The notes beneath the pieces were generated by a model that saw nothing but the letters and a program-made list of their open reading frames with translations, made no database searches and was not told the DNA's origin. Made by a program: the position numbers and the translations under genes. From Moorella sp. E308F (GTDB lineage Bacteria > Bacillota > DSM-521 > Neomoorellales > Neomoorellaceae), in contig NZ_BJKN01000001.1 of assembly GCF_006538365.1 (NCBI RefSeq), positions 248,001 to 312,000 on the forward strand: a stretch of 64,000 nt of DNA, in the 5' to 3' direction. Of this stretch, positions 1 to 64,000 are shown piece after piece; the stretch's first letter is position 1; every line of letters starts with the position of its first letter.

Positions 1-769
1 CCTCTATTTCGGATTGGATCCAAAGAGGCGTTCCTATGACGATGATAGTATTCCCCTTTGTTTTCTGGAATTCCCATACCCGTGGTCTGCCGGATTGGAT
101 TATTTCGGAGTATTGGGCTATAGGGATTACTTCTTCCAACATGCGGCCTTGCACCCTTTGACCTGTAATACCCAGTATTTGGAGGCCGGCCTTATTTATC
201 CCTACCACTCTCCCCTGGTTATCGGTAATCACCAGTCCCAGGGGTATTATATGGAAGATGGCTTCCCCGATGCTTAAAGGGAACCCTTTTACCTCTTTTT
301 CGGACCCGAGGGTAGCCTGGCGGTAGCTTCTAGTTGCCAGCAAAGCCTGGAAGGTAAGATCTTTAAGCAATCTATTGTTTTTTTCGAGGGGAAAGAAGGA
401 ATAAGGCTCATCAAGACCAGAAACAGGGGATATGGTTGCTTCCATCTGGCAATAATGTTCCCCTGTCCCCCAGCATTTGGTTTCTTCGACCTCTATTCTT
501 TTTTTAAAGAGTTTGTTGAGAGCCCCGGCGAGCAGGCCCCCTTCCAAATAGCATAATTGCTGGCCTACAGGCGGAAAATGAGAACAAGTGAAACATTCAT
601 TCCATTTAACGGTTATTTTACCGCCTTTTACACTTTTCAACTTAAGGTTTCCTATTCCCAGGGCGCTTATTTTATCCGGTATTTCTTCCAGGTCGTTTAC
701 AGGAAGCTGACTGCCAATAGAATAGCCCGCCCGGTAATAAACTGTATTCTCCGGGGTACTGGCTAGCAT
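1..769 (-). CDS. V4R-PAS sensor-regulator, N-terminal part (runs off left edge)
   Basis: The first 256 codons of a leftward gene are open to the window edge without a stop. Residues about 1-120 resemble a V4R/XylR-N small-molecule-binding domain, with cysteines in NECFTCSHFPP and TKCWGTGEHYCQM and a GGLLAGALNKLF helix. Residues about 165-256 form a PAS domain (IPLGLVITDNQGRVVGINKA, then GITGQRVQGRMLEEVIP). In this family V4R-PAS is usually followed by a sigma-54 AAA+ and HTH module, which would lie outside the window. The ATG at 769 follows GGGGGGAG; an in-frame ATG at 793 is the alternative. The domain assignment is fairly secure; the transcription-factor role is inferred. Confidence 0.72.
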   Translation of the reverse strand, partial: MLASTPENTVYYRAGYSIGSQLPVNDLEEIPDKISALGIGNLKLKSVKGGKITVKWNECFTCSHFPPVGQQLCYLEGGLLAGALNKLFKKRIEVEETKCWGTGEHYCQMEATISPVSGLDEPYSFFPLEKNNRLLKDLTFQALLATRSYRQATLGSEKEVKGFPLSIGEAIFHIIPLGLVITDNQGRVVGINKAGLQILGITGQRVQGRMLEEVIPIAQYSEIIQSGRPRVWEFQKTKGNTIIVIGTPLWIQSEIE

Positions 770-813
770 ACCTTTTCTCCCCCCAGCGTCCATTTTTGCT
801 TCCGCTCAATTCC

Positions 814-842
814 ATTCTATCCTGTAAGATATGAAAAGTAAA
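814..842 (-). promoter_or_regulatory. sigma-A-like promoter of the V4R-PAS gene
   Basis: On the minus strand TTTACT (842-837) and TAGAAT (819-814) are separated by 17 nt and lie 45-50 nt upstream of the ATG at 769. Both boxes are near consensus. This is pattern recognition only. Confidence 0.45.
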
Positions 843-921
843 GAAGAAGGAACCCTCTGATTTCGAGCAGGCGGTTCTGTTCTTCAGGCCCGTCATTAGA
901 GGCGCAGCCCATAAATGTAAT

Positions 922-954
922 AGCGACCTGGAACTAAACCAGGTCGCTTTTTAT
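922..954. terminator. 10-bp hairpin between two leftward genes
   Basis: AGCGACCTGG pairs with CCAGGTCGCT (922-931 with 939-948) directly after the protease stop codon. The T-rich tail is on the plus-strand side; leftward RNA would see only ATTACATTT after the stem. It sits where a terminator for the protease gene is expected, but the tail orientation makes its efficiency uncertain. Confidence 0.55.
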
Positions 955-2175
955 TTAACTTGTCATGGAAGGTATCACATTTAAAGAAGTAACTGCCGGG
1001 CCTTCCCTGGCCTCATCATTAATACGGTTCCCGGCCGCCAGGAAAGAGGCGTTCACCAGCCCCGAACCCTGTTCTTCCGGCGTTAAACCCGGCAGCCTGG
1101 TGGCCGTGCTGGTGATGGTCTTTACTACCTGCCTGCCGGATATGTGCCCATCCCGGGACAGCACCAGGGCTGCAACCCCGGCAACATGGGGACAGGCCAT
1201 GGAGGTGCCGCTCATGGCCCGGTATTTACCGCCCCGGAAGGTGGAAAGGATATCAACGCCCGGAGCAGCTACCGTTACTTCCGGACCCCGGCTGCTGAAG
1301 CTGGCCAGGTTATTCTTCCGGTCAATAGCCGAAACGGCGATGACACCGGGGTAACGGGCCGGATACATGACGCTATTTTCTTTCCCCTCATTGCCGGCGG
1401 CCGCCACCAGGACCATGCCGGCCTGGACGCACCGGCGGACGGCCTCTTCCAGGGCTTGACTCGGCCGGGTGGTGCCGAAACTCATATTGACGACCTGCAT
1501 TTTATTTTGCAGCGCCCAGTCCAGGCCGGCAATGATCTCGGATATATAACCATTACCCCGGCGGTTAAAAATCTTGACGGCATAAATCTCCGCCCGGGGG
1601 GCTACCCCTACCACCCCAAAATTATTATTAAGCGCTGCAATTATCCCGGCCACATGGGTACCGTGGCCATTGCCATCCCCGGCCTCCCAGCCGGGAAATT
1701 TGATATTCTTGGTACCACGGATGTTAGCTTTCAGGTCGGGGTGGCTGGCATCAATCCCCGTATCCAGGATGGCCACCTTCACCTTCTCTCCGGCCGCCTC
1801 CTGCCAGGCCTTTGGTGCGCCAATACATTCCACTCCCCAGGGGATGGTCTGCTCCCTTTGCCGCAATTTAACTGCCGGCAGGGCTACTGTCTGGACCAGG
1901 AAATCGTCTTCAATTAAAAGGACATCCGGGTGTAAGCCCAGCTCTGCAAGGGCCTGCCCCTGTTCCGGTATCCTTACTGCCAGGGCATGCACCAGGGGTA
2001 ATTCGCGTACTACCCGCCCGCCCTTTTTCAGGACTGTTTCATGACAACTGCTCAAGGGCCGGTGCTTGCGGAACATGATAATTTTCCGGCTGCCGTAATC
2101 GCTACCCAGCCGGGTAATGGAAACGCCGGCCATCGCTACTACACCGGCATAATAAGCCAGCAAAACAGGCCACAT
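955..2175 (-). CDS. Subtilisin-like serine protease (S8 family)
   Basis: A 406-residue S8 peptidase. The catalytic triad is visible as Asp138 (AILDTGID), His171 (NGHGTHVAG) and Ser325 (SGTSMACPHVAG), with the oxyanion Asn262 in AAAGNEG. Residues 1-22 are hydrophobic and could act as a signal or anchor, and residues about 45-100 resemble an inhibitor-type propeptide, so export and self-processing are likely. The ATG follows GGAGGGG at 7 nt. The gene stands alone between hairpins. Its substrate is unknown; spore-associated or nutritional proteolysis are both possible. Confidence 0.9.
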   Translation of the reverse strand: MWPVLLAYYAGVVAMAGVSITRLGSDYGSRKIIMFRKHRPLSSCHETVLKKGGRVVRELPLVHALAVRIPEQGQALAELGLHPDVLLIEDDFLVQTVALPAVKLRQREQTIPWGVECIGAPKAWQEAAGEKVKVAILDTGIDASHPDLKANIRGTKNIKFPGWEAGDGNGHGTHVAGIIAALNNNFGVVGVAPRAEIYAVKIFNRRGNGYISEIIAGLDWALQNKMQVVNMSFGTTRPSQALEEAVRRCVQAGMVLVAAAGNEGKENSVMYPARYPGVIAVSAIDRKNNLASFSSRGPEVTVAAPGVDILSTFRGGKYRAMSGTSMACPHVAGVAALVLSRDGHISGRQVVKTITSTATRLPGLTPEEQGSGLVNASFLAAGNRINDEAREGPAVTSLNVIPSMTS

Positions 2176-2273
2176 GGTTAACCCCTCCTATGCTCCATTC
2201 TATGTATTGCTGCTGGAGGGGGTTAAATAAATTAAACCCGGCCGGCAGAAAATATTTTTCCCTTTTCTGATTA

Positions 2274-2301
2274 ACCATCAGACCTGGAACTGCATATGCT
2301 A
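2274..2301 (+). promoter_or_regulatory. possible sigma-K-type promoter of the small membrane peptides
   Basis: AC at 2274-2275, a 17-nt spacer, and CATATGCTA at 2293-2301 fit the mother-cell sigma-K pattern (AC, 16-17 nt, CATANNNTA). It lies 44 nt before the first small gene. The motif is short and can occur by chance. Confidence 0.33.
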
Positions 2302-2344
2302 GGTCTAGAAAAGGTCCCTGCAAAGGGAAAAGGAGGGTATTTTA

Positions 2345-2446
2345 ATGACACAAGAATTATTGTGGTGGTTTATTATCATCATCCCGGTCATCATTATCAT
2401 CCCCATCATCTTCCTGTTCTTCTTGTTCCCGTTAAATACTAAGTAG
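2345..2446 (+). CDS. tiny membrane peptide 1 (33 aa)
   Basis: ATG follows AAAAGGAGG at a good distance and opens a 33-residue peptide starting MTQELLWWFIIII. It is essentially one transmembrane helix of Ile, Val, Pro and Phe ending in NTK. A second peptide of the same design starts 12 nt after the stop, so the two form a transcription unit closed by strong terminators. No family was recognised. The strong ribosome binding sites and the paralogous pair argue for real genes; a spore-envelope role is only a guess from the promoter-like motif. Confidence 0.68.
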   Translation: MTQELLWWFIIIIPVIIIIPIIFLFFLFPLNTK

Positions 2447-2458
2447 GAGGAATTTTTA

Positions 2459-2569
2459 ATGGGCGGCCATGGTTTTAACTTCTGGTGGTTGTTTATTCCT
2501 ATTATCGTGATTATCATCATCCCCATTTTCTTTATCTTCTTCATCCCTCTCAGTGCAGCCAATGCATGA
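2459..2569 (+). CDS. tiny membrane peptide 2 (36 aa)
   Basis: ATG follows TAGGAGGAA, which overlaps the stop region of the preceding gene. The 36-residue product begins MGGHGFNFWWLFIPIIV, consists of one hydrophobic helix with central prolines, and ends LSAANA. Its WW...FIPII...IIIIPI pattern matches that of the upstream peptide, so the pair probably arose by duplication. Function unknown. An apparent ORF on the opposite strand here is a shadow of the repetitive Ile/Phe codons. Confidence 0.68.
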   Translation: MGGHGFNFWWLFIPIIVIIIIPIFFIFFIPLSAANA

Positions 2570-2576
2570 GCGGGAA

Positions 2577-2603
2577 AACCCCGGCCCCGCCGGGGTTTTA
2601 ATA
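2577..2603 (+). terminator. intrinsic terminator of the small peptide pair
   Basis: AACCCCGGC pairs with GCCGGGGTT around a 3-nt loop, followed by TTAATAT, 7 nt after the stop of the second peptide. Confidence 0.8.
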
Positions 2604-2605
2604 TA

Positions 2606-2640
2606 AAGGCCCCGGGCTTTCCAACCCGGGGCCCTTTTAT
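2606..2640. terminator. bidirectional terminator
   Basis: GGCCCCGGG (2608-2616) pairs with CCCGGGGCC (2625-2633). It is flanked by a T run on the plus side and, read leftward, by TTTATATT. It separates the convergent small peptides and the 111-aa gene. Confidence 0.78.
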
Positions 2641-2676
2641 ACTGCTAGCGGTACCGTTACCGCTATGGTAATGTAT

Positions 2677-3012
2677 TTAACTTTTTTGCCAGCTTTTGAG
2701 AAACTCCTGGATATCCGGCGGCAGGGGCTGGCCGTTATTAATCTCCCCCGCCATCCCTTCAATTAGCTGGGCAAGCTGTTTCTTCATCTCCGGGCTCAGA
2801 TCTTTGGTCATGTTGTTAACAAAGCTGGCCATATCTACCTGGCCGTCCGGGAACATGGCAGCAGGATCTATACCCGCTTGAGCCATTATTTCTTGCACGA
2901 CAGCAGGGTTATCGGGCGTTATGCCCATTTCTTTAAAAACCTGTCCCAGGGATTTCCCGCTGGTAGCTGCTTCAATGACGCGCTGGCGCAGGGCATCCAG
3001 ATCAGCACTCAC
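2677..3012 (-). CDS. small helical protein of unknown function
   Basis: About 111 residues, highly charged and predicted mostly helical, with no membrane segment. The N-terminal part reads ADLDALRQRVIEAATSGKS and the C-terminal half contains LSPEMKKQLAQLIEGMAGEI. The GTG at 3012 is preferred because GAGGTGAGG lies just upstream; a GTG at 3021 in the same frame is possible. It precedes a terminator and follows the divergent end of a chemoreceptor gene. Not recognised as a known family. Confidence 0.7.
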   Translation of the reverse strand: MSADLDALRQRVIEAATSGKSLGQVFKEMGITPDNPAVVQEIMAQAGIDPAAMFPDGQVDMASFVNNMTKDLSPEMKKQLAQLIEGMAGEINNGQPLPPDIQEFLKSWQKS

Positions 3013-3084
3013 ATACCTCACCTCGCATAAAATTTACCCTTGATCATTATATGCCCTGCGGTCTCCTTTAGTGCCCGCCAGCTG

Positions 3085-4743
3085 TTATTTTTCCGCCGGC
3101 GCTATATTGGCTGCCAGGACGCCAATGATGCGGCCGTCATCAGCGCGTACAGGAACAGAGATGGTGATGGCCACCCGGTTGGAGCTCTGGGTTACATAGG
3201 GCTCGCTGGCATAACGTTCCCCCCTTATGGCCGCCTGGAACCATGGCCGGAAGGACCAGTTGGTCACTCCCGCATCCGGCCGGTTATAAATAGTTGCTCC
3301 GTCCGGTAGGGTGGCAATCAAGGTCTGGATAATAGCTGACTCGCTGAAGGCGGCGTCAAGGAACGGCGCCAGGGTGGCGGCTTCCATTTTCTTAACAACA
3401 GGATCGGCGGCCAGCTTTTCCAGTAAGGCATAACCCTGGTTAACAAGTTCCCGGCGCAGTTCCTGGTCCCACCCGTCCCGGGTAAAACCGGCAGCTATGG
3501 TAAAGAAATTCTGCGCCATGGCCGCAAACTGGCGCGTATTCTCTTCCACCACCGCCATAGCAGCCTTTTGTTCCTGCGTTGCAGCCGATACCTCTTCAAT
3601 GCTGGCCGCCGTTTCCTGGGCCACGGCTGCCATGCGGGTGGCAGCATCGTTTACCTCCCGCACCCTGGCCAGCTGGTTCTGGGCCTGGTGGCTGATGTTG
3701 GTCATGACTTCGGCGGCCTTATTGATCGCCTGGCTTACGGCCATAAAATTCTCTTTCACCTGGGTCCCGCGCTGGAGGTTGCTCCGGACCAGCTCGACAT
3801 TTTTATCCACCTGGGCCGCTGTCTGGCGCGCCTCTTCGCTGATAGCTGCCGCCAGGGAGGTTATATTCTGGGCGGCCGCCGCCGACTGTTCGGCCAGTTT
3901 CCGCACCTCTTCGGCCACCACAGCAAAACCACGGCCCTGCTCCCCGGCGCGTGCGGCTTCAATGGCGGCATTCAAAGCGAGCAGGTTGGTCTGATCGGCA
4001 ATGGCCGTGACCGCCTGGACCAGGGTATTAATCTGCTCCATTTTATTTTCCAGCTGCCGCATGCGGCCGGCCGCCTCCTGGATGGAAGCGGCCCCGGCCT
4101 TGATTTCCTGAAGTAATTGCTCAAAAAGTCGGCGACCTTCCTCTTCCTTGCTCCTAACTTCCATCCCTAACTCCGTACCCAGCCCGGCCCGGTCGCTGAT
4201 ATCTTCCGCCAGGTTGTGTAACGTTTTGATATTTTCCGCCACCTTCTGGGTGGCTCCCGCCTGCTCGTCGGCACCGCCGGCAATCTCCTGGATGGCTGCC
4301 GTTACCTCTTCCAGGTTGCGATGGCTGGTACCGGCGCTTTCCTGGAGATTTCGGGAAAAATAAGACAGTTCATCAGCGGTACGCTGCATGCGACCCACCA
4401 GGCGGTAAAAACTGTCCAGGACGGCAGTTACCGGCCCCTGGAAACTCTCCCCTAACTGCGCCCCGGTCAGAGATTGTTCTGCTCGTACCGGATCGCCTTC
4501 GCCAAGCAAATTAAGAAATTGCATCACCCGTTGCAAGGGGCGCATCCATTTTATGTATAGATTGAGAAGGATAACCAGGCTTAAAATCAAACCCAGGGCC
4601 CCCGCCACAATGGCCGGTAAAAGGAGCAATTGCCAGCTAACGCCCTGGACGGCTACCAGCGCTGTTCCTACCGTCCCCGGGCCCAGAGCCAAAAAAAGCA
4701 AGAGAATAAAATAGAAAAGTTTAGTGCGAAGATTAATTACCAA
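3085..4743 (-). CDS. methyl-accepting chemotaxis protein with C-terminal Cache-like domain
   Basis: A 552-residue chemoreceptor. Two hydrophobic helices lie at about residues 8-31 and 37-63 with only a short periplasmic loop between them, followed by a HAMP-like stretch. The cytoplasmic signalling coiled coil spans about 120-415, and its conserved hairpin tip is visible around [20 protein letters not shown] and [10 protein letters not shown] (residues 248-287). After the coiled coil come about 120 residues with a Cache/PDC-like pattern ([40 protein letters not shown]). Cache domains normally sit outside the membrane before the coil, so this sensor is probably intracellular. The TTG start follows GGAGGTGGAGGAAA. 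Confidence 0.9.
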
Positions 4744-4944
4744 TTTCCTCCACCTCCCGGCATTATTCTTTATATTAACATATTTTTCCGCATTTGACTA
4801 GATAAAAGCGCGGCGAGATAGAGGTTGGTCAGGTTGTCAGGCAGGCAGGTGCTCCTTCAGGTAGATCCGTATCCTATTGCCGGGTAGCCAGTTACTGAAA
4901 CATCCCGAACCATGCAGGAAGCCCGCCGGGGTATCTAGTGGTAA
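4744..4944. other. intergenic, nothing recognised
   Basis: About 200 bases between the chemoreceptor start and the hisIE stop. I see no convincing gene, hairpin with T run, or repeat. Confidence 0.5.
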
Positions 4945-5760
4945 TCACTGGCGTTTTTTGGCCAAAGGATCTTTTACCGGCAGGCGAGCGGCCAGTTCGG
5001 CAGCCAACTGTCCCGGTTCCAGATCATGGTAGGCCAGCAAAACCAGGGTGTGGTAATAGAGGTCGGCGAGCTCGTATAAAATTTCCCGCCGGCTGTCGTT
5101 TTTAGAGGCAATGATGGTTTCACCGGCCTCTTCGCCGATTTTTTTCAGGATTTTATCCTGGCCGTTATTAAAGAGATAGGTCGTGTAGGAGCCTTCCGGC
5201 CGGGTGGCCTGGCGTTCTTTAATCACCCGGAAGACTTCTGCCAGGATAGTTCCCAGGTCGGCAGTAGCCGGGCCGGATGTTTCTACCTGGCTGCCCGGGG
5301 TCGCCGGGTACAGGACAACCTGCCGGGCGCCGTGCAGGTCTGTCCAGCCCCGTTCATCCGGCCCGCTATCGGCTTGCTTCCTCTCTGTCCGCCCCTTTTC
5401 GCCCTGCCTGTTGCTGCCGGGTCTGCTAACCTGCATGGGGAGGGAGTTATGAAAGCAGGAAAATTCCCCTTCGTGGCAGGCCACTCCTATCTGGCGGACC
5501 TGGAAGAGCAAGGCATCGGCGTCACAATCGTAGCTGGCATTGACAATATACTGGCGATGGCCCGAGGTGGCCCCTTTATGCCAGAGTTCCCGGCGGCTGC
5601 GGCTGTAAAACCACGTCTCGCCGGTAGCCAGGGTGCGGGCCAGGGCTTCCCGGTTCATATAGGCCAGCATCAACACCCGGCCGCTTTCTACATCCTGGAT
5701 AATGGCCGGGATTAAGCCGTCGGCATTAAAGCGAATTTCCTCAGGTATGGTAACACCCAT
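4945..5760 (-). CDS. hisIE: bifunctional phosphoribosyl-AMP cyclohydrolase / phosphoribosyl-ATP pyrophosphohydrolase
   Basis: Catalyses steps 2 and 3 of histidine synthesis. The HisI domain fills residues about 1-115 ([48 protein letters not shown]). The HisE domain starts near residue 165 ([40 protein letters not shown]). Between them lies an unusually long, charged and low-complexity linker of about 55 residues. The ATG at 5760 is preferred because GGAGGA precedes it; a longer in-frame start at 5826 lacks a binding site. It is the last gene of the his operon. Confidence 0.93.
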
Positions 5761-5840
5761 AAGCAAATATCCTCCGCATATAGCATATTTCGTAAAGGAG
5801 CATGTGCCTGCACACTCAAGAGCCATGCGTCTTCCTGCTC

Positions 5841-6599
5841 TTATAAACGTATGGGCACGCCGCGCCCGGCCAGGTAACGCTTGGCTTCCCCTATAGTATA
5901 GGTGCCAAAGTGAAAGATAGAGGCCGCCAGGACGGCGTCGGCACGGCCTGCCGTCAGGCCTTCATACAGGTGCTCTAGCTTCCCCACGCCGCCGGAGGCG
6001 ATTACAGGGATGCTGACAGCTGTGCTTATGGCTGCCGTCAGTTCCACGTCGTAGCCTTCTAAAGTACCGTCGCAATCCATACTGGTGAGCAGGATCTCCC
6101 CGGCCCCCAGCTCCTCCACCTGCCGGGCCCACTCCAGGGCGTCTTTTCCCGTTGGCTGGCGGCCGCCGTGGGTATAAACCTCCCAGGAACCGGGGCCGGT
6201 ACGGCGGGCATCGATGGCTACCACTACGCACTGGCTGCCGAAACGTCGGGCTGCCATGGCCACGAGACTGGGATCCAGCACGGCGGCCGTATTCAGGGAA
6301 ACCTTGTCGGCCCCGGCGGCCAGCATGCGGCGAATATCTTCCACCGTGCGCAGGCCACCCCCTACGGTAAAGGGGATAAAGACCTCCTCAGCCACACGCC
6401 GGGCCACGTCGACCATAATCTCCCGTCCTTCGGCCGAGGCCGAGATATCCAGGAAGACCAATTCATCGGCGCCGGCGCGGTCATAGGCAGCTGCCAGCTC
6501 TACCGGGTCCCCGGCATCCCTTAAGTTTAAAAAATTGGTCCCCTTAACTACCCGCCCGTGGTCCACGTCCAGGCAGGGAATAATCCGCCGGGTAAGCAT
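5841..6599 (-). CDS. hisF: imidazole glycerol phosphate synthase, cyclase subunit
   Basis: A (beta/alpha)8 barrel of 252 residues. It begins [20 protein letters not shown] with catalytic Asp11, and the second catalytic Asp lies in VVVAIDARR. Phosphate-binding loops VGGGLRT and [11 protein letters not shown] are present. It works as a complex with HisH, making imidazole glycerol phosphate and AICAR from PRFAR and glutamine-derived ammonia. It starts 6 nt after the hisA stop, so the two are probably translated together. Confidence 0.96.
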
Positions 6600-6605
6600 C
6601 TTAAA

Positions 6606-7337
6606 TCAATCCTCCTCCCCGGCCACGGCCATGGCTTCTTCCAGGGTAAAGTTGCCGTTGTAAAGGGCCCGTCCCAGGATGGCACCTTCCACGCCTTCCT
6701 TTTCCAGGCCCCGCAGGGCGCGGACGTCGTCCAGGCTGGCAATACCACCGGAGGCAATGACTTTCAGGCCGCTCCTCCTGGCAACCTCCCTGGTGGCGGC
6801 AAGATTGGGTCCCTGGAGAGTACCGTCGCGGCTGATATCAGTAAAGATGGCCCGCTTTACCCCCAGGGCAGCCATGCGGCCGGCAAAGTCAAGGGCCCTT
6901 TCCTCCACTGTTGCCGCCCAGCCTTCCACGGCTACCATCCCTTCGCGGCTATCAATACCGACGGCCACCTGGTCACCAAAGCGCACAACAGCCTCAGCAA
7001 CTATCTCCGGGTTGGTGATGGCTACCGTCCCCAGGACGGCCCGGGCCGCCCCAGCAGCGAGCAGGTCTTTAAGGCTTTCCAGGTTGCGGATGCCACCTCC
7101 CACCTGGACCGGGATGTGCACCTCTTTGATTATGGCCGCAATAACCTCCATATTCCGCGGCCGGCCGGCGAAGGCCCCGTCCAGGTCCACCACATGGAGC
7201 CAGCGGGCGCCCCTGGCCACCCAGCCCCTGGCCACAGCCACCGGGTCGGTGGAGTAGATAGTTTCGGCTTCCGGCCGCCCCTGGTAAAGGCGCACGCAGC
7301 GCCCTTCCCGCAGGTCAATGGCAGGCAGAATCAACAC
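6606..7337 (-). CDS. hisA: phosphoribosylformimino-AICAR ribotide isomerase
   Basis: 243 residues, a (beta/alpha)8 isomerase homologous to HisF. The N-terminus MLILPAIDLREGRCVRLYQG carries the catalytic Asp8. VGGGIRNLES and ASGGIASLDDV are the two phosphate-binding loops. It converts ProFAR to PRFAR. Its start overlaps the end of hisH by 23 nt. Confidence 0.96.
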   Translation of the reverse strand: MLILPAIDLREGRCVRLYQGRPEAETIYSTDPVAVARGWVARGARWLHVVDLDGAFAGRPRNMEVIAAIIKEVHIPVQVGGGIRNLESLKDLLAAGAARAVLGTVAITNPEIVAEAVVRFGDQVAVGIDSREGMVAVEGWAATVEERALDFAGRMAALGVKRAIFTDISRDGTLQGPNLAATREVARRSGLKVIASGGIASLDDVRALRGLEKEGVEGAILGRALYNGNFTLEEAMAVAGEED

Positions 7338-7947
7338 GGTTTACCAGCTCCCCAAAGTTTTTTAAAACCTCCAGGCCCCAGCGGCTGCTTTTTTCCGGGT
7401 GGAACTGGACCCCGAAGAGGTTATCCCGCTGGATGCTTACGGCAAAGGTTAAACCATAATCCGTAGTACCGGTAACTATGGTTTTATCGGCGGGGTCAAT
7501 ATAATACGAATGGACAAAGTAAAAGTTCGTGCCCGTGGGTACACCCTGGAAAAGCTCTCCGGGCTTTAGCAATTGCACCTGGTTCCAGCCCATGTGGGGA
7601 ACCTTAAACCCTGGCGGTAGGCGTTTAACTTCGCCCGGTAAAAGGTTTAGACCTTCCACCGGACCCCCTTCTTCACTGGTGCTGAAGAGGAGCTGCAACC
7701 CCAGGCAAATGCCCAGGAAGGGTACACCCCGCCGCACAACTTTCCGGATGGCTTCCACCAGGCCCCTCTCCTGCAAGTTGGCCATGGCGTCGGCAAAGGC
7801 TCCCACGCCGGGCAGGATAACGCCGGGAGCAGCAAGCACTACCTCCGGGTCAGAGGTTATCTCCGCCGGGTAACCTAGTTTGGCCAGGGCCTTCTGAACG
7901 CTCAAGAGATTGCCCATACCGTAATCGATAATAGCTAACGGCCGCAT
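7315..7947 (-). CDS. hisH: imidazole glycerol phosphate synthase, glutamine amidotransferase subunit
   Basis: 210-residue class I glutamine amidotransferase. The nucleophile Cys is in FLGICLGLQLLF and the His-Glu pair is in VQFHPEKS. The N-terminal IDYGMGNLLSVQKAL is typical of HisH. It supplies ammonia to HisF. The gene sits between hisB and hisA, overlapping hisA. Confidence 0.96.
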   Translation of the reverse strand: MRPLAIIDYGMGNLLSVQKALAKLGYPAEITSDPEVVLAAPGVILPGVGAFADAMANLQERGLVEAIRKVVRRGVPFLGICLGLQLLFSTSEEGGPVEGLNLLPGEVKRLPPGFKVPHMGWNQVQLLKPGELFQGVPTGTNFYFVHSYYIDPADKTIVTGTTDYGLTFAVSIQRDNLFGVQFHPEKSSRWGLEVLKNFGELVNRVDSACH

Positions 7948-7999
7948 TTTGCTTCCTCCGCAAATAACTTTGTCGCAGGCTGGTATTGTCTAACCCTTA

Positions 8000-8590
8000 T
8001 CAGTCCAGGCTACCCTTGGTAGAAGGGGGACCTTCTACCCGGGGATCGCGGCTGGCGGCCTCCCTGATGGCCCGGCCCAGGGCTTTAAAGAGGGCCTCGG
8101 CGACATGATGGCCGTTGCGCCCGGCAAGCTTTTGCACGTGGAGGGTCAGGCGGCTGTGGTTAACAAAAGCCCGCAGGAATTCCTCCAGCAGTTCTGTCTC
8201 CAGGCTGCCGATCCGGCCCGGGGGCAGGTCCAGGTTACAAGCAAGGTAGGGCCGGCCGCTGAAGTCCAGGGCCACCTGGACCAGGGCCTCATCCATGGGT
8301 ACCAGGGCGCTGCCGTAGCGATTAATCCCGGCTTTATCGCCCAGGGCCTTTTTGATGGCCTCTCCCAGGCAGATACCGATATCTTCCACAGTATGGTGAT
8401 TGTCAACTTCCAGGTCGCCCTCAGCCCAGATTTTCAGGTCCAGGAGGCCATGGCGGGCCAGCTGGGCCAGCAGGTGATCAAAAAAAGGGATACCGCTGCT
8501 CCCCTGCCATTTGCCGCTGCCGTCCAGGTCGAGCTTAACGCGAATGCTGGTTTCTGTGGTCTGACGCTCAATCAAGGCCTCGCGACTCAT
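8000..8590 (-). CDS. hisB: imidazoleglycerol-phosphate dehydratase
   Basis: 196 residues, a monofunctional IGPD without the phosphatase domain seen in enterobacteria. Metal-binding motifs are visible in FFDHLLAQLARHG, DNHHTVEDIG and, near the C-terminus, GRNGHHVAEALFKALGRA. It dehydrates imidazole glycerol phosphate. The start overlaps the hisD stop by 4 nt (ATGA). No hisC lies between hisD and hisB, so the aminotransferase and the histidinol phosphatase must be encoded elsewhere. Confidence 0.96.
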   Translation of the reverse strand: MSREALIERQTTETSIRVKLDLDGSGKWQGSSGIPFFDHLLAQLARHGLLDLKIWAEGDLEVDNHHTVEDIGICLGEAIKKALGDKAGINRYGSALVPMDEALVQVALDFSGRPYLACNLDLPPGRIGSLETELLEEFLRAFVNHSRLTLHVQKLAGRNGHHVAEALFKALGRAIREAASRDPRVEGPPSTKGSLD

Positions 8591-9885
8591 TTTCTATCCC
8601 CTTCCTCCAGCCGCAGCTCAATGGCCCGGGCATGACCTTCCAGGCCTTCGGCCCGGGCCAGGGCCTGGATCAAACTCCCGGCCGCCTTCAGGTAGGCGGG
8701 ACCGGCGGCAATGAGGCTGCTTTTCTTCATAAAAGTAGCGACACTTAAAGGTGAATAAAACCTGGCCGTGCCGCCGGTAGGTAAAACATGGCTGGGCCCG
8801 GCCCAGTAGTCCCCCAGGGGCTCGGAACTGTAAGGCCCCAGGAAAATCGCCCCGGCATTTTCCACCCGGCCCAGCCAGGACCAGGGTTCGGTCACGTACA
8901 GTTCCAGGTGCTCTGGCGCCAGGGCATTGGCCAGCTCCAGGGCGGCCTCCAGATGGGGCACTACCACGGCCGCACCATAATTTGCCAGGGAACGGGCGGC
9001 TATCTCCCGCCGGGGCAGGGTCTCCAGCTGGCGGGCTACTTCCTCTACCACCGCCCGGGCCAGGCCGGCTTCCGGCGTGATCAGGACCGCGCCGGCCAGG
9101 GTGTCGTGCTCGGCCTGGGAGAGAAGGTCGGCCGCCACCCAGTCCGGCCGGGCGTATGCATCAGCAATGACCACGATTTCACTGGGCCCCGCCAGCATAT
9201 CTATATCAACTGCCCCATAGACTTCCTTCTTGGCCAGGGTAACATAAATATTTCCCGGGCCGGCAATCTTATCCACCGGGGCCACTGCTTCCGTCCCGTA
9301 GGCCAGGGCGGCCACGGCCTGGGCCCCGCCCATTTTATAGATCTCCCTTACCCCGGCCTCGGCTGCCGCCACCAGGAGCAGGGGCGGCAGGGTACCGTCC
9401 CGCCGCGGTGGCGTCGCCAGGGCTATTTCCTCAACCCCGGCCACCCGGGCCGGTACGGCGGTCATTAATACCGACGAAGGATAAGCAGCCGTACCGCCGG
9501 GTACGTAAAGGCCCACCCGCTTTAAAGGACGGCAGATCTGGCCCAGGATGGTGCCGCTGGCATCCGCCTCCATCCAGGAACCCCGCAGCTCACGGCGGTG
9601 GTAGGCGGCAATATTATCCCGGGCCTTTTGAATGGCCTCCCGCAGTTCAGGAGTAACGGCTTCATAAGCAGCCTTAATCTCCCCGGTCGTCACGCGAAAA
9701 CCGACCTTTTTTAGATCAACTCCATCCAGCTCGCGGGTGTAACGTTCTACGGCTGCCTGGCCTTCCGCCCTGACAGCGGTAATAATATCCCGTACCCTCG
9801 CGGCTACATCGATCTGGGCCAGCAGCCGGCCGGCCCAGCGGCGCCGCACTTCTTCACCCTCAAGAACAGGTAGCAATCCCGGCAC
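8587..9885 (-). CDS. hisD: histidinol dehydrogenase
   Basis: 432 residues, NAD-dependent zinc enzyme for the last two oxidations of histidine synthesis. Family motifs include YVPGGTAAYPSSVLMTAVPA, GPGNIYVTLAKKEVYG, DMLAGPSEIVVIAD, LLSQAEHD (catalytic Glu-His) and APEHLEL. Its start overlaps hisG by 26 nt. Confidence 0.97.
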   Translation of the reverse strand: MPGLLPVLEGEEVRRRWAGRLLAQIDVAARVRDIITAVRAEGQAAVERYTRELDGVDLKKVGFRVTTGEIKAAYEAVTPELREAIQKARDNIAAYHRRELRGSWMEADASGTILGQICRPLKRVGLYVPGGTAAYPSSVLMTAVPARVAGVEEIALATPPRRDGTLPPLLLVAAAEAGVREIYKMGGAQAVAALAYGTEAVAPVDKIAGPGNIYVTLAKKEVYGAVDIDMLAGPSEIVVIADAYARPDWVAADLLSQAEHDTLAGAVLITPEAGLARAVVEEVARQLETLPRREIAARSLANYGAAVVVPHLEAALELANALAPEHLELYVTEPWSWLGRVENAGAIFLGPYSSEPLGDYWAGPSHVLPTGGTARFYSPLSVATFMKKSSLIAAGPAYLKAAGSLIQALARAEGLEGHARAIELRLEEGDRK

Positions 9886-10546
9886 CCCCTTGAGCAGCCG
9901 CCCGCTTTAAGGCTTCTATTACAGGCCGCAGGCGCTGGTAATTGATCCGGTAACTAACCCGGTTGGCAATCAAACGAGCGGTGGAGGGAAAAATGGGGAC
10001 CACTTCTACCAGGTCATTTTCCCTTAAGGTTCGCCCGGTAGATACAATATCCACAATCAGGTCGGCCAGTCCCACCAGGGGGGCCAGCTCGATATTGCCA
10101 TGGAGCTTGATTATTTCTACCGGCAAGCCTCGCTCCTGGAAAAAGGTTGCTGCTACCCTGGGAAACTTGGTGGCCACCCGGCGGCTACCGGCCAGCAGGT
10201 TTTCCAGGGACCGGCCTGCTTCTTCCCAGCGCTGCCGAGGCGCGGCTACGACAAAACGGCAATAACCAAAACCCAGGTCCACCAGCTCAAAGACATCGGC
10301 CCCGGCCTCCGCCAGGGTATCCTTGCCGACAATCCCCAGATCGGCAGCCCCGTGTTCTACATAGGTCGGCACGTCCGTGGGACGGCAGATGACATAACGC
10401 ACCCGGTCGGCAGGGAAAGCAAAGACCAGCTGCCGTGCTCCGGTGGCCACGCCCTCTACCGGGAGCCCGGCCTTACGCAATAATTGCAAGGCGTCTTCGC
10501 CCAGCTTGCCCTTGGGCAAGGCCAGCGTCAGCAAGTCGGTGACCAT
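9860..10546 (-). CDS. hisG: ATP phosphoribosyltransferase, short form catalytic subunit
   Basis: 228 residues, the short form that lacks the regulatory ACT-like domain. LTLALPKGKLGEDAL opens the enzyme, and DLIVDIVSTGRTLRENDLV contains the PRPP-binding loop. Short HisG is active only with HisZ, which is encoded immediately upstream, consistent with a hetero-octameric feedback-inhibited complex at the first committed step. Confidence 0.96.
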   Translation of the reverse strand: MVTDLLTLALPKGKLGEDALQLLRKAGLPVEGVATGARQLVFAFPADRVRYVICRPTDVPTYVEHGAADLGIVGKDTLAEAGADVFELVDLGFGYCRFVVAAPRQRWEEAGRSLENLLAGSRRVATKFPRVAATFFQERGLPVEIIKLHGNIELAPLVGLADLIVDIVSTGRTLRENDLVEVVPIFPSTARLIANRVSYRINYQRLRPVIEALKRAAAQGGAGIATCS

Positions 10547-10572
10547 TTAAAAGTTCCTCCGAAAATCTTAAG

Positions 10573-11748
10573 CTAATCCACCCAAACCAGGGCCAACCCC
10601 CGGGCGGCGGCCCGGGCTGCTGCTTCCTGGCGGTTTTGACTTCCCCCATCTATAATTACCATTACCCCCGGCCGGCGCAATTCTCGTGCCCGGCGCAAAA
10701 CAGCCGCCAGGTCCCGGCCGGCCACCAGGTAACCACCCTGCCCGCCTCCCTGCCCTTCGCCCCGGGCCATGAGCACCCGCTCCAGTCCCAGGGCAAAGCC
10801 GGTGGCTGGGCAGGGGTAACCAAACTGGCCCACCAGGCCATCGTAGCGCCCGCCGCCGCAGACGGGTACTCCCAGGCCCGGTACATAACCTTCAAAAACG
10901 ATACCGGTGTAATAATCAAAATCCCGTAAAATACCCAGGTCAATGAAGAGCCACTTTTCCAGCCCGTAAGCTGTCAGCGCCTGCCATACTTCTTCCAGGC
11001 CGGCCAGGGCAGCGGCTGCTCCGGTCTGGATAAAATTGGCCCGGGCTTCCTCCAGGGCCTCTTTACCGCCATGTAAAGTGGCGAGGAGTTCCAGCTGCCG
11101 CCTCTTCAACCCCGTAAGACTATACTCGTCGACAAGCCGCTCCAGCCCCACCAGGTCCTTGCCGGCCAGGGCTACTTTAATCCTCGCCACCGCCTCCCGG
11201 GGCAGGTCCAGGTCCTGGAGTACGCCCTTGGTGACGGCCACCTGGCCAATGCCTAAACGAAAGTCCTTCAAGCCGGCCTTTAACAAGGTTTCTACCGCCA
11301 GGGCAATAATCTCCCCATCGGCCGCCACACCCCCGGCACCGATGAGTTCCACCCCGGCCTGGTGAAATTCCCGCAGGCGCCCGGCCTGGGGTTCTTCATA
11401 GCGAAATACCCTGGCGCTGTAACACAGGCGTAACGGTAAGGCCTCACGCCGTAACGATGTAGCCACCAGGCGGGCAATAGGGGCCGTCATCTCCGGCCGT
11501 AAGGCGAGAACCCGTCCCTCGCGGTCGATAAATTTGTAGAGGCTCCCTTCATCCCCAGCGGGAGAGCCGGCCTGAAAAGTTTCCACAAATTCAAAAGTCG
11601 GGGTCAGCACTTCCTGGTAACCCCAACTTTGAAAGAAAGCCACCAGTTCCTGCTCCAGTTCCCTGAGGGCAGCTGCCTCTGCCGGCAGCAGGTCCCGCAC
11701 CCCCGCCGGTACCTGGAGATTATTCCAGTTGCCGGCCACTACCTTCAC
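10573..11748 (-). CDS. hisZ: ATP phosphoribosyltransferase regulatory subunit
   Basis: 391 residues, a catalytically inactive paralogue of histidyl-tRNA synthetase. Class II motifs remain: PAGVRDLLPAEAAALRELE, LRPEMTAPIARLVAT, and RYDGLVGQFG. It binds histidine and regulates HisG. Length and the neighbouring short hisG separate it from a true HisRS. It is the first gene of the his transcription unit, directly downstream of the promoter and tandem repeat at 11766-11811. Confidence 0.94.
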   Translation of the reverse strand: MKVVAGNWNNLQVPAGVRDLLPAEAAALRELEQELVAFFQSWGYQEVLTPTFEFVETFQAGSPAGDEGSLYKFIDREGRVLALRPEMTAPIARLVATSLRREALPLRLCYSARVFRYEEPQAGRLREFHQAGVELIGAGGVAADGEIIALAVETLLKAGLKDFRLGIGQVAVTKGVLQDLDLPREAVARIKVALAGKDLVGLERLVDEYSLTGLKRRQLELLATLHGGKEALEEARANFIQTGAAAALAGLEEVWQALTAYGLEKWLFIDLGILRDFDYYTGIVFEGYVPGLGVPVCGGGRYDGLVGQFGYPCPATGFALGLERVLMARGEGQGGGQGGYLVAGRDLAAVLRRARELRRPGVMVIIDGGSQNRQEAAARAAARGLALVWVD

Positions 11749-11765
11749 TCCATTGCTTTATCATG

Positions 11766-11781
11766 TTAACGTATTAACGTA
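11766..11781. promoter_or_regulatory. tandem 8-bp repeat, putative his operator
   Basis: TTAACGTA occurs twice head to tail (11766-11773 and 11774-11781), right at the start-site side of the -10 box of the hisZ promoter. A repressor bound here would block initiation. The neighbouring YerC/TrpR-like protein is the obvious candidate binder; this is inference. Confidence 0.5.
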
Positions 11782-11811
11782 ATAATAGCACAGGGAACGA
11801 CCTCTTGACAA
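11782..11811 (-). promoter_or_regulatory. sigma-A-like promoter of the his operon
   Basis: On the minus strand TTGTCA (11811-11806) and TATTAT (11787-11782) are 18 nt apart. They lie about 40 nt upstream of the hisZ start, in the 140-nt gap after yerC. The leader is short, leaving no room for a T-box. Confidence 0.6.
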
Positions 11812-11888
11812 AAACCGCCAGCCACGTCCAGAGGCCGGCAAGTCTGATTAAACCTCTTTATCTCCAGCCGGTTATCCATGGCGTCAAA

Positions 11889-12185
11889 TTACTCCCTTTT
11901 ATCCAGGCGATCCAGGATGAGGTTGTAGCCGTCGGCGCCATAGTTTAAAAAACGCTTGACCCGGCTGATGGTGGCTGTACTGGCCCCTGTAGCGGCGGCA
12001 ATGGCCGCATAGGTAACCCCCTGGCGTAAGTAGCGGGCTACGGCCAGGCGCTGGGCCATGGCCTTGATTTCAGCGGTAGTACACAGGTCTTCAAAGAAGC
12101 GGTAGCATTCATCCAGGTTCTCCAGGGCTAAAATAGCGCGGAACAGTTCATCAACCTGGGGGTCCTGCAACTTATCCCGGCCCAT
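11889..12185 (-). CDS. YerC/YecD-family TrpR-like DNA-binding protein
   Basis: 98 residues. The C-terminal half is a TrpR-type helix-turn-helix: GVTYAAIAAATGASTATISR followed by VKRFLNYG. The N-terminal half (QVDELFRAILALENLDECYRFFEDLCT) is the typical YerC helical part. It is co-directional with and just upstream of hisZ, and the intervening gap holds a tandem repeat over the his promoter. Related TrpR-family proteins have been proposed as histidine regulators (HisR), so control of this operon is a reasonable inference. Confidence 0.88.
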   Translation of the reverse strand: MGRDKLQDPQVDELFRAILALENLDECYRFFEDLCTTAEIKAMAQRLAVARYLRQGVTYAAIAAATGASTATISRVKRFLNYGADGYNLILDRLDKRE

Positions 12186-12207
12186 AGCATACCCTCCCCC
12201 TATATCA

Positions 12208-12235
12208 TGTGAGAGGTGGGAAGTGAGAGGTGAGA
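12208..12235. repeat. degenerate heptanucleotide tandem repeat
   Basis: Four consecutive 7-nt units of the pattern RGTGRGA (TGTGAGA, GGTGGGA, AGTGAGA, GGTGAGA) lie just upstream of the yerC start. This is a short simple repeat in the spacer between yerC and the germination operon, with no evident role. Confidence 0.6.
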
Positions 12236-12297
12236 AGTCAACAAGTTTAGCTTTCTATGCGATAATTAAAAACTTCGCCATGCACCTGGTTTTTCCT

Positions 12298-12525
12298 TCA
12301 ACCAATCAACCTGGTCAGCCACTCTGTCACCGGGCCAAAAACCCGGGCTAAAAGTTTTGCCGGGTTGGGGACAGGTAAATTTAAAGCCAGGGCCAGGCTT
12401 AAAGCCAGACCCAGGGACCAGACGATACCCATGACGGTCAGTTCCCGCCAGTACTTTTTCTCCCAGAGCTTCGGAGCATCCAGGTAAGCGATGACCAGGA
12501 AAGCCAGGATAATTAAAATGAGCAT
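12298..12525 (-). CDS. small membrane protein of the germination operon
   Basis: About 75 residues with two hydrophobic segments (MLILIILAFLVIAYL and MGIVWSLGLALSLALAL) separated by a charged loop DAPKLWEKKYWREL. The ATG at 12525 follows AGGAGTGATGGA and lies 10 nt after the gerC stop, so it is translated as the fourth gene of the gerABC unit. A longer in-frame start inside gerC is unlikely. Function unknown; the position suggests an accessory germinant-receptor subunit. Confidence 0.75.
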   Translation of the reverse strand: MLILIILAFLVIAYLDAPKLWEKKYWRELTVMGIVWSLGLALSLALALNLPVPNPAKLLARVFGPVTEWLTRLIG

Positions 12526-12535
12526 TCCATCACTC

Positions 12536-13963
12536 CTACCTGGTACTGCCCTGAGTGGCGCCCTTGCCGCCAATATCCAGGGTTTTACCTGGTGTCCTGT
12601 TGGTCATTCCCAGCCGGTTCAGATACAAATCCACCTTAACCTGGATTTTAGCACGGGTAAACTCTTCGTTCCAGCGGTCCTGGACCTGGCGCCAGTAGCG
12701 AACGTTGCTGCGGTGCAGGGTTTCGCCAAGACCAAAGATGTCCGCCCGGATTTCCTGCTGGGCCTTATGCACGGCAGCCAGGACCCGCTCTTCCACGGCC
12801 CTGTTGACAGCCTCCTGAATGGCCAGCAAATGTTCCGACCGGTCGGGGTTCAGGCTAACTGTAGCTTCCGTTAAGTCACAGTTGCCCCGGATTTCTACGT
12901 TAAAAGTTACCTGGCTGCCTTCAACCCGGGGTTTAACCTCCGTAGAGGCGCGGTGAAAAATCACCGAGGCCTGGCCCTGGGTTCTGGCCCGGGCTTGATT
13001 CTGGGAAGGGTTTTGCCCCTGCCCCTCTACCGGCCCGGCAGGCTGTCCCTGCCCCTGGTCCGGTGTAATAGTTTGACCCCTTTTCTGCCCCTGCTCCTGC
13101 CCCGGGAAATTACCCCCGGTCGGTATTGACAAAGTTACGGTAATAACCCCCTCCCTTACTTCCCCCCGCAGCCACATGAGGCCGTTGATCTCCCTTTCAT
13201 CCAGCCAGCTGATTAAACGGTCATCGCGGAAAGCCCCGGCACCTTTAATGACTACGGCCTCGGGTTGGTTCTTTTTCCCCTCCTCCTTGTTACCGCCCTT
13301 CTGGCCCTTATCATCATCACCGCCTCTCGCCTCGCGGCTTTCCTGCTCCGGCGTCGGCGTCATTACCACCAGGGGCAGGGCGGGGTTATCTCCCGGCGCC
13401 TCCCACATGGCAAGAAGATCCTTTAGTTCCACTTTAAAGGTGGTCCGGTTGCGCAAAATACCGGTTAAAATCGTCCCGGGCATTAATTCAATGCCCGGCG
13501 GCACTTCCAGTACTTTACGGGCTTCGCCCCGGGTAATCAATACCGGTGTCGTCAGCCGCATCTGGCGCTCGCGGGTAAAGAGGTCCAGGTAATGAAGCCC
13601 CTGCCGGGCCAGCTCCTCACCAAGAATCAACACCCGGTTCTGGGCCCATAAAAGACGCCGCGGCACCAAACTTTCCAGCCGCCGGGTTGCCTGGGCAAAG
13701 TCGCTGCCGGTGGCGCTGATAACTTCCCCTACTTTATCCGGTTCCCCACCGCCACCACCACCCATGGACGGCCCGCCAGCTATGGCCCGGGGGATAACTA
13801 TATAAACGCTCAGGCGTACCAGGTCCCCTGGGGCGGCATCCAGAGCCACGGCCATGACAATGGCCAGCTCTTCAATCTCATGACGGCTCCAGCAGCCCGC
13901 AAGCACGGGTAACATAAGAGCCAGTAAAAGAAGGGCCAGGGTTAAACGCAGCCGGGCCTTCAT
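12536..13963 (-). CDS. gerC: spore germination receptor lipoprotein, Ger(x)C family
   Basis: 475 residues. A lipoprotein signal ends at LAGC with lipidated Cys24, followed by WSRHEIEELAIVMAVALD as in GerC proteins. The middle contains a long Gln/Gly/Pro-rich insertion (around PDQGQGQPAGPVEGQGQ), absent from typical members. The conserved C-terminal domain resumes around EVKPRVEGSQVTFNVEIRG. It forms the outer-surface subunit of a nutrient germinant receptor with GerA and GerB in the inner spore membrane. Its start overlaps the gerB stop by 4 nt. Confidence 0.9.
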   Translation of the reverse strand: MKARLRLTLALLLLALMLPVLAGCWSRHEIEELAIVMAVALDAAPGDLVRLSVYIVIPRAIAGGPSMGGGGGGEPDKVGEVISATGSDFAQATRRLESLVPRRLLWAQNRVLILGEELARQGLHYLDLFTRERQMRLTTPVLITRGEARKVLEVPPGIELMPGTILTGILRNRTTFKVELKDLLAMWEAPGDNPALPLVVMTPTPEQESREARGGDDDKGQKGGNKEEGKKNQPEAVVIKGAGAFRDDRLISWLDEREINGLMWLRGEVREGVITVTLSIPTGGNFPGQEQGQKRGQTITPDQGQGQPAGPVEGQGQNPSQNQARARTQGQASVIFHRASTEVKPRVEGSQVTFNVEIRGNCDLTEATVSLNPDRSEHLLAIQEAVNRAVEERVLAAVHKAQQEIRADIFGLGETLHRSNVRYWRQVQDRWNEEFTRAKIQVKVDLYLNRLGMTNRTPGKTLDIGGKGATQGSTR

Positions 13964-15057
13964 ATCCCCGTCCTCCTTTTACCTCGAAGCCAGGCCATTA
14001 TGAGCAAAAATAAGGGTAAAATAAGCTGCCAGGTCAGGGTCCACCCTGGTTCTACCATGAGGAGATCGTGGCGGATCTCGCTGATGTTCCGGTAAAGGAG
14101 GGCCGCTACGGCAACATTTAACGCCCCCAGGGGGGCAACCAGGGGTCGGTACTCCTTGAGCCCGGTGACGGTGGCCAAGCCCAGGGCCACTACATAGAGG
14201 TTAAGGGTTATTTTGATAAATACCCCCCCTACCCAGATGGCCAGGAACAGGGCTTCGATGCGCTCAAAAAACTGACCCAAAGAGACCACCCGCGCCAGGG
14301 CGTAAGCGGCAAAGGTCAGGCGGGCAGCTTCGCAGCAGCCGAAGACAAGAATGGTGCCCATAGTCACCAGGCTGAGGAAAAAGGCTATCCCCAGCAGCCC
14401 GCTGACCAGGCTGGCTCTCAGGGCTCGAGGCGGGTTAACGAAGGCACCGAAAGTAGCCAGGATGAATATCTGGCCCAGAAAGCTCCAGGTCACCAGGGCA
14501 CCCCCCAGAACCGGCCGGAAGCCGTTTTCCAGGACGGGCAAGAGATTGCGGGGCGCCATTTCCGGAGTGGCAAAAAGGAGGACGATGGCAATAAAGGCCA
14601 CCATCAGAGGCAGGATAAAGTCCGTGCACCTGGCGATGACCTCCAGACCGTTGCGGGCGGCATAGACGGCCACGGCGACGATACTGAGGCTGAAGAATAA
14701 AGCCGGCGTTTCCGGCATAACCGCCGTGACCAGGAACTCGCTGAACTCCCGGATGACTACCGCATCCAGCAGGAAAAAGGCCAGGACAAAGATAAAGGCT
14801 ACTATTTTACCCGCCACAGGGCCTAAAATCAGCTCGCAGTACTGGAAAAGGGTATGGTGGGGGAAACGCTGGGCCAGCAGGTAGACAACCAGCGCCACTG
14901 CGGCGGCAGCCAGGGTGGCCACTATGACCGACAACCAGGCGTCCTGGTGCGCCCGCAAAGCCAGCAAAGCCGGCAAAAAAAGGATGGCTGTAGGCAGGAT
15001 GGCAAACCACAGCATGACCGCCGCCTGGCGGGGACTGATATAGCCTTCTTCCCGCAT
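13960..15057 (-). CDS. gerB: spore germination receptor permease subunit, GerB family
   Basis: 365 residues and about ten transmembrane helices, an APC-superfamily transporter fold. It begins MREEGYISPRQAAVMLWFAI and contains LVTWSFLGQIFILATFGAFV. As GerB it would bind the nutrient germinant. It starts right after the gerA stop and overlaps gerC, consistent with one polycistronic receptor operon expressed in the forespore. Confidence 0.93.
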   Translation of the reverse strand: MREEGYISPRQAAVMLWFAILPTAILFLPALLALRAHQDAWLSVIVATLAAAAVALVVYLLAQRFPHHTLFQYCELILGPVAGKIVAFIFVLAFFLLDAVVIREFSEFLVTAVMPETPALFFSLSIVAVAVYAARNGLEVIARCTDFILPLMVAFIAIVLLFATPEMAPRNLLPVLENGFRPVLGGALVTWSFLGQIFILATFGAFVNPPRALRASLVSGLLGIAFFLSLVTMGTILVFGCCEAARLTFAAYALARVVSLGQFFERIEALFLAIWVGGVFIKITLNLYVVALGLATVTGLKEYRPLVAPLGALNVAVAALLYRNISEIRHDLLMVEPGWTLTWQLILPLFLLIMAWLRGKRRTGI

Positions 15058-15059
15058 CT

Positions 15060-16721
15060 TCAGGACCGGCCCTCCTCCGGCGGGGGATTGGAGCTGGCTG
15101 GCGGGGTGGGCTTTAGCCCGGCTCCCTGACGCACCGGATCGCGATAACCGATCTGGCTGGGCCGGGAGTTCATGGCCCAGCGTGGTGTTCGGATCAGGAC
15201 GTCTTTAAAATCGCTAAAATTCCAGGGGGTGACGGGCGCCAGGTAGGGTACCCCGAAGGAACGTAAGGTATTAAGATGTACCAAGATGGCCAGCAACCCC
15301 AGCATAATACCGTAAAAGCCCAGGGTGCCGGCCAGGACGAGCATGATAAAACGCAGGAGGCGCAGGGTGATGGCCATGGCGAAGGACGGGAGGGCAAAAG
15401 AGCTGATCCCCGTCAGGGCTACGACAATTACCATGGCTGGGGACACCAGGCCGGCGCTCACAGCCGCTTCCCCAATAACCAAAGCCCCAACAATGCTTAC
15501 CGCCTGGCCAACTTGCCTTGGCAGGCGCACGCCGGCTTCCCGCAGGAGTTCAAAACTAAGTTCCATGATCAACGCTTCTACTACAGCCGGGAAAGGTATG
15601 CCTTCCCGCTGTGAGGCCAGCCTTATCAGGAGGTTGGTAGGTAACATTTCCTGATGAAAAGTGCTGGCAGCTACATAGAAAGCCGGCAGGAGCAGGGCTA
15701 CATTCAGGGCGATAAAACGACCCAGCCGCAGGAAACTGGAAAGGTAATAGCGTTCATAGTAGTCTTCACTGGACTGGATAAACTGGATAAAAAGGGTCGG
15801 TACGATGAGGGCAAAGGGAGTATTATCCACCAGGATGCCCACCCGGCCTTCCAGCAGGGCGGCCACCACCTTGTCCGGCCGTTCCGTATGGTCGATCTGG
15901 GGAAAGGGGGAAGTAGGGTTATCTTCTATAAGTTCCTCAATGTAGGCGCTTTCCAGGATACCATCAATTTGAATCCGCTCCAGCCGCTGGCGCACTTCCC
16001 GGACTACCGCCGGGTCGGCCAGGTCTTCTATATAGGTGATGACAATATTAGTCATGGTATAGCGGCCCAGGCAAACAAGTTCCATTTTGAGGGACGGAGT
16101 TTTCAACCTGCGCCGGAGGAGGGCGGTATTAGTGCGTAAGCTCTCAATGAAGCTTTCCCGTGGGCCCCGGACCACGCTCTCGGTAATGGGATCATCAATA
16201 GCACGGTGTTCCCAGGAACGGGTGCTTAAGGCCAGGCCTTTATTATACCCATCCAGGAGCAGGACCGTATCCCCGTCCAGGACGTGTTTAACCACGGCCC
16301 CCATGTTATCAACTACGGCCACATCCGTCATGGGCATGACGGTTTCCATAACCGCGGCCAGGTCCCGGGTTTTGTCTGCCAGGTCCCGGGCCAGCTGCGG
16401 AGGTGCCTGCTGCAGGGTGCGCATCAGGGTATCTTCAATGAGCTTTTTGTCGGCCAGGCCGTCGATATAAAAAAGGGCTGCTTTAATAGCCTGGCCGAGG
16501 TAAAAATCGCGGTTGACGACATCGCTGCATTTGGCAAAGATTCTCTGCAGCTGTTCCAGGTTGAGCTTCAGTTCGGCAGTGAGCTGGTATTCCTCCAGGG
16601 GCGGGTAAGGTGCCTTTTGAGCCTTACTACCCTTGGAATGACCCTTGTTATCCTGCTTTCCTGAAGGCTGCCGGCGGCGGAAAAGAGCCGCCCTTAAGGG
16701 CTTGCGGTAAGGACCGGGCAA
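15060..16721 (-). CDS. gerA: spore germination receptor subunit, GerA family
   Basis: 553 residues from a TTG at 16721, chosen because AAAGGAGGGAGGAACT directly precedes it. The frame stays open further upstream but would run into the divergent flavoprotein gene. The hydrophilic N-terminal domain (about 60-310) includes VVDNMGAVVKHVLDGDTVLL and RGPRESFIESLRTNTALLRRR, the classic GerA signature. The C-terminal part has about five membrane helices (EALIMELSFELLREAGVRLP). With GerB and GerC it forms a germinant-gated receptor. Confidence 0.93.
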   Translation of the reverse strand: MPGPYRKPLRAALFRRRQPSGKQDNKGHSKGSKAQKAPYPPLEEYQLTAELKLNLEQLQRIFAKCSDVVNRDFYLGQAIKAALFYIDGLADKKLIEDTLMRTLQQAPPQLARDLADKTRDLAAVMETVMPMTDVAVVDNMGAVVKHVLDGDTVLLLDGYNKGLALSTRSWEHRAIDDPITESVVRGPRESFIESLRTNTALLRRRLKTPSLKMELVCLGRYTMTNIVITYIEDLADPAVVREVRQRLERIQIDGILESAYIEELIEDNPTSPFPQIDHTERPDKVVAALLEGRVGILVDNTPFALIVPTLFIQFIQSSEDYYERYYLSSFLRLGRFIALNVALLLPAFYVAASTFHQEMLPTNLLIRLASQREGIPFPAVVEALIMELSFELLREAGVRLPRQVGQAVSIVGALVIGEAAVSAGLVSPAMVIVVALTGISSFALPSFAMAITLRLLRFIMLVLAGTLGFYGIMLGLLAILVHLNTLRSFGVPYLAPVTPWNFSDFKDVLIRTPRWAMNSRPSQIGYRDPVRQGAGLKPTPPASSNPPPEEGRS

Positions 16722-16931
16722 AGTTCCTCCCTCCTTTAAGTGGAAGCCGGTTAATACCAGCACTGGATAGCTTTTACCGGGGGAGGAAACATTATGCATA
16801 AGTCGCCGCATCTCGATTGGGCAGCTAGAGATATGCGGTTTGAAATTGGCCTGTTTAAAAATGACTAAAAGCGCCAGTTTTGGCTCACACTGACTGTAAG
16901 GACAATGTGTTTTGATGGGGAGTTGATTTTT

Positions 16932-17552
16932 TTGGCCGGTGAGACAAAGATTTTGGTGGTTTTCTACAGCCTCTACGGTAATACGGCTAAACTTGCCCGG
17001 GCTGTAGGGGCCGGGGTTACAGAAATACCCGGCTGCACTGCCATCTTGAAGCGGGTCCCGGAAACCATGCCGCGGGAAACCCTGCAGCAGCTTGAGAAAT
17101 CGGCGGCTTATCAAAAGGCCCAGGAGGAAATGAAGGACATTTCCATAGCCACCCTGGAAGACCTCCAGGATGTCGATGGGGTAATCTTCGGCAGCCCCAG
17201 CCACTTTGGTAATGCCGCGGCCCAGTTAAAACAATTTATCGATGCTACTGTTCCTTTATGGGGTAAAGGTCAACTGGCCGGTAAAGTTGGGGGTGTCTTC
17301 TGTACCTCGGGTAGCATTCACGGGGGTAACGAAGCTACTCTTATTTCCATGCTCCTGCCCCTGCTCCATCACGGCATGATTATCGTCGGCCGGACCTATG
17401 AAGATTTTAGCCTGGTCAACGCCGGAACTCCCTACGGAGCTTCCGCCACCTCCGGTCCCAACCATGACCAGCCGCCCACGGACCAGGACCAGGTCATCGC
17501 CCGTTCCCTGGGTAAACGTATTGCCACGGTGGCTCAGAAGCTAAAGGGGTAG
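16932..17552 (+). CDS. wrbA: WrbA-like NAD(P)H:quinone oxidoreductase / flavodoxin-fold protein
   Basis: 206 residues. The flavodoxin FMN-binding loop SLYGNTAKLA follows the first strand KILVVFY. VIFGSPSHFGNAAAQLKQFID and the STSGSIHGGNE-like segment CTSGSIHGGNEATL bind FMN and match WrbA. These enzymes reduce quinones by two electrons and protect against oxidative stress. The TTG at 16932 is preferred since GGGGAG lies 9 nt upstream. It stands alone, divergent from gerA and followed by a terminator. Confidence 0.88.
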   Translation: MAGETKILVVFYSLYGNTAKLARAVGAGVTEIPGCTAILKRVPETMPRETLQQLEKSAAYQKAQEEMKDISIATLEDLQDVDGVIFGSPSHFGNAAAQLKQFIDATVPLWGKGQLAGKVGGVFCTSGSIHGGNEATLISMLLPLLHHGMIIVGRTYEDFSLVNAGTPYGASATSGPNHDQPPTDQDQVIARSLGKRIATVAQKLKG

Positions 17553-17599
17553 TCATTCTTCGCACCATGCAGGCGAATATCCGGATAAAATGCAATAAG

Positions 17600-17632
17600 C
17601 CCGGCAAATCAATTGCCGGGTGCTTATTTTAT
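17600..17632. terminator. terminator between wrbA and purD
   Basis: CCCGGCAA (17600-17607) pairs with TTGCCGGG (17613-17620), followed by TGCTTATTTT. It lies between convergent genes and probably works for both. Confidence 0.75.
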
Positions 17633-17638
17633 AGCGAT

Positions 17639-18895
17639 TTACAGGGCCCGGTAACCAATATCGCGGCGGTAGTGCATGCCCGCAAAATTGATGGCCTTTA
17701 TACCGGCATAAACGCGGTCCAGGGCGGCCTGTAAATTTTCACCTCGAGCAGTAACACATAATACCCGTCCCCCGGCAGTTACTACCTGACCGTCCACCAG
17801 AGCCGTACCGGCGTGGAAAACCTCCACTCCAGGCGGCACTGCCTCCAGCCCCGTAATGACTTCACCCCTGGCATAAGGTCCGGGATAACCGCCGGCCGCC
17901 AGGACCACCCCGGCTGCCGCCCCCGGGCACCAGTCAATCTTTGTTCCGGCCAGCTCACCGTTTATGGTAGCCAGCATCAGTTCCACCAGGTCGCTCTGTA
18001 AAAGCAGCATCAAGGGCTGGGTTTCCGGATCGCCAAAACGACAGTTAAATTCCAGGACTTTAGGCCCCTCGCGGGTGAGCATCAGCCCGGCGTAGAGGAC
18101 GCCGCGGTAGGGGCAGCCGGCCGCGGCCATAGCCCGGACTGTAGGCCGGAGTATCTTTTCTTCTACCTCCCCGGCTATTTCCGGAGTGTAAAAGGGGACA
18201 GGGGCGTAGGCGCCCATGCCGCCGGTATTGGGGCCGGTATCTCCTTCCCCCACCCGCTTGTGGTCCTGGGAAGGCAAGAGGGGGATCACTGTTTCCCCGT
18301 CGCAGAGGGCCAGGATGCTGACCTCTTCGCCTTCCAGGTGCTCTTCAATAATCACCCGCTGCCCGGCAGGGCCAAACCGGCCGCCGAACATGGCCGTTAC
18401 CGCTTCCCTGGCCGTGGCCGTGTCCGGAGCCACCACCACTCCCTTGCCGGCGGCCAGGCCGTCGGCCTTGACGACCACCGGGCCGGGATGTTCCTCCAGG
18501 TAGGCCAGGGCTGCCCCGGCCTCCATAAAGGCGGTATGGCGGGCCGTAGGGATGCCCGCCGCCTGCATTAACTCTTTGGCAAAAATCTTGCTCCCTTCCA
18601 GCCGGGCCGCCGCCCGGGAGGGGCCAAAAACAGGTAACCCTGCGGCCTGGAAGGCATCGACAATGCCGGCCACCAGGGGTGCTTCGGGGCCCACGACGGT
18701 AAGATCGATGCCTGCCTGGCGGGCAAAGGCCAAGAGACCCTCAATATCATCGGCGGCAATGGGCACACAATTAGCCAATCCGGCAATGCCGGCATTACCC
18801 GGCGCGCAATAGATTTCTGTAACCCGGGGACACCGGGCAATCTTCCACACCAGGGCGTGTTCCCGCCCGCCGCCGCCGACTACCAGGATGCGCAT
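17639..18895 (-). CDS. purD: phosphoribosylamine-glycine ligase
   Basis: 418 residues, ATP-grasp enzyme for step 2 of purine synthesis. [19 protein letters not shown] opens the N domain. [42 protein letters not shown] and [12 protein letters not shown] are the ATP-grasp motifs. It is the last gene of the long leftward pur operon and ends 19 nt before the shared terminator. Confidence 0.97.
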
Positions 18896-18910
18896 TTAAT
18901 AGTACCTCCT

Positions 18911-20452
18911 TTAATGCCGGAAATGGCGGATGCCGGTAAACACCATGGCTATACTAGCGGCATCGGCTGCTTTGATGGACTCTTCGTCGCGGACGGAGCC
19001 GCCGGGCTGGATGATGGCTGTAATCCCGGCCTTAGCTGCCAGTTCCACTGTGTCGCTGAAGGGGAAGAAGGCATCAGAAGCCAGGACAGCCCCTTTCGCC
19101 CGGGCCCCGGCCTGCTCCAGGGCGATGTGCGCCGCGCCGACCCGGTTCATCTGGCCGGCACCAATGCCCAAAGTAACGCCGTCCTTAGCCACCACAATGG
19201 CGTTGGACTTGACGTGCTTCACCACCTGCCAGGCAAAGAGTAAATCCTCCATCTCCCTTGCTTCGGGTTTACGGGCCGTTACCACCTTGAGGTGCTCGGG
19301 GTCGAGGACATGGTAATCCGGCTCCTGGACCAGGAAGCCGCCGCTGACGGGCCTTACCTGGTATTCCTGGACGCGGTAGGCAGCCCTCTCGTCTGCAGCA
19401 AGCAAGCGCAGGTTGGGTTTGCTTTTAAGAATCTCCAGGGCTTCCGGGGTAAAATCAGGGGCGATGACAGCTTCCAGGAATATCTCCGTCATTTCCCTGG
19501 CTGTAGCGGCATCCACCGTCCGGTTCAGGGCGACGATGCCGCCAAAGGCGGAAACAGGATCGGCCGCGTAGGCCAGGCGGTAGGCCTGGGATGGAGTTGT
19601 AGCCCGGGCCACGCCGCAGGGATTGGTGTGCTTGATGATAGCCGCTACCGGCTCTTTAAAGTCAGAGGCCAGGTTCCAGGCAGCGTCCAGGTCCATGAGG
19701 TTGTTGTAAGAAAGCTCCTTGCCCTGGAGCTGCCGCGCCCCGGCCAGGCTGCCGGGGGATACGGCGGGCAAACGATAAAAAGCGGCCTGCTGGTGAGGAT
19801 TCTCACCATAACGAAGGTCCTGGACCTTCTCGCCGCTGAGGATAAAGTGAACAGGAAAAGGCTCTTCATTGCGGATAAGGCGCTGGAAATAGGCGGCAAT
19901 GGCCGCATCGTAAGCAGCCGTGTGGGCGAAGGCCGCCGCCGCCAGGCGCCGCCGGGTGGCCGTGCTTAAATTCCCCTTCTCCCGCAGTTCGGCCAGCACC
20001 TCGCTGTAGCTGGCCGGGTCAACGACCACCGCCACTCTCTCGTGATTCTTGGCTGCTGCCCGGACCATCGTTGGGCCGCCGATGTCGATGTTTTCAATGG
20101 CCTCTTCCGGCGTTACCCCTGGCCGGGCAATGGTTTCCCGGAAGGGGTAGAGGTTGACCACCACCAGGTCAATGGGCTGAATGCCCTGCTCCTGGAGCTG
20201 ATCCAGGTGTTCCGGCGTCGGCCGGGCCAGGATACCCCCATGGATTTTAGGGTGGAGGGTTTTGACACGGCCGTCAAGGATCTCAGGAAAACCGGTAACG
20301 GCTGCGACTTCGGTAACGGGCAAACCGGCTGCGGTCAAGGTGCGGGCGGTACCGCCGGTAGAGATAAGCTCCCATCCCAGCTCTACCAGCCCCCGGGCCA
20401 GATCCACCAGGCCGGTCTTGTCGGAAACACTAAGAAGCGCCCTTTTCGGCAT
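18911..20452 (-). CDS. purH: bifunctional AICAR formyltransferase / IMP cyclohydrolase
   Basis: 513 residues. The N-terminal MGS-like IMP cyclohydrolase domain begins [18 protein letters not shown]. The AICAR transformylase domain contains [13 protein letters not shown] and the catalytic KHTNPCGVA. It makes IMP from AICAR and formyl-tetrahydrofolate, closing the pathway. The cofactor links purine synthesis to the one-carbon metabolism typical of an acetogen. Confidence 0.97.
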
Positions 20453-20507
20453 ATGTATAGCTCGCCTCCTATGAAAATAACTCGACTTGCCGCCATGAGC
20501 GGCTCCT

Positions 20508-21125
20508 TCAAATTTTCACTGCGACCCGCCGGCCGTGGAGTTCTACCCTGCCTTCGGCCAGCCATTTGATAACCTCGGGGTAAAGGCGGTGTTCTTCCAC
20601 CAGGATGCGGGCCGCCAGGGTTTCCGGGGTGTCGTCGTCCTTTACCGGTACCACCGCCTGGGCGATGATGGGGCCCGTATCGGTGCCGGCGTCAACAAAG
20701 TGGACGGTGCAGCCGGAAAACTTGACACCGTATTCCCAGGCCTGGCGCTGGGCGTTGAGGCCGGGAAAGGCCGGCAGCAGGGCCGGGTGGATGTTGATTA
20801 CCGCCCCCGGAAACTGATCGAGAAAATCCTGGCTGAGGAGCCGCATAAAGCCGGCCAGGACTACCAGCTTTACCCCCTCTTTTTTCAAGACCGCCGCCAG
20901 GGCCCGGTCATAGGCCTGGCGGGATGGGTATTCCCGGGGTACGAGGCAACAGGCCTTGAGCCCCCGCTGCCGGGCCAGTTCCAGGGCACGGGCTTCCGGG
21001 CGGTCGCTGATGACCACCTGGATGCGGGCGGGGATGCGGCCGGCAGCTATAGCGTCGGCAATGGCCTCCATGTTGCTGCCCCGGCCGGAAACCAGGATGC
21101 CTATCGGTAAAGGTGCTGCAACCAT
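20508..21125 (-). CDS. purN: phosphoribosylglycinamide formyltransferase (folate-dependent)
   Basis: 205 residues. [18 protein letters not shown] binds the phosphoribosyl substrate and [17 protein letters not shown] carries the catalytic Asn-His pair, with the second Asp in [14 protein letters not shown]. The ATG at 21125 follows GGGGGAGAGA; a longer in-frame start at 21155 has no such site. Operon position is between purM and purH. Confidence 0.96.
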
Positions 21126-21179
21126 TCTCTCTCCCCCGAAACTAGACTTTCTCATAGCAAAAGCCAGCCGTTTACTTTT

Positions 21180-22229
21180 TTATTTTAGCTCCGGCACGAA
21201 CTCTACTGCTCCCCGGCCGGGTATTATTTCACCAACCACAAAAACCTCTCCCCCGGCGGCCTCTAAGCGCGCTTTTACCCTGTCAACGTCACCGGCCGCA
21301 ACCACCGCCAGCATACCCAGGCCCATATTGAAGGTGCGGTACATCTCCGGTTCCGGCACTTTGCCGTTCTCCTGGATGAGGCGGAAAACGGGCGGTACCG
21401 GCCAGCTGCGCCGGTCCAGGCGCATGTTTACGTCCTTCGGCAGGATGCGGGGCGGGTTTTCCACCAGGCCGCCGCCGGTGATGTGGGCCAGGCCCTTGAT
21501 TAATCCCTCTTTTATTAATGGCAACAGAGAGGCTACATATATACGGGTCGGCTCCAGCAATTCTTCCCCCAGGGCGCGGCCCAGTTCCGGCAGCTGCCGG
21601 TCCAGGGTGTAACCGGCTTCCGCCAGCAAAACCCGGCGGGCCAGGGAAAAGCCGTTGGAGTGCAGGCCGCTGGAGGCCAGGCCCAGGACCACCTGGCCGG
21701 GCCGGATGCGGCTGCCGTCCAGGAGCTCCTCCCGTTCCACGACGCCGACGGCGAAACCGGCCAGGTCGTATTCATCCTCAGGGTAAAAGCCGGGCATCTC
21801 GGCCGTCTCGCCCCCGTTCAGGGCGCAGCCGGCCCGGCGGCAGCCTTCGGCCACCCCGGCGACGATTTGGGCCACTTTTTCCGGCACCATTTTCCCTACC
21901 GCCAGGTAGTCCAGGAAGAAGAGGGGCTCGGCCCCATGAACCAGGATATCGTTGACGCACATGGCCACGGCGTCGATGCCGATGGTATCGTGGCGGTCCA
22001 TGAGGAAGGCTATTTTCAGCTTCGTCCCTACCCCGTCGGTGCCCGCCACCAGCACCGGCTGCCGGTAACGGCCCGGTTCCAGGGCAAAAAGGCCGCCGAA
22101 ACCGCCCAGGTCCCCCAGGACCCCCGGCCGGAAGGTCCGGCGGACATGCTCCTGCATCAACTCTACGGCGCGGTTGCCGGCGGTTATGTCCACCCCGGCG
22201 GCAGCATAGGTCAGGCCTTCGCCAGCCAC
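21180..22229 (-). CDS. purM: phosphoribosylformylglycinamidine cyclo-ligase
   Basis: 349 residues, AIR synthetase. [32 protein letters not shown] and [12 protein letters not shown] are conserved, and [15 protein letters not shown] is the C-domain signature. It directly follows purF, two nucleotides after its stop. Confidence 0.97.
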
Positions 22230-22231
22230 TA

Positions 22232-23695
22232 TTATGCACCTCCTTCCAGGCTGTACTTGGTCGCCTCCTCCGGGGAGGGGATGGGGATGGGATAGCGGCC
22301 GGAAAAGCAGGCGGCGCAGAAATTTTCCGCTCCCCGGCTCACGGAACGGAACAGCCCCTCCAGGCTCAGGTAATAGAGGCTGTCGGCCCCGACATGGCGG
22401 CGGATGTCCTCCAGGGAATACCGGGCGGCAATGAGCTCGCCCCGGGCGCTGGTATCAATGCCATAGTAACAGGGGTGCAAAACCGGCGGCGAGGCCACCA
22501 GCAGGTGGACCTCCCGCACCCCGGCCTGGCGCAGCATCTCCACAATCCGCCGGCTGGTAGTTCCCCGGACAATGGAATCATCGATGATAATAACCCGTTT
22601 ATCTTTCAGAATTGACTTGATGGGATTGAGTTTCAAGCGCACGCCCAGGTCGCGCATCTCCTGGGTGGGCTGGATGAAGGTCCGGCCCACATAGCGGTTT
22701 TTCATCAACCCTTCGATAAAGGGTAAACCCGCCGCCTCGGCGTAACCGGCAGCGGCGGCAATGCCGGAATCCGGCACCGGGATCACCACGTCGGCCGCCA
22801 CCTGGTATTCCCGGGCCAGATTGCGGCCCAGCTCCCGCCGCACCAGGTTGACAGTTTCGCCGTCCAGGATACTGTCGGGCCGGGCAAAGTAGACGTATTC
22901 AAAGATGCAGTGGGCGCTGTGGGGCGCCCGCCGTCCCTGGATGGAGTGCACCCCCTGACTGTCGATGACGACAATTTCCCCGGGCTCAATGTCACGGCAA
23001 AAAGCGGCACCCACGGTATCCAGGGCGCAGGACTCGGAGGCCAGCACCCAGGCCTCCCCCATTTTCCCCAGGCACAGGGGCCGGACGCCAAAGGGATCGC
23101 GGACGCCGATGAGCTTTTCCTCGGTCATCACCACCAGGGAATAGGCGCCCTCCAGCTCGTCCTGGCAGCGGCGCAGGGCCACCTCAATGGGCTCCTGGCT
23201 GTAGCGGGCGATAAGATTGACAATAACTTCGCTGTCGGTGGAAGACTGGAAGATGGAGCCCCTGGCTCCCAGCTCCCGCCTAAGCCGGTTGGCATTGGTC
23301 AGGTTCCCGTTATGGGCAATGGCCACCATACCCCGGAGGTAGCGGAAAACCAGGGGCTGGGCATTGACCAGGGAACTCGCCCCGGTAGTAGAATAGCGCA
23401 CATGGCCGATGGCTACGCTACCCTTTAAAGCCCGGAGGTTGTCCTGGTTAAAAACCTCCGCCACCAGCCCCATGCCCTTGTGGACGGCAATTTGGCGGCC
23501 GTCGGCCACGGCAATCCCGGCGCTCTCCTGGCCCCGGTGCTGCAGGGCGAAGAGGCCGTAATAGGCCAGGCGGGCCACATCCTTGCCCGGGGCATAGATG
23601 CCGAAGATGCCGCACTCTTCATGCCAGGGCGACCGGTCCCAGGATAACTCCCTTTCCCTCACCGGGCCATCAAAGCCGGTATGCTCTCCCGCCAT
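22232..23695 (-). CDS. purF: amidophosphoribosyltransferase
   Basis: First enzyme of purine synthesis, of the Bacillus type. After a short propeptide, the Ntn nucleophile Cys begins the mature enzyme ([12 protein letters not shown]). [16 protein letters not shown] is the PRPP-binding loop. Cysteines in HCIFEYVYF and NFCAACFSG fit the family's 4Fe-4S cluster. The ATG at 23695 has a GGAG site and overlaps purL by 37 nt. A GTG at 23662 overlapping the purL TGA is an equally plausible coupled start that would shorten the propeptide by 11 residues. Confidence 0.95.
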
Positions 23696-25887
23696 TGCTT
23701 CTCCATCTCCCCCAGGCTGAGATTAAACACCGTCCTGCCGTTTACCCTTACCGCCAGGGCCCGGCCGGCAGTACGGCCGATGACCGCCGCCGGCACGCCC
23801 TTCTCCCGGGCCATGGCCAGCACCCTGTCCCGGGCTGCCGGCGGGACCGCCAGCAACACCCGCGACTGGCTTTCGCTGAAGAGGAGGTAGTCCGGCCGGA
23901 GACTGCTTGCCAGTTCCACTACCGCGCCCAACCCGCCGGCCAGGGCACTTTCAGCCAGGGCCACGGCCAGGCCCCCTTCGGCGCAATCGTGGGCCGCCGT
24001 CACCAGCCCGGCGGCGATGGCCTGCCGCACAACTTCCTGGACGGCGGCTTCCCGTTCCAGGTTAAGGTCCGGCGGCCGCCCGGCCACCAGACCGTGGACA
24101 ACGGCCAGGTATTCGCTGCCGCCTATCTCCGGGCAGGTCTCTCCCAGGAGAATGAGAACATCATCCTCACGGCGCCACGCCAAAGCGCAGCGTTTTTCAA
24201 TATCAGCGATGAGACCCACCATACCCACCACCGGCGTGGGATAGATGGCCTCGCCTTCCGTTTCGTTGTAGAAACTGACGTTGCCGCCAGTAACCGGCGT
24301 CTGCAAAACCGCGCAGGCCCGGCTCATACCCACTACGGCCTGGTAGAACTGCCAGGCGACTTCCGGCTTTTCGGGATTGCCGAAGTTCAGGCAATCGGTA
24401 AGGCCCAGGGGACGGGCGCCTACACAGGAGAGATTGCGGGCTGCTTCAGCTACGGCAATGGCCCCGCCCGTTTCCGGATCCAGGTAGCAGTAGCGGCTGT
24501 TGCCGTCCACCGTCAGGGCCAGGCCCTTGCCGGTTCCCTTAATCCTTAAGATAGCGGCATCGCCGCCGGGTCCGGCCACCGTGTCCGTGCGTACCATGTA
24601 GTCGTACTGGCGGTAAACCCATTCTTTACTGGCTATATTGGGCGCCGCCAGGAGCTGCAAAAGCGTTTCCCCGTAATCCCCCGGCTCCGGCAGGCGGCTG
24701 AGATCCATATTTTGCAATTTATCCAGGTAAGCCGGCCGGCGCCGTTCCACCTCGTAGACAGGGCACTGGTCCGTTAAGGCCCGGGCCGGCACCTCGGCCA
24801 CCACCCGGCCGCCCTCTTTAATGCGCATGATACCGTCGTCCGTCACCCGGCCGATAACCACCGCCTCCAGGCCCCAGCGCCGGCAGATGGCCTGGATCCT
24901 TGCTTCCGCGCCTTTTTTGGGCACCAGGAGCATGCGTTCCTGGGACTCCGAAAGCATCACCTCATAGGGGGTCATGCCCTCTTCCCGCCGGGGCACCAGG
25001 GCGACGTCGATTTCCATTCCCGTTCCGGCCCGGGACGCCATTTCGCAGGAAGAGCTGGTGATCCCGGCCGCGCCCATATCCTGCATGCCGATGATTAAAT
25101 CTTCTTTAATTATTTCCAGGCAGGCTTCAATGAGAAGTTTCTCCCGAAAGGGGTCGCCTACCTGGACCGAAGGCCGGCGTTCTTCGGAGGCCTGGGTCAA
25201 CTCCTCAGAAGCAAAGGTAGCGCCGTGGATGCCGTCGCGGCCGGTACGGGCGCCCACCAGCATGACGGCATTGCCCACCCCGGCGGCCCGGCCGCGGCGG
25301 ATGTCTTTTTGCTCGATAAGGCCCACGGCCATGGCGTTGACCAGAGGATTGCCGGCATAAGATGGATCAAAATATACTTCCCCGGCCACCGTGGGCAGGC
25401 CCAGGCAGTTGCCGTAAAAGGCGATACCGGCCACCACGCCGTTCATAAGATAGCGGGTAACCGGGTCATTCGGGGGGCCGAAGCGCAGGGAGTCCAGGAC
25501 GGCGATGGGCCGGGCCCCCATGGCAAAGATATCGCGGACAATGCCCCCCACGCCGGTGGCCGCTCCCTGGAAAGGCTCTATGGCCGAGGGGTGGTTGTGG
25601 CTTTCGATTTTAAAGACTACCGCCTGGCCGTCGCCGATGTCGATGATGCCGGCGTTTTCCCCCGGCCCCTGGAGGACCCAGGGGGCTTTGGTGGGAAAGA
25701 GCTTTAACACCGGCCGGGAGTGCTTGTAGCCGCAGTGCTCCGACCACATGACGGCAAACATGCCCACTTCCACATGATTGGGCTCCCGGCCCAGGATTTC
25801 TTTAATACGTTCAAATTCCTCGTCCTTAAGGCCCATCTGCCGGTAAACTTCAGGCTCCAAGGCGCTCCCCCCTCTGCCACCAGTCAA
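23659..25887 (-). CDS. purL: phosphoribosylformylglycinamidine synthase, large subunit
   Basis: 742 residues, the small-type PurL that works with separate PurQ and Pur[21 protein letters not shown] is the hallmark motif, with [14 protein letters not shown] and the second half [15 protein letters not shown]. It makes FGAM with glutamine-derived ammonia. It overlaps purQ by 38 nt and purF by 37 nt. Confidence 0.97.
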
Positions 25888-26560
25888 CTATAGAAGCAAA
25901 AAGTTCCCGGCCGTCGGTACCGCCCAGGAGGCTTTCGGCGCAACGTTCCGGGTGGGGCATCATGCCCAGGATATTGCCCTCCCGGTTAACAATGCCGGCG
26001 ATATTGCCCACCGAACCGTTGGGATTGGCCGCCGGCGTCACTTCTCCGTCCTGATTGCAGTAGCGGAAAATAATCTGCCGGTTGGCCTCAAGTTCGGCCA
26101 GGGTGGCGGCGTCGGCATAATAGTTACCTTCACCGTGGGCAATGGGAATGCGGACGACCTGGCCCTCCCGGAAGCGGTTGGTAAAGGGGGTGGCGTTCTT
26201 TTCCACCCTTAAATAGGTCCACTGGCAGCGAAACTGGAGGCAGTCATTGCGCCGCATGGCCCCCGGCAGGAGGCCGGCCTCCAACAGGATCTGGAAGCCG
26301 TTGCAGATGCCCAGCACCAGGCCGCCGGACCTGGCAAAGTCAATGACTGCCGGCATAATAGGGGCAAAGCGGGCGATGGCCCCGGCCCGGAGGTAATCGC
26401 CGTAGGAAAAGCCGCCGGGCAGCACCAGGCAGTCGTAACCGGCAACTTCGGTATCGCCGTGCCAGAGGTAGTCCACCGGCTGGCCCAGGACGGACCCCAG
26501 GGCGTGGTAAACATCCTGGTCGCAGTTGGAGCCGGGAAAGACGATAACGCCGAACTTCAT
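25850..26560 (-). CDS. purQ: phosphoribosylformylglycinamidine synthase, glutaminase subunit
   Basis: 236 residues, class I glutamine amidotransferase. [19 protein letters not shown] begins the protein, the nucleophile Cys is in [14 protein letters not shown], and the His-Glu pair is in [10 protein letters not shown]. It feeds ammonia to PurL. It lies between purS and purL. Confidence 0.97.
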
Positions 26561-26615
26561 GGTTGTTCCTCCATTTTATCTACCGGACTATACCCCACCG
26601 ATCGCCGCGCCGCGC

Positions 26616-26885
26616 TCAAGCCTTGCCACCGGCGCCGGCAGGTTCTTCCAGGGTAAAGCGGTATTGTTCGATCACCGGGTTGGCCAGGAGCCGCCGGCAC
26701 ATCTCTTCCACCTGCCGCCCGGCTTCCTGCCGGTCGTCCAGGTCCAGCTGCACTTCCAGGTACTTGCCGACGCGTACCGCAGTTACCCCCTCATACCCCA
26801 TGGCTTTGAGGCCGCCCATGACAGCCTCGCCCTGGGGGTCGAGGACGCCGGGTTTTAAGGTGACGTAAATTTTAGCCAGGAACAT
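26616..26885 (-). CDS. purS: phosphoribosylformylglycinamidine synthase, PurS subunit
   Basis: 89 residues. KIYVTLKPGVLDPQGEAVMGG is the characteristic start of PurS, which bridges PurL and PurQ and helps channel ammonia. The C-terminal tail (after TLEEP) is slightly longer than usual. It is located between purC and purQ. Confidence 0.95.
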   Translation of the reverse strand: MFLAKIYVTLKPGVLDPQGEAVMGGLKAMGYEGVTAVRVGKYLEVQLDLDDRQEAGRQVEEMCRRLLANPVIEQYRFTLEEPAGAGGKA

Positions 26886-26903
26886 AACTATCGTCCTCCA
26901 TAT

Positions 26904-27620
26904 TTATTGCAACAGCCTCTCCACCCGGCTTAACACTTCTTCATAGGCGTCTTCAACGCCGCCCAGGTCGCGGCGGAAGCGGTCCTTGTCCAGTTTTTCC
27001 CCGCTGGTGCCGTCCCAGAAGCGGCAGGTGTCGGGAGAAATCTCATCGGCCAGGAGGACCTGGCCGTGGAAAAGGCCAAACTCCAGCTTGAAGTCCACCA
27101 GGACCAGGTCGGCCGGCTGCAAGAATTCCGTCAGCAGCTCATTAACCTTCCAGGCGCAGCTTTCCATTTCTTCAATCTGGCTTGCGGTGGCCAGCTCCAG
27201 GGCGGCAATGTGGTAGTTGTTAATCATGGGGTCATGGAGTTCATCGGATTTATAGTAAAACTCCAGCACCGGGCGCTTGAGGGGTGTCCCTTCCGCCAGG
27301 CCCAGGCGTTTGGCCAGGCTACCGGCGGCAATGTTCCGGGCCACAACTTCCACCGGGATGATATCTACCGCCCGCACCAGGAGCTCCCGGGGGCCTGTCT
27401 GTTCAATAAAATGAGTGGGGATGCCCCGGCGGGAAAGCATCTGGAAAAACAGAGCCGACAGCCGGGCATTGATCTCGCCCTTGCGGGCAATGGTGCCTTT
27501 TTTCAGGCCGTCAAAGGCCGTGGCGTCGTCCTTGAATTCTACCAGGTACTGGTCGGGGTCACCCGTGCGGTAGACCCGTTTGGCTTTACCTTCATAGAGC
27601 AGCTCTCCTTTAGCAGGCAT
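26904..27620 (-). CDS. purC: phosphoribosylaminoimidazole-succinocarboxamide synthase
   Basis: 238 residues, SAICAR synthetase. [15 protein letters not shown] is the phosphate-binding start and [20 protein letters not shown] the metal-binding motif. [20 protein letters not shown] is also conserved. It condenses CAIR with aspartate. It follows purB by 12 nt. Confidence 0.97.
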
Positions 27621-27632
27621 GGATATTCCCCC

Positions 27633-28928
27633 TTATTCCAATCCCGCGCGGCGGAAAATGTAGTCCACGTGGCGCAGGTGGTAGTCGTAATCAAATAAAG
27701 CCTCGATTTCCTTCCGGTCCAGGTGAGCCATAATATCCTGATCCTTTAAGACCAGCTCTTTAAAGGGCTGGCGGGTCTGCCAGGCCTGCATGGCATTGCG
27801 CTGCACCCAGGCGTAGGCTGTCTCCCGCAAAACGCCTTTGTTCACCAAGGCCAGGAGAACCCGCTGGGAAAAGACCAGGCCGTGGGTGGCTTCAAGATTC
27901 CGGCGCATATTCTCCGGGTAGACATTGAGGCCGGCTATAATCTCGGTGAATTTGACCAGCATGTAGTCCAGCAGAATGGTGCTGTCGGGAATAATCACCC
28001 GCTCGACGGAAGAATGGGTGAGATCCCGCTCGTGCCAGAGAGCGATATTTTCCATGGCCGCCAGGGCATTGCCCCGCAACACCCTGGCCAGGCCCGCCAC
28101 CCGCTCGCACATGATGGGGTTGCGTTTGTGGGGCATGGCCGAGGAACCCTTCTGCCCTTGAGCAAAGGGCTCTTCAACTTCTAAAATATCAGTCCGCTGC
28201 AGGTTGCGGATTTCTGTAGCCATTTTCTCCAGGGAACTGCCGATGACAGCCAGGGTGGTCAGGAACTGGGCGTGACGGTCGCGCTGGATGATCTGGGTGG
28301 AAACGCTGGCCGGTTTAAGACCCAGGCGACGGCAGACGTGCTCTTCCACCCGGGGATTGATATTGGCAAAAGTGCCGACGGCGCCGGATATTTTGCCGAC
28401 ACTGATAATTTCCCTGGCCTGTTCCAGCCTGGTTATATGCCGGTCTACTTCCATGACCCAGAGGGCCATTTTCAGGCCAAAGGTGGTGGGCTCGGCGTGG
28501 ACACCGTGGGTGCGGCCGATCATCAGGGTGTATTTATGTTCCCGGGCCTTTTTGACGAGTTCGGACCGCAGTTGCCGCAGGCGTCTGAGGAGCAGGTCGG
28601 CGGCGTCCCGCATCTGCACCGCCAGGGCCGTATCCAGGACGTCGGAGGAGGTCATGCCCAGGTGAATATACTTGGAGGCGTCACCCACCTTTTCCGCAAC
28701 GGCAGTAAGAAAGGCCAGGACGTCGTGGCGGGTGGTGGCTTCAATTTCATTGATCCGGTCAATGTCAAAATCGGCCTTGGCCTTGATCTCTTCCAGGGCG
28801 GCCGGCGGGATCTGGCCTAGCTCGGCCCAGGCTTCGCAGGCATAGATCTCAATAGCCAGCCAGGTGCGGAATTTGTGTTCTTGTTCCCAAATTTTCCCCA
28901 TTTCCGGCAAGGTGTAGCGTGCAATCAT
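27633..28928 (-). CDS. purB: adenylosuccinate lyase
   Basis: 431 residues of the fumarase/aspartase superfamily. The signature GSSAMPHKRNPI is clear; TRHDVLAFLTAV and IHLGMTSSDVLDTA are further conserved regions. It cleaves SAICAR and adenylosuccinate. Its start overlaps the purE stop by 4 nt. No purK lies between purE and purB. Confidence 0.97.
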   Translation of the reverse strand: MIARYTLPEMGKIWEQEHKFRTWLAIEIYACEAWAELGQIPPAALEEIKAKADFDIDRINEIEATTRHDVLAFLTAVAEKVGDASKYIHLGMTSSDVLDTALAVQMRDAADLLLRRLRQLRSELVKKAREHKYTLMIGRTHGVHAEPTTFGLKMALWVMEVDRHITRLEQAREIISVGKISGAVGTFANINPRVEEHVCRRLGLKPASVSTQIIQRDRHAQFLTTLAVIGSSLEKMATEIRNLQRTDILEVEEPFAQGQKGSSAMPHKRNPIMCERVAGLARVLRGNALAAMENIALWHERDLTHSSVERVIIPDSTILLDYMLVKFTEIIAGLNVYPENMRRNLEATHGLVFSQRVLLALVNKGVLRETAYAWVQRNAMQAWQTRQPFKELVLKDQDIMAHLDRKEIEALFDYDYHLRHVDYIFRRAGLE

Positions 28929-29449
28929 TTTTTCCCCTCCCGTAAATAACCCTCGATGCCCAGCTGCGCCAGTTTAGCATCCCGGGCCGCCACTTCCCGG
29001 GCCAGCTCTTCTTTATAGGCCGCCAGGCGCGCCTTTAGCTGCGGGTCATGAACGGCGAGAATCTGGGCCGCAAGTATTGCGGCATTGGCCGCCCCGTCTA
29101 TGGCTACGGTGGCCACCGGGATGCCTTTAGGCATCTGTACCATGGCGTAGAGGGAGTCCACCCCGCCCAGGGCCGCCGTCTTGATAGGAACGCCAATGAC
29201 GGGCAGGGTGGTCACGGCGGCCAGGACACCGGCCAGGTGGGCCGCCCCGCCGGCGCCGGCGATGAGGACTTTGAGCCCCCGGCCGGCTGCATTGCGGGCG
29301 TATTCCAGGGCAGCATCGGGCGAGCGGTGCGCGGATAGGATCCTTACTTCATAAGGAATCTGGAAGCGCTCCAAGAAGCCTGCGGCCTGGGTCATAACCG
29401 GCAAATCGGAGTCACTGCCCATGACAATACCAACATGTGCCATGTTCAT
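28925..29449 (-). CDS. purE: N5-carboxyaminoimidazole ribonucleotide mutase
   Basis: 174 residues. VGIVMGSDSDLPVMTQAAG and ILSAHRSPDAALEYA are the PurE signatures, with AGAGGAAHLAGVLAA. It is the first gene of the operon, behind AAGGAGAAG and the tandem riboswitch leader. With no purK adjacent, the enzyme may use CO2 directly at the high CO2 levels of an acetogen, or PurK may be elsewhere; this is inference. Confidence 0.96.
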   Translation of the reverse strand: MNMAHVGIVMGSDSDLPVMTQAAGFLERFQIPYEVRILSAHRSPDAALEYARNAAGRGLKVLIAGAGGAAHLAGVLAAVTTLPVIGVPIKTAALGGVDSLYAMVQMPKGIPVATVAIDGAANAAILAAQILAVHDPQLKARLAAYKEELAREVAARDAKLAQLGIEGYLREGKK

Positions 29450-29540
29450 TAAATTTCTTCTCCTTCCTTATATTTTAGCATTTGTTTTATCATCCCCCTT
29501 TATCCTTTTTGCTGCCGCCCAATATACCTCTTGCCGGCCG

Positions 29541-29602
29541 GCAAACTAAAGAACCCAGGCCGGGGTAGGTCACGCAACACTGAAACCTACCCGCCTGGGT
29601 TT
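29541..29602 (-). terminator. riboswitch-controlled intrinsic terminator of the pur operon
   Basis: In the leftward RNA, AACCCAGGC-GGGTAGGT pairs with ACCTACCC-(C)GGCCTGGGTT, followed by CTTTAGTTT. The 5' arm of this hairpin reuses the AACCC at the 3' end of the ykkC-type aptamer, so aptamer closure and terminator formation exclude each other. PRPP binding would therefore be predicted to turn expression on. Confidence 0.75.
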
Positions 29603-29693
29603 TTATCCCTCCGGTGTAGCACAAAATGTGCCTGTACCACTCGGACCTGGCCGCGAAATAACCTTCGCGCGGAACCCTGAGGTACACTTTCAG
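29588..29693 (-). ncRNA. ykkC-family riboswitch, PRPP subtype expected
   Basis: Conserved ykkC elements appear in order on the minus strand: TGAAAGTGTACC, CAGGGTTCCG (29679-29670), a CGCGAA...TTCGCG hairpin, GGTCCGAG (29647-29640), GGTAC closing on the earlier GTACC, a GGCAC/GTGCT hairpin, ACACCGG and GGGATAAAAACCC (29609-29597). The family senses guanidine, ppGpp or PRPP by subtype. The purine context and the adjacent guanine aptamer point to PRPP. The subtype cannot be proven from the primary sequence alone. Confidence 0.85.
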
Positions 29694-29694
29694 G

Positions 29695-29760
29695 CTGTAG
29701 CCAGGGCAATTTACGGTTGCCCGGTAGAAACTTGGGAGCCCTATTCCCCCAATTATACAG
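29695..29760 (-). ncRNA. guanine riboswitch aptamer
   Basis: A complete purine aptamer. P1 CTGTA (29760-29756) pairs with TACAG (29699-29695), then TATAATT, a P2 arm GGG...CCC, the joining segment AGTTTCTACC, P3 GGGCAA/TTGCCC with loop CCGTAAA, and J3/1 GGCTA. The specificity nucleotide equivalent to C74 of the xpt aptamer is C (position 29700), predicting guanine rather than adenine. Guanine is expected to turn the operon down. It ends 1-2 nt before the ykkC aptamer. Confidence 0.9.
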
Positions 29761-29788
29761 TCCGTTACCATATTTACTTTTCGACCCC

Positions 29789-29817
29789 ATAATAACAAAT
29801 GGGGTAACAACTGTCAA
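29789..29817 (-). promoter_or_regulatory. sigma-A promoter of the purine operon
   Basis: TTGACA (29817-29812), 17-nt spacer, TATTAT (29794-29789) on the minus strand: near-perfect consensus, about 25 nt upstream of the guanine aptamer. Confidence 0.85.
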
Positions 29818-29880
29818 TAAGCTTTCATGTTTTCCCACCCGTCTTCTGTTAGAAGGGCGCCGGCAAAAGGCATCCACCGT

Positions 29881-30363
29881 CTATTCCCTGGTGACCAGCA
29901 CCTGCTGCCTGGTTTCTGACCAGTGGACCTTGTACCCCAGGGCCTCGGCGACATAGCGGGCCAGGAGGAAAACCCGATCGTAACGGTTCAGGAGGGCTAC
30001 ATCCAGGGGTTCCCGGCGGCCGTCGCGTTCCATTTCCGCGCGGCCGGGATAAAACTTCAGGATATGGCCGGCACTACTCAAAGTCACCGTTTGGCTGGCG
30101 GGGTCCCAGCCAATCCCCGCCTCGGGAACACCCAGGGCCATGGCCAGGTAGCGCAGGGGAACGTAGGTACGGCCGTTTTCCAGCAGAGGTGCGACATCCA
30201 TCTCTTGCACCTGGCCGTTGCTGCTGCAACTTTTTTGCCCCAGGGTAAAGATGGCCACCGGCACGGCGCTTCCATAAATAGTAAAGGCGCGGCTCACTGC
30301 TTCCCGGCCCTGGCTGTAACAGGATAGACCGATAAGGAACCCCTCCTGCAAACCTTTCCTCAA
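29881..30363 (-). CDS. copper-amine-oxidase-N-like domain protein
   Basis: Up to 160 residues. The recognisable domain starts near residue 36 (IFTLGQKSCSSNGQVQEMDV, ENGRTYVPLRYLAMALGV, GWDPASQTVTL), the stalk-type CuAO_N repeat common on Firmicute surface proteins. A second partial repeat follows (FLLARYVAEALGYKVHW). It lacks a clear signal peptide, so the N-terminus may be misplaced or decayed; TTG codons at 30363 and 30351 are candidate starts. It sits upstream of the pur promoter on the same strand. Role unknown. Confidence 0.7.
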   Translation of the reverse strand: MRKGLQEGFLIGLSCYSQGREAVSRAFTIYGSAVPVAIFTLGQKSCSSNGQVQEMDVAPLLENGRTYVPLRYLAMALGVPEAGIGWDPASQTVTLSSAGHILKFYPGRAEMERDGRREPLDVALLNRYDRVFLLARYVAEALGYKVHWSETRQQVLVTRE

Positions 30364-30478
30364 GCGGCAAAAATTACGCTGCCCAAACTTATACTTTCTT
30401 AATATTTCTCCACCACTTTTATGTTTTAATATAAGGAGGTAGGGACAAACCCTGCTACATTTCTCAGGAGGTGCTTTG

Positions 30479-31480
30479 ATGTTTCGTCGTCACAAGTTAA
30501 GATACTTGCTCCTCATCTTCGTCCTGGCCGCACTGGTGGTTTTTCCCCTGGTGGCCCAGGCCATGAACTACCCGGTACAGCCCGGCGATACCCTGTGGCT
30601 GATTGCCCGGCGTTTTGGTACCAGCATAGAGGCTTTAAAAAGCAGCAATAATTTAAGCAGCGATATTATTTATCCGGGCCAGAACCTTTATATCCCCGAT
30701 GGGGCTGCAGCAAATACCCCCGACTACACCCCCCTGAAAAAGCAAATTGAGGAGTATCTGGCCGGCCAGCCGGGAACTTACGGCGTCTTTTTTAAAGACC
30801 TTATTTCCGGCCAGTCCTTCGGCATCAATGCCGATACACGGCTGCCTGCTGCCAGCACGGTAAAGCTGCCGACCGTCCTGTTTATCAATCACCTGGTCGC
30901 CCAGGGCAACCTGGACTGGCAGCAAAAGCTGACCTATAACAGCGCCACCGACTACCAGGGCGGCAGCGGCATCCTGCAGTTCAGTGTCAAAGATGGGGAC
31001 AAGCTTACCTTAAGAACCTTAACCACCATGGCCATTACTACCAGCGACAATATTGCTTACAATATGCTGCGCAACTTTGTCGGCAAAGGCAGTATTGCCA
31101 GTTTTATGCGGAGCCTAGGTGGCCAAACCGTCTTTCCTGACGGCCAAAACTTGAGTACGGCCCGGGATATGGCAACCTATGTCCAGGCCGCCCTGGACTT
31201 TGCTAAAGTCAACCCCGACGGCCGCCGGCTCCTGGACGATATGGCCAACGGCATTTATAACGAAGGTATCCCCTTGATGATACCCGCAGGTGTTACCGTG
31301 GCCCACAAGGAAGGGTTCATCTGGGGCAGCCCGGCTGATGTCGGAGTAGTATTCGGCTCCCGGCCCTTTATTATCACCGTCCTCTCCCAGGGAGTCGAAG
31401 ATCCTGACAAGGGCTTTGCCAATATAGCCACCATCACGAAAATGATGTACGACTACCAGGAAAACCTAGCCCGGAATTAG
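30479..31480 (+). CDS. LysM-domain protein with class A beta-lactamase-like fold
   Basis: 333 residues. A signal peptide covers residues 1-28 (LLLIFVLAALVVFPLVAQA). One LysM domain follows (YPVQPGDTLWLIARRFG...IIYPGQNLYIP). The rest is a serine beta-lactamase-like domain with S126-T-V-K and S189-D-N. The KTG box is replaced by HKEG. It is therefore probably a cell-wall-bound hydrolase or DD-peptidase-like enzyme rather than a resistance enzyme. ATG follows AGGAGG at 7 nt. Confidence 0.88.
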   Translation: MFRRHKLRYLLLIFVLAALVVFPLVAQAMNYPVQPGDTLWLIARRFGTSIEALKSSNNLSSDIIYPGQNLYIPDGAAANTPDYTPLKKQIEEYLAGQPGTYGVFFKDLISGQSFGINADTRLPAASTVKLPTVLFINHLVAQGNLDWQQKLTYNSATDYQGGSGILQFSVKDGDKLTLRTLTTMAITTSDNIAYNMLRNFVGKGSIASFMRSLGGQTVFPDGQNLSTARDMATYVQAALDFAKVNPDGRRLLDDMANGIYNEGIPLMIPAGVTVAHKEGFIWGSPADVGVVFGSRPFIITVLSQGVEDPDKGFANIATITKMMYDYQENLARN

Positions 31481-31781
31481 TAAGAGAGAAGTTTTTAAGG
31501 GCGACGAGAAATTTTTAGGTAAGCGCTAGCGAGAAGGATACAAAAAATATACATCGAAAATATTAGTTAGTACACAATGAAAAAAATTTGTGCACTTAAC
31601 GGTTAATTGTTCCCATTGTAAACTCACATTAAGGATTCTGCTGTAATCACCCCGCCTCGCGTCGCCCGGCGATTCCCGGGCGGATTGAAGGAAAGAGGAA
31701 ATGTAACTCTGTAAAGATTTGTACGGGCCTAAAAATGACGCCATCCGTAAATCATTGCCGGTCGTGAGGAGGGCGGTAACA
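31481..31781. other. AT-rich intergenic region before the PocR-AraC regulator
   Basis: About 300 bases without a gene. A weak promoter-like pair TTAACG, 17 nt, TAAACT is visible about 165 nt before the regulator start. I found no cobalamin-riboswitch core or terminator hairpin. The base composition is distinctly more AT-rich than its surroundings. Confidence 0.4.
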
Positions 31782-33104
31782 ATGCCGGTGCTGAGTTTGA
31801 GCGAAAGAGTGGAAGATCTCCAAATAAAAACGAAGATGGAAAAAGAGCTTCTCCAGAGACTGTTAAACTCTTTTTCTTATGCCACAAAGATGTTTTCCGC
31901 CATAACAGATTTAGAAGGCAATTACCTTCTCTCCTCCGAACAGGGTGATTGCGAGTTCTGCCAGCTGGTTAAATCGAGTCCATGTGGGATGGCGCGTTGC
32001 CGTAGCTCTTATGCCTGGGCCGGAGAACAGGCCCTCAAATGGAAAGAGCCCTATATTTTTAAGTGCCATGCCGGCCTTATCTCTTGGGTCTGCCCTTTTT
32101 TCTACAGAGACAAACATATCGGGAATTTTATCTGCGGCCAGGTGATGATGTGGCAGCCAGCCGAATTCTGTCATCACTGGATCAGGGAACTAGCGGGTGA
32201 GATAGGGCAGGACCCCGACATTTTATTGCATTCCTTAGACAGGGTTAAGTCGGTGACATCGGTAGAGATACAGGCCGCGGCCGATCTGGTGTTTATCATT
32301 GCCAGTTACGTAGCCAGGAGCGAGGGCGAGATCTTTGACTTCCAGCAAAAATTACGAAGGGTCGGTTCCTGGATATGGGCGGAAAACAAGAAACAAAAGG
32401 TTGCCGGGAGCCGGTCCATCGGTGGCAACACAGAGCAGGATCTGAACAAACTAGGGAACCATATTTTTATCGAAATCAGGCGAGCCAATATCGACAAGGC
32501 TAAAAAGCTGCTGGAGCAGCTAGTCCTGCAGATTTTTATTCAGAGCAAAGGGCAGCTGGAAGTTATCAAAGGACGCAGCCTGGAGCTTCTGAGTTTCTTC
32601 ATCCGCACGTCCACCGAATACGGGGTAAAGTTCGGGGAAGTAATCCGCTTGAGCGATCTGAAACTGAAGGAGTTAGATGAAGCCGACACCGTGGAGAAGG
32701 TCGTCCTCTGGCTTCTGGCAGTGGGAAACGCCTTCATCGAGTTGATCGCGGCAAAGAACTCGAGCGAGGGAGAGGACATTATCAACAGAGTTGTCGATTA
32801 TATCCAGAAAAACTATAGTTCCGAGAGCCTCTCTGTTAAAGAAATCGCTAGAGCCAGCTACATTAGCCCGGCATATCTGGGTCAGCTATTTAAAAAGAAG
32901 ATGGGCTATTCCCTCAAAGAGCACATCAACAAAGTGAGGATTGAGGAGGCGAAGCTCCTGCTCAGGCAAACCGAGCAGACCATCGAGTCGGTAGCCATAC
33001 AGACAGGATTTAAAGAGCGCAGTTATTTCTGCAAGGTTTTCAAGAAAATCACCGGCTTGAGCCCCAACGAGTACAGGAGGAAGAATTTCTTTCCATTGGC
33101 CTGA
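31782..33104 (+). CDS. PocR-domain AraC-family transcriptional regulator
   Basis: 440 residues from the ATG at 31782, which follows GGAGGGCGGTAACA. Residues about 25-190 match the PocR sensory domain (ITDLEGNYLL, GDCEFCQLV, IFKCHAGLISWVCPFFYRD, IGNFICGQVMMW). PocR domains are thought to bind small hydrocarbon derivatives such as diols and alcohols. The C-terminal AraC module begins with VDYIQKNYSSESLSVKEIAR and SPAYLGQLFKKKMG. It stands at the head of the methyltransferase cluster and is the likely activator, with methanol or a related methyl donor as the probable cue (inference). Confidence 0.9.
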   Translation: MPVLSLSERVEDLQIKTKMEKELLQRLLNSFSYATKMFSAITDLEGNYLLSSEQGDCEFCQLVKSSPCGMARCRSSYAWAGEQALKWKEPYIFKCHAGLISWVCPFFYRDKHIGNFICGQVMMWQPAEFCHHWIRELAGEIGQDPDILLHSLDRVKSVTSVEIQAAADLVFIIASYVARSEGEIFDFQQKLRRVGSWIWAENKKQKVAGSRSIGGNTEQDLNKLGNHIFIEIRRANIDKAKKLLEQLVLQIFIQSKGQLEVIKGRSLELLSFFIRTSTEYGVKFGEVIRLSDLKLKELDEADTVEKVVLWLLAVGNAFIELIAAKNSSEGEDIINRVVDYIQKNYSSESLSVKEIARASYISPAYLGQLFKKKMGYSLKEHINKVRIEEAKLLLRQTEQTIESVAIQTGFKERSYFCKVFKKITGLSPNEYRRKNFFPLA

Positions 33105-33113
33105 ATCCCAAAA

Positions 33114-33140
33114 CTGCCCGTGCGAACACCGCACGGGCAG
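33114..33140. terminator. hairpin between convergent regulator and corrinoid genes
   Basis: CTGCCCGTGCG pairs with CGCACGGGCAG around a 5-nt loop. Leftward RNA continues into TTTTGGG; the rightward side has no T run. It probably ends transcription of the leftward corrinoid gene. Confidence 0.6.
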
Positions 33141-33154
33141 CCAGTCCTTCCCTT

Positions 33155-33829
33155 TCAACAGGCACAATCCCTTTCCCGCTCATTGCTCCGGCTCACCAGA
33201 GATTGGGCGATACTAATGGCCTCACGGGCTGAGCTGGCGTAGGCATCCGCCCCGATGGACTCCGCAAATTCCCTCGTCACAGGCCCTCCCCCAACCAGCA
33301 CCCTGACGCTCTTGCGCAGGTGGTGCTTCTCCAGGGCTTTGATTACCCTGGCCATTTCTCCCATGGTTGTGGTCAATAATGCCGACATAGCCAGGATTTC
33401 CGGGCGGTGCTGCTCCACCGACCTGACAAATTCCGCCGGCGAGACATTCACACCTAGGTCGACAACCTCAAACCCGGCGTAACTCAGGGACAGAGCCACC
33501 AGGTTTTTCCCGATGTCGTGGATATCCCCTTCCACAGTGCCGATGACTATTTTCCTCCGCTTATGCAGGCCTTTTTTAATGTAAGGTTTCAAGGCGAACA
33601 GACCGGCCTCTATGGCGTGGGAAGCGTTGATGACATCGGGGATATAAAAATCTGCCCCCTGGTATTTATCCAGGGTCTGGACGGTTGCCGGTATCATAGC
33701 CTCCTCCAGGATCTCGTCGGCGCTCATACCAATCTGCAGCCCCGAGCTAATGGATTTCAATACGCCATCGGCATCTCCCCTCAGGATGGCAGAAATGATA
33801 TCCTGGAATATTTGGGCACGACCGCTCAA
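33155..33829 (-). CDS. orphan corrinoid (cobalamin-binding) protein
   Basis: About 224 residues from a TTG at 33829. A GTG at 33877 is possible, but it overlaps a promoter-like TATAAT and lacks a binding site. An N-terminal helical cap (IFQDIISAILRGDADGV) precedes a Rossmann B12 domain with the lower-ligand motif EGDIHDIGKN (DxHxxG), SALLTTTM and VLVGGGPV. The C-terminus ends RERDCAC. It is divergent from the methyltransferase operon and paralogous to the corrinoid protein at 35001. It may serve a different methyl donor or a sensing role. Confidence 0.85.
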   Translation of the reverse strand: MSGRAQIFQDIISAILRGDADGVLKSISSGLQIGMSADEILEEAMIPATVQTLDKYQGADFYIPDVINASHAIEAGLFALKPYIKKGLHKRRKIVIGTVEGDIHDIGKNLVALSLSYAGFEVVDLGVNVSPAEFVRSVEQHRPEILAMSALLTTTMGEMARVIKALEKHHLRKSVRVLVGGGPVTREFAESIGADAYASSAREAISIAQSLVSRSNERERDCAC

Positions 33830-34017
33830 GGTATCACCGGCTTTCCTTTTTGTTCCTTTTATTAATAAATTATACACGACAATTCACTATAAATTAGCCA
33901 CAACTTGTTGCCTTTTTTTCATGATCTTAAATATTATCATAAAGTATAATGCAAGCAAGAACCCAAGAAATGGTTCTGAGGGATCTAAAACTATCGAAAA
34001 GGGTGTGATAAGCGTAG

Positions 34018-34046
34018 TTGACTTATTATTTTAAGTTTAACACAAT
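34018..34046 (+). promoter_or_regulatory. candidate promoter of the methyltransferase operon
   Basis: TTGACT (34018-34023), 17-nt spacer, CACAAT (34041-34046), 55 nt before the first start. The poor -10 box fits a promoter needing an activator such as the PocR-AraC protein. Confidence 0.45.
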
Positions 34047-34100
34047 TTTATCGTTAAAGAAAGCTGGATTAATCCATACCGGGTTTGGAGGTGGCAGCCG

Positions 34101-34904
34101 ATGCTCATTGTAGGAGAATTGATCAACACCAGTCGCAAACCGATTAAAGAGGCAATTGAAAAAAAGGATGCCGCTTACATTCGCGACATCGCGGTGCAGC
34201 AGGCGCAGGCCGGAGCGGATTACATCGATATTAACTGCGGAACGATGGTTCACAATGAACCGGAGATTATGGCCTGGCTGGTCAACACTGTGAAGGAAGC
34301 AGTGGACGTTCCCCTGTGTATCGACAGCCCCGATCCCCAGGTACTGGCGACGGGATTGAAGCTGGCGACAAAAGGCCGGCCTATGTTAAACTCCATCACC
34401 GCGGAACCGGATCGGTTTGAGGCAGTTTTGCCCATCATTAAAAGCTTCAATGCCAAAGTTGTGGCCCTCTGCATGGATAACGACGGGATACCCTCCACTG
34501 CGGAAAAGCGAATCGAGATCGTCAAGAAGCTGGTAGAAGACCTGACAGCAGCCGGGGTTGCGAGGGACGACATCTATATCGACCCGCTGGTAAAGCCCCT
34601 CAGCACCAACGACCAGGCGGGGTTGGAAGTGATCGAAGCCGTCGGCTTTATCAGGCAGGCTTACCCCGAGGTGCACATTATCTGCGGTCTCAGCAACGTC
34701 AGTTTCGGGCTGCCCAACAGGCGGGTCATCAACCAGGTCTTCATGGTGCAACTGATGACCGCCGGTATGGACTCTTACATCCTGGATCCGCTGGACAGGG
34801 AGATGATGGGCTTCTTCCACGCCTCCAGGGCGCTGCTGGGGAAAGACCCTTTCTGCACCGGCTACCTGAAGGCCCACCGCAGCGGGTTGTACAGGCGTGA
34901 CTGA
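34101..34904 (+). CDS. pterin-type methyltransferase (corrinoid:tetrahydrofolate, MT2)
   Basis: 267 residues of the pterin-binding TIM-barrel family that includes AcsE/MeTr and the MT2 of acetogen O-demethylases. LIVGELINTSRKPIKEAI, AGADYIDINCGT and VPLCIDSPDPQVLATGL are conserved, as are NSITAE and GLSNVSFGLPNR. It would move the methyl group from the methylated corrinoid protein to tetrahydrofolate, feeding the Wood-Ljungdahl pathway. It is the first gene of the operon and follows GGAGGTGGCAGCCG. It takes the place of the uroporphyrinogen-decarboxylase-type MtaA of methanogens. Confidence 0.88.
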   Translation: MLIVGELINTSRKPIKEAIEKKDAAYIRDIAVQQAQAGADYIDINCGTMVHNEPEIMAWLVNTVKEAVDVPLCIDSPDPQVLATGLKLATKGRPMLNSITAEPDRFEAVLPIIKSFNAKVVALCMDNDGIPSTAEKRIEIVKKLVEDLTAAGVARDDIYIDPLVKPLSTNDQAGLEVIEAVGFIRQAYPEVHIICGLSNVSFGLPNRRVINQVFMVQLMTAGMDSYILDPLDREMMGFFHASRALLGKDPFCTGYLKAHRSGLYRRD

Positions 34905-34916
34905 TAGCGGCCGTGC

Positions 34917-34940
34917 CCGGTATCCCGGCAATAATACCGG
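34917..34940 (+). other. intercistronic RNA hairpin
   Basis: CCGGTAT (34917-34923) pairs with ATACCGG (34934-34940) just after the MT2 stop. There is no T run, so this is more likely an mRNA processing or stabilising stem than a terminator. Confidence 0.35.
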
Positions 34941-35000
34941 CCGTATCCTCTTCCCATTACGTCTCAATTAACAATCATTAAAAAAGGAGGATTTGCCACG

Positions 35001-35633
35001 ATGGCCAGCTTTGAAGAACTGTCACAGGCGGTATTCGAGGGTGATGAAGCACAAGTGGTGGAATTGACTAAGAGCTTGTTGAGCGGCGGAGCGGAACCCC
35101 TGGAAGTGATCAACAGGGGCCTGATCGCCGGCATGGACAGGGTCGGTGTCCTGTTCAAGAACAACGAGATGTTCGTACCGGAGGTCCTAATGTCGGCCAG
35201 GGCCATGAACGCCGGGGTGGAGGTGATCAAGCAGAGCCAGCGAGCCTTTGACATGCCGTCCATCGGGAAAATTGTGCTGGGAACCGTCAAGGGTGATCTG
35301 CACGACATCGGTAAAAACCTGGTGGGTATGATGTTGGAGAGCGCTGGTTTCACGGTTTACAACCTGGGGGTGGACATCGACCCGGATAAGTTCGTAGAGG
35401 CGGTAAAGAAATACCAGCCGGACATCGTGGCCATGTCCGCCCTGCTGACCACCACCATGATGAACATGAAGTCAACCATCGATGCTCTGGTCGCCGCTGG
35501 GTTGAGGGAACGGGTGAAGGTAATCGTCGGCGGGGCGCCTATCAGCCAGGATTTTGCGGACGAAATCGGAGCGGACGGATATGCCCCCGACGCCGCTTCG
35601 GCCACCGAACTCTGCAGGCGGCTGCTTGAGTAA
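35001..35633 (+). CDS. mtaC: corrinoid protein, MtaC-like methyl carrier
   Basis: 210 residues. The N-terminal helical cap (ELSQAVFEGDEAQVVELTK) covers the corrin. The Rossmann domain contains GDLHDIGKN with the cobalt lower ligand His101, followed by SALLTTTMMNM and VIVGGAPISQDFADEIGADGYA. It accepts a methyl group from the MtaB-type protein encoded downstream and passes it to the pterin methyltransferase encoded upstream. It follows AAAAAGGAGGATTTGCC. Substrate identity is inherited from the MtaB assignment. Confidence 0.88.
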   Translation: MASFEELSQAVFEGDEAQVVELTKSLLSGGAEPLEVINRGLIAGMDRVGVLFKNNEMFVPEVLMSARAMNAGVEVIKQSQRAFDMPSIGKIVLGTVKGDLHDIGKNLVGMMLESAGFTVYNLGVDIDPDKFVEAVKKYQPDIVAMSALLTTTMMNMKSTIDALVAAGLRERVKVIVGGAPISQDFADEIGADGYAPDAASATELCRRLLE

Positions 35634-35637
35634 GACA

Positions 35638-35678
35638 GCCGGCCGGGTTGACCTGTCGATGCAGGAAGCCCGGTCGGC
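35638..35678 (+). other. strong intercistronic hairpin between mtaC and mtaB genes
   Basis: GCCGGCCGGG (35638-35647) pairs with CCCGGTCGGC (35669-35678) with one G-U pair, plus an inner CCTG/CAGG stem. No T run follows. It could block 3' decay of the mtaC message or partially attenuate. Confidence 0.45.
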
Positions 35679-35742
35679 AGCCCGTGGTAAAGCCAGATGA
35701 CCCCCACGGAACCCTGGATTAATTATTATGGAGGGAGCCATA

Positions 35743-37152
35743 ATGGATTACAAGCCTGTTAAAACCTTCAGTGAACTGGCGGTCAAATCCCTTGATGATT
35801 TCGTCTACGGGATTGCGCCCCATCCCGTGAAAGCAAAAAACGGTATGGTGATCGGCGGAGGGACTGTTTACCCCGAGATCAACATGACCCTCCCACCGAT
35901 GAATATTGAGGAAAGCACCATGCCCGAAGTCAGAAGGCAGTATGCGGAGATGATTGAGGGGATTTTAAAGCGGGCAAAGGACCTGTACGCGCCAGGCATC
36001 ATCGTGGAACTGGAACTGCTCCCAGAGGCTACCATGAAGCCCGAGTGGGGCATCGAAATTAACAAGATCCTGCGGGACAAGATGCACGAGTATGAGGATA
36101 AGTACGGGTTAAAAAGCCTCCTGAGGTGTACTCCCAACGACACCAGGGAGATTCTGAGGCCGCCGCTGATGAAGCGGGGCGAACTCCTGGAAAACATGTT
36201 AATCACCTTTGAGAAATGCGCCGAGGACGGGGCTGATATCCTGTCCATCGAGTCCACGGGCGGTAAGGAGGTCCACGATGAAGCGCTTGTCACCTGCAAT
36301 ATCAGGAAGGCCATCTTTGCCCTGGGTGTCCTGGGGGTCAGGGACATGCGGTTCCTCTGGTCCAATATAGTCAGGATCGCCGAACGAACCGGCACTATAG
36401 CCGGTGGAGATACGGCATGCGGGTTTGCCAACACCGCCCTCGCCCTGGCGGAACAGGGAATGATCCCCAGGGTGTTTGCGGCAGTGGACAGGGTGGCCAC
36501 CATCCCCAGGAGCCTGGTGGCATTCGAAATGGGTGCCATCGGGCCTGATAAGGACTGCGGCTATGAGGGGCCATATATGAAAGCCATCGCCGGGGTACCC
36601 ATTTCCATGGAAGGCAAAACGGCGGCATGTGCCCATTTAAGTGCCATCGGCAACATCGCCGCCTGTGTGTGCGACATGTGGAGCAACGAATCCGTCCAGA
36701 ACGTCAAGCTGCTGAGCGCTCCGGCACCCGTGGTATCCACGGAACAGCTCATCTACGACTGCCGGCTGATGAACGAAGCGGCGGCGGACGGGCGCAGCTT
36801 CGCCCTGAAGATGCGGGACTGGCTGGCCGCCTCCGATTCCAGGCTGGATCCCCAGGCCTACGTCCTGAGGCCGGACATCGTGCTGGAGATCAGCCAGGAG
36901 CTGGTTAAGGAAAAGGATGCTTTCGTTGCCACCAAAAAGGCGGCCACCCTGGCAGTGGAGGTCATCAAGCGTGGCCTGGCCCGGGGTGAAGTTCAGGTGC
37001 CCCCCAGAGAGAAGAAGTGGCTGGATATCATCAGCACCCAAATCGAAACAATACCCGACGACGGGGAAAAGTTCTGGTACGAAATACAAAAAGAACTCGA
37101 TCTTAAAAAATGGCGGCCGGAAGAATACGATCTAGAAGTAACCACTGCCTAA
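35743..37152 (+). CDS. mtaB: methanol:corrinoid methyltransferase, MtaB family
   Basis: 469 residues from the ATG at 35743, since GGAGGGAGCC precedes it. It aligns along its length with methanogen MtaB. The three zinc ligands are conserved as Glu170 (SIESTGGKEV), Cys226 (GGDTACGFANTA) and Cys272 (GPDKDCGYEG). Other shared blocks are PRSLVAFEMGAIGP, SMEGKTAACAH and CDMWSNESVQ. It activates methanol, or a close analogue, on zinc and methylates the Co(I) corrinoid protein. Methanol is the best guess, but substrate range within the family is not visible from sequence. Confidence 0.88.
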   Translation: MDYKPVKTFSELAVKSLDDFVYGIAPHPVKAKNGMVIGGGTVYPEINMTLPPMNIEESTMPEVRRQYAEMIEGILKRAKDLYAPGIIVELELLPEATMKPEWGIEINKILRDKMHEYEDKYGLKSLLRCTPNDTREILRPPLMKRGELLENMLITFEKCAEDGADILSIESTGGKEVHDEALVTCNIRKAIFALGVLGVRDMRFLWSNIVRIAERTGTIAGGDTACGFANTALALAEQGMIPRVFAAVDRVATIPRSLVAFEMGAIGPDKDCGYEGPYMKAIAGVPISMEGKTAACAHLSAIGNIAACVCDMWSNESVQNVKLLSAPAPVVSTEQLIYDCRLMNEAAADGRSFALKMRDWLAASDSRLDPQAYVLRPDIVLEISQELVKEKDAFVATKKAATLAVEVIKRGLARGEVQVPPREKKWLDIISTQIETIPDDGEKFWYEIQKELDLKKWRPEEYDLEVTTA

Positions 37153-37271
37153 GCAGCTTCCGCCTGGAACCAGGGGCGGGAATCTCAGGAAATTCATGGA
37201 AGGAGGGCGCTCCTGAACATGGAGAACCTTAAAGCGCGGCAACGCCCGCCTCCCGGCTTTGGCGCTTATCC

Positions 37272-39275
37272 CTATATGTTCCGCGCCACCTCGTAGGCGT
37301 CCCAGATGGCTCCCATAATGTTCCGGGGTTCCCGGGAGTCGCCGATGAGATAAAGGCCAGGCATCTTGCCCATCAGGGCGCGGTAAAGTCCCTGCTCGGG
37401 CGTAAACCCTGCCGCCACGACTACCGTATCGGCAGGGAGGGTTGTTCTATGGAAGGATCTGTCAATCAGAATAACGCCCGCGTCAGTTACCTCTAGCAGG
37501 CCGGTACCGGTTCGCCATTCCACCCCTTGATAGCGGAGCATCTCTATGAGCATGATCCGGTTCATATAGGGCACGGGGAGGCCGGCCCGCATCAGGTCGT
37601 CCAGGATCTCAATTATCGTCACCTGCTTGCCCTGCCGGGCCAGCCAGAGGGCGGTTTCGCACCCGGCCAGCCCGCCGCCGATGATCACCACCTTAGCGCC
37701 GGCCTGCTTTTTGCCCAGCAGAATATCAGTTGCCGTGCCTACCTTTTCTTTGTCAATGCCGGGGACGTCGGGCATGGCCGGTTTGGAGCCGGTGGCCACA
37801 ACAACGGCGTCGGGGTTTTGCTCCAGGACCAGTTCCGGGGTAACTTCCCGGTTCAGGTTGATCTCGACCTGCAGTTCCCGCAGTTCGGTTTTATACCATT
37901 CCAACAGGCGCGCGTCGTCTTTTTTGAATTCCGGCACGGCGGCAGCGATGACATGGCCGCCCAGTTGATCACTCTTTTCGTAAAGGGTTACCTGGTGTCC
38001 CCTCAGGGCGGCCACCCGGGCCGCCTCCATGCCGGCCACGCCGCCGCCGATAATCATTACCTTCCGGGCCGAACTTGCCCGCTCGATGCCGTACTCTTTT
38101 TCCCGGCCGCAGGCAGGGTTCACGGCGCAGGACAGGGGCCGGCCCAGGAAGCCCCGCCCCAGGCAGCCGTCATGGCAGCCAATGCAGGGCCGGATCCTGT
38201 CAACCCGTCCCGCTATTACTTTGCTGGCCCATTCAGCATCGGTTAACAGCCCCCGGCCGATGGCTATCATGTCCGCCTTGCCTTCAACCAGGGCCTGCTC
38301 GGCCAGTTCCGGTACTTCCATCCGGCCGGCGACGATCACCGGGACCTTAACCGCTTCTTTTAGCTTTTGGGTTAAAGGCAGGTAACAGCCGTGCTCTTGA
38401 TAGAGGGGCGGGTGGGCCCAGTACCAGGCGTCATAGGAACCGGCGTCGGCGTCAAAGCCGTCGTAACCTGCTGCTTCCAGGATCCTGGCGGCCGCCAGCG
38501 CTTCTTCCACGTCGCGGCCTTTTTCGGTAAACACTTCCCCGGGCAGTCCTCCCTGGCGCCAGTCCTTGATAAAATTCTTGATGCTGAACCTTAGGAGGAC
38601 GGGGAACTCTTTCCCCACCCTCTTTTTAATCTCCTGCACTATTTCGATGGGGAAAGTGAGCCTGCCCCGCAAGTCGCCGCCGTATTTATCCGTGCGGCGG
38701 TTGAACAGGGCGATGGTGAACTGGTCGAGGAGATAGCCCTCATGCATGGCATGAATCTCTACCCCGTCAAACCCGGCCTCTACGGCTATCTCGGCCGCCT
38801 CACCGGCCCTTTTGACCAGTGTTTCGACTTCCCTGGTTGCCAGCTCCCGGCAAGTTATAGCCGGTTCCCAAAAATTAGGAATGGCTGAAGGGGCAACGGG
38901 TTCTCCCGCCAGCATAACCGGCGAGGCCACCCGGCCAAAACCCATACCCAGCTGCAGGAATATCCTGGTTCCATAGGCGTGTACCCTTTCCGTCAGCTCG
39001 CCTGCCGTGGCGATAAAGTGAAAGGGGTTTACGGATATGTTGGGTACCAGCCCGGGTTTGAAGGGTTCGATTTCGTTTTCAATCTTGGTGACACTGGTGA
39101 TGATTAACCCGGTGCCCCCCCTGGCCCGTTCAATATAATAATCTATGGCTCGCTCTGAAAAGCAGCCGTCCGGGGTCACCAGGCCCAGGACACCCATGGG
39201 GGCCATGGCAATTTTATTCTTTACTTCTACCTTACCTATCTTAATGGGTTCAAAAAGTCTGGTATAGGCTGCCAC
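37272..39275 (-). CDS. NADH:flavin oxidoreductase / 2,4-dienoyl-CoA reductase-like iron-sulfur flavoenzyme
   Basis: 667 residues. The N-terminal old-yellow-enzyme barrel (LFEPIKIGKVEVKNKIAMAP, FDGVEIHAMHEGYLLDQF) binds FMN. A cysteine cluster C-x2-C-x3-C-x11-C (CIGCHDGCLGRGF...SCAVNP) binds 4Fe-4S. The C-terminal half has two dinucleotide folds (VMIIGGGVAGMEAARVAA and KVVIIGGGLAGCETALWLA) for FAD and NAD(P)H. Relatives reduce enoyl-CoA esters, bile-acid intermediates or enoates. Convergent with the mta operon; the substrate is unknown. Confidence 0.9.
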   Translation of the reverse strand: MAAYTRLFEPIKIGKVEVKNKIAMAPMGVLGLVTPDGCFSERAIDYYIERARGGTGLIITSVTKIENEIEPFKPGLVPNISVNPFHFIATAGELTERVHAYGTRIFLQLGMGFGRVASPVMLAGEPVAPSAIPNFWEPAITCRELATREVETLVKRAGEAAEIAVEAGFDGVEIHAMHEGYLLDQFTIALFNRRTDKYGGDLRGRLTFPIEIVQEIKKRVGKEFPVLLRFSIKNFIKDWRQGGLPGEVFTEKGRDVEEALAAARILEAAGYDGFDADAGSYDAWYWAHPPLYQEHGCYLPLTQKLKEAVKVPVIVAGRMEVPELAEQALVEGKADMIAIGRGLLTDAEWASKVIAGRVDRIRPCIGCHDGCLGRGFLGRPLSCAVNPACGREKEYGIERASSARKVMIIGGGVAGMEAARVAALRGHQVTLYEKSDQLGGHVIAAAVPEFKKDDARLLEWYKTELRELQVEINLNREVTPELVLEQNPDAVVVATGSKPAMPDVPGIDKEKVGTATDILLGKKQAGAKVVIIGGGLAGCETALWLARQGKQVTIIEILDDLMRAGLPVPYMNRIMLIEMLRYQGVEWRTGTGLLEVTDAGVILIDRSFHRTTLPADTVVVAAGFTPEQGLYRALMGKMPGLYLIGDSREPRNIMGAIWDAYEVARNI

Positions 39276-39366
39276 AATAATTAACCTCCTGCTTTTATCC
39301 AGTTAGTTTTGGTACTCACGATAATTATTGTGCACCAATACCAGCCATTTATAAGCCCTTTCTTTT

Positions 39367-40320
39367 TTATTCGCCCGACTCCTTGTCCCACCGCAAGCCA
39401 CGGTAACTGGGGTGACGCAGGCGGCCGTCCGGCGTCTGTTCCAGGTACTCCACGGTACAGACCAGGCGCGGTTCCACCCAGCGGGGCCGGGTCAGGCCCG
39501 GCACGGGTTCTCCAAAGGGCGGCGGCACCGGCTTGAGTTTTTTTAACTCCGCCAGCAACCTCTGTTCTTCTTCCCGGTCAAAGCCGGTGCCCACCTTGCC
39601 CCGGTAGGCCAGGCGCCCCTGCCGGTAGGTGCCCAGAATGAGGGCACCTAAACGTCGCCCGCCGGTCCCGGGCTCGTACCCCACAATGATAAATTCCTCC
39701 TGGCGGGTATGCCGGATTTTGCGCCAGTGGGAGGAACGCCGGCCGGGAAGGTAGGGGCTGTCTTTGGCCTTGGCCATGACTCCCTCCAGGCCCTGCCTGA
39801 CGCAGGCCGCAAAGAAGGTGGTGCCGTGGGTCTCAATAAAGCTGGAGATAACCAGGTTGTCCCCCGGCCGCACGGCTTCCTGGAGCAAACCTTTACGCCA
39901 ATACAGGGGCCGGGGCATGATGTTTTCGCCCCAGCAGTAAAGGAGATCGAAGGCGACAAAAACGGCCGGGTTTTGCCGAGTGGCCTGCCGGATTTTCAGG
40001 GGGTCGGCCAGTCTCCCCCTGGCCTGGAGGCGGCTGAAGGAGGGTCGGCCTTTCTCTCCCGGGATAATTATCTCCCCGTCCAGGACCGCCGGCTGCATCC
40101 TGACCCACCGGTGCAGGCCGGCCAGCTCGGGAAAAGCCGGGGTGATGTCCAGGAGGTTGCGGGACTGGAGGATAGTTTTCCGGTCCAGGTAAGCCAGGCA
40201 GCGGTAACCGTCCCATTTCACCTCATAAATAAAGTCGGGGGAATCAAAGGGACGGCCGGCCACGGCCAGCATGGGCTTGATTTGAAATACCGGAAGCCGG
40301 CCGCCATTCTCCCCCGTCAT
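39367..40320 (-). CDS. ATP-dependent DNA ligase of bacterial NHEJ (LigD ligase domain)
   Basis: 317 residues. The nucleotidyltransferase motif EVKWDGYR carries the adenylated Lys35. VLDGEIIIP, VFVAFDLLY, EGVMAKAKDSPY and WRKIRH are further ligase motifs, and an OB-fold closes the protein. It contains only the ligase unit of LigD, with polymerase and nuclease parts absent. The start overlaps the ku stop by 4 nt, so the two are co-translated. It should seal double-strand ends held by Ku, for example during spore outgrowth. Confidence 0.93.
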   Translation of the reverse strand: MTGENGGRLPVFQIKPMLAVAGRPFDSPDFIYEVKWDGYRCLAYLDRKTILQSRNLLDITPAFPELAGLHRWVRMQPAVLDGEIIIPGEKGRPSFSRLQARGRLADPLKIRQATRQNPAVFVAFDLLYCWGENIMPRPLYWRKGLLQEAVRPGDNLVISSFIETHGTTFFAACVRQGLEGVMAKAKDSPYLPGRRSSHWRKIRHTRQEEFIIVGYEPGTGGRRLGALILGTYRQGRLAYRGKVGTGFDREEEQRLLAELKKLKPVPPPFGEPVPGLTRPRWVEPRLVCTVEYLEQTPDGRLRHPSYRGLRWDKESGE

Positions 40321-41150
40321 GAGGTCTTGCGCCGCCGGCGGAGTTTCTTTGCTTCTTCATCCCCGGCACCGGCGGCCTTTTCCTGTTTGGCCAGTTCAAT
40401 GCTGGCCTTCAGGGCTTCCATCAGATCGACCACTTTCCCTGTTGCGGGCCGCGCCGGTACCGCCACCTCTTTACCGGCGACTTTAGCTTCGATAATCTCC
40501 AGGAGGGCCTGCCGGTACGCGTCGGTATATTTCTCCGGCTCAAACCGGGCCGCCAGGTTGTTAATCAGGGTGACGGCCATTTTGACCTCATTTTCATGGA
40601 GCTTGACCTCAAAGTTTAATTCCGGCAGCTGCTCTGCCGCCCTGACCTCCCGGGGGTAAAACATGGTGTGCATTACCAGGGTCCTGCCGGAAACCCTTAC
40701 CGCCGCCAGGGATTCCCTGGTCCTTAAACTTACCCTGGCTATGGCGATTTTTCCTGTAGCCTCCATGGCCTGCCGCAGCAGGGCATAGGCTTTCTGCCCC
40801 ATCTCGCCTGGTACCAGGTAATAAGCCCTGTCAAAATAAATGGGGTCAATCTCCTCCAAGTCGACAAAGTCGAGGATGTTAATGCTCCGGGTTGTATCCT
40901 GGGGAATTCCTTCCAGGTCTTCCTCCTGCAAAATTACATACTTGCCCTTTTCGTATTCGTAGCCCCGGACGATCTCCTCCGGGGGAACCTCTACCTGGCA
41001 GTAGGGGCAGTATTTGCGGTACTGGATGGGCGTCCTGCACCTGGCGTGCAGGTAGTTGAACTTGAGATCGCTGCTTTCGGTAGCTTTATAGAGTTTTACC
41101 GGCACATTGACCAGGCCAAAGCTTATCGCGCCTTTCCAGAGGGGGCGCAC
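40317..41150 (-). CDS. ku: Ku protein, DNA end-binding
   Basis: 277 residues from a GTG at 41150 behind GAGGTGAG. RPLWKGAISFGLVNVPVKLYKA is the classical bacterial Ku start, followed by CRTPIQYRKYCPYC and IYFDRAYYLVPGE. The lysine/arginine-rich C-terminal tail (KKLRRRRKTS) is typical of a ligase- and DNA-interacting extension. As a homodimeric ring it holds broken ends and recruits the ligase encoded next to it. Confidence 0.95.
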   Translation of the reverse strand: MRPLWKGAISFGLVNVPVKLYKATESSDLKFNYLHARCRTPIQYRKYCPYCQVEVPPEEIVRGYEYEKGKYVILQEEDLEGIPQDTTRSINILDFVDLEEIDPIYFDRAYYLVPGEMGQKAYALLRQAMEATGKIAIARVSLRTRESLAAVRVSGRTLVMHTMFYPREVRAAEQLPELNFEVKLHENEVKMAVTLINNLAARFEPEKYTDAYRQALLEIIEAKVAGKEVAVPARPATGKVVDLMEALKASIELAKQEKAAGAGDEEAKKLRRRRKTS

Positions 41151-41259
41151 GGCTCTCACCTCAAGGTTTCCAGCGGTAACCCGGGCCGCTCCCGGCACCA
41201 GCTACCTTTGCGCCCCGGGCTTTGCCTGTAGTATCTCCGCCCGGCAGGCAGGCAATACG

Positions 41260-41370
41260 CCGGTGTGGGCCAGTTCCAAGAAGCTCGTTGATGCTGGCTT
41301 CAAAGCCCCTTCCCCTAACGGCGGCATGAACAACAGTTGGCTGAAGGCAGGCTATCAGGTAGTTAAGTAG
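41260..41370 (+). pseudogene. rhodanese-domain gene remnant
   Basis: The plus strand upstream of ku reads SSKKLVDAGFKAPSPNGGMN followed by NSWLKAGYQVVK and a stop. This is the C-terminal signature of a single-domain rhodanese (LVDAGF, NLxGGMNxWxKAGYxVxK). Before it, the sequence decays (CSISARQAGNTPVW in place of the active-site loop), and no start or N-terminal half is present. It overlaps the non-coding upstream side of ku and is probably the tail of a deleted gene. Confidence 0.6.
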
Positions 41371-41382
41371 AAATCACTTACT

Positions 41383-41410
41383 TAATAAGGAGCCTATGGC
41401 CAAGGCTCCC
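41383..41410 (-). terminator. terminator of the khtTU-like genes
   Basis: Read leftward, GGAGCC (41409-41404) pairs with GGCTCC (41394-41389), followed by TTATTAAG, just past the antiporter stop. Confidence 0.55.
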
Positions 41411-41415
41411 TTTAA

Positions 41416-42642
41416 CTATACCGGCCTGCGGGGTTTATTTGTTTCTTTCAAGGCAGGCCAGCCAAAAATGCGCGCCAGCTGGCTGTATATCCACTTGGAT
41501 TCCTTTGTCAGCAAGGGCCCTAGAATGGCCAGAAACAACACATATAAGGCTGCGAAGGGTTGTAGCACCGGCAGTAACCCGCCGGTCTTTGCCAGATTGG
41601 CGAGAATGATGGAGAATTCCCCGCGGGGGGTAATGGTAAGCCCGATATTGGTACACCCCCGGTACGAATAACCGGCCATCCGCCCGGCAAGAATACCGGC
41701 AAGAAAATTACCTGTTAATGTTGCCGCGACGGCAGCCAGGACCGGCCCGACGGCGCCTCCCAGGGTTAAAGGGTCGATGCTCAAACCGAAGCTGAAAAAA
41801 AACAGGGCCCCGAAAAAATCACGGAACGGCACGACAATATGCTCGATGCGGTCGAGATGGTCTGTCTCGGCCAAAATTAAACCCACCAGCAGGGCGCCAA
41901 TAGCTTCCGCCACATGGATAGTCTCGGAAAAACCGGCTACCAGGGTGAGGAAAGCGAAGACCATGAGCATAAAAACTTCATCGGAAGGAACGTTAAACAG
42001 CCTGTTAATTAACGGTGCCAGTTTGCGGCCGGCGAGGATTAAGCCCAGCATAAATCCCAGGGCAAGGGAGGTAGATTTCAACACGCTCGCCGGTGAGGCC
42101 GAACCTGTAAGGACCAGACCGGAAATGATGGATAGATACACTGCTACGAATACGTCCTGGAATAACATAAGCCCCAGGATCATCTCGGTTTCCGGCCGTG
42201 CCGTTCGTTTTAGGTCAACCAGAACCTTGGCAACGATGGCGCTTGAGGAAATAGAAATAAGCCCGGCTACCACCAGGGTTTCCCGCAACGGCCAACCCCA
42301 AATTATAGGTAGAACCATGCCCAGGGTAAAATTTATGGCAATATAGATGGACCCGCCCACCAGTATAGAACGGCCTGCCTTTAATAATCTCCCGACGGAA
42401 AACTCTAGACCGAGGCTGAAAAGGAGAAAGAGTATCCCTACCCGTCCCATAAAATCTATTAAAGGCGCGCTTTTAATAAAGCGAAAATCCAGGATGCCGA
42501 TTACCGGCGCATGGGGGCCTACCACCATACCGGCAAGGATCAAGAGCGGTACAATAGAAACGCGGAACCTGGCGGCAAGGATTCCGGCAAAAGCTGCGAT
42601 AGCTAATGCCAGCCCGATTTCAAGGAGCACCTGTTCGGGCAT
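41416..42642 (-). CDS. K+/H+ antiporter of the CPA2/Kef family (KhtU-like)
   Basis: 408 residues and about 12 membrane helices. Family features include PLLILAGMVVGPHA, GILFLLFSLGLEFSVGRLL, SSSAIVAKVLVD and LMLFQDVFVAVYLS. It lacks a cytosolic RCK domain of its own. The separate protein encoded immediately upstream supplies a TrkA-C-type regulatory domain, as in the KhtTU potassium exporter of Bacillus. It probably exports K+ or related cations under alkaline or osmotic stress. Confidence 0.88.
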   Translation of the reverse strand: MPEQVLLEIGLALAIAAFAGILAARFRVSIVPLLILAGMVVGPHAPVIGILDFRFIKSAPLIDFMGRVGILFLLFSLGLEFSVGRLLKAGRSILVGGSIYIAINFTLGMVLPIIWGWPLRETLVVAGLISISSSAIVAKVLVDLKRTARPETEMILGLMLFQDVFVAVYLSIISGLVLTGSASPASVLKSTSLALGFMLGLILAGRKLAPLINRLFNVPSDEVFMLMVFAFLTLVAGFSETIHVAEAIGALLVGLILAETDHLDRIEHIVVPFRDFFGALFFFSFGLSIDPLTLGGAVGPVLAAVAATLTGNFLAGILAGRMAGYSYRGCTNIGLTITPRGEFSIILANLAKTGGLLPVLQPFAALYVLFLAILGPLLTKESKWIYSQLARIFGWPALKETNKPRRPV

Positions 42643-42644
42643 AA

Positions 42645-43136
42645 CTATATGCCCCCGTGCAAAATCAGCTCTTTACACGCCTTTACCTGCTTCCTGTCCC
42701 CTAAAACTACAATGGTTGCTCCCGGGGTGATGATTTCTTCCGGTCCCGGGTTAAGGACTTTTTCGTCTTTTTTAATTATAGCTATAATAGCAGCGCCAGT
42801 TTTCTTGCGGATTTCTAAATCTCCGATAGTTTTCCCTATTGATCGGGCATCCTTCTCCACTTTATACCATTCAAAAACCATGTCATCCAGGGCCATTTCA
42901 ACCGTTTCCAGTGCTTTTGGCATGTAGGCCATACCGCCGAGAATACCTGCCACACGGCGCGCTTCCGCGTCATCTAGAGTGACCATGGAGATGCTTTCCT
43001 CCGGGTCATTATTATCAAAATGATAAATCTCCCGCCGGCCATCATCATGTACGACAATAACTATCTTATCCCCGCTGCGAGTCTCTATTTGGAATTTTTT
43101 GCCGATACCGGGGAGCTCGGTTTCCTTTATCGACAT
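42645..43136 (-). CDS. TrkA-C domain regulator of the antiporter (KhtT-like)
   Basis: 163 residues from the ATG at 43136 after GGGGGAAGTTAC. The N-terminal half (KETELPGIGKKFQIETRSGD) matches KhtT. The C-terminal RCK-C/TrkA-C domain (SIGKTIGDLEIRKKTGAAII, NPGPEEIITPGATIVVLGD) is the site where KhtT homologues bind cyclic di-AMP. It ends 2 nt before the antiporter start. Ligand is inferred from the family. Confidence 0.86.
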   Translation of the reverse strand: MSIKETELPGIGKKFQIETRSGDKIVIVVHDDGRREIYHFDNNDPEESISMVTLDDAEARRVAGILGGMAYMPKALETVEMALDDMVFEWYKVEKDARSIGKTIGDLEIRKKTGAAIIAIIKKDEKVLNPGPEEIITPGATIVVLGDRKQVKACKELILHGGI

Positions 43137-43226
43137 GTAACTTCCCCCTTGCTTATAATTCACCGCGGCTTTATTTCATTTTAACATAAACCTTCCGGTT
43201 GCCAAAGCTAAGCATACCCTGCTGCT

Positions 43227-44171
43227 TTATATGGCCAGTTCTAACAGGGGTGTTAAATCATTGGGGTGCTCCAGGAGGCCCCGGTACAAGTCGCCCCATT
43301 CTTCCAGGCGGCGCCTGATGGTATGGATATTGAAATCTCCGGGGGCAATCTTCTTCTCCGCCACTTCTTCCCAGGTCAGCGGGGTGGAAACCGGGGCCCC
43401 GGGTAAAGGCCGCAGGCTGTAGGGAAAGGCCATGGACCGCCCCCGTACATTTTGCAGGTAATCCAGGTAGACTCTACCCTCACGCTTCTGGATAAGGTGT
43501 TCGGTGGTAGCCTTTTGCGGGTAAACTTCAACAATCAGTTGCGCCAGGTACCCCATGGCGGCCGTGATTTCCCGGAAGGTCCAGCGGGGATAAAGGGGAA
43601 TGAAAATATGCAGGCCGCTGGCGCCTGAAGTTTTGGGGTAGCCAGTGAGGTGGAATTCCTTTAAAGCCTGGTTGACCAGGAGGGCGATTTCCAGCACATC
43701 AGCAAAGGTTGCCCCTGCCGCAGGATCGAGATCCATGACAGCGATATCCGGGTATTCCAGGTGGCTGGCGCGGGAGAGCCAGGCATGGACCTCGATGCAC
43801 CCCTGGTTGGCCAGCCAGGCCAGGGTTGCTTTGTTATTGCAGAGAACGTAATTGATGGTTTTATCGCTATCGGCGTGGTAGACGGGCAGGGTCGCCACCC
43901 ACTCCGGGGCATAGGCAGGGCACTCTTTCTGGTAAAAAGCCTCCCCTGTAATGCCGTCCGGGTAGCGCTTCAGGACCAGAGGGCGGTCCCGCAGGTAAGG
44001 CAGGATGACAGGGGCCATGTCGACATAATATTCGATGAGATCAAGCTTGGTCAGCCCCTCCGGCCAAAAGATCTTGTCCGGGTTGGTCAGCAGGAGCTGC
44101 TGTCCCGGCAAGCGGGGCCGTATATAGGGCTCAATGTTAACCCGCGGTCCTGTTGTCGTTTCCCGGTCCAT
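43227..44171 (-). CDS. LigD-type DNA polymerase/primase domain protein
   Basis: About 314 residues from the ATG at 44171, with GGCAGGGAT before it; an in-frame ATG at 44237 is also possible. LLLTNPDKIFWPEGLTKLDL opens the archaeo-eukaryotic primase-like POL domain. The catalytic acidic pair is in VMDLDPAAG, with SGASGLHIFIPLYPR and HAWLSRASH conserved. It fills gaps with ribonucleotides or deoxyribonucleotides during NHEJ. The domain is encoded apart from the ligase, so LigD is split into separate polypeptides here. Confidence 0.92.
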   Translation of the reverse strand: MDRETTTGPRVNIEPYIRPRLPGQQLLLTNPDKIFWPEGLTKLDLIEYYVDMAPVILPYLRDRPLVLKRYPDGITGEAFYQKECPAYAPEWVATLPVYHADSDKTINYVLCNNKATLAWLANQGCIEVHAWLSRASHLEYPDIAVMDLDPAAGATFADVLEIALLVNQALKEFHLTGYPKTSGASGLHIFIPLYPRWTFREITAAMGYLAQLIVEVYPQKATTEHLIQKREGRVYLDYLQNVRGRSMAFPYSLRPLPGAPVSTPLTWEEVAEKKIAPGDFNIHTIRRRLEEWGDLYRGLLEHPNDLTPLLELAI

Positions 44172-44370
44172 ATCCCTGCCGCCACCCCCTTTACTCCCGG
44201 GCTGCCGGTAGTATTCCCTACCTCGGTTAAAGTTCATTCGGGCGCATCAGGGGCCCATTAATATCATGGGTTATGCTAGAGCCCGGGTAAAAATTTGCCA
44301 TAATGACGGGAACCATTGCCTCCCTTCCGGCGTCTGTAAAATTAGGAAAAAACGAAAGGAGGCATAATCC

Positions 44371-46665
44371 ATGCATCACGCTCAAAAACCCCTTAAGTCC
44401 CTGGCCCTGCTGGCCCTTTTCTTCCTGCTGGCGGGGTTCTTCCCCGCCGCCCCGGCCGGGGCGGCTGATGTAACTATTTTTGTCGACGGCCGGGAGCTAA
44501 ACCTGGAGGAACCGGCTGTTATCCAGGACGGCTACGTCCTGGCGCCCGTACGGGCCCTGGCACAGGCCCTCCGGGCGCAGGTAGCCTGGAAGGAGGCGAA
44601 CAGAGAAGTAATAATAACCGGGCCGCAGACAACCATCAGGATGGTCGCCGGCAGCAAAGAGGTATTTAAAAACGATATAAAGTACACCCTGGCCGTACCC
44701 GTGCAGATACGCAACGGCCGCGTACTGGCGCCGGTGCGCTTCCTGGCGGAATCCCTGGGCGCCGGGGTCTCTTGGAACAGCCTGACCCTGACGGTAGCCA
44801 TCACCACCCCGCTGCCTGCGGTACCGGAACGGGTATACGCGGCGCCCTTCCCGGCCAGGGTGGCCTTCACCGCCAACAACGACCTCTGGCTCCTGGACGG
44901 CAGCCAGGCCGGGGCCGGGCCGGTCCAGGTGACGAAGGACGGTGCCGTGCAAATCCTGGGCTGGTCCCCCGACGGCCAGTGGCTGGCCTACCTGCAACGG
45001 GAAAAGCAGGAAGAGTGGGCCGCCAAGCCTTACCTCTGGGTGGTTAAGGCCGACGGGAGTGGCGCCTTCCAGGTAGACCCGCGGCCGGTACTTGGGCAAC
45101 CGGCATGGTCGCCTTGTGAAAATACCCTGGCCTACAGCACTGGCGGTCCCGGCGGCGGCTACGCCCCGGACATGAACTTGAAGCTAGCCACCATCAAAGA
45201 CGGCCGGGTACAGGTAATGGCCTTGCTGCCGGACAGAAGCGAGCTGGTACAGGACTTCGCCTGGGCTCCGGACGGCCAGAGCCTGGCCGTCTCCCTGCCG
45301 CGCACTGAAGATCAGCCTCTGCGTATCGACCGCCTGACCTTGAAGGGCGAACGCAGCAACCTTCTAACCCTGGGCGAGGCCGGCACCCCCATAGGTGAGG
45401 TCTACCCCTCCTTTGCTTATGGTTTTAGCTGGTCGCCCGGCGGCCGCTACCTGGCCTATCACCTGCACCCCAACTCGGCGTCCCTGGCCGCCGACGGCGT
45501 TGACCTTCAGGTCCTGGACCTGGAGCAGCCCGGCAAGCCCCTGGACCTGGGGGTAACACTTAATTACTCCGGGTGGCTGGCCTGGTCCCCGGACGGCAGC
45601 CGGTTAGCCTATATCCGGGGCGGCGGCCGGGATACCACTATTGACAAGCGACTTACCATCGTAGACCTGGAGGCCGGGGGTAAGATCATCGATTACGGCC
45701 AGGCCGGCCAGGTAGACACTATGCCGGTGTGGCTGCCCGCCGCAGATGGCGGCGTCCTCTTCTGCCGCGGCCCGGAGAATAAGTACTGGAAGGGCAACCA
45801 GGAAAACGACGCCCGGGTCCTGGTGCCCGGCCAGCGCATTTGGTGGCAGAAGCTTGATGGTAAAGCCGTGCCCGTAACCTCCGGCCCGGCGGGCTCCGCC
45901 GACTACTACCCCTCAGTCTCCCCGGACGGCCAGAATCTTACCTACTTGCGCCTGGACCGCCGCGACAGCGGTTCCCTCTACCAGCAGCCCCTGGCCGGCG
46001 GCCCGGCGGTAGAACTGGTGCGGAACGTAACCGGCTCATCCGGTTACTACGGCAACTACCAACCTGCATGGGTGAGCATCTACTACCTGAACCAAACCGC
46101 CCGGGTAAGCGGGAAACTGGTGGTCAGCGACGTGGAAGGCCGCCACTATGAGCTGGAAACAGCTCAGGGGCGCCTGGTCCTGGTGCCGGACAAAGATTAT
46201 CCTGCCGCCGCCCGAGACCTGGAAAAATACGCCGGCCAGGAGGTGATGATAACCGGCGTTATTACCCGGGAAGCCAGCCTGTACATGCGCGGTCCCTTAC
46301 TGCGGGTTCGGTCCGTCATCCCGGCCGGTGGCATACCGGCCCCTGCTGCCCGGCTAACCAGCTTTGCCATTGACCGGCCCAACCTGGTGGTTAAGGGCCG
46401 GTATCTGGCCCGGGTGGAGATCTGGGCCATACCGGCGGGAACGGGTATAACGGAGAAGGATTACACCCTCCTGGGCCCGACCGTCAAGAAAGTTGAAACC
46501 GGCGGTGAACAGGTCTGGATCTTCCCCATCCCTAAAGAAACCATCCTGGCTACCGCGCTCTTTGCCCGGGGCTATGATGAACAGGGTCGCGATGTCGGCA
46601 GGGTCGCCCTGCCTGTCGAAGGCGTCACGGCATTGAATAAAGCCCTGGGAACTGTGAGCAATTAA
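44371..46665 (+). CDS. secreted CuAO-N/beta-propeller protein
   Basis: 764 residues. A signal peptide (LKSLALLALFFLLAGFFPAA) ends near residue 32. Two copper-amine-oxidase-N repeats follow (DGYVLAPVRALAQALRAQ and NGRVLAPVRFLAESLGAG). A TolB/WD40-like beta-propeller covers about 170-560, with repeats of the type LGWSPDGQWLAYL, FAWAPDGQSLAVS and FSWSPGGRYLAYH. The last 200 residues look like an OB-like and an Ig-like domain. ATG follows AAAGGAGGCATAATCC. It probably scaffolds proteins or binds wall components; no enzymatic motif was seen. Confidence 0.82.
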   Translation: MHHAQKPLKSLALLALFFLLAGFFPAAPAGAADVTIFVDGRELNLEEPAVIQDGYVLAPVRALAQALRAQVAWKEANREVIITGPQTTIRMVAGSKEVFKNDIKYTLAVPVQIRNGRVLAPVRFLAESLGAGVSWNSLTLTVAITTPLPAVPERVYAAPFPARVAFTANNDLWLLDGSQAGAGPVQVTKDGAVQILGWSPDGQWLAYLQREKQEEWAAKPYLWVVKADGSGAFQVDPRPVLGQPAWSPCENTLAYSTGGPGGGYAPDMNLKLATIKDGRVQVMALLPDRSELVQDFAWAPDGQSLAVSLPRTEDQPLRIDRLTLKGERSNLLTLGEAGTPIGEVYPSFAYGFSWSPGGRYLAYHLHPNSASLAADGVDLQVLDLEQPGKPLDLGVTLNYSGWLAWSPDGSRLAYIRGGGRDTTIDKRLTIVDLEAGGKIIDYGQAGQVDTMPVWLPAADGGVLFCRGPENKYWKGNQENDARVLVPGQRIWWQKLDGKAVPVTSGPAGSADYYPSVSPDGQNLTYLRLDRRDSGSLYQQPLAGGPAVELVRNVTGSSGYYGNYQPAWVSIYYLNQTARVSGKLVVSDVEGRHYELETAQGRLVLVPDKDYPAAARDLEKYAGQEVMITGVITREASLYMRGPLLRVRSVIPAGGIPAPAARLTSFAIDRPNLVVKGRYLARVEIWAIPAGTGITEKDYTLLGPTVKKVETGGEQVWIFPIPKETILATALFARGYDEQGRDVGRVALPVEGVTALNKALGTVSN

Positions 46666-46678
46666 CCATCTGACTGCT

Positions 46679-46716
46679 AAAGCTTTAGCTCCGGTCAACC
46701 GGAGCTAAAGCTTTTT
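46679..46716 (+). terminator. strong intrinsic terminator
   Basis: A perfect 17-bp stem AAAGCTTTAGCTCCGGT / ACCGGAGCTAAAGCTTT with a 2-nt CA loop, ending in a T run, 14 nt after the propeller gene. Confidence 0.92.
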
Positions 46717-46824
46717 AGTTAACATGTCTGGCGGCGGCCTCGCCAGACAGGTTCGCTGATAATACTTGAGCCTTTTACCCCTTTTAACCGCTGCGACGGT
46801 ATAGTACAATAACACCAATTTCCC

Positions 46825-46853
46825 TTGACAAACAAGCTGACGAAAGTTATATT
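46825..46853 (+). promoter_or_regulatory. sigma-A promoter of the sdpRI-like pair
   Basis: TTGACA (46825-46830), 17-nt spacer, TATATT (46848-46853). Confidence 0.75.
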
Positions 46854-46861
46854 GTGGTTAA

Positions 46862-46877
46862 TTAGATTTGTTTCTAA
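46862..46877. promoter_or_regulatory. putative ArsR-type operator
   Basis: Inverted repeat TTAGA-6 nt-TCTAA placed just after the -10 box and before the ArsR-type gene. This is the expected place for autorepression. Confidence 0.5.
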
Positions 46878-46905
46878 ATATCCCGGAAGGGAAGGATGAA
46901 AGGCC

Positions 46906-47223
46906 ATGGGGTTAAACACCCTTTTCAAGGCCCTGGGCGATGACACCCGCCGGGAAATCCTGCGCCGGCTGGCCAAGGGTGATATGGCCGCCGGGGAGAT
47001 TGCCGCAGCCTTCGACCTCTCCTGGCCGACCATCTCCCACCACCTAAGTGTCCTTAAGGAGGCAGGCCTGGTGCAGGATGAAAAAAGGGGCCAGTACGTC
47101 ATCTATTCCCTGAACACCACTGTTTTTCAGGATATTGCGGGATGGCTGTTCGACCTGCTGGGGACAATAACAGAAAGGCAGCCAGCTAAAAAAGGGGAGG
47201 CGCATAAAGAGAATGAAAAATAA
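46906..47223 (+). CDS. ArsR-family repressor, SdpR-like
   Basis: 105 residues, a winged helix (FKALGDDTRREILRRLAKGD, FDLSWPTISHHLSVLKEAGL, GQYVIYSLNTTVFQDIAGWL). The YSLNTTVFQDI ending matches SdpR, the autorepressor of the Bacillus sdpRI operon. It has no obvious metal-binding cysteines. The last 11 nt overlap the SdpI-like gene. Probably represses its own promoter through the inverted repeat at 46862-46877. Confidence 0.88.
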   Translation: MGLNTLFKALGDDTRREILRRLAKGDMAAGEIAAAFDLSWPTISHHLSVLKEAGLVQDEKRGQYVIYSLNTTVFQDIAGWLFDLLGTITERQPAKKGEAHKENEK

Positions 47224-47884
47224 GTATCGGGTTACCGGGGGAACGCTGGCCCGCGACTGGCCCGCCCTGGTGGTCCTGATGGCCATGTTCGTCGCCGGCA
47301 TCCTGCTTTACCCCCGCCTGCCGGACCTGGTCCCGGCCCACTGGAACTTCCGAGGCGAGGTTGACAATTACTTCAACCGTTTCTGGGGCGCCTTCGCCCT
47401 GCCCCTGATGACCGGAGGTATCTACCTGCTCCTGCTTTTCGTCCCTTACCTGGATCCCAAGCGGGAAAACTATCCCCGCTTCGACCGGGCCTACCAGATG
47501 GTACGCCTGGGACTGGTCTTCTTTATGGGGGTAATTTATACCACCATCTTGGTCGTGGCTTTGGGCGGCCCGGCCAACCTGGTCGGCCGGGTTGTACCCC
47601 TGGCGGTTGGGTTGCTCTTTATCCTGATCGGCAACTATCTGCCCCAGGCGCGTCACAATTACTTCTTCGGCGTCCGTACACCCTGGACCCTGGCCAGTGA
47701 GGAAGTCTGGCGGCGTACCCACCGCTTTTCCGGTTATGCCTTTATCGTGGCCGGGTTCATGTTCATCGTCGCAGCCTTCCTGCCGCCGCCGGCCAACTTC
47801 ATCCTTGGCATGGCCGGCCCGGCCACAGCTGTCATTGGTACCATAGTCTATTCTTATCTGGTCTTCCGTCGGGTGTCGGCCTAA
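47213..47884 (+). CDS. SdpI-family membrane protein (immunity/signal transduction type)
   Basis: 223 residues and six predicted membrane helices. LVPAHWNFRGEVDNYFNRF is the DUF1648 motif and NYLPQARHNYFFGVRTPWTLASEE is the SdpI signature. In Bacillus, SdpI protects against the SdpC toxin and sequesters SdpR. No sdpABC toxin genes are present in this window, so it may answer a foreign or envelope-stress signal. Confidence 0.88.
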   Translation: MKNKYRVTGGTLARDWPALVVLMAMFVAGILLYPRLPDLVPAHWNFRGEVDNYFNRFWGAFALPLMTGGIYLLLLFVPYLDPKRENYPRFDRAYQMVRLGLVFFMGVIYTTILVVALGGPANLVGRVVPLAVGLLFILIGNYLPQARHNYFFGVRTPWTLASEEVWRRTHRFSGYAFIVAGFMFIVAAFLPPPANFILGMAGPATAVIGTIVYSYLVFRRVSA

Positions 47885-47969
47885 AACACTCGGCGGAAAG
47901 GTATGGTTTCCTGTACCGCTTAATAAATGGTGAAGGCGGGGTATAAACCAGCGGCAGCAGACAGCAAAC

Positions 47970-47998
47970 GGCCCGGCATTATTGCCGGGCCAATTTAA
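47970..47998 (+). terminator. terminator after the SdpI-like gene
   Basis: GGCCCGGCA (47970-47978) pairs with TGCCGGGCC (47983-47991), followed by AATTTAAAA. Confidence 0.65.
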
Positions 47999-48113
47999 AA
48001 TCAAGTCCGGGAACCTTGTTACCAGTAAATTTCATCCCCAGGTTCATGGGTATATTGTGAGGAGGTTGGGCTTTAGCGACGCTCGAGGGGCTTCTTGCGG
48101 CCCTGTATTTCTA

Positions 48114-48653
48114 TTATTTTACATAGTTTACATTATCTTCTTTAATCCTATCTACAGCAAATTTATCACCTGCTTTATAGCCTACGGCTACGGCGCACAT
48201 AACTTCGTAACCTTCAGGGATACCCACCCTGGCAGCCAGTCCCTTATCGGCTGCAAAGGCGAGCTTAGGGGTAATCAGATAGCAGGAACCCAGCCCCAGA
48301 GCTGTTGCGGCAATAGTCATGCTGGTAGCAGCGCAGGATGTGGTGGCCAGGCTATATGGCCCTTCCGGTGCAGAAAGAAGGAACAGGGTAGGGGCGCCAT
48401 AGAGAGGTTCATAGCCCGGTAGCGCGGCACGACTCATTAAAAACTCATTGCCCGAGTTCTTCATGGCTTCCAGAGCGAGATTTGAAATGTGCTGCAGCAG
48501 TTCTTTGTTTTGCACCACCGTAATATGATAGGGACCGGCGCTGGGAGCATTTTGACCGGCAGCTACGATGGCCGCTACAGCTGTATCAGGAATCTGGTCA
48601 TTTTTGTAGTCCCGTACACTCTTTCTTTTTGCAATGGCTTCCAGGGCGTCCAT
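48114..48653 (-). CDS. nitroreductase-family FMN enzyme
   Basis: 179 residues. AKRKSVRDYKNDQIPD and GQNAPSAGPYHITVV form the FMN phosphate and substrate region, and ATALGLGSCYLITPK the C-terminal FMN loop. It is a short nitroreductase of the type found in anaerobes, using NAD(P)H or reduced ferredoxin on quinones or nitro compounds. The physiological substrate is unknown. It is monocistronic. Confidence 0.88.
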   Translation of the reverse strand: MDALEAIAKRKSVRDYKNDQIPDTAVAAIVAAGQNAPSAGPYHITVVQNKELLQHISNLALEAMKNSGNEFLMSRAALPGYEPLYGAPTLFLLSAPEGPYSLATTSCAATSMTIAATALGLGSCYLITPKLAFAADKGLAARVGIPEGYEVMCAVAVGYKAGDKFAVDRIKEDNVNYVK

Positions 48654-48709
48654 AGTAACACTCCTTTATTCGTTTTATAGGCGATTATCCCGCCTTCATC
48701 TGGCCTGAT

Positions 48710-49447
48710 TTACGTTGTCCCCTCCGGCAGATCGCAGGTCAGCAAGGTTTCCGAGGCTTCATCAGCCATAACTACCAGGCCGCCATCCGGGTCGGCGATC
48801 AGGCTGTTTCCCAGGCTCACCATGCCAATGTGGCTGCCCACGGCGTTGGCCAGGATGACGTAGCAGTGGTTCTCCACCGCCCTGGCGATGGGCAGGGCGC
48901 GGTTTTTGGGCAGCTTCCAGCGGGCCTCGCCTGGTTGGTAGTAGTGGGCGGCAAGGATGAACAGAGCTCGGGTCCCTTCCCCCGCAATCTGTCGGGCCAG
49001 TTCGGGATAATTCTGGTCGCGGCAGATGATGACCCCGAATTTTTCCCCATTATAGTTAAAGACCAGGTGCCCGGCGCCCGGGGTAAAATAGCGGGCCTCG
49101 GCGTCCGTCAGGTGGATCTTGCGGTAGTTATGGACGCTGCCGTCGGGCAGGAACACCGAAGCGGTATTGAACAATCGTTCGCCGGCAAACTCGGCCCGGC
49201 CGACAATCAAGCCCACACCCAGGTCGGCTGCTGCCCGTGCAATCCTGTCCAGGCTACCCTTCAGTTCCTCTTTAAAACCGGGCCGACCCAGGACGGCCGG
49301 GTTATATCCCGTCAGGCCCATTTCCGGAAAAGCCAGGAGCTCAACGCCCCGCCCGGCTGCTTCCCCGGCCAGGCGTAAGATTGTCGCCTCATTGACCGCC
49401 AGGCTGTCGGCGATAAACATCTGGGCAGCACCTAGTCGCAAAGTCAT
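48710..49447 (-). CDS. carbon-nitrogen hydrolase (nitrilase superfamily)
   Basis: 245 residues with the Glu-Lys-Cys triad in LLAFPEMGLTGY, NYRKIHLTDAE and GVIICRDQNYPELAR. The family hydrolyses amides, ureido acids or nitriles. The exact substrate cannot be read from sequence; omega-amidase or N-carbamoyl hydrolase activity are options. Its start overlaps the SLH-protein stop by 4 nt, so the two are likely co-transcribed. Confidence 0.88.
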   Translation of the reverse strand: MTLRLGAAQMFIADSLAVNEATILRLAGEAAGRGVELLAFPEMGLTGYNPAVLGRPGFKEELKGSLDRIARAAADLGVGLIVGRAEFAGERLFNTASVFLPDGSVHNYRKIHLTDAEARYFTPGAGHLVFNYNGEKFGVIICRDQNYPELARQIAGEGTRALFILAAHYYQPGEARWKLPKNRALPIARAVENHCYVILANAVGSHIGMVSLGNSLIADPDGGLVVMADEASETLLTCDLPEGTT

Positions 49448-50841
49448 CGCCCCCGTGGTAAAGGCTGTGCTGTGCCTGGTGCGCTTGGAGTCAGCGGTAC
49501 TTCCGGTGCCGCCAGGGCCTCGGCAGGCACCTGGATCTTTACGCCGCTGTTATACCGGTAATCCGTAACCTTCATGTTGATGGTCATGGTTTCCAGGGGC
49601 ACGGTTTCTCCCTGGTATTTATCCGCAAAAGCGACCAGGCCGTTCATTTCCGAGGCATAAGTAAGGTTGTCTTCCACGCCGATGGCTTCCACACCCCAGA
49701 AGGAAATGGACTTCAAGACGCCGCCGGCCTGGTTCAGGGCCTGCTCCATCTCCGGGGTCAACCCACCGGGCAGGGCCTGCATCAAGGCCTGCCAGTCGTC
49801 AATCCGGCCGTAGTAGGCGATACGGTGAACCTTATGCCCGTTCTCTATACCTTTGCCCAGGTACCGGAAGTGGAAACTGTCCTTTAGCCCCGGCGGTAAC
49901 CCCGCGGCATTCCTGCTCTGTTCTACCAGGGTTTGCAGATCCGGTAGAGCTTCTTGGGGTAGCTTCATCCACTGGGGTTTTTCCATACCGGGAACCTCTA
50001 TCTTCTGGTACATAGTGCCGTCCACCAGGTACTGTTCCATGGTCATCTGCATCTTACCGCCCGCTAACAGGTCTTTACCGGGCAGTTTCTCTACCGGCAA
50101 GCGAAGGGTCATTTCCACCTTCTGGTGCAGGTTCAAGGGATAGCTGAACTCGCTCTCGATATTGCCCTGCATGGAAACCCCGGAAACCCCAGATACTTTC
50201 CCGACCGCCTCAGGCCGCAAACGCGCGCTTATAGCCATGCTGCCGGCGAATTTCACGTCTTTGACCTTAGCCTGGGCCTGCTGGGGGGCCTGGACAATCT
50301 TTTCCGCCTCCGGGTCGCTGCCAAAAACCCTGGCCAGGAAAGCAACGCCTTCATCCACGGTCAGGATCGCGGCCGCGTCCTGGCCGGGCTGCAGCAGGCC
50401 GGCCCGTACCAGCCAGGCATAGGGGGTGTAACCCCAGCTCTCCCGTCCCAGGGACCCATTTACATCCGGCGCGGCGACACCGTCCGGCAGCCCCAGGACC
50501 CGGGATGCCATCACCGCCGCTTCCAGCAGGGTGACCGGCCGGTCGGTGTGCAGGCCGCCGTCGGGGTAGCCCCTGATGACGCCCTTTTCTTTCAAAGCCA
50601 TTACTGCCGGGCTGTACCAGGCATCCCCCCGAGTGCCAGCAGTGTCGGCCGTCACCTGCATCCCCGCCGCCCGGGCCAGGAGGGCGGCAAACTCACCCCG
50701 GGTCAGGGTTTTCCCCGGCGCCGGAGCCTGAGGAAATACCTGGCGGAGCTGGTCGCCGGTGACCGTCCCGGCCAGGGCCGCCGGCACAAAGGCCAGGATC
50801 AGGCCCACGGCCAGTAGCAATGCCTGAAACCACTTTTTCAT
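49444..50841 (-). CDS. secreted SLH-domain protein with LolA-like lipoprotein-type domain
   Basis: 465 residues. A signal peptide covers about 1-24 (LLAVGLILAFVPAALA). Two to three S-layer homology repeats follow (TRGEFAALLARAAGMQV...AVMALKEKGVIRGYPDGGLH and VTLLEAAVMASRVLGLPD). Residues about 195-450 form a DUF6612/LolA-like beta-rich domain (FAGSMAISARLRPEAVG, GTMYQKIEVPGMEKPQWMKL). It should bind the cell wall through SLH and present the beta domain outside. The ISL3 insertion lies about 130 nt upstream of its start and may have changed its promoter region. Confidence 0.85.
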   Translation of the reverse strand: MKKWFQALLLAVGLILAFVPAALAGTVTGDQLRQVFPQAPAPGKTLTRGEFAALLARAAGMQVTADTAGTRGDAWYSPAVMALKEKGVIRGYPDGGLHTDRPVTLLEAAVMASRVLGLPDGVAAPDVNGSLGRESWGYTPYAWLVRAGLLQPGQDAAAILTVDEGVAFLARVFGSDPEAEKIVQAPQQAQAKVKDVKFAGSMAISARLRPEAVGKVSGVSGVSMQGNIESEFSYPLNLHQKVEMTLRLPVEKLPGKDLLAGGKMQMTMEQYLVDGTMYQKIEVPGMEKPQWMKLPQEALPDLQTLVEQSRNAAGLPPGLKDSFHFRYLGKGIENGHKVHRIAYYGRIDDWQALMQALPGGLTPEMEQALNQAGGVLKSISFWGVEAIGVEDNLTYASEMNGLVAFADKYQGETVPLETMTINMKVTDYRYNSGVKIQVPAEALAAPEVPLTPSAPGTAQPLPRGR

Positions 50842-50961
50842 ACTTTTCCCTTCTCCCCTTTCGCTGTTCTTCCCCCTGTACCTCTGTTATTGTTTAGTAA
50901 TTCTCTACCCTGCCAGATTTCTCCTGCCTGACGGAAAATTTTATTGCGATTGCGGAAACCA

Positions 50962-50969
50962 ATTTTTCC
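50962..50969. repeat. target site duplication, left copy
   Basis: ATTTTTCC immediately outside the left inverted repeat; an identical copy is at 52367-52374. The 8-bp length is typical for ISL3 elements. Confidence 0.93.
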
Positions 50970-52366
50970 GGCTCTATGTCAATAGTTGTGGGATTAAATT
51001 TTGAGGGCAACATCCCAGGAAAATTTTCTTGATGAAATGATTACGATTCCTAAAACCAAAACTTAATCGTTTCAGCATTTTGCTTAAAGTATTCTTGCCT
51101 TCTATATAACCATTGGTGTACCGGCGGCCTTGCTGGGTGTATCTAACCAGGTTTAATATTTCTGACCTCCAGAACTTAATAGTACGAGCCCATACCCGTC
51201 CCTCTACATTTTCAGCGCATTCTGCATTTATAAGCCAACGGCTTAAGGCAATTTCTGCCTCTTCAACCCGGTCCATCTTTATGATTTGTCTTAAATCTTC
51301 TTTTAGCTGGTATAGTTCATAGAGGGACGGGTATTTATTCTTAATTTCTTCTAGCTGCTGTTGTTGTCTGGAAGTAAGTTTTTCTTTAGCCTTGAGCAAG
51401 GGTAGGCGAGGTATATTCTCCTTGCCTGCTTCTTGCTCTATCTTGCGTGCTTCATTTAAGCGACGGTTGGCATCCTGAATTACATGGAAAGGGTCTACTA
51501 TTATCCTGGCTGAAGGAAAGATTGCTTTTATTAACTTGCGCCAGGAGTCTTTCATGTCAATTACTACTGCTTCTACTTTAACCCCGGCTTTTTTGAGCCC
51601 CTCCAGGTAAGCCTTTATAGTTGCTTTCCTGTCATCACCCAAAATCGTCAAAGGCCTCTTATCCGGTTCCAGGCGCCCTACTACGCATACATAATCATTC
51701 CCGCTAAAGGACAGTTCATCTAAGGTTAAGACTATGGGCTCTTGAGTATCATCTGCTGGAAGACCGGACTGGATATACTTGTCTAGTAATCTTATAACCC
51801 TATTAGGAGTAAGGTGTAATATTCGGGCTGCATAGGTAAAGCTCATCCTCTGGGCATAATACACTACTGTCTGCACTCCTAGTTTTGTAAATCTGGCCCA
51901 GGGGATGGTATTCGGAGGACGAAGGGTAAAAGTCTTATGACAATGGTAACACTTATACCGTACAGGAACCCAGGATAAAAAAATCCATCTCCCGTATAAA
52001 AAAGCGTGACGAATTTTCCTTTCTTGGGGCTTCCGGTTCTTCTTTAAAATGCCGTGCTTATGTAATTTGCCTTTGTTACATGCAGGGCATAATGCTGGCG
52101 GCTCTAGCGTCACCCTTAACACAATATCTTTACGTTCCTGCCGTTCTCCTAAAATGGACTGGAGTATTTTATCAAAATTCTCTTGTCCCTTGAGGGTGAT
52201 CGTGCTATTCTTATTCATGGGGGCACTCCTTTCCTAATGGGGTTTTTGTTTGCTAACATTTGATTTGGATGTGCCCCCCTCTTTTTCCTCCTTTAACTTC
52301 TAAAATCTCTTCTCCTCTGTCCTTCTATCTCTTCCTATCCCCTCCCACACTTTTTATTATAGAGCC
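50970..52366. mobile_element. ISL3-family insertion sequence, complete
   Basis: A 1397-bp element. The imperfect terminal inverted repeats start GGCTCTATGTCAATAG (left) and GGCTCTATAATAAAAAG (right, read inward), both followed by TGTGGGA. It encodes one DDE transposase, and perfect 8-bp duplications ATTTTTCC flank it. Intact ends, a full-length gene and identical duplications indicate a recent, probably active insertion. Its AT-rich composition contrasts with the GC-rich neighbours. Confidence 0.95.
50974..52218 (-). CDS. ISL3-family transposase
   Basis: 414 residues. An N-terminal zinc-ribbon (CPACNKGKLHKHG and YKCYHCHKTFTLRPP) and a helix-turn-helix precede the DDE core: LDELSFSGNDYVCVVG (first Asp), VVIDMKDSWRKLI with IIVDPFHVIQDANRR (second Asp), and TNGYIEGKNTLSKMLKR (Glu). 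The stop codon lies inside the left inverted repeat. The ATG follows AGGAAAGG. Confidence 0.95.
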   Translation of the reverse strand: MNKNSTITLKGQENFDKILQSILGERQERKDIVLRVTLEPPALCPACNKGKLHKHGILKKNRKPQERKIRHAFLYGRWIFLSWVPVRYKCYHCHKTFTLRPPNTIPWARFTKLGVQTVVYYAQRMSFTYAARILHLTPNRVIRLLDKYIQSGLPADDTQEPIVLTLDELSFSGNDYVCVVGRLEPDKRPLTILGDDRKATIKAYLEGLKKAGVKVEAVVIDMKDSWRKLIKAIFPSARIIVDPFHVIQDANRRLNEARKIEQEAGKENIPRLPLLKAKEKLTSRQQQQLEEIKNKYPSLYELYQLKEDLRQIIKMDRVEEAEIALSRWLINAECAENVEGRVWARTIKFWRSEILNLVRYTQQGRRYTNGYIEGKNTLSKMLKRLSFGFRNRNHFIKKIFLGCCPQNLIPQLLT

Positions 52367-52374
52367 ATTTTTCC
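52367..52374. repeat. target site duplication, right copy
   Basis: ATTTTTCC, identical to 50962-50969. The base after it is the first T of the TTGACA box of the next operon. Confidence 0.93.
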
Positions 52375-52404
52375 TTGACAGGGACCGGCACTCCCTGTTA
52401 TGCT
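52375..52404 (+). promoter_or_regulatory. sigma-A promoter of the trpP-ecf operon
   Basis: TTGACA (52375-52380), 18-nt spacer, TATGCT (52399-52404). It abuts the insertion sequence duplication, so sequences upstream of -35 are now those of the element. Confidence 0.7.
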
Positions 52405-52427
52405 ATAAACAACTAAACTTAACACAT

Positions 52428-52485
52428 GAGTTGAGCTGAGTATTGAGTATAGTTTGAGGAGAGACGAGACTGGCCGGAGTTTTAG
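52428..52485 (+). promoter_or_regulatory. TRAP-like binding site: GAG/TAG triplet run in the leader RNA
   Basis: Triplets GAG or TAG start at 52428, 52433, 52438, 52445, 52450, 52456, 52461 and 52466, with spacers of 2, 2, 4, 2, 3, 2 and 2 nt. Two more start at 52477 and 52483. This matches the 9-11 (G/U)AG repeats with 2-3-nt spacers bound by the tryptophan-activated TRAP ring in Bacillus trp and trpP leaders. The site begins about 17-20 nt after the predicted start and ends in the antiterminator region. Confidence 0.68.
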
Positions 52486-52492
52486 GCAATCA

Positions 52493-52523
52493 CAGCCTGG
52501 CGGTTTTCGTCAGGCTGTTTTTT
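52493..52523 (+). terminator. leader attenuator terminator of trpP-ecf
   Basis: CAGCCTG (52493-52499) pairs with CAGGCTG (52511-52517), followed by six T, 70 nt before the trpP start. An alternative pairing AGGC/GCCT plus CCG/CGG involving 52474-52502 would break it and overlaps the last GAG and TAG triplets, giving a plausible antiterminator. Confidence 0.82.
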
Positions 52524-52592
52524 ATTTATCCAGCCGTTCCGGGGCTGCAGCCCCGCCGGCAGTAATAATTCATTATCAGGGAGGTCGTATTA

Positions 52593-53147
52593 ATGGAAGA
52601 GGTGAAAGTAACGCGGGTAGAAAAGCAGGGGCTGCAGGCCATGGACGTGGTCGTGGTGGCCGTCCTGCTGGCAGCAGGCGCAGTACTCAGGATGATCACC
52701 CCGCCCTTCTTTGGCATTACCCCCAACGTAGTCATCGGTATGTATGTCCTGGCCATCATGCTCCTCAGGCCCCGCCTGCCGCAGGTGCTGGGGATCGGCC
52801 TGGTGGCAGCCGCCGTTTGCCAGCTGACCACCAAATCCTTGCTGCCCTACTTGAATTTTGCCAGCGAACCGGTAGGAGCTATTGTTACCGCCCTTTTACT
52901 CTACCTGCCCTTTGACAAAAACAGCTTCTTCAGGGTAGTAAAACCCCTGGTAGTTACCTTCCTGGGTACCTTTGCCAGCGGTTTTACGTACATTACTATC
53001 TTTAAAGCCATAACTCTCTTTGCTACTTTACCCAAAAATCCAGCTTACACTTATCTTCTCATGGTAGTTATTGTTACCGGCATCTTTAACGCCATCCTGG
53101 CCCAGGTACTTTATTTCCCCTTAAAACAACTGCTGAAAAATGTTTAA
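52593..53147 (+). CDS. trpP: tryptophan ECF transporter substrate-binding subunit, TrpP family
   Basis: 184 residues and five or six membrane helices. AVLLAAGAVLRMITPPFFG followed by TPNVVIGMYVLAIMLLRPRL and GLVAAAVCQLTTK resembles Bacillus TrpP (YhaG), the S component for tryptophan. ATG follows AGGGAGGTCGTATTA. The downstream genes encode a full ECF energising module, and the leader carries TRAP-like triplets, both in keeping with tryptophan uptake controlled by tryptophan. Confidence 0.85.
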   Translation: MEEVKVTRVEKQGLQAMDVVVVAVLLAAGAVLRMITPPFFGITPNVVIGMYVLAIMLLRPRLPQVLGIGLVAAAVCQLTTKSLLPYLNFASEPVGAIVTALLLYLPFDKNSFFRVVKPLVVTFLGTFASGFTYITIFKAITLFATLPKNPAYTYLLMVVIVTGIFNAILAQVLYFPLKQLLKNV

Positions 53148-53180
53148 CCTGACAGAGCGTAACAGCGCGGAGGCCGGTTC

Positions 53181-54047
53181 ATGGAACCTATTATTAAGGT
53201 AGAGAATTTTACTTTTTACTATCCCGACAGCCAGGTGCCAGCCCTGGCCGGAATAAACTTAACCGTCCAAGAGGGAGAATTTTTAGGCCTGACCGGCCCT
53301 ACCGGTGCCGGCAAAACCACCCTGGCCCTGGCCCTGAACGGCATCATCCCCAATTTTCAGGGAGGCCGTATGGGCGGCAGGGTAATGGTTGCCGGTTTAG
53401 ACACGGCAAAAACCCCCTGCGCCCGGCTGGCCGGGGTTATCGGCAGCGTCTTCCAGGACCCGGAAGCCCAGCTGGTGGCGGAAGTAGTCGAGGATGAGCT
53501 GGCCTTCGGCCTGGAAAACCTGGCCGTCCCCCGGGAAGAAATGCGGCAGCGCATTGGCGCCGCCCTGGAAATGGTGGGCATCGCCAGCCTGCGCCACCGT
53601 AGTTTACGGGAATTATCCGGCGGCCAGAAGCAAAAGGTGGCCATTGCCGCTGCCGTGGCTTTAAGGCCCCGGGTGCTGGTGCTGGATGAACCTACTTCCG
53701 AACTCGACCCCCGGGGGACCTTGGAAATATTGGCCCTCCTGCAGCGGCTCAACCGGGACTATGGTATAACCATCCTGTTGATTGAACAAAAAATTAGTGT
53801 CCTCGCCCCCCGGGTCCCCCGGCTGGTCTGTCTTAACAAGGGCCGCATCGTGGCCGATGCCAGCCCGCGTCAGATCCTGGCCCAGGAGAAATTGACGACC
53901 GAACTGGGCCTGGAGGTACCCCCGGTGACAGCCCTGTTCCGAATGCTACGCCGGGCCGGCGTCTATCACGGCGACCTGCCCCTGGAGGTAGACGAAGGCC
54001 GGCGGGAACTGGAGCGCCTGCTGGGGCACCAGGCGTCCAGGACATAG
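53181..54047 (+). CDS. ecfA1: ECF transporter ATPase, first subunit
   Basis: 288 residues. Walker A GPTGAGKTT, Q-loop VFQDPEAQLVAE, ABC signature LSGGQKQKVAIA and Walker B VLVLDEPTSELD are all intact. The QDPEAQ Q-loop is typical of ECF ATPases. With the second ATPase it forms the heterodimer that drives the S component through EcfT. It follows trpP by 33 nt. Confidence 0.93.
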   Translation: MEPIIKVENFTFYYPDSQVPALAGINLTVQEGEFLGLTGPTGAGKTTLALALNGIIPNFQGGRMGGRVMVAGLDTAKTPCARLAGVIGSVFQDPEAQLVAEVVEDELAFGLENLAVPREEMRQRIGAALEMVGIASLRHRSLRELSGGQKQKVAIAAAVALRPRVLVLDEPTSELDPRGTLEILALLQRLNRDYGITILLIEQKISVLAPRVPRLVCLNKGRIVADASPRQILAQEKLTTELGLEVPPVTALFRMLRRAGVYHGDLPLEVDEGRRELERLLGHQASRT

Positions 54048-54074
54048 CAACCTATATCTGGAGGCGCAAAAAAA

Positions 54075-54920
54075 ATGATCCGGGCTGAAAATGTAGAGTT
54101 TACTTACCCCAACGGTTTCCAAGCCCTCAGGGACCTGTCTTTTCATATCCGGTCCGGGGAATTCGTGGCCGTCATCGGCCAGAACGGCGCCGGGAAAACC
54201 ACCCTCCTCAAGCTCCTGAACGGGCTTCTTAAACCCACAGCAGGCAGGATCCTCATCGGCGGCCTGGATACGTCCCGAGCGCGGGTGGCTGAACTGGCGC
54301 GCAAGGTAGGTTTCCTTTTTCAAAACCCGGATCACCAGATCTTCCTGCCCACCGTCAGGGAAGAACTGGCCTTCGGCCCTAAGAATTTAGGTCTCAAAGG
54401 GGCGGCCCTGGCAGATAGGGTGAAGGATGCGGCTGCCGCCGTAGGCCTCACTCCTTACCTTGACGTTAACCCCCGGCAGCTCAGCAAAGGCCAGCGCCAG
54501 CGGGTGGCCCTGGCCTCCGTCCTAGCCATGCAGCCGGAAGTCCTGGTCCTGGACGAACCCACCACCGGCCAGGATTACCGCGAAGCCCTGGAAATAATGA
54601 GGCTTGTCAAAAAGCTGCACCAGCAGGGCCACACTGTACTCCTCGTCAGCCACGATATGGAAATGGTGGCCCGCTTCGCCAGCCGGGCCCTGGTCCTGGG
54701 GGAAGGGCGGCTGCTCCTGGATGGGCCCGTGGCGACAGTTTTTGCCCGGGAAGATATCCTGAACGCCGCCGGCCTCGTACCTCCCCAGGTCATCCAGCTC
54801 GCCCGGCCTTACCAGGAACAGGGACTCCTGCGCCCCGTCCTGACGGTAGAAGAATTGTATGCCGAAATTATCGCCGCTTTAAGGGGTGAGGTAGATGACC
54901 GGCAAGTCCTTCCTGCATAA
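54075..54920 (+). CDS. ecfA2: ECF transporter ATPase, second subunit
   Basis: 281 residues. Walker A GQNGAGKTT, Q-loop LFQNPDHQIFLPTVREE, signature LSKGQRQRVALA and Walker B VLVLDEPTTGQD. The signature has Lys in place of the usual Gly (LSKGQ), as in many ECF ATPases. The C-terminal end overlaps the EcfT start by 26 nt. Confidence 0.93.
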   Translation: MIRAENVEFTYPNGFQALRDLSFHIRSGEFVAVIGQNGAGKTTLLKLLNGLLKPTAGRILIGGLDTSRARVAELARKVGFLFQNPDHQIFLPTVREELAFGPKNLGLKGAALADRVKDAAAAVGLTPYLDVNPRQLSKGQRQRVALASVLAMQPEVLVLDEPTTGQDYREALEIMRLVKKLHQQGHTVLLVSHDMEMVARFASRALVLGEGRLLLDGPVATVFAREDILNAAGLVPPQVIQLARPYQEQGLLRPVLTVEELYAEIIAALRGEVDDRQVLPA

Positions 54921-55650
54921 ACTCAACCCCCTTACCAAAGTCGTCTGGTCCCTGGCCGTTATTACCCTGGCCTTTGTCTACCAGAACCCCCTGCCGCTCC
55001 TTGGCCTCTGGGCCTCGGTCCTGGCCGTCGCCCTGATTGGTAAAGTGTTGCGGGAAATCTTGCCCGCCATCCGGGGGCTGATCATCTTTGCCGCCATCTT
55101 TTTCCTCTTTCAGGTCTTTTTAATCGACGAGGGCCAGGTTGTTTTTACCCTGGTACCCGGCACCGGCATCGGCCGCATCACCGACGTAGGGCTCAAGGCC
55201 TGCACCATGCTCGCTTTAAGGATGCTGGCCATGACTTCCACCATTCCCGTTCTCCTGGCCACCACCCCGCCCAAGGATATGATTGTCGCCTTTGTGGAAA
55301 AACTCAAGGTGCCCTATACTTACGCCCTGATGCTGGTAACCTCTTTAAGGTTTATCCCTACCCTGCAGGAAGAATTGAGCCTGGTCATCCAGGCCCAGCG
55401 GGCCCGGGCCTACGACCTGGAAGGCCGTAATATTATCAAGCGCTTTCTGGCCCTCATCCCCCTGGCCATCCCTCTCCTCCTCATGTCCGTCCAGCGGGCC
55501 CGGACCATGGCCATCTCCATGGAAACCCGCGCTTTTGGCGCCGGCCCCCGTACCAGCCTGCACACCTCGACCTTCCAGTTACTGGACATAGGGGTAATCT
55601 CTTCGTGCCTGCTCCTGACAGTTATTCTCGCGGTTGTATCGCTGCGTTAA
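54895..55650 (+). CDS. ecfT: ECF transporter transmembrane coupling subunit
   Basis: 251 residues and about five membrane segments. LNPLTKVVWSLAVITLAFV is the EcfT start. RARAYDLEGRNIIKR and RARTMAISMETRAFGAG carry the two Ala-Arg-x motifs of the coupling helices that dock on the ATPases. It closes the operon, which ends in a strong terminator. With a single adjacent S gene, this module looks dedicated to TrpP, though it could serve other S components. Confidence 0.92.
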   Translation: MTGKSFLHKLNPLTKVVWSLAVITLAFVYQNPLPLLGLWASVLAVALIGKVLREILPAIRGLIIFAAIFFLFQVFLIDEGQVVFTLVPGTGIGRITDVGLKACTMLALRMLAMTSTIPVLLATTPPKDMIVAFVEKLKVPYTYALMLVTSLRFIPTLQEELSLVIQAQRARAYDLEGRNIIKRFLALIPLAIPLLLMSVQRARTMAISMETRAFGAGPRTSLHTSTFQLLDIGVISSCLLLTVILAVVSLR

Positions 55651-55668
55651 GATTATCCACCCGGTAAT

Positions 55669-55709
55669 GCATTAGCCCCGGTATTGTAACCGGGGCTAAT
55701 GCGTTTTTT
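55669..55709 (+). terminator. terminator of the trpP-ecf operon
   Basis: GCATTAGCCCCGGT pairs with ACCGGGGCTAATGC around a 6-nt loop, then G and six T. Confidence 0.93.
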
Positions 55710-55758
55710 GGCATCAGGTATCGGGCGAGTTTTAATGTAAAAGGATTTCGGGGATTCC

Positions 55759-55787
55759 TTGACTGGAGTTATTTTTAAGTATATACT
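55759..55787 (+). promoter_or_regulatory. sigma-A promoter of the toxin-antitoxin pair
   Basis: TTGACT (55759-55764), 17-nt spacer, TATACT (55782-55787). Confidence 0.75.
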
Positions 55788-55802
55788 TAAGGTAAACTTA
55801 AG
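55775..55802. promoter_or_regulatory. palindromic operator over the toxin-antitoxin promoter
   Basis: TTAAGTATATACTTAA (55775-55790) is a perfect 16-bp palindrome covering the -10 box. A further copy of ACTTAA follows at 55795-55800. This is a likely binding site for the antitoxin and thus autoregulation. Confidence 0.6.
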
Positions 55803-55834
55803 TTCTAACTAATACCTTCTTGGGGGGAAACGCA

Positions 55835-56095
55835 TTGGAATTTGCCACTAGCAAGGAGCTACGTATTTATACCGGAAAGATATTAGAGAAGGTTAGGGCT
55901 GGGGAACGTTTTGCCATTACCCATCGGGGTAAGCCTGTGGCATGGCTAATACCCTTTGAAAATGACACTCCCGAAGAATTTTCCCCTCTCCCCTATCATG
56001 AGGCGTGGGCAGATATTGAACGGGCCCTGGAAGCCAGCGAGCCATATTACCCTGACTGGCACGAAGCTCTCAAGGAAAGCAGGAGGCAAAAGTGA
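55835..56095 (+). CDS. Phd/YefM-type antitoxin
   Basis: 86 residues from a TTG at 55835 behind GGGGGGAAACGCA. FATSKELRIYTGKILEKVRAGE and FAITHRGKPVAWLIPF form the Phd DNA-binding and dimer fold. The C-terminal, acidic-aromatic tail (PYHEAWADIERALEASEPYY) should wrap and inhibit the toxin. Its end overlaps the toxin start by 4 nt. Confidence 0.85.
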   Translation: MEFATSKELRIYTGKILEKVRAGERFAITHRGKPVAWLIPFENDTPEEFSPLPYHEAWADIERALEASEPYYPDWHEALKESRRQK

Positions 56096-56547
56096 TATTC
56101 GTAGATTCTGATGTATTACTAATCGACCTGCGCTATCGCCGTGACCCTAAGTATAAAGAAAACGCTGCTTTTTTAGCCGGGCTCAAGCATGGCAAGCAAC
56201 AGGGTATTACATCGATCTTCAATGTTTTAGAGGTATGTGGTATCCTTTCCTATAACTTAAACGAGCAGCAGCTATTAAACCTTTATTGTCATTTGCCGAC
56301 CCATTACAACCTGCAAATTTACCCGCCCTCAAAGGAGTACCTGCCGCGCCTAACAGTAAAAAGTATCCTGGCCATCATAAGCAAAAAGGCCAGCTTTGGT
56401 GATGCACTGATTATCTATACGGTACGAAACATGGGTCCACTGGTATCGCACTATGTTAGCTGGAACGCCAGGCATTTCCTCCAGCAGTTGTCCATACCAG
56501 CTTTGACGCCAGCAGAGGCCCTGGAAGCTGGAATTTTAGCGGGATAA
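56092..56547 (+). CDS. vapC: PIN-domain toxin (VapC-like ribonuclease)
   Basis: 151 residues from a GTG overlapping the antitoxin stop. The acidic PIN active site is visible as Asp5 (IFVDSD), Glu47 (NVLEVCG) and Asp104 (FGDALI). VapC toxins cleave initiator tRNA or rRNA in a Mg-dependent way. The catalytic set is complete, so it appears functional. Confidence 0.87.
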   Translation: MIFVDSDVLLIDLRYRRDPKYKENAAFLAGLKHGKQQGITSIFNVLEVCGILSYNLNEQQLLNLYCHLPTHYNLQIYPPSKEYLPRLTVKSILAIISKKASFGDALIIYTVRNMGPLVSHYVSWNARHFLQQLSIPALTPAEALEAGILAG

Positions 56548-56640
56548 TGCACATCGAGAAAAAGCCTGCCCTGAAAAAAGGTTGCCCCGGCCGTATAACT
56601 ATACCCTTTGCGGTAAAGGTTAATTAAGGGGTGCCCTTGC

Positions 56641-57093
56641 TTGGAAGAAAAAGAGCTCATACGGAGCCTCAACTGGTTCTATACCCTGGAAATCGAGCAG
56701 GTAGACCTCTATAAGAGCCAGGCCCGGGCAGCAACGGACATTTACCTGCGGCAGGTGCTGACCCGGGTAGCGGCTATGGAACAGGAACACGTCATCAACC
56801 TGGAAGCGGAAATCAGGCGCCGCGGCGCCATCCCGACCCGTGCCGGAGCCATTATTGCTCCCCTCCTGGGGGTGGCAACCGGGACCATCTTCAACTGGAC
56901 CAATACCCGCACCCTCCTCTGGGCCAACATTACTTTAGAAGAAAAGGCCATGGCTGACTACAAACGGCTGATTCTTAAAGTTGCCGAAAAACCCCTTTTT
57001 AACCTCCTCTGGAGCCACCTCATTGATGAAGACCTGCATGCCGCCTGGTTCAGCAATAAGCTGAAAGAGCTGGACCGCCTGGCCCGGTATTAA
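56641..57093 (+). CDS. ferritin-like (possibly diiron, COQ7-type) membrane-associated protein
   Basis: 150 residues from a TTG behind GGGGTG. A four-helix carboxylate-rich fold is suggested by FYTLEIEQVDLYKSQ, AAMEQEHVINLEAEI, LEEKAMADYKRLIL and LIDEDLHAAWF, giving two E-x2-H-like or E/D-x2-H metal sites. A hydrophobic middle (AGAIIAPLLGVATGTIFN) could attach it to the membrane. It lies before the oxygen-related rrf2-cyd genes, so an oxygen- or peroxide-related role is plausible but unproven. Confidence 0.75.
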   Translation: MEEKELIRSLNWFYTLEIEQVDLYKSQARAATDIYLRQVLTRVAAMEQEHVINLEAEIRRRGAIPTRAGAIIAPLLGVATGTIFNWTNTRTLLWANITLEEKAMADYKRLILKVAEKPLFNLLWSHLIDEDLHAAWFSNKLKELDRLARY

Positions 57094-57113
57094 CAGGATG
57101 GTAATAGAAAAAC

Positions 57114-57142
57114 TTGACAGGAAAAATAGGATGAGTTATTAT
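57114..57142 (+). promoter_or_regulatory. sigma-A promoter of the rrf2 gene
   Basis: TTGACA (57114-57119), 17-nt spacer, TATTAT (57137-57142). Confidence 0.8.
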
Positions 57143-57151
57143 TACTATAAA

Positions 57152-57170
57152 ATATACCAAATGAATATAC
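57152..57170. promoter_or_regulatory. putative Rrf2 operator 1
   Basis: ATATACCAAATGAATATAC, a partly palindromic AT-rich site just after the rrf2 promoter -10 box. A related site lies before cydA. Confidence 0.5.
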
Positions 57171-57192
57171 TTTAGACTGGAAGTAGTTTTAC

Positions 57193-57603
57193 ATGCGCTT
57201 AAACCAGGCCACCGATTATGCCTTCCGCGCCGTCCTGTACCTGGCGAAACTGGAACCGGGCACCATCGCCGAAGCCCAGACGATTGCTTCCCGCGAAGAT
57301 ATCCCCATGCGCTTCTTGCTTAAAATCATGCGTTCCCTGGTCCAGGCCGGAATAGTGCAATCCTACCGCGGTGTCAGCGGCGGTTTTGCCCTGGCCCGGC
57401 CGGCGCGGGAAATTACCCTGCTGGATGTCGTCGAAGCTGTAGAGGGACCGGTTAGCATTAACCGCTGCCTTCTGGACCCGGAGTACTGTAATAAACACGG
57501 CGCTCCTTGTTGCCCGGTACACCGGGCCCTGGGCGCAGTCCAGGACGCCCTGCGCCGGGAGTTGGAGCGTTACAACTTCGCCGAGCTGGCCGGGAAAAAT
57601 TGA
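57193..57603 (+). CDS. Rrf2-family iron-sulfur transcriptional regulator
   Basis: 136 residues. The winged helix (LNQATDYAFRAVLYLAKLEP, RFLLKIMRSLVQAGIVQSYR, GVSGGFALARPAREITLLDV) is typical of Rrf2. Cysteines in NRCLLDPEYCNKHGAPCCPVH can hold an iron-sulfur cluster, as in IscR, NsrR or RsrR types. Directly upstream of cydABDC, it is the probable oxygen or NO sensor for the cytochrome bd genes and itself. Confidence 0.9.
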   Translation: MRLNQATDYAFRAVLYLAKLEPGTIAEAQTIASREDIPMRFLLKIMRSLVQAGIVQSYRGVSGGFALARPAREITLLDVVEAVEGPVSINRCLLDPEYCNKHGAPCCPVHRALGAVQDALRRELERYNFAELAGKN

Positions 57604-57611
57604 GTAAAGAC

Positions 57612-57641
57612 TTGAAAGGAGGGATTATTTTCAAATAAACT
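57612..57641 (+). promoter_or_regulatory. candidate cydA promoter
   Basis: TTGAAA (57612-57617), 18-nt spacer, TAAACT (57636-57641), starting within the spacer after rrf2. Confidence 0.45.
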
Positions 57642-57658
57642 ATACTATTTGGGTACAC
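57640..57658. promoter_or_regulatory. putative Rrf2 operator 2 (before cydA)
   Basis: CTATACTATTTGGGTACAC; its reverse complement GTGTACCCAAATAGTATAG resembles operator 1. It overlaps the -10/start region of the cydA promoter. Confidence 0.5.
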
Positions 57659-57689
57659 TTTGATGTATTTTGAGGGGAGGAGAAAAGTT

Positions 57690-59075
57690 ATGGATGCACT
57701 CTTGCTGGCCAGGTGGCAGTTCGGGATTACCTCAGTTTATCACTTCCTCTTCGTCCCCCTGACCCTGGGACTATCAGTCCTGGTGGCCATCATGGAAACC
57801 ATCTACGTCCGCACTGGTGATGAAACTTACAAGAACATGGCCCGCTTCTGGGGCAGGCTCTTCCTCATCAACTTTGCCATGGGCGTGGTGACCGGTATCG
57901 TCCAGGAGTTTCACTTCGGCATGAACTGGTCCGAGTACTCCCGTTTCGTCGGGGATATCTTCGGCGCCCCCCTGGCCGTAGAAGCCCTGGCCGCTTTTTT
58001 CCTGGAATCCACCTTTCTGGGCCTGTGGCTCTTTGGCTGGGATAAGCTGCCTAAAGCCCTCCACGCCGCCTGCATCTGGCTGGTGGCCTTCGGAACCAAT
58101 CTTTCCGCCTTCTGGATCCTGGTGGCCAACTCCTTTATGCAGGAGCCGGTGGGCTATGTCTTGCGTAACGGCCGGGCCGAGATGACGGATTTCTTCGCCC
58201 TGCTGACCAACACCCATGTGCTCTATCAATTCCCCCACACCGTCCTGGCCGGCTTTGTGACAGCCTCCTTTTTCGTCATGGGGATCAGTGCCTACCACCT
58301 CCTGCGGCAAAGCCAATTAGATCCCTTCCGCCGTTCCTTCCGGCTGGCTTTGATAACGGGCGTCATCAGCAGCCTGCTGGTGGCGGCCGTCGGCCACTTC
58401 CAGGGCCAGTACCTGGTCAATGCCCAGCCCATGAAGATGGCAGCCGCCGAAGCCTTGTGGGAGAGTGCCGATCCGGCCCCCCTGGCCCTGGTGGCCCTGG
58501 TTGATACAAAAGACCAGACCAATACCTTCGAGATTAAGATTCCCGCCCTGGCCAGTTTTCTTGCCTATAACAGCTTCCAGGGCGAGGTTAAAGGCCTGAA
58601 GGATCTTCAGGCCGCGGCAGAGGCCAGCTACGGCCCCGGCAATTATATCCCGCCGGTCGCCCCGGTCTTCTGGAGCTTCCGCCTGATGGTCGTCGCCGGG
58701 CTGTGGTTAATTTTACTGTCCCTTTACAGCCTGTACCTGTGGCGGCGGAGACGCCTGGAAGAAAAACCCCTGGTCCTTAAAGCCCTCCTCTGGAGCATTC
58801 CTGTGCCCTATCTCGCCAACACCGCCGGCTGGTTGATGGCCGAGATCGGTCGCTATCCCTGGATTGTCTACGGGCTGCAGCGGGTCGAGGCGGCCGTCTC
58901 GCCCGGGGTATCCGCCGCCGCTATTTTGACGACCCTGGTGGCTTTTACCCTGCTGTACGGGGTCCTGGCGGTAGCCGACGTCTACCTCCTGGCTAAATAC
59001 GCCCGGCAGGGTGTTGAGACAACTCCTGCCACCAGGATGTTAGATAATTCCGGGGAGGTATCCTTATGGATCTAA
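57690..59075 (+). CDS. cydA: cytochrome bd oxidase subunit I
   Basis: 461 residues from the ATG at 57690 behind GGGGAGGAGAAAAGTT. Haem ligands and key residues are recognisable: His18 (SVYHFLFVPLTLG), Glu98 and Glu106 (LAVEALAAFFLEST), His183 (QFPHTVLAGF). FHFGMNWSEYSRFVGDIFG is the family signature. It has the short Q-loop form typical of Firmicutes. It reduces oxygen to water with quinol electrons without proton pumping and can scavenge oxygen in an anaerobe. Confidence 0.96.
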   Translation: MDALLLARWQFGITSVYHFLFVPLTLGLSVLVAIMETIYVRTGDETYKNMARFWGRLFLINFAMGVVTGIVQEFHFGMNWSEYSRFVGDIFGAPLAVEALAAFFLESTFLGLWLFGWDKLPKALHAACIWLVAFGTNLSAFWILVANSFMQEPVGYVLRNGRAEMTDFFALLTNTHVLYQFPHTVLAGFVTASFFVMGISAYHLLRQSQLDPFRRSFRLALITGVISSLLVAAVGHFQGQYLVNAQPMKMAAAEALWESADPAPLALVALVDTKDQTNTFEIKIPALASFLAYNSFQGEVKGLKDLQAAAEASYGPGNYIPPVAPVFWSFRLMVVAGLWLILLSLYSLYLWRRRRLEEKPLVLKALLWSIPVPYLANTAGWLMAEIGRYPWIVYGLQRVEAAVSPGVSAAAILTTLVAFTLLYGVLAVADVYLLAKYARQGVETTPATRMLDNSGEVSLWI

Positions 59076-60070
59076 CTGTCCTCTGGTTTATCCTGGTAGC
59101 CGTCCTTTTTGCCGGCTTCTTTTTCCTGGAGGGCTTTGACTACGGCGTCGGTATCCTGCTGCCCTTCCTGGGGAAAAGCGATGGGGAACGCCGCGCCATC
59201 ATCAACAGCATCGGCCCCTTCTGGGACGGCAACGAGGTGTGGATGCTCACCGCCGGCGGGGCCATGTTTGCCGCCTTCCCCCACTGGTACGCCACCCTTT
59301 TCAGCGGCTTTTACCTGGCGTTATTCCTTATCCTCGTCGCCCTGATCGTGCGCGGGGTAGCCTTTGAATTCCGCAGCAAGGATGACCGCCCGGCCTGGCG
59401 TAACTTCTGGGACTGGATGCTTTTCCTGGGGAGCCTCTTGCCGGCCCTCCTCTGGGGCGTGGCCATGGCCAACCTGATCCGGGGCGTACCCATTGACGCC
59501 CGCATGCAGTATGCCGGTACCTTTTTCGATCTCCTTTCTCCCTACACCCTGCTGGGGGGCTTGACCTCTCTTCTCCTTTTCACCCTGCAGGGGGCACTTT
59601 TCCTGGCCCTCAAAACCGGGGATGAACTGCCGCAGCGCGCCCGGCAGGCGGGGCTAAAGATAGGTACCGGCGCTGTGGCGGCCCTCCTCCTGCTGCTAAT
59701 TATGAGTTACCGGGAAACCGACATCTTTACCCGGATGGTACCCGGAATCGCCGCCTGGGGCGCCCTGGTGGCCCTTCTCCTGGCCTGGTGGTCGCTCAGC
59801 TCCCGGAGCTACGGCGGGGCTTTTATCTTGAACGGTCTGGCCATCCTCCTGGGCACTGCGGCTCTCTTTGGCGGCCTCTTTCCTCGGGTAATGGTTTCCA
59901 GCCTGAATCCCCGATGGAGCCTGACCATTTACCAGGCCTCCTCCAGCCCCTATACCCTTAAAGTTATGACCATCGTCGCCCTCACCCTGGTACCGGTGGT
60001 CCTCCTTTACCAGTGCTGGACCTACTGGGTATTCCGCCAGCGGGTTAAGGCCAGGGACATGGAATATTAG
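59066..60070 (+). CDS. cydB: cytochrome bd oxidase subunit II
   Basis: 334 residues, about eight to nine membrane helices. FLEGFDYGVGILLPFLGK and SIGPFWDGNEVWMLTAGGAMFAAFPHWYA are hallmark motifs. It overlaps cydA by 10 nt and starts behind GGGGAGGTATCCTT. It partners CydA to form the bd oxidase core. Confidence 0.96.
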   Translation: MDLTVLWFILVAVLFAGFFFLEGFDYGVGILLPFLGKSDGERRAIINSIGPFWDGNEVWMLTAGGAMFAAFPHWYATLFSGFYLALFLILVALIVRGVAFEFRSKDDRPAWRNFWDWMLFLGSLLPALLWGVAMANLIRGVPIDARMQYAGTFFDLLSPYTLLGGLTSLLLFTLQGALFLALKTGDELPQRARQAGLKIGTGAVAALLLLLIMSYRETDIFTRMVPGIAAWGALVALLLAWWSLSSRSYGGAFILNGLAILLGTAALFGGLFPRVMVSSLNPRWSLTIYQASSSPYTLKVMTIVALTLVPVVLLYQCWTYWVFRQRVKARDMEY

Positions 60071-60221
60071 GAGTTAGAGGCCGGTGGCTTGCCGGAACTG
60101 GCTACTTCCCTTCTTGTTTCGAAAGTACGGCAAAAGGTGAACGGGGCTAGCCAAGAGTTTTCGAATACGCACCAGAAAGGGTTAGAGCAAGGAAGGTCCT
60201 GCGGAGAGAGGGGAAGGTAAT
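60071..60221. other. intergenic between cydB and cydDC
   Basis: About 150 nt without a gene. TTCGAAA and a distant TTTTCGAA form a loose inverted pair. No promoter or terminator is convincing, so cydDC may be transcribed with cydAB. Confidence 0.4.
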
Positions 60222-63200
60222 TTGCTGCTGGAAAGGAACCTCCTGGGCGAAGCACGCCGGGTGCGCTGGCACCTGGCCGTGACCATCGGCCTGGGCCTGG
60301 CGGCCGGCTTGCTGGCCATCCTGCAGGCCGGTTACCTGGCCCGGGTGGTGAACGGGGTCTTCCTGGAAGGGCAGGATCTGCGGGGTGTCTGGCACTGGCT
60401 CATGGCCCTCCTGGGCATCATTTTCCTCCGGGCGGGCCTGGCCTGGGGTGTAGAAGTGGCGGCCCACCGGGCCGCGGCCCGGATCAAATATGACCTGCGC
60501 CGGCGCCTGGTGGGCCACATCCTGGCCGTAGGTCCGTTACCTTTGAAGGATGAGCATACCGGGGAGCTGGTCAATGTCCTGGTTGAAGGAATTGAGGACC
60601 TGGAGGCTTATTTTGCCCGCTATTTGCCCCAACTGGCCCTGGCGGCCCTGGTGCCCCTGATGGTCCTTGGTTTCGTCTTCCCCCTGGACCTGTTTTCCGG
60701 CCTGCTCCTCCTTTTTACCGCCCCCCTGCTTCCCCTGTTCATGTTCCTTATCGGCAACCGGGCAGAAGCCCTCACTCAACAGCAGTGGCAAACTCTGAGC
60801 AGCCTGAGCGGCCATTTCCTGGATGTGCTGCAGGGCCTTACCACCCTGAAAATCTTCGGCCGCAGCAAGGAGCAAGCTGAAGTCCTGGCCCGCCTCAGTG
60901 ACCGTTTCCGGTCCACCACCCTGGGAGTGCTGCGAGTGGCCTTTCTATCGGCCCTGGTGCTGGAACTCGTAGCTACCATCAGCACCGCCCTGGTGGCTGT
61001 CACCGTGGGACTGCGCCTGGTTTATGCCCAAATACCCTTTAAAGAGGCCCTTTTCCTCTTGCTGCTGGCCCCGGAATTCTACCTGCCCCTGCGCCTCCTG
61101 GGCAGCCAGTTTCATGCCGGCCTGGCCGGCGTCAGCGCCGCCCGACGGATCTTCGCCGTTCTGGATATGGCAGGCCCTTGCACTACCCCGGCCCCGGCAG
61201 TAGCGGACGTGAGGGTCAAATCCCTGCCTCGAGGCGCGGAAACAGGAAATCTCCCGCCGGGCAGGGAAAGCCGCGTACGGCAGCCGGGGCTGCATATTGT
61301 CCTGGCAGGGGTTCATTATACTTACCCGGATAGGGAGCGGCCGGCCCTGGAAGAGGTCTCCCTGGAACTCCGGCCGGGGGAAAAGGTGGCCCTGGTTGGT
61401 CCCAGCGGCGGGGGGAAAAGCACCATCGCCCACCTGCTCCTGCGTTTCCTGGAGCCCGACCGCGGGCTGATTACCGTCAACGGCTTTCCTTTAAACCAGA
61501 TCCCCCTGGTGGAATGGCGCCGGCAAGTGGCTCTGGTTCCCCAGCATCCCTACCTTTTCAGCGGTACTATAGCCGACAATATCCTCCTGGGACGTCCGGA
61601 AGCCTCGCGGGAGGAAGTGGTGGCCGCGGCCCGCCTCGCCGGGGCCCATGAGTTCATTGCCGCCCTGCCCCGGGGTTATGATACGCCCATCGGTGAGCGG
61701 GGGCTGCGCTTGAGCGGCGGCCAGGCGCGGCGCCTGGCCATTGCTCGGGCCATTTTGAAGGACGCCCCCTTACTGATCCTGGACGAAGCTACGGCCAACC
61801 TGGATCCAGCCACTGACCAGCTAATCCAGGCGGCCCTGGATCGCCTGATGGAAAACCGCACGGTGCTGATTATCGCCCACCGCCTCAGCACCGTCTACCG
61901 GGCGGACCGCATCGTGGTCCTGGCCTCCGGCCGGGTGGTGGAGGCAGGACGGCACGAGGCATTAATGGCGCGGCAGGGTGCCTATTACCGCCTGGTCACA
62001 GCCTTTCATTGCGCAGCCGGAAGGGTGAAGGTTAGCTCAGCGCCCGCTAACTCGCTCCATTCCGGAAGCCTCACCGGAGCGGTGGACTATACCTTCAGGC
62101 ATGACCGGCGTGAATCCGTTAGCATGGCCGCCCGCTCCGCACGCTCTCTCGATATGCCGTACTTTTCATGCCGCCAAAAACATCACCAGCCTGAAGGCAC
62201 GCCTGCCCCTGGCCTCCAGAACTGCACCGCCCTGTACCGACAGTTACCCCCTGCCTATTTTAAGCGGAGAACTACCACCAGCACTTGCATCCGTCTCCTG
62301 GGTTTGCTTGCTCCCTTTTGGGCCGCTATACTGGGAGCCACCCTGCTTGAATTTTTTACCATAGCCAGCAACGTCGGCCTCATGGCCACCGCGGCCTTTC
62401 TCATTGCCAGCGCCGCCCTCCACCCGCCGGTTTCAGACCTCATGCTCCCCATCGTCGGGGTGCGCTTTTTTGGTATCTCCCGGGCCGCCAGCCGTTACCT
62501 GGAACGTTATGTAAACCATAGCGTCACCCTGCACATCCTTAGCCAACTGCAGGTTTCCTTTTACCGGGCCCTTGAGCCCCTGGTCCCGGCCCGGCTGCCG
62601 GACCACCACAGTGGCGACCTGTTGAGCCGGGTCGTGGCCGATGTGGCGACCCTGGAAAACTTTTATCTCCGCGTCCTGGCCCCGCCCCTGGTAGCCCTGC
62701 TGGTCATGGTGGCCGTTTTCGTTTTCCTGGCCCATTTTGCCATCAAACCGGCCCTGGCCTGGCTGTTATTTTTTCTCGGGGCCGGCATCATCGCGCCCCT
62801 GGGCCTCAAGGCTGCCGGCCGGCTGGCGACCCGGCAGCAGGGAGAAGTACGGGCGGCCCTTAACGCCGCCCTGGTGGATACCGTTCAAGGCATGCCTGAA
62901 ATCCTGGCCTGCGGATACGCCAGGCAGCAGCAGGAACGCATCGCCGCCTTGAGCCGGGAACTGCTGGTTCTCCAGGGCCGCGAGGCGGGGGTGGCCGGCC
63001 TGGCGGCCGCCGTGTCAGGCCTGGCCATGAACCTGGCCCTGTGGTTCGTCCTGGTGCTGGCCATCCCCCTGGTGGCCAGCGGACAACTGGACGGCGTTTA
63101 CCTGGCCATGCTGGCCCTTGGAGCGGCTGGCAGCTTTGAGGCCGTCCTGCCCCTGGCCATGATACCCCAGCGCCTGGAAGCAAGCCTGGCTGCAGCCCGG

Positions 63201-64000
63201 CGGCTCTTTGCCCTTACCGATACCCGGCCTGCCGTCCAGGACCCGCCCGGCCCGCCGCCGCAGGCGGCAAACTACCACCTGGAGGTAAAAGGACTGCGCT
63301 TTCGCTACGCCCCGGGAGAACCCTGGGTCCTGGACGGCCTCGACTTTACCGTGCCCGAAGGGGGCCGGGTGGCTATCGTCGGTCCCAGCGGGGCCGGGAA
63401 AAGCACATTAGTAAACCTGCTCCTGCGCTTCTGGGATTACGAGGAAGGATCTATCCGCCTGGGTGGGTATGAACTCAAGGTCTATCCCCCGGAAGAGTTG
63501 CGCCGCTTGATAGCTGTAGTTTCCCAGCAAACCCATCTCTTCCATGCCACCATTGCCGAAAACCTCCTACTGGCCAGGCCTGGTGCCAGCCGGGAGGAGA
63601 TCCGGCAGGCCGCACGGGAGGCCAGACTGGACGAATTTATCCAGAGCCTGCCCGGGGGATATGAAACCTGTATCGGTGAAGAGGGATTGAAACTCTCCGG
63701 GGGCCAGCGCCAGCGTCTGGCCATCGCCCGCGCCCTTTTGAAAAACGCCCCCATCCTGGTGCTGGATGAGGCCACATCGGGCCTGGACCCGGTGACTGAG
63801 GAGGAAGTAATGCAGGCTATCTACCGTTTAATGGCCGGCCGGACCACCCTGGTCATAACCCACCGCCTGGCGGGCCTGGAGGCCATGGATGAGATCCTGG
63901 TCCTGGATAAAGGGCGGGTCGTCCAGCGGGGACGGCATGAGGAACTTCTCCGGCAAGAGGGGCTTTACCGCCGGATGTGGGAGCTGCAGCACGAAGTATT
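60222..64000 (+). CDS. cydDC: fused CydD-CydC thiol/haem ABC exporter (runs off right edge)
   Basis: One reading frame is open from a TTG at 60222 (behind GGGGAAGG) for over 1250 codons to the edge. The first half is CydD-like (AAARIKYDLRRRLVGHI, ARYLPQLALAALVPLMV) with Walker A GPSGGGKST, LSGGQARRLA and LLILDEATANLD. A linker of about 100 residues of low-similarity sequence (codons 590-690) follows. The second half is CydC-like (AFLIASAALHPPVSDLM, SRYLERYVNHSV) with GPSGAGKST, LSGGQRQRLA and LVLDEATSGLD. The heterodimer exports thiols or haem needed for bd oxidase assembly; here both halves are fused. Confidence 0.92.
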   Translation, partial: MLLERNLLGEARRVRWHLAVTIGLGLAAGLLAILQAGYLARVVNGVFLEGQDLRGVWHWLMALLGIIFLRAGLAWGVEVAAHRAAARIKYDLRRRLVGHILAVGPLPLKDEHTGELVNVLVEGIEDLEAYFARYLPQLALAALVPLMVLGFVFPLDLFSGLLLLFTAPLLPLFMFLIGNRAEALTQQQWQTLSSLSGHFLDVLQGLTTLKIFGRSKEQAEVLARLSDRFRSTTLGVLRVAFLSALVLELVATISTALVAVTVGLRLVYAQIPFKEALFLLLLAPEFYLPLRLLGSQFHAGLAGVSAARRIFAVLDMAGPCTTPAPAVADVRVKSLPRGAETGNLPPGRESRVRQPGLHIVLAGVHYTYPDRERPALEEVSLELRPGEKVALVGPSGGGKSTIAHLLLRFLEPDRGLITVNGFPLNQIPLVEWRRQVALVPQHPYLFSGTIADNILLGRPEASREEVVAAARLAGAHEFIAALPRGYDTPIGERGLRLSGGQARRLAIARAILKDAPLLILDEATANLDPATDQLIQAALDRLMENRTVLIIAHRLSTVYRADRIVVLASGRVVEAGRHEALMARQGAYYRLVTAFHCAAGRVKVSSAPANSLHSGSLTGAVDYTFRHDRRESVSMAARSARSLDMPYFSCRQKHHQPEGTPAPGLQNCTALYRQLPPAYFKRRTTTSTCIRLLGLLAPFWAAILGATLLEFFTIASNVGLMATAAFLIASAALHPPVSDLMLPIVGVRFFGISRAASRYLERYVNHSVTLHILSQLQVSFYRALEPLVPARLPDHHSGDLLSRVVADVATLENFYLRVLAPPLVALLVMVAVFVFLAHFAIKPALAWLLFFLGAGIIAPLGLKAAGRLATRQQGEVRAALNAALVDTVQGMPEILACGYARQQQERIAALSRELLVLQGREAGVAGLAAAVSGLAMNLALWFVLVLAIPLVASGQLDGVYLAMLALGAAGSFEAVLPLAMIPQRLEASLAAARRLFALTDTRPAVQDPPGPPPQAANYHLEVKGLRFRYAPGEPWVLDGLDFTVPEGGRVAIVGPSGAGKSTLVNLLLRFWDYEEGSIRLGGYELKVYPPEELRRLIAVVSQQTHLFHATIAENLLLARPGASREEIRQAAREARLDEFIQSLPGGYETCIGEEGLKLSGGQRQRLAIARALLKNAPILVLDEATSGLDPVTEEEVMQAIYRLMAGRTTLVITHRLAGLEAMDEILVLDKGRVVQRGRHEELLRQEGLYRRMWELQHEV

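Follow-up and report, generated by a model that had tools for sequence, protein, structure and literature searches.

Guanine turns the tandem riboswitch of B. megaterium codA off and PRPP turns it on, with PRPP overriding guanine, a behavior that was tested and amounts to an IMPLY gate (Sherlock 2018, eLife 7:e33908, PMC5912903). In-line probing of the B. megaterium RNA showed that its two aptamers interfere with one another (PMC5912903). A model in which the guanine P1 helix and the PRPP P0 helix compete was proposed from one T. mathranii sequence and crystal structure (Knappenberger 2018, eLife 7:e36381, PMC6031431; PDB 6CK5). Examples of the guanine-PRPP tandem architecture numbered 127 when reported in 2018 and 192 in 2022. 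A preliminary description of the locus studied here predicted repression by guanine and activation by PRPP, in agreement with the B. megaterium result, and rightly noted that the Breaker laboratory described such tandems; the work in question is Sherlock 2018 (PMC5912903). A search of open-access papers gave no report of the Moorella leader itself, and the supplementary alignments of Sherlock 2018 may list M. thermoacetica. As set out below, the Moorella leader is a member of this known class and most likely works in the known way.

We analyzed a window of 64,000 nucleotides from Moorella sp. E308F, meaning the whole stretch of DNA under study. The parts of the leader all lie on its minus strand, from 29817 to 29541, as a promoter, a guanine-I aptamer, a ykkC-type aptamer and a GC-rich terminator hairpin. 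These features and the genes that follow them are as follows.

29789..29817, minus strand: sigma-70-type promoter TTGACA-N17-TATTAT (consensus scan, 11/12 matches).
29693..29763, minus strand: guanine-I aptamer, a P1-P2-P3 three-way junction (RF00167, 73.6 bits).
29580..29693, minus strand: predicted ykkC subtype 2b (PRPP) aptamer, from the P0 5' strand to the P0 3' strand (RF00442, 61.5 bits; match to T. mathranii primers; model R1).
29688..29693, minus strand: P0 5' strand CUGAAA, which shares 1 to 3 nt with the guanine P1 3' strand (sequence; fold).
29639, minus strand: U equivalent to T. mathranii C49 (RF00442 alignment, in which the consensus reads GAGAG and this locus GAGUG).
29595, minus strand: G equivalent to T. 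mathranii G96 (alignment to the primer sequences of PMC6031431; invariant in 16 Moorellales).
29580..29585, minus strand: P0 3' strand UUUCAG (complementary to 29693-29688; invariant in 16 Moorellales).
29552..29601, minus strand: intrinsic terminator hairpin (fold of -31.7 kcal/mol; arm complementarity conserved).
29543..29551, minus strand: U-rich terminator tail CUUUAGUUU (sequence; U-rich tails are also found in related loci).
28925..29449, minus strand: purE, first gene of the operon (TIGR01162, 209.6 bits).
17639..28928, minus strand: purB, purC, purS, purQ, purL, purF, purM, purN, purH and purD (co-directional and nearly contiguous; NCBIfam equivalogs).

Eleven pur genes run uninterrupted from 29449 to 17639, each scoring above its NCBIfam equivalog cut-off. 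The operon of 11 genes that had been read from the open reading frames is thus borne out by the NCBIfam models as purE and ten further pur genes. Upstream, the TTGACA-N17 promoter is equally placed in 12/12 Moorellales tandem loci. The guanine aptamer lies immediately 5' of the PRPP aptamer, and no terminator separates them. The gap between the two had been given as 2 nt; it is in fact zero, as base 29693 is both the last of the guanine P1 3' strand and the first of the P0 5' strand. If P1 is read in a mismatch register instead, its 3' strand ends at 29691 and the aptamers overlap. The tandem is real and far above chance, given the Infernal E-values, the covariation in guanine P2 and in ykkC P1b/P2, and the presence of the ykkC element in 16/22 Moorellales genomes. 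In 12 of those 16 a guanine aptamer accompanies it, and the remaining four have the PRPP aptamer only, preceded by another structured RNA (three genomes) or by a plain hairpin (one genome) where the guanine aptamer would be.

A covariance scan with the Rfam Purine model, suggested as a check in the preliminary description, matched RF00167 at 29780-29678 with 73.6 bits, well above its gathering score of 37. This was the sole match of a default Rfam scan of the whole window. The specificity cytosine claimed for this aptamer (the C74 equivalent) was located at 29700. U51 is also present, and J2/3 is intact (GUUUCUACC and GGCUA in the RF00167 alignment). U51 and C74 separate guanine-I aptamers from the xanthine, adenine and 2'-dG (deoxyguanosine) variants (PMC9295807). 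By its U51, C74 and J2/3, the first aptamer is predicted to be of the guanine-I type. Four pairs of its P2 helix have changed on both sides. Its P1 helix reads GG[A]CUGUA / UACAGCC, and base 29761 in it is unpaired. In 12/12 Moorellales tandem loci this position, the third of the P1 5' strand, holds A, C or U and never G. The balance of P1 against P0 may depend on this conserved bulge or mismatch.

Elsewhere in the same genome we observed three further purine-family matches, at G000:C1:154743-154842 (L006), G000:C2:609475-609576 (L004) and G000:C1:147868-147967 (L007). Judging from the open reading frames, the genes downstream of these encode molybdenum hydroxylase / xanthine dehydrogenase-like subunits and an apparent BMP-type nucleoside-binding lipoprotein. 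L006 also matches the 2'-dG-II model, at 52.4 bits against a cut-off of 60.

The suggested scan with a ykkC model gave a more qualified answer. Rfam Guanidine-I RF00442, the ykkC scaffold, did match 29692-29590 over its full length (1-107), with 61.5 bits and an E value of 1.2e-10, while falling 1.5 bits below the gathering score of 63; the match was absent from the default scan and appeared in the E-value scan only. Nearly all Moorellales PRPP aptamers likewise score below the RF00442 gathering score. We also built a covariance model of our own, R1, from 16 Moorellales PRPP aptamer sequences. In the R1 alignment 99.4% of pairs are kept, covariation is above all shuffles, and P1b/P2 covary. 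The crystallized T. mathranii PRPP aptamer can be read at both ends only, from the published primers (PMC6031431). The tails CUGAAAG ... UAGGUUUCAG and the P3/S-turn align to those primers without gaps and at equal lengths. U1 G2 A3 A4 A5 G6, G96, A103, G104 and G105 are the same as in T. mathranii. Two bases differ, namely, G for A101 and A for G95; position 101 is a purine in >75% of sequences (PMC6031431).

Which ligand does this aptamer recognize? According to the published rules, position 49 is a pyrimidine in PRPP and ppGpp aptamers and A in guanidine-I, and base 96 separates PRPP aptamers (G) from ppGpp aptamers (not G) (PMC6031431). Because the Moorella aptamer has G96, a pyrimidine at 49 and P0 tails with A5, G6, A103, G104 and G105, its predicted ligand is PRPP, not ppGpp or guanidine. 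The preliminary description had likewise assigned it to the PRPP type, and the RF00442 match, the T. mathranii-like marker bases and the purE operon downstream uphold this. A ppGpp sensor of ykkC subtype 2a would look much alike, as the 2a and 2b consensus is mostly common and a single G96A change turns the T. mathranii PRPP aptamer into a ppGpp aptamer (PMC6031431). However, G stands at 29595 in all 16 Moorellales sequences, the aptamer precedes a purE operon whereas ppGpp-type sequences are tied to branched-chain amino acid genes, and a guanine aptamer lies directly upstream, as in the published PRPP tandems. We consider ppGpp sensing very improbable and rejected it on the G at the 96 equivalent and the gene context. 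An ordinary guanidine-I riboswitch is what the name of the matching Rfam model, RF00442, would imply. That identity is so improbable as to be nearly negligible, as a pyrimidine replaces A at the marker position 29639, the conserved P0 tails absent from guanidine-I are present, and no guanidine-related gene lies downstream; it was rejected on the U at the 49 equivalent and, again, on gene context.

The arms of the terminator lie at about 29601-29585 (5') and at 29570-29552 (3'). The whole 5' arm (AACCCAGGCGGGUAGGU) is PRPP aptamer sequence, ligand-contacting bases included. It had been noted that the terminator and the ykkC aptamer share AACCC; the sharing stands, but its extent was understated, since AACCC is only the first part of a fully embedded 5' arm. 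The fold of this hairpin, which overlaps the PRPP aptamer, agrees with the proposal of a single terminator common to both aptamers. A simple terminator scan did not call the hairpin, probably due to its long loop and broken U-run, and the fold and a comparative duplex test were used instead. Complementarity of the terminator to the aptamer 3' half went beyond that of shuffled downstream sequence in 44/44 tandem loci and in 67/70 other PRPP loci. Within Moorella, terminator covariation is uninformative because the aptamer already dictates the sequence of the 5' arm.

The aptamer string AACCCAGGCGGGTAGGTTTCAG is present in M. mulderi, M. sulfitireducens, M. thermoacetica, M. stamsii and others, and the genome studied here has one PRPP aptamer only. 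Built from Moorellales PRPP aptamers, R1 finds PRPP-type aptamers phylum-wide, and 211 of the 398 genomes sampled contain a match (E 1e-8). Among 114 R1 matches read closely, which were taken from the top of the list and are not a fair sample, 44 have a recognizable guanine aptamer directly upstream. One genome (L119) carries two PRPP-type aptamers, at 401-498 and 1284-1382, about 0.8 kb apart; the first has a guanine aptamer and the second has none.

Across 43 parsed tandem loci (the script mis-parsed L014), guanine P1 and PRPP P0 have sequence in common, with the 3' strand of the former overlapping the 5' strand of the latter by 1 to 9 nt. Where the spacing is the commonest one (21 distinct loci, three core positions in each), 61 of 63 core positions pair with both an upstream and a downstream partner. 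Five core sequences occur (GGG, GAG, AGC, AGU and GUG), each with matching changes in both partners. None of 2000 shuffles was as good on either side; the shuffles ignore sequence relatedness, so the argument lies in how large the effect is and not in the count. The covarying shared strand supports the Knappenberger competition model across families and offers a base-pairing reason for the mutual interference that Sherlock et al. saw by in-line probing.

Mutual exclusivity of P1 and P0 is clear as a property of the class across the 43 loci, but the Moorella RNA has an overlap of just 1 nt in the bulge register (the ViennaRNA fold) and of 3 nt in the mismatch register. The Moorella P1 is GG-N-CUGUA/UACAGCC. 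Its N is A, C or U and so never forms a G-C pair, which leaves P1 and P0 with a single common base, or with as many as three in the mismatch register. The overlap is 5 to 8 nt in the T. mathranii-like loci (L097, L099, L104, L109, L110 and L115) and 4 to 9 nt in many other tandems. With so small an overlap, the P1 and P0 helices could nearly coexist in Moorella, and strict exclusion would be weaker. Direct strand competition would be weaker as a result, and more of the effect may fall to a steric clash between the adjoining helices.

With a probability of about 0.93, in our estimate, the operon for de novo purine synthesis in this Moorella species is under the control of a guanine-PRPP tandem riboswitch whose two aptamers share one terminator. 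At this locus we observed its parts and their conservation, the residues from which its ligands can be predicted, and sequence complementarity for the competing helices; ligand binding, direction and logic are expected by analogy with the tested relatives (PMC5912903, PMC6031431). The nascent leader would fold the guanine aptamer first and the PRPP aptamer second. With guanine bound and PRPP low, the stabilized guanine P1 would take the first bases of the P0 strand or clash sterically with P0. The PRPP aptamer would then stay unclosed, its 3' half would pair with the downstream arm, and transcription would stop before purE. With PRPP bound, P0 would close and lock the terminator 5' arm in the aptamer, giving read-through even with guanine, as in an IMPLY gate. 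Against this reading stand the RF00442 score below the gathering score, the A at 95 (G in T. mathranii), the overlap of 1 to 3 nt and the broken U-tract.

Some relatives have something else in place of the guanine aptamer. In three sister-genus genomes (L020-L022) the guanine core is absent and another structured RNA precedes the PRPP aptamer, at about 1435-1500 in L020, at about 1421-1500 in L021, and in L022 on the reverse strand, upstream of an aptamer starting at 1617. A helix, GUCUGUUA/UAACAGGC, takes the place of P1 there and ends on the first P0 base. An Rfam scan of these three RNAs recognized no family, and purine-type aptamers occur elsewhere in the same genomes, two to four in each. 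Since its flanks resemble guanine P1 and J3/1, the RNA may derive from a guanine aptamer that has decayed or been re-purposed. In L009 (about 1465-1505) only an 8-bp hairpin (AGCAGUUG/CAACUGCU) overlaps P0 where the guanine aptamer would be, and that genome has no purine riboswitch anywhere at E 0.01. In another family (L081, at about 1446-1503, and L163-L166), a conserved stretch, CCUCAGGCA...CGGCGG...ACCNAAAU...UGAGG, stands directly before the purE PRPP aptamer, with an outer helix that overlaps P0; five sequences are not enough to claim covariation. In L081 it sits right after guaA. An Rfam scan of this stretch gave no match. A test for P0-occluding stems upstream of guanine-less PRPP aptamers was underpowered, its positive control reaching p<=0.05 in only 9/44.

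Perhaps, then, the Moorella leader binds both ligands and is not an IMPLY gate? The switch would be driven mainly by PRPP and tuned by guanine, which through a 1- to 3-nt overlap would affect the PRPP aptamer little, or would do so by stacking or steric clash only. The minimal Moorella overlap beside the 4 to 9 nt of many other tandems, the unpaired base in the outer P1 of 12/12 sequences, and the sister genera that keep the PRPP aptamer while the recognizable guanine core is lost are all consistent with this. However, all 12 Moorellales tandem loci retain the guanine core, the aptamers abut without a linker and would probably clash even if no bases were shared, and the aptamers of B. megaterium interfere mutually in in-line probing (Sherlock 2018, PMC5912903). 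We regard a PRPP-driven switch with guanine tuning as unlikely. A broader proposal concerns the Moorella family: its PRPP aptamer might accept exchangeable partners, the guanine half being a replaceable plug-in given the minimal overlap. In Thermanaeromonas (L021, with L022 in the same genus cluster) and a further genus (L020), the core is replaced by a structured RNA with a P1-like stem by P0, possibly a sensor of another ligand. This, too, we hold to be quite unlikely. The gate on the purine operon remains our preferred reading.

Sherlock 2018 and Knappenberger 2018 have already published the architecture, its IMPLY logic and the model of P1/P0 competition, and the Moorella instance leaves knowledge of the class unchanged. 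What we add is that the strand shared by P1 and P0 covaries across distant families and is small (1 to 3 nt) in Moorella, and that sister genera have another RNA replacing the guanine aptamer. The covariation of this strand with both partners in distant families lends comparative support on the mechanistic question of the class, ligand antagonism. The leader is a clear and well-conserved case of a predicted two-input gate made of RNA alone, set before a complete purine operon in a genus of acetogens. It could help in engineering Moorella metabolism, and it offers a thermophilic test case in which the P1/P0 overlap is minimal.

Compared with guanine-I riboswitches at large (RF00167), the Moorella aptamer has the three-way junction, J2/3 GUUUCUAC and J3/1 with C74 in common, but differs by a one-base P3 bulge and a G for A before C74, both of which also occur in other tandem loci. 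With B. megaterium codA it shares a guanine aptamer directly 5' of a subtype 2b aptamer, one terminator and a purine-linked gene. The Moorella tandem, however, precedes a complete 11-gene pur operon, and it is known here from sequence, whereas codA was tested biochemically. As for the T. mathranii tandem, in the compared parts the PRPP-contacting bases and their spacing are identical except for G for A101, and the same competition of guanine P1 with PRPP P0 is proposed. Moorella is set apart from the T. mathranii-like loci by its overlap of 1 to 3 rather than 5 to 8 nt, by A for G at 95 and by G for A at 101.
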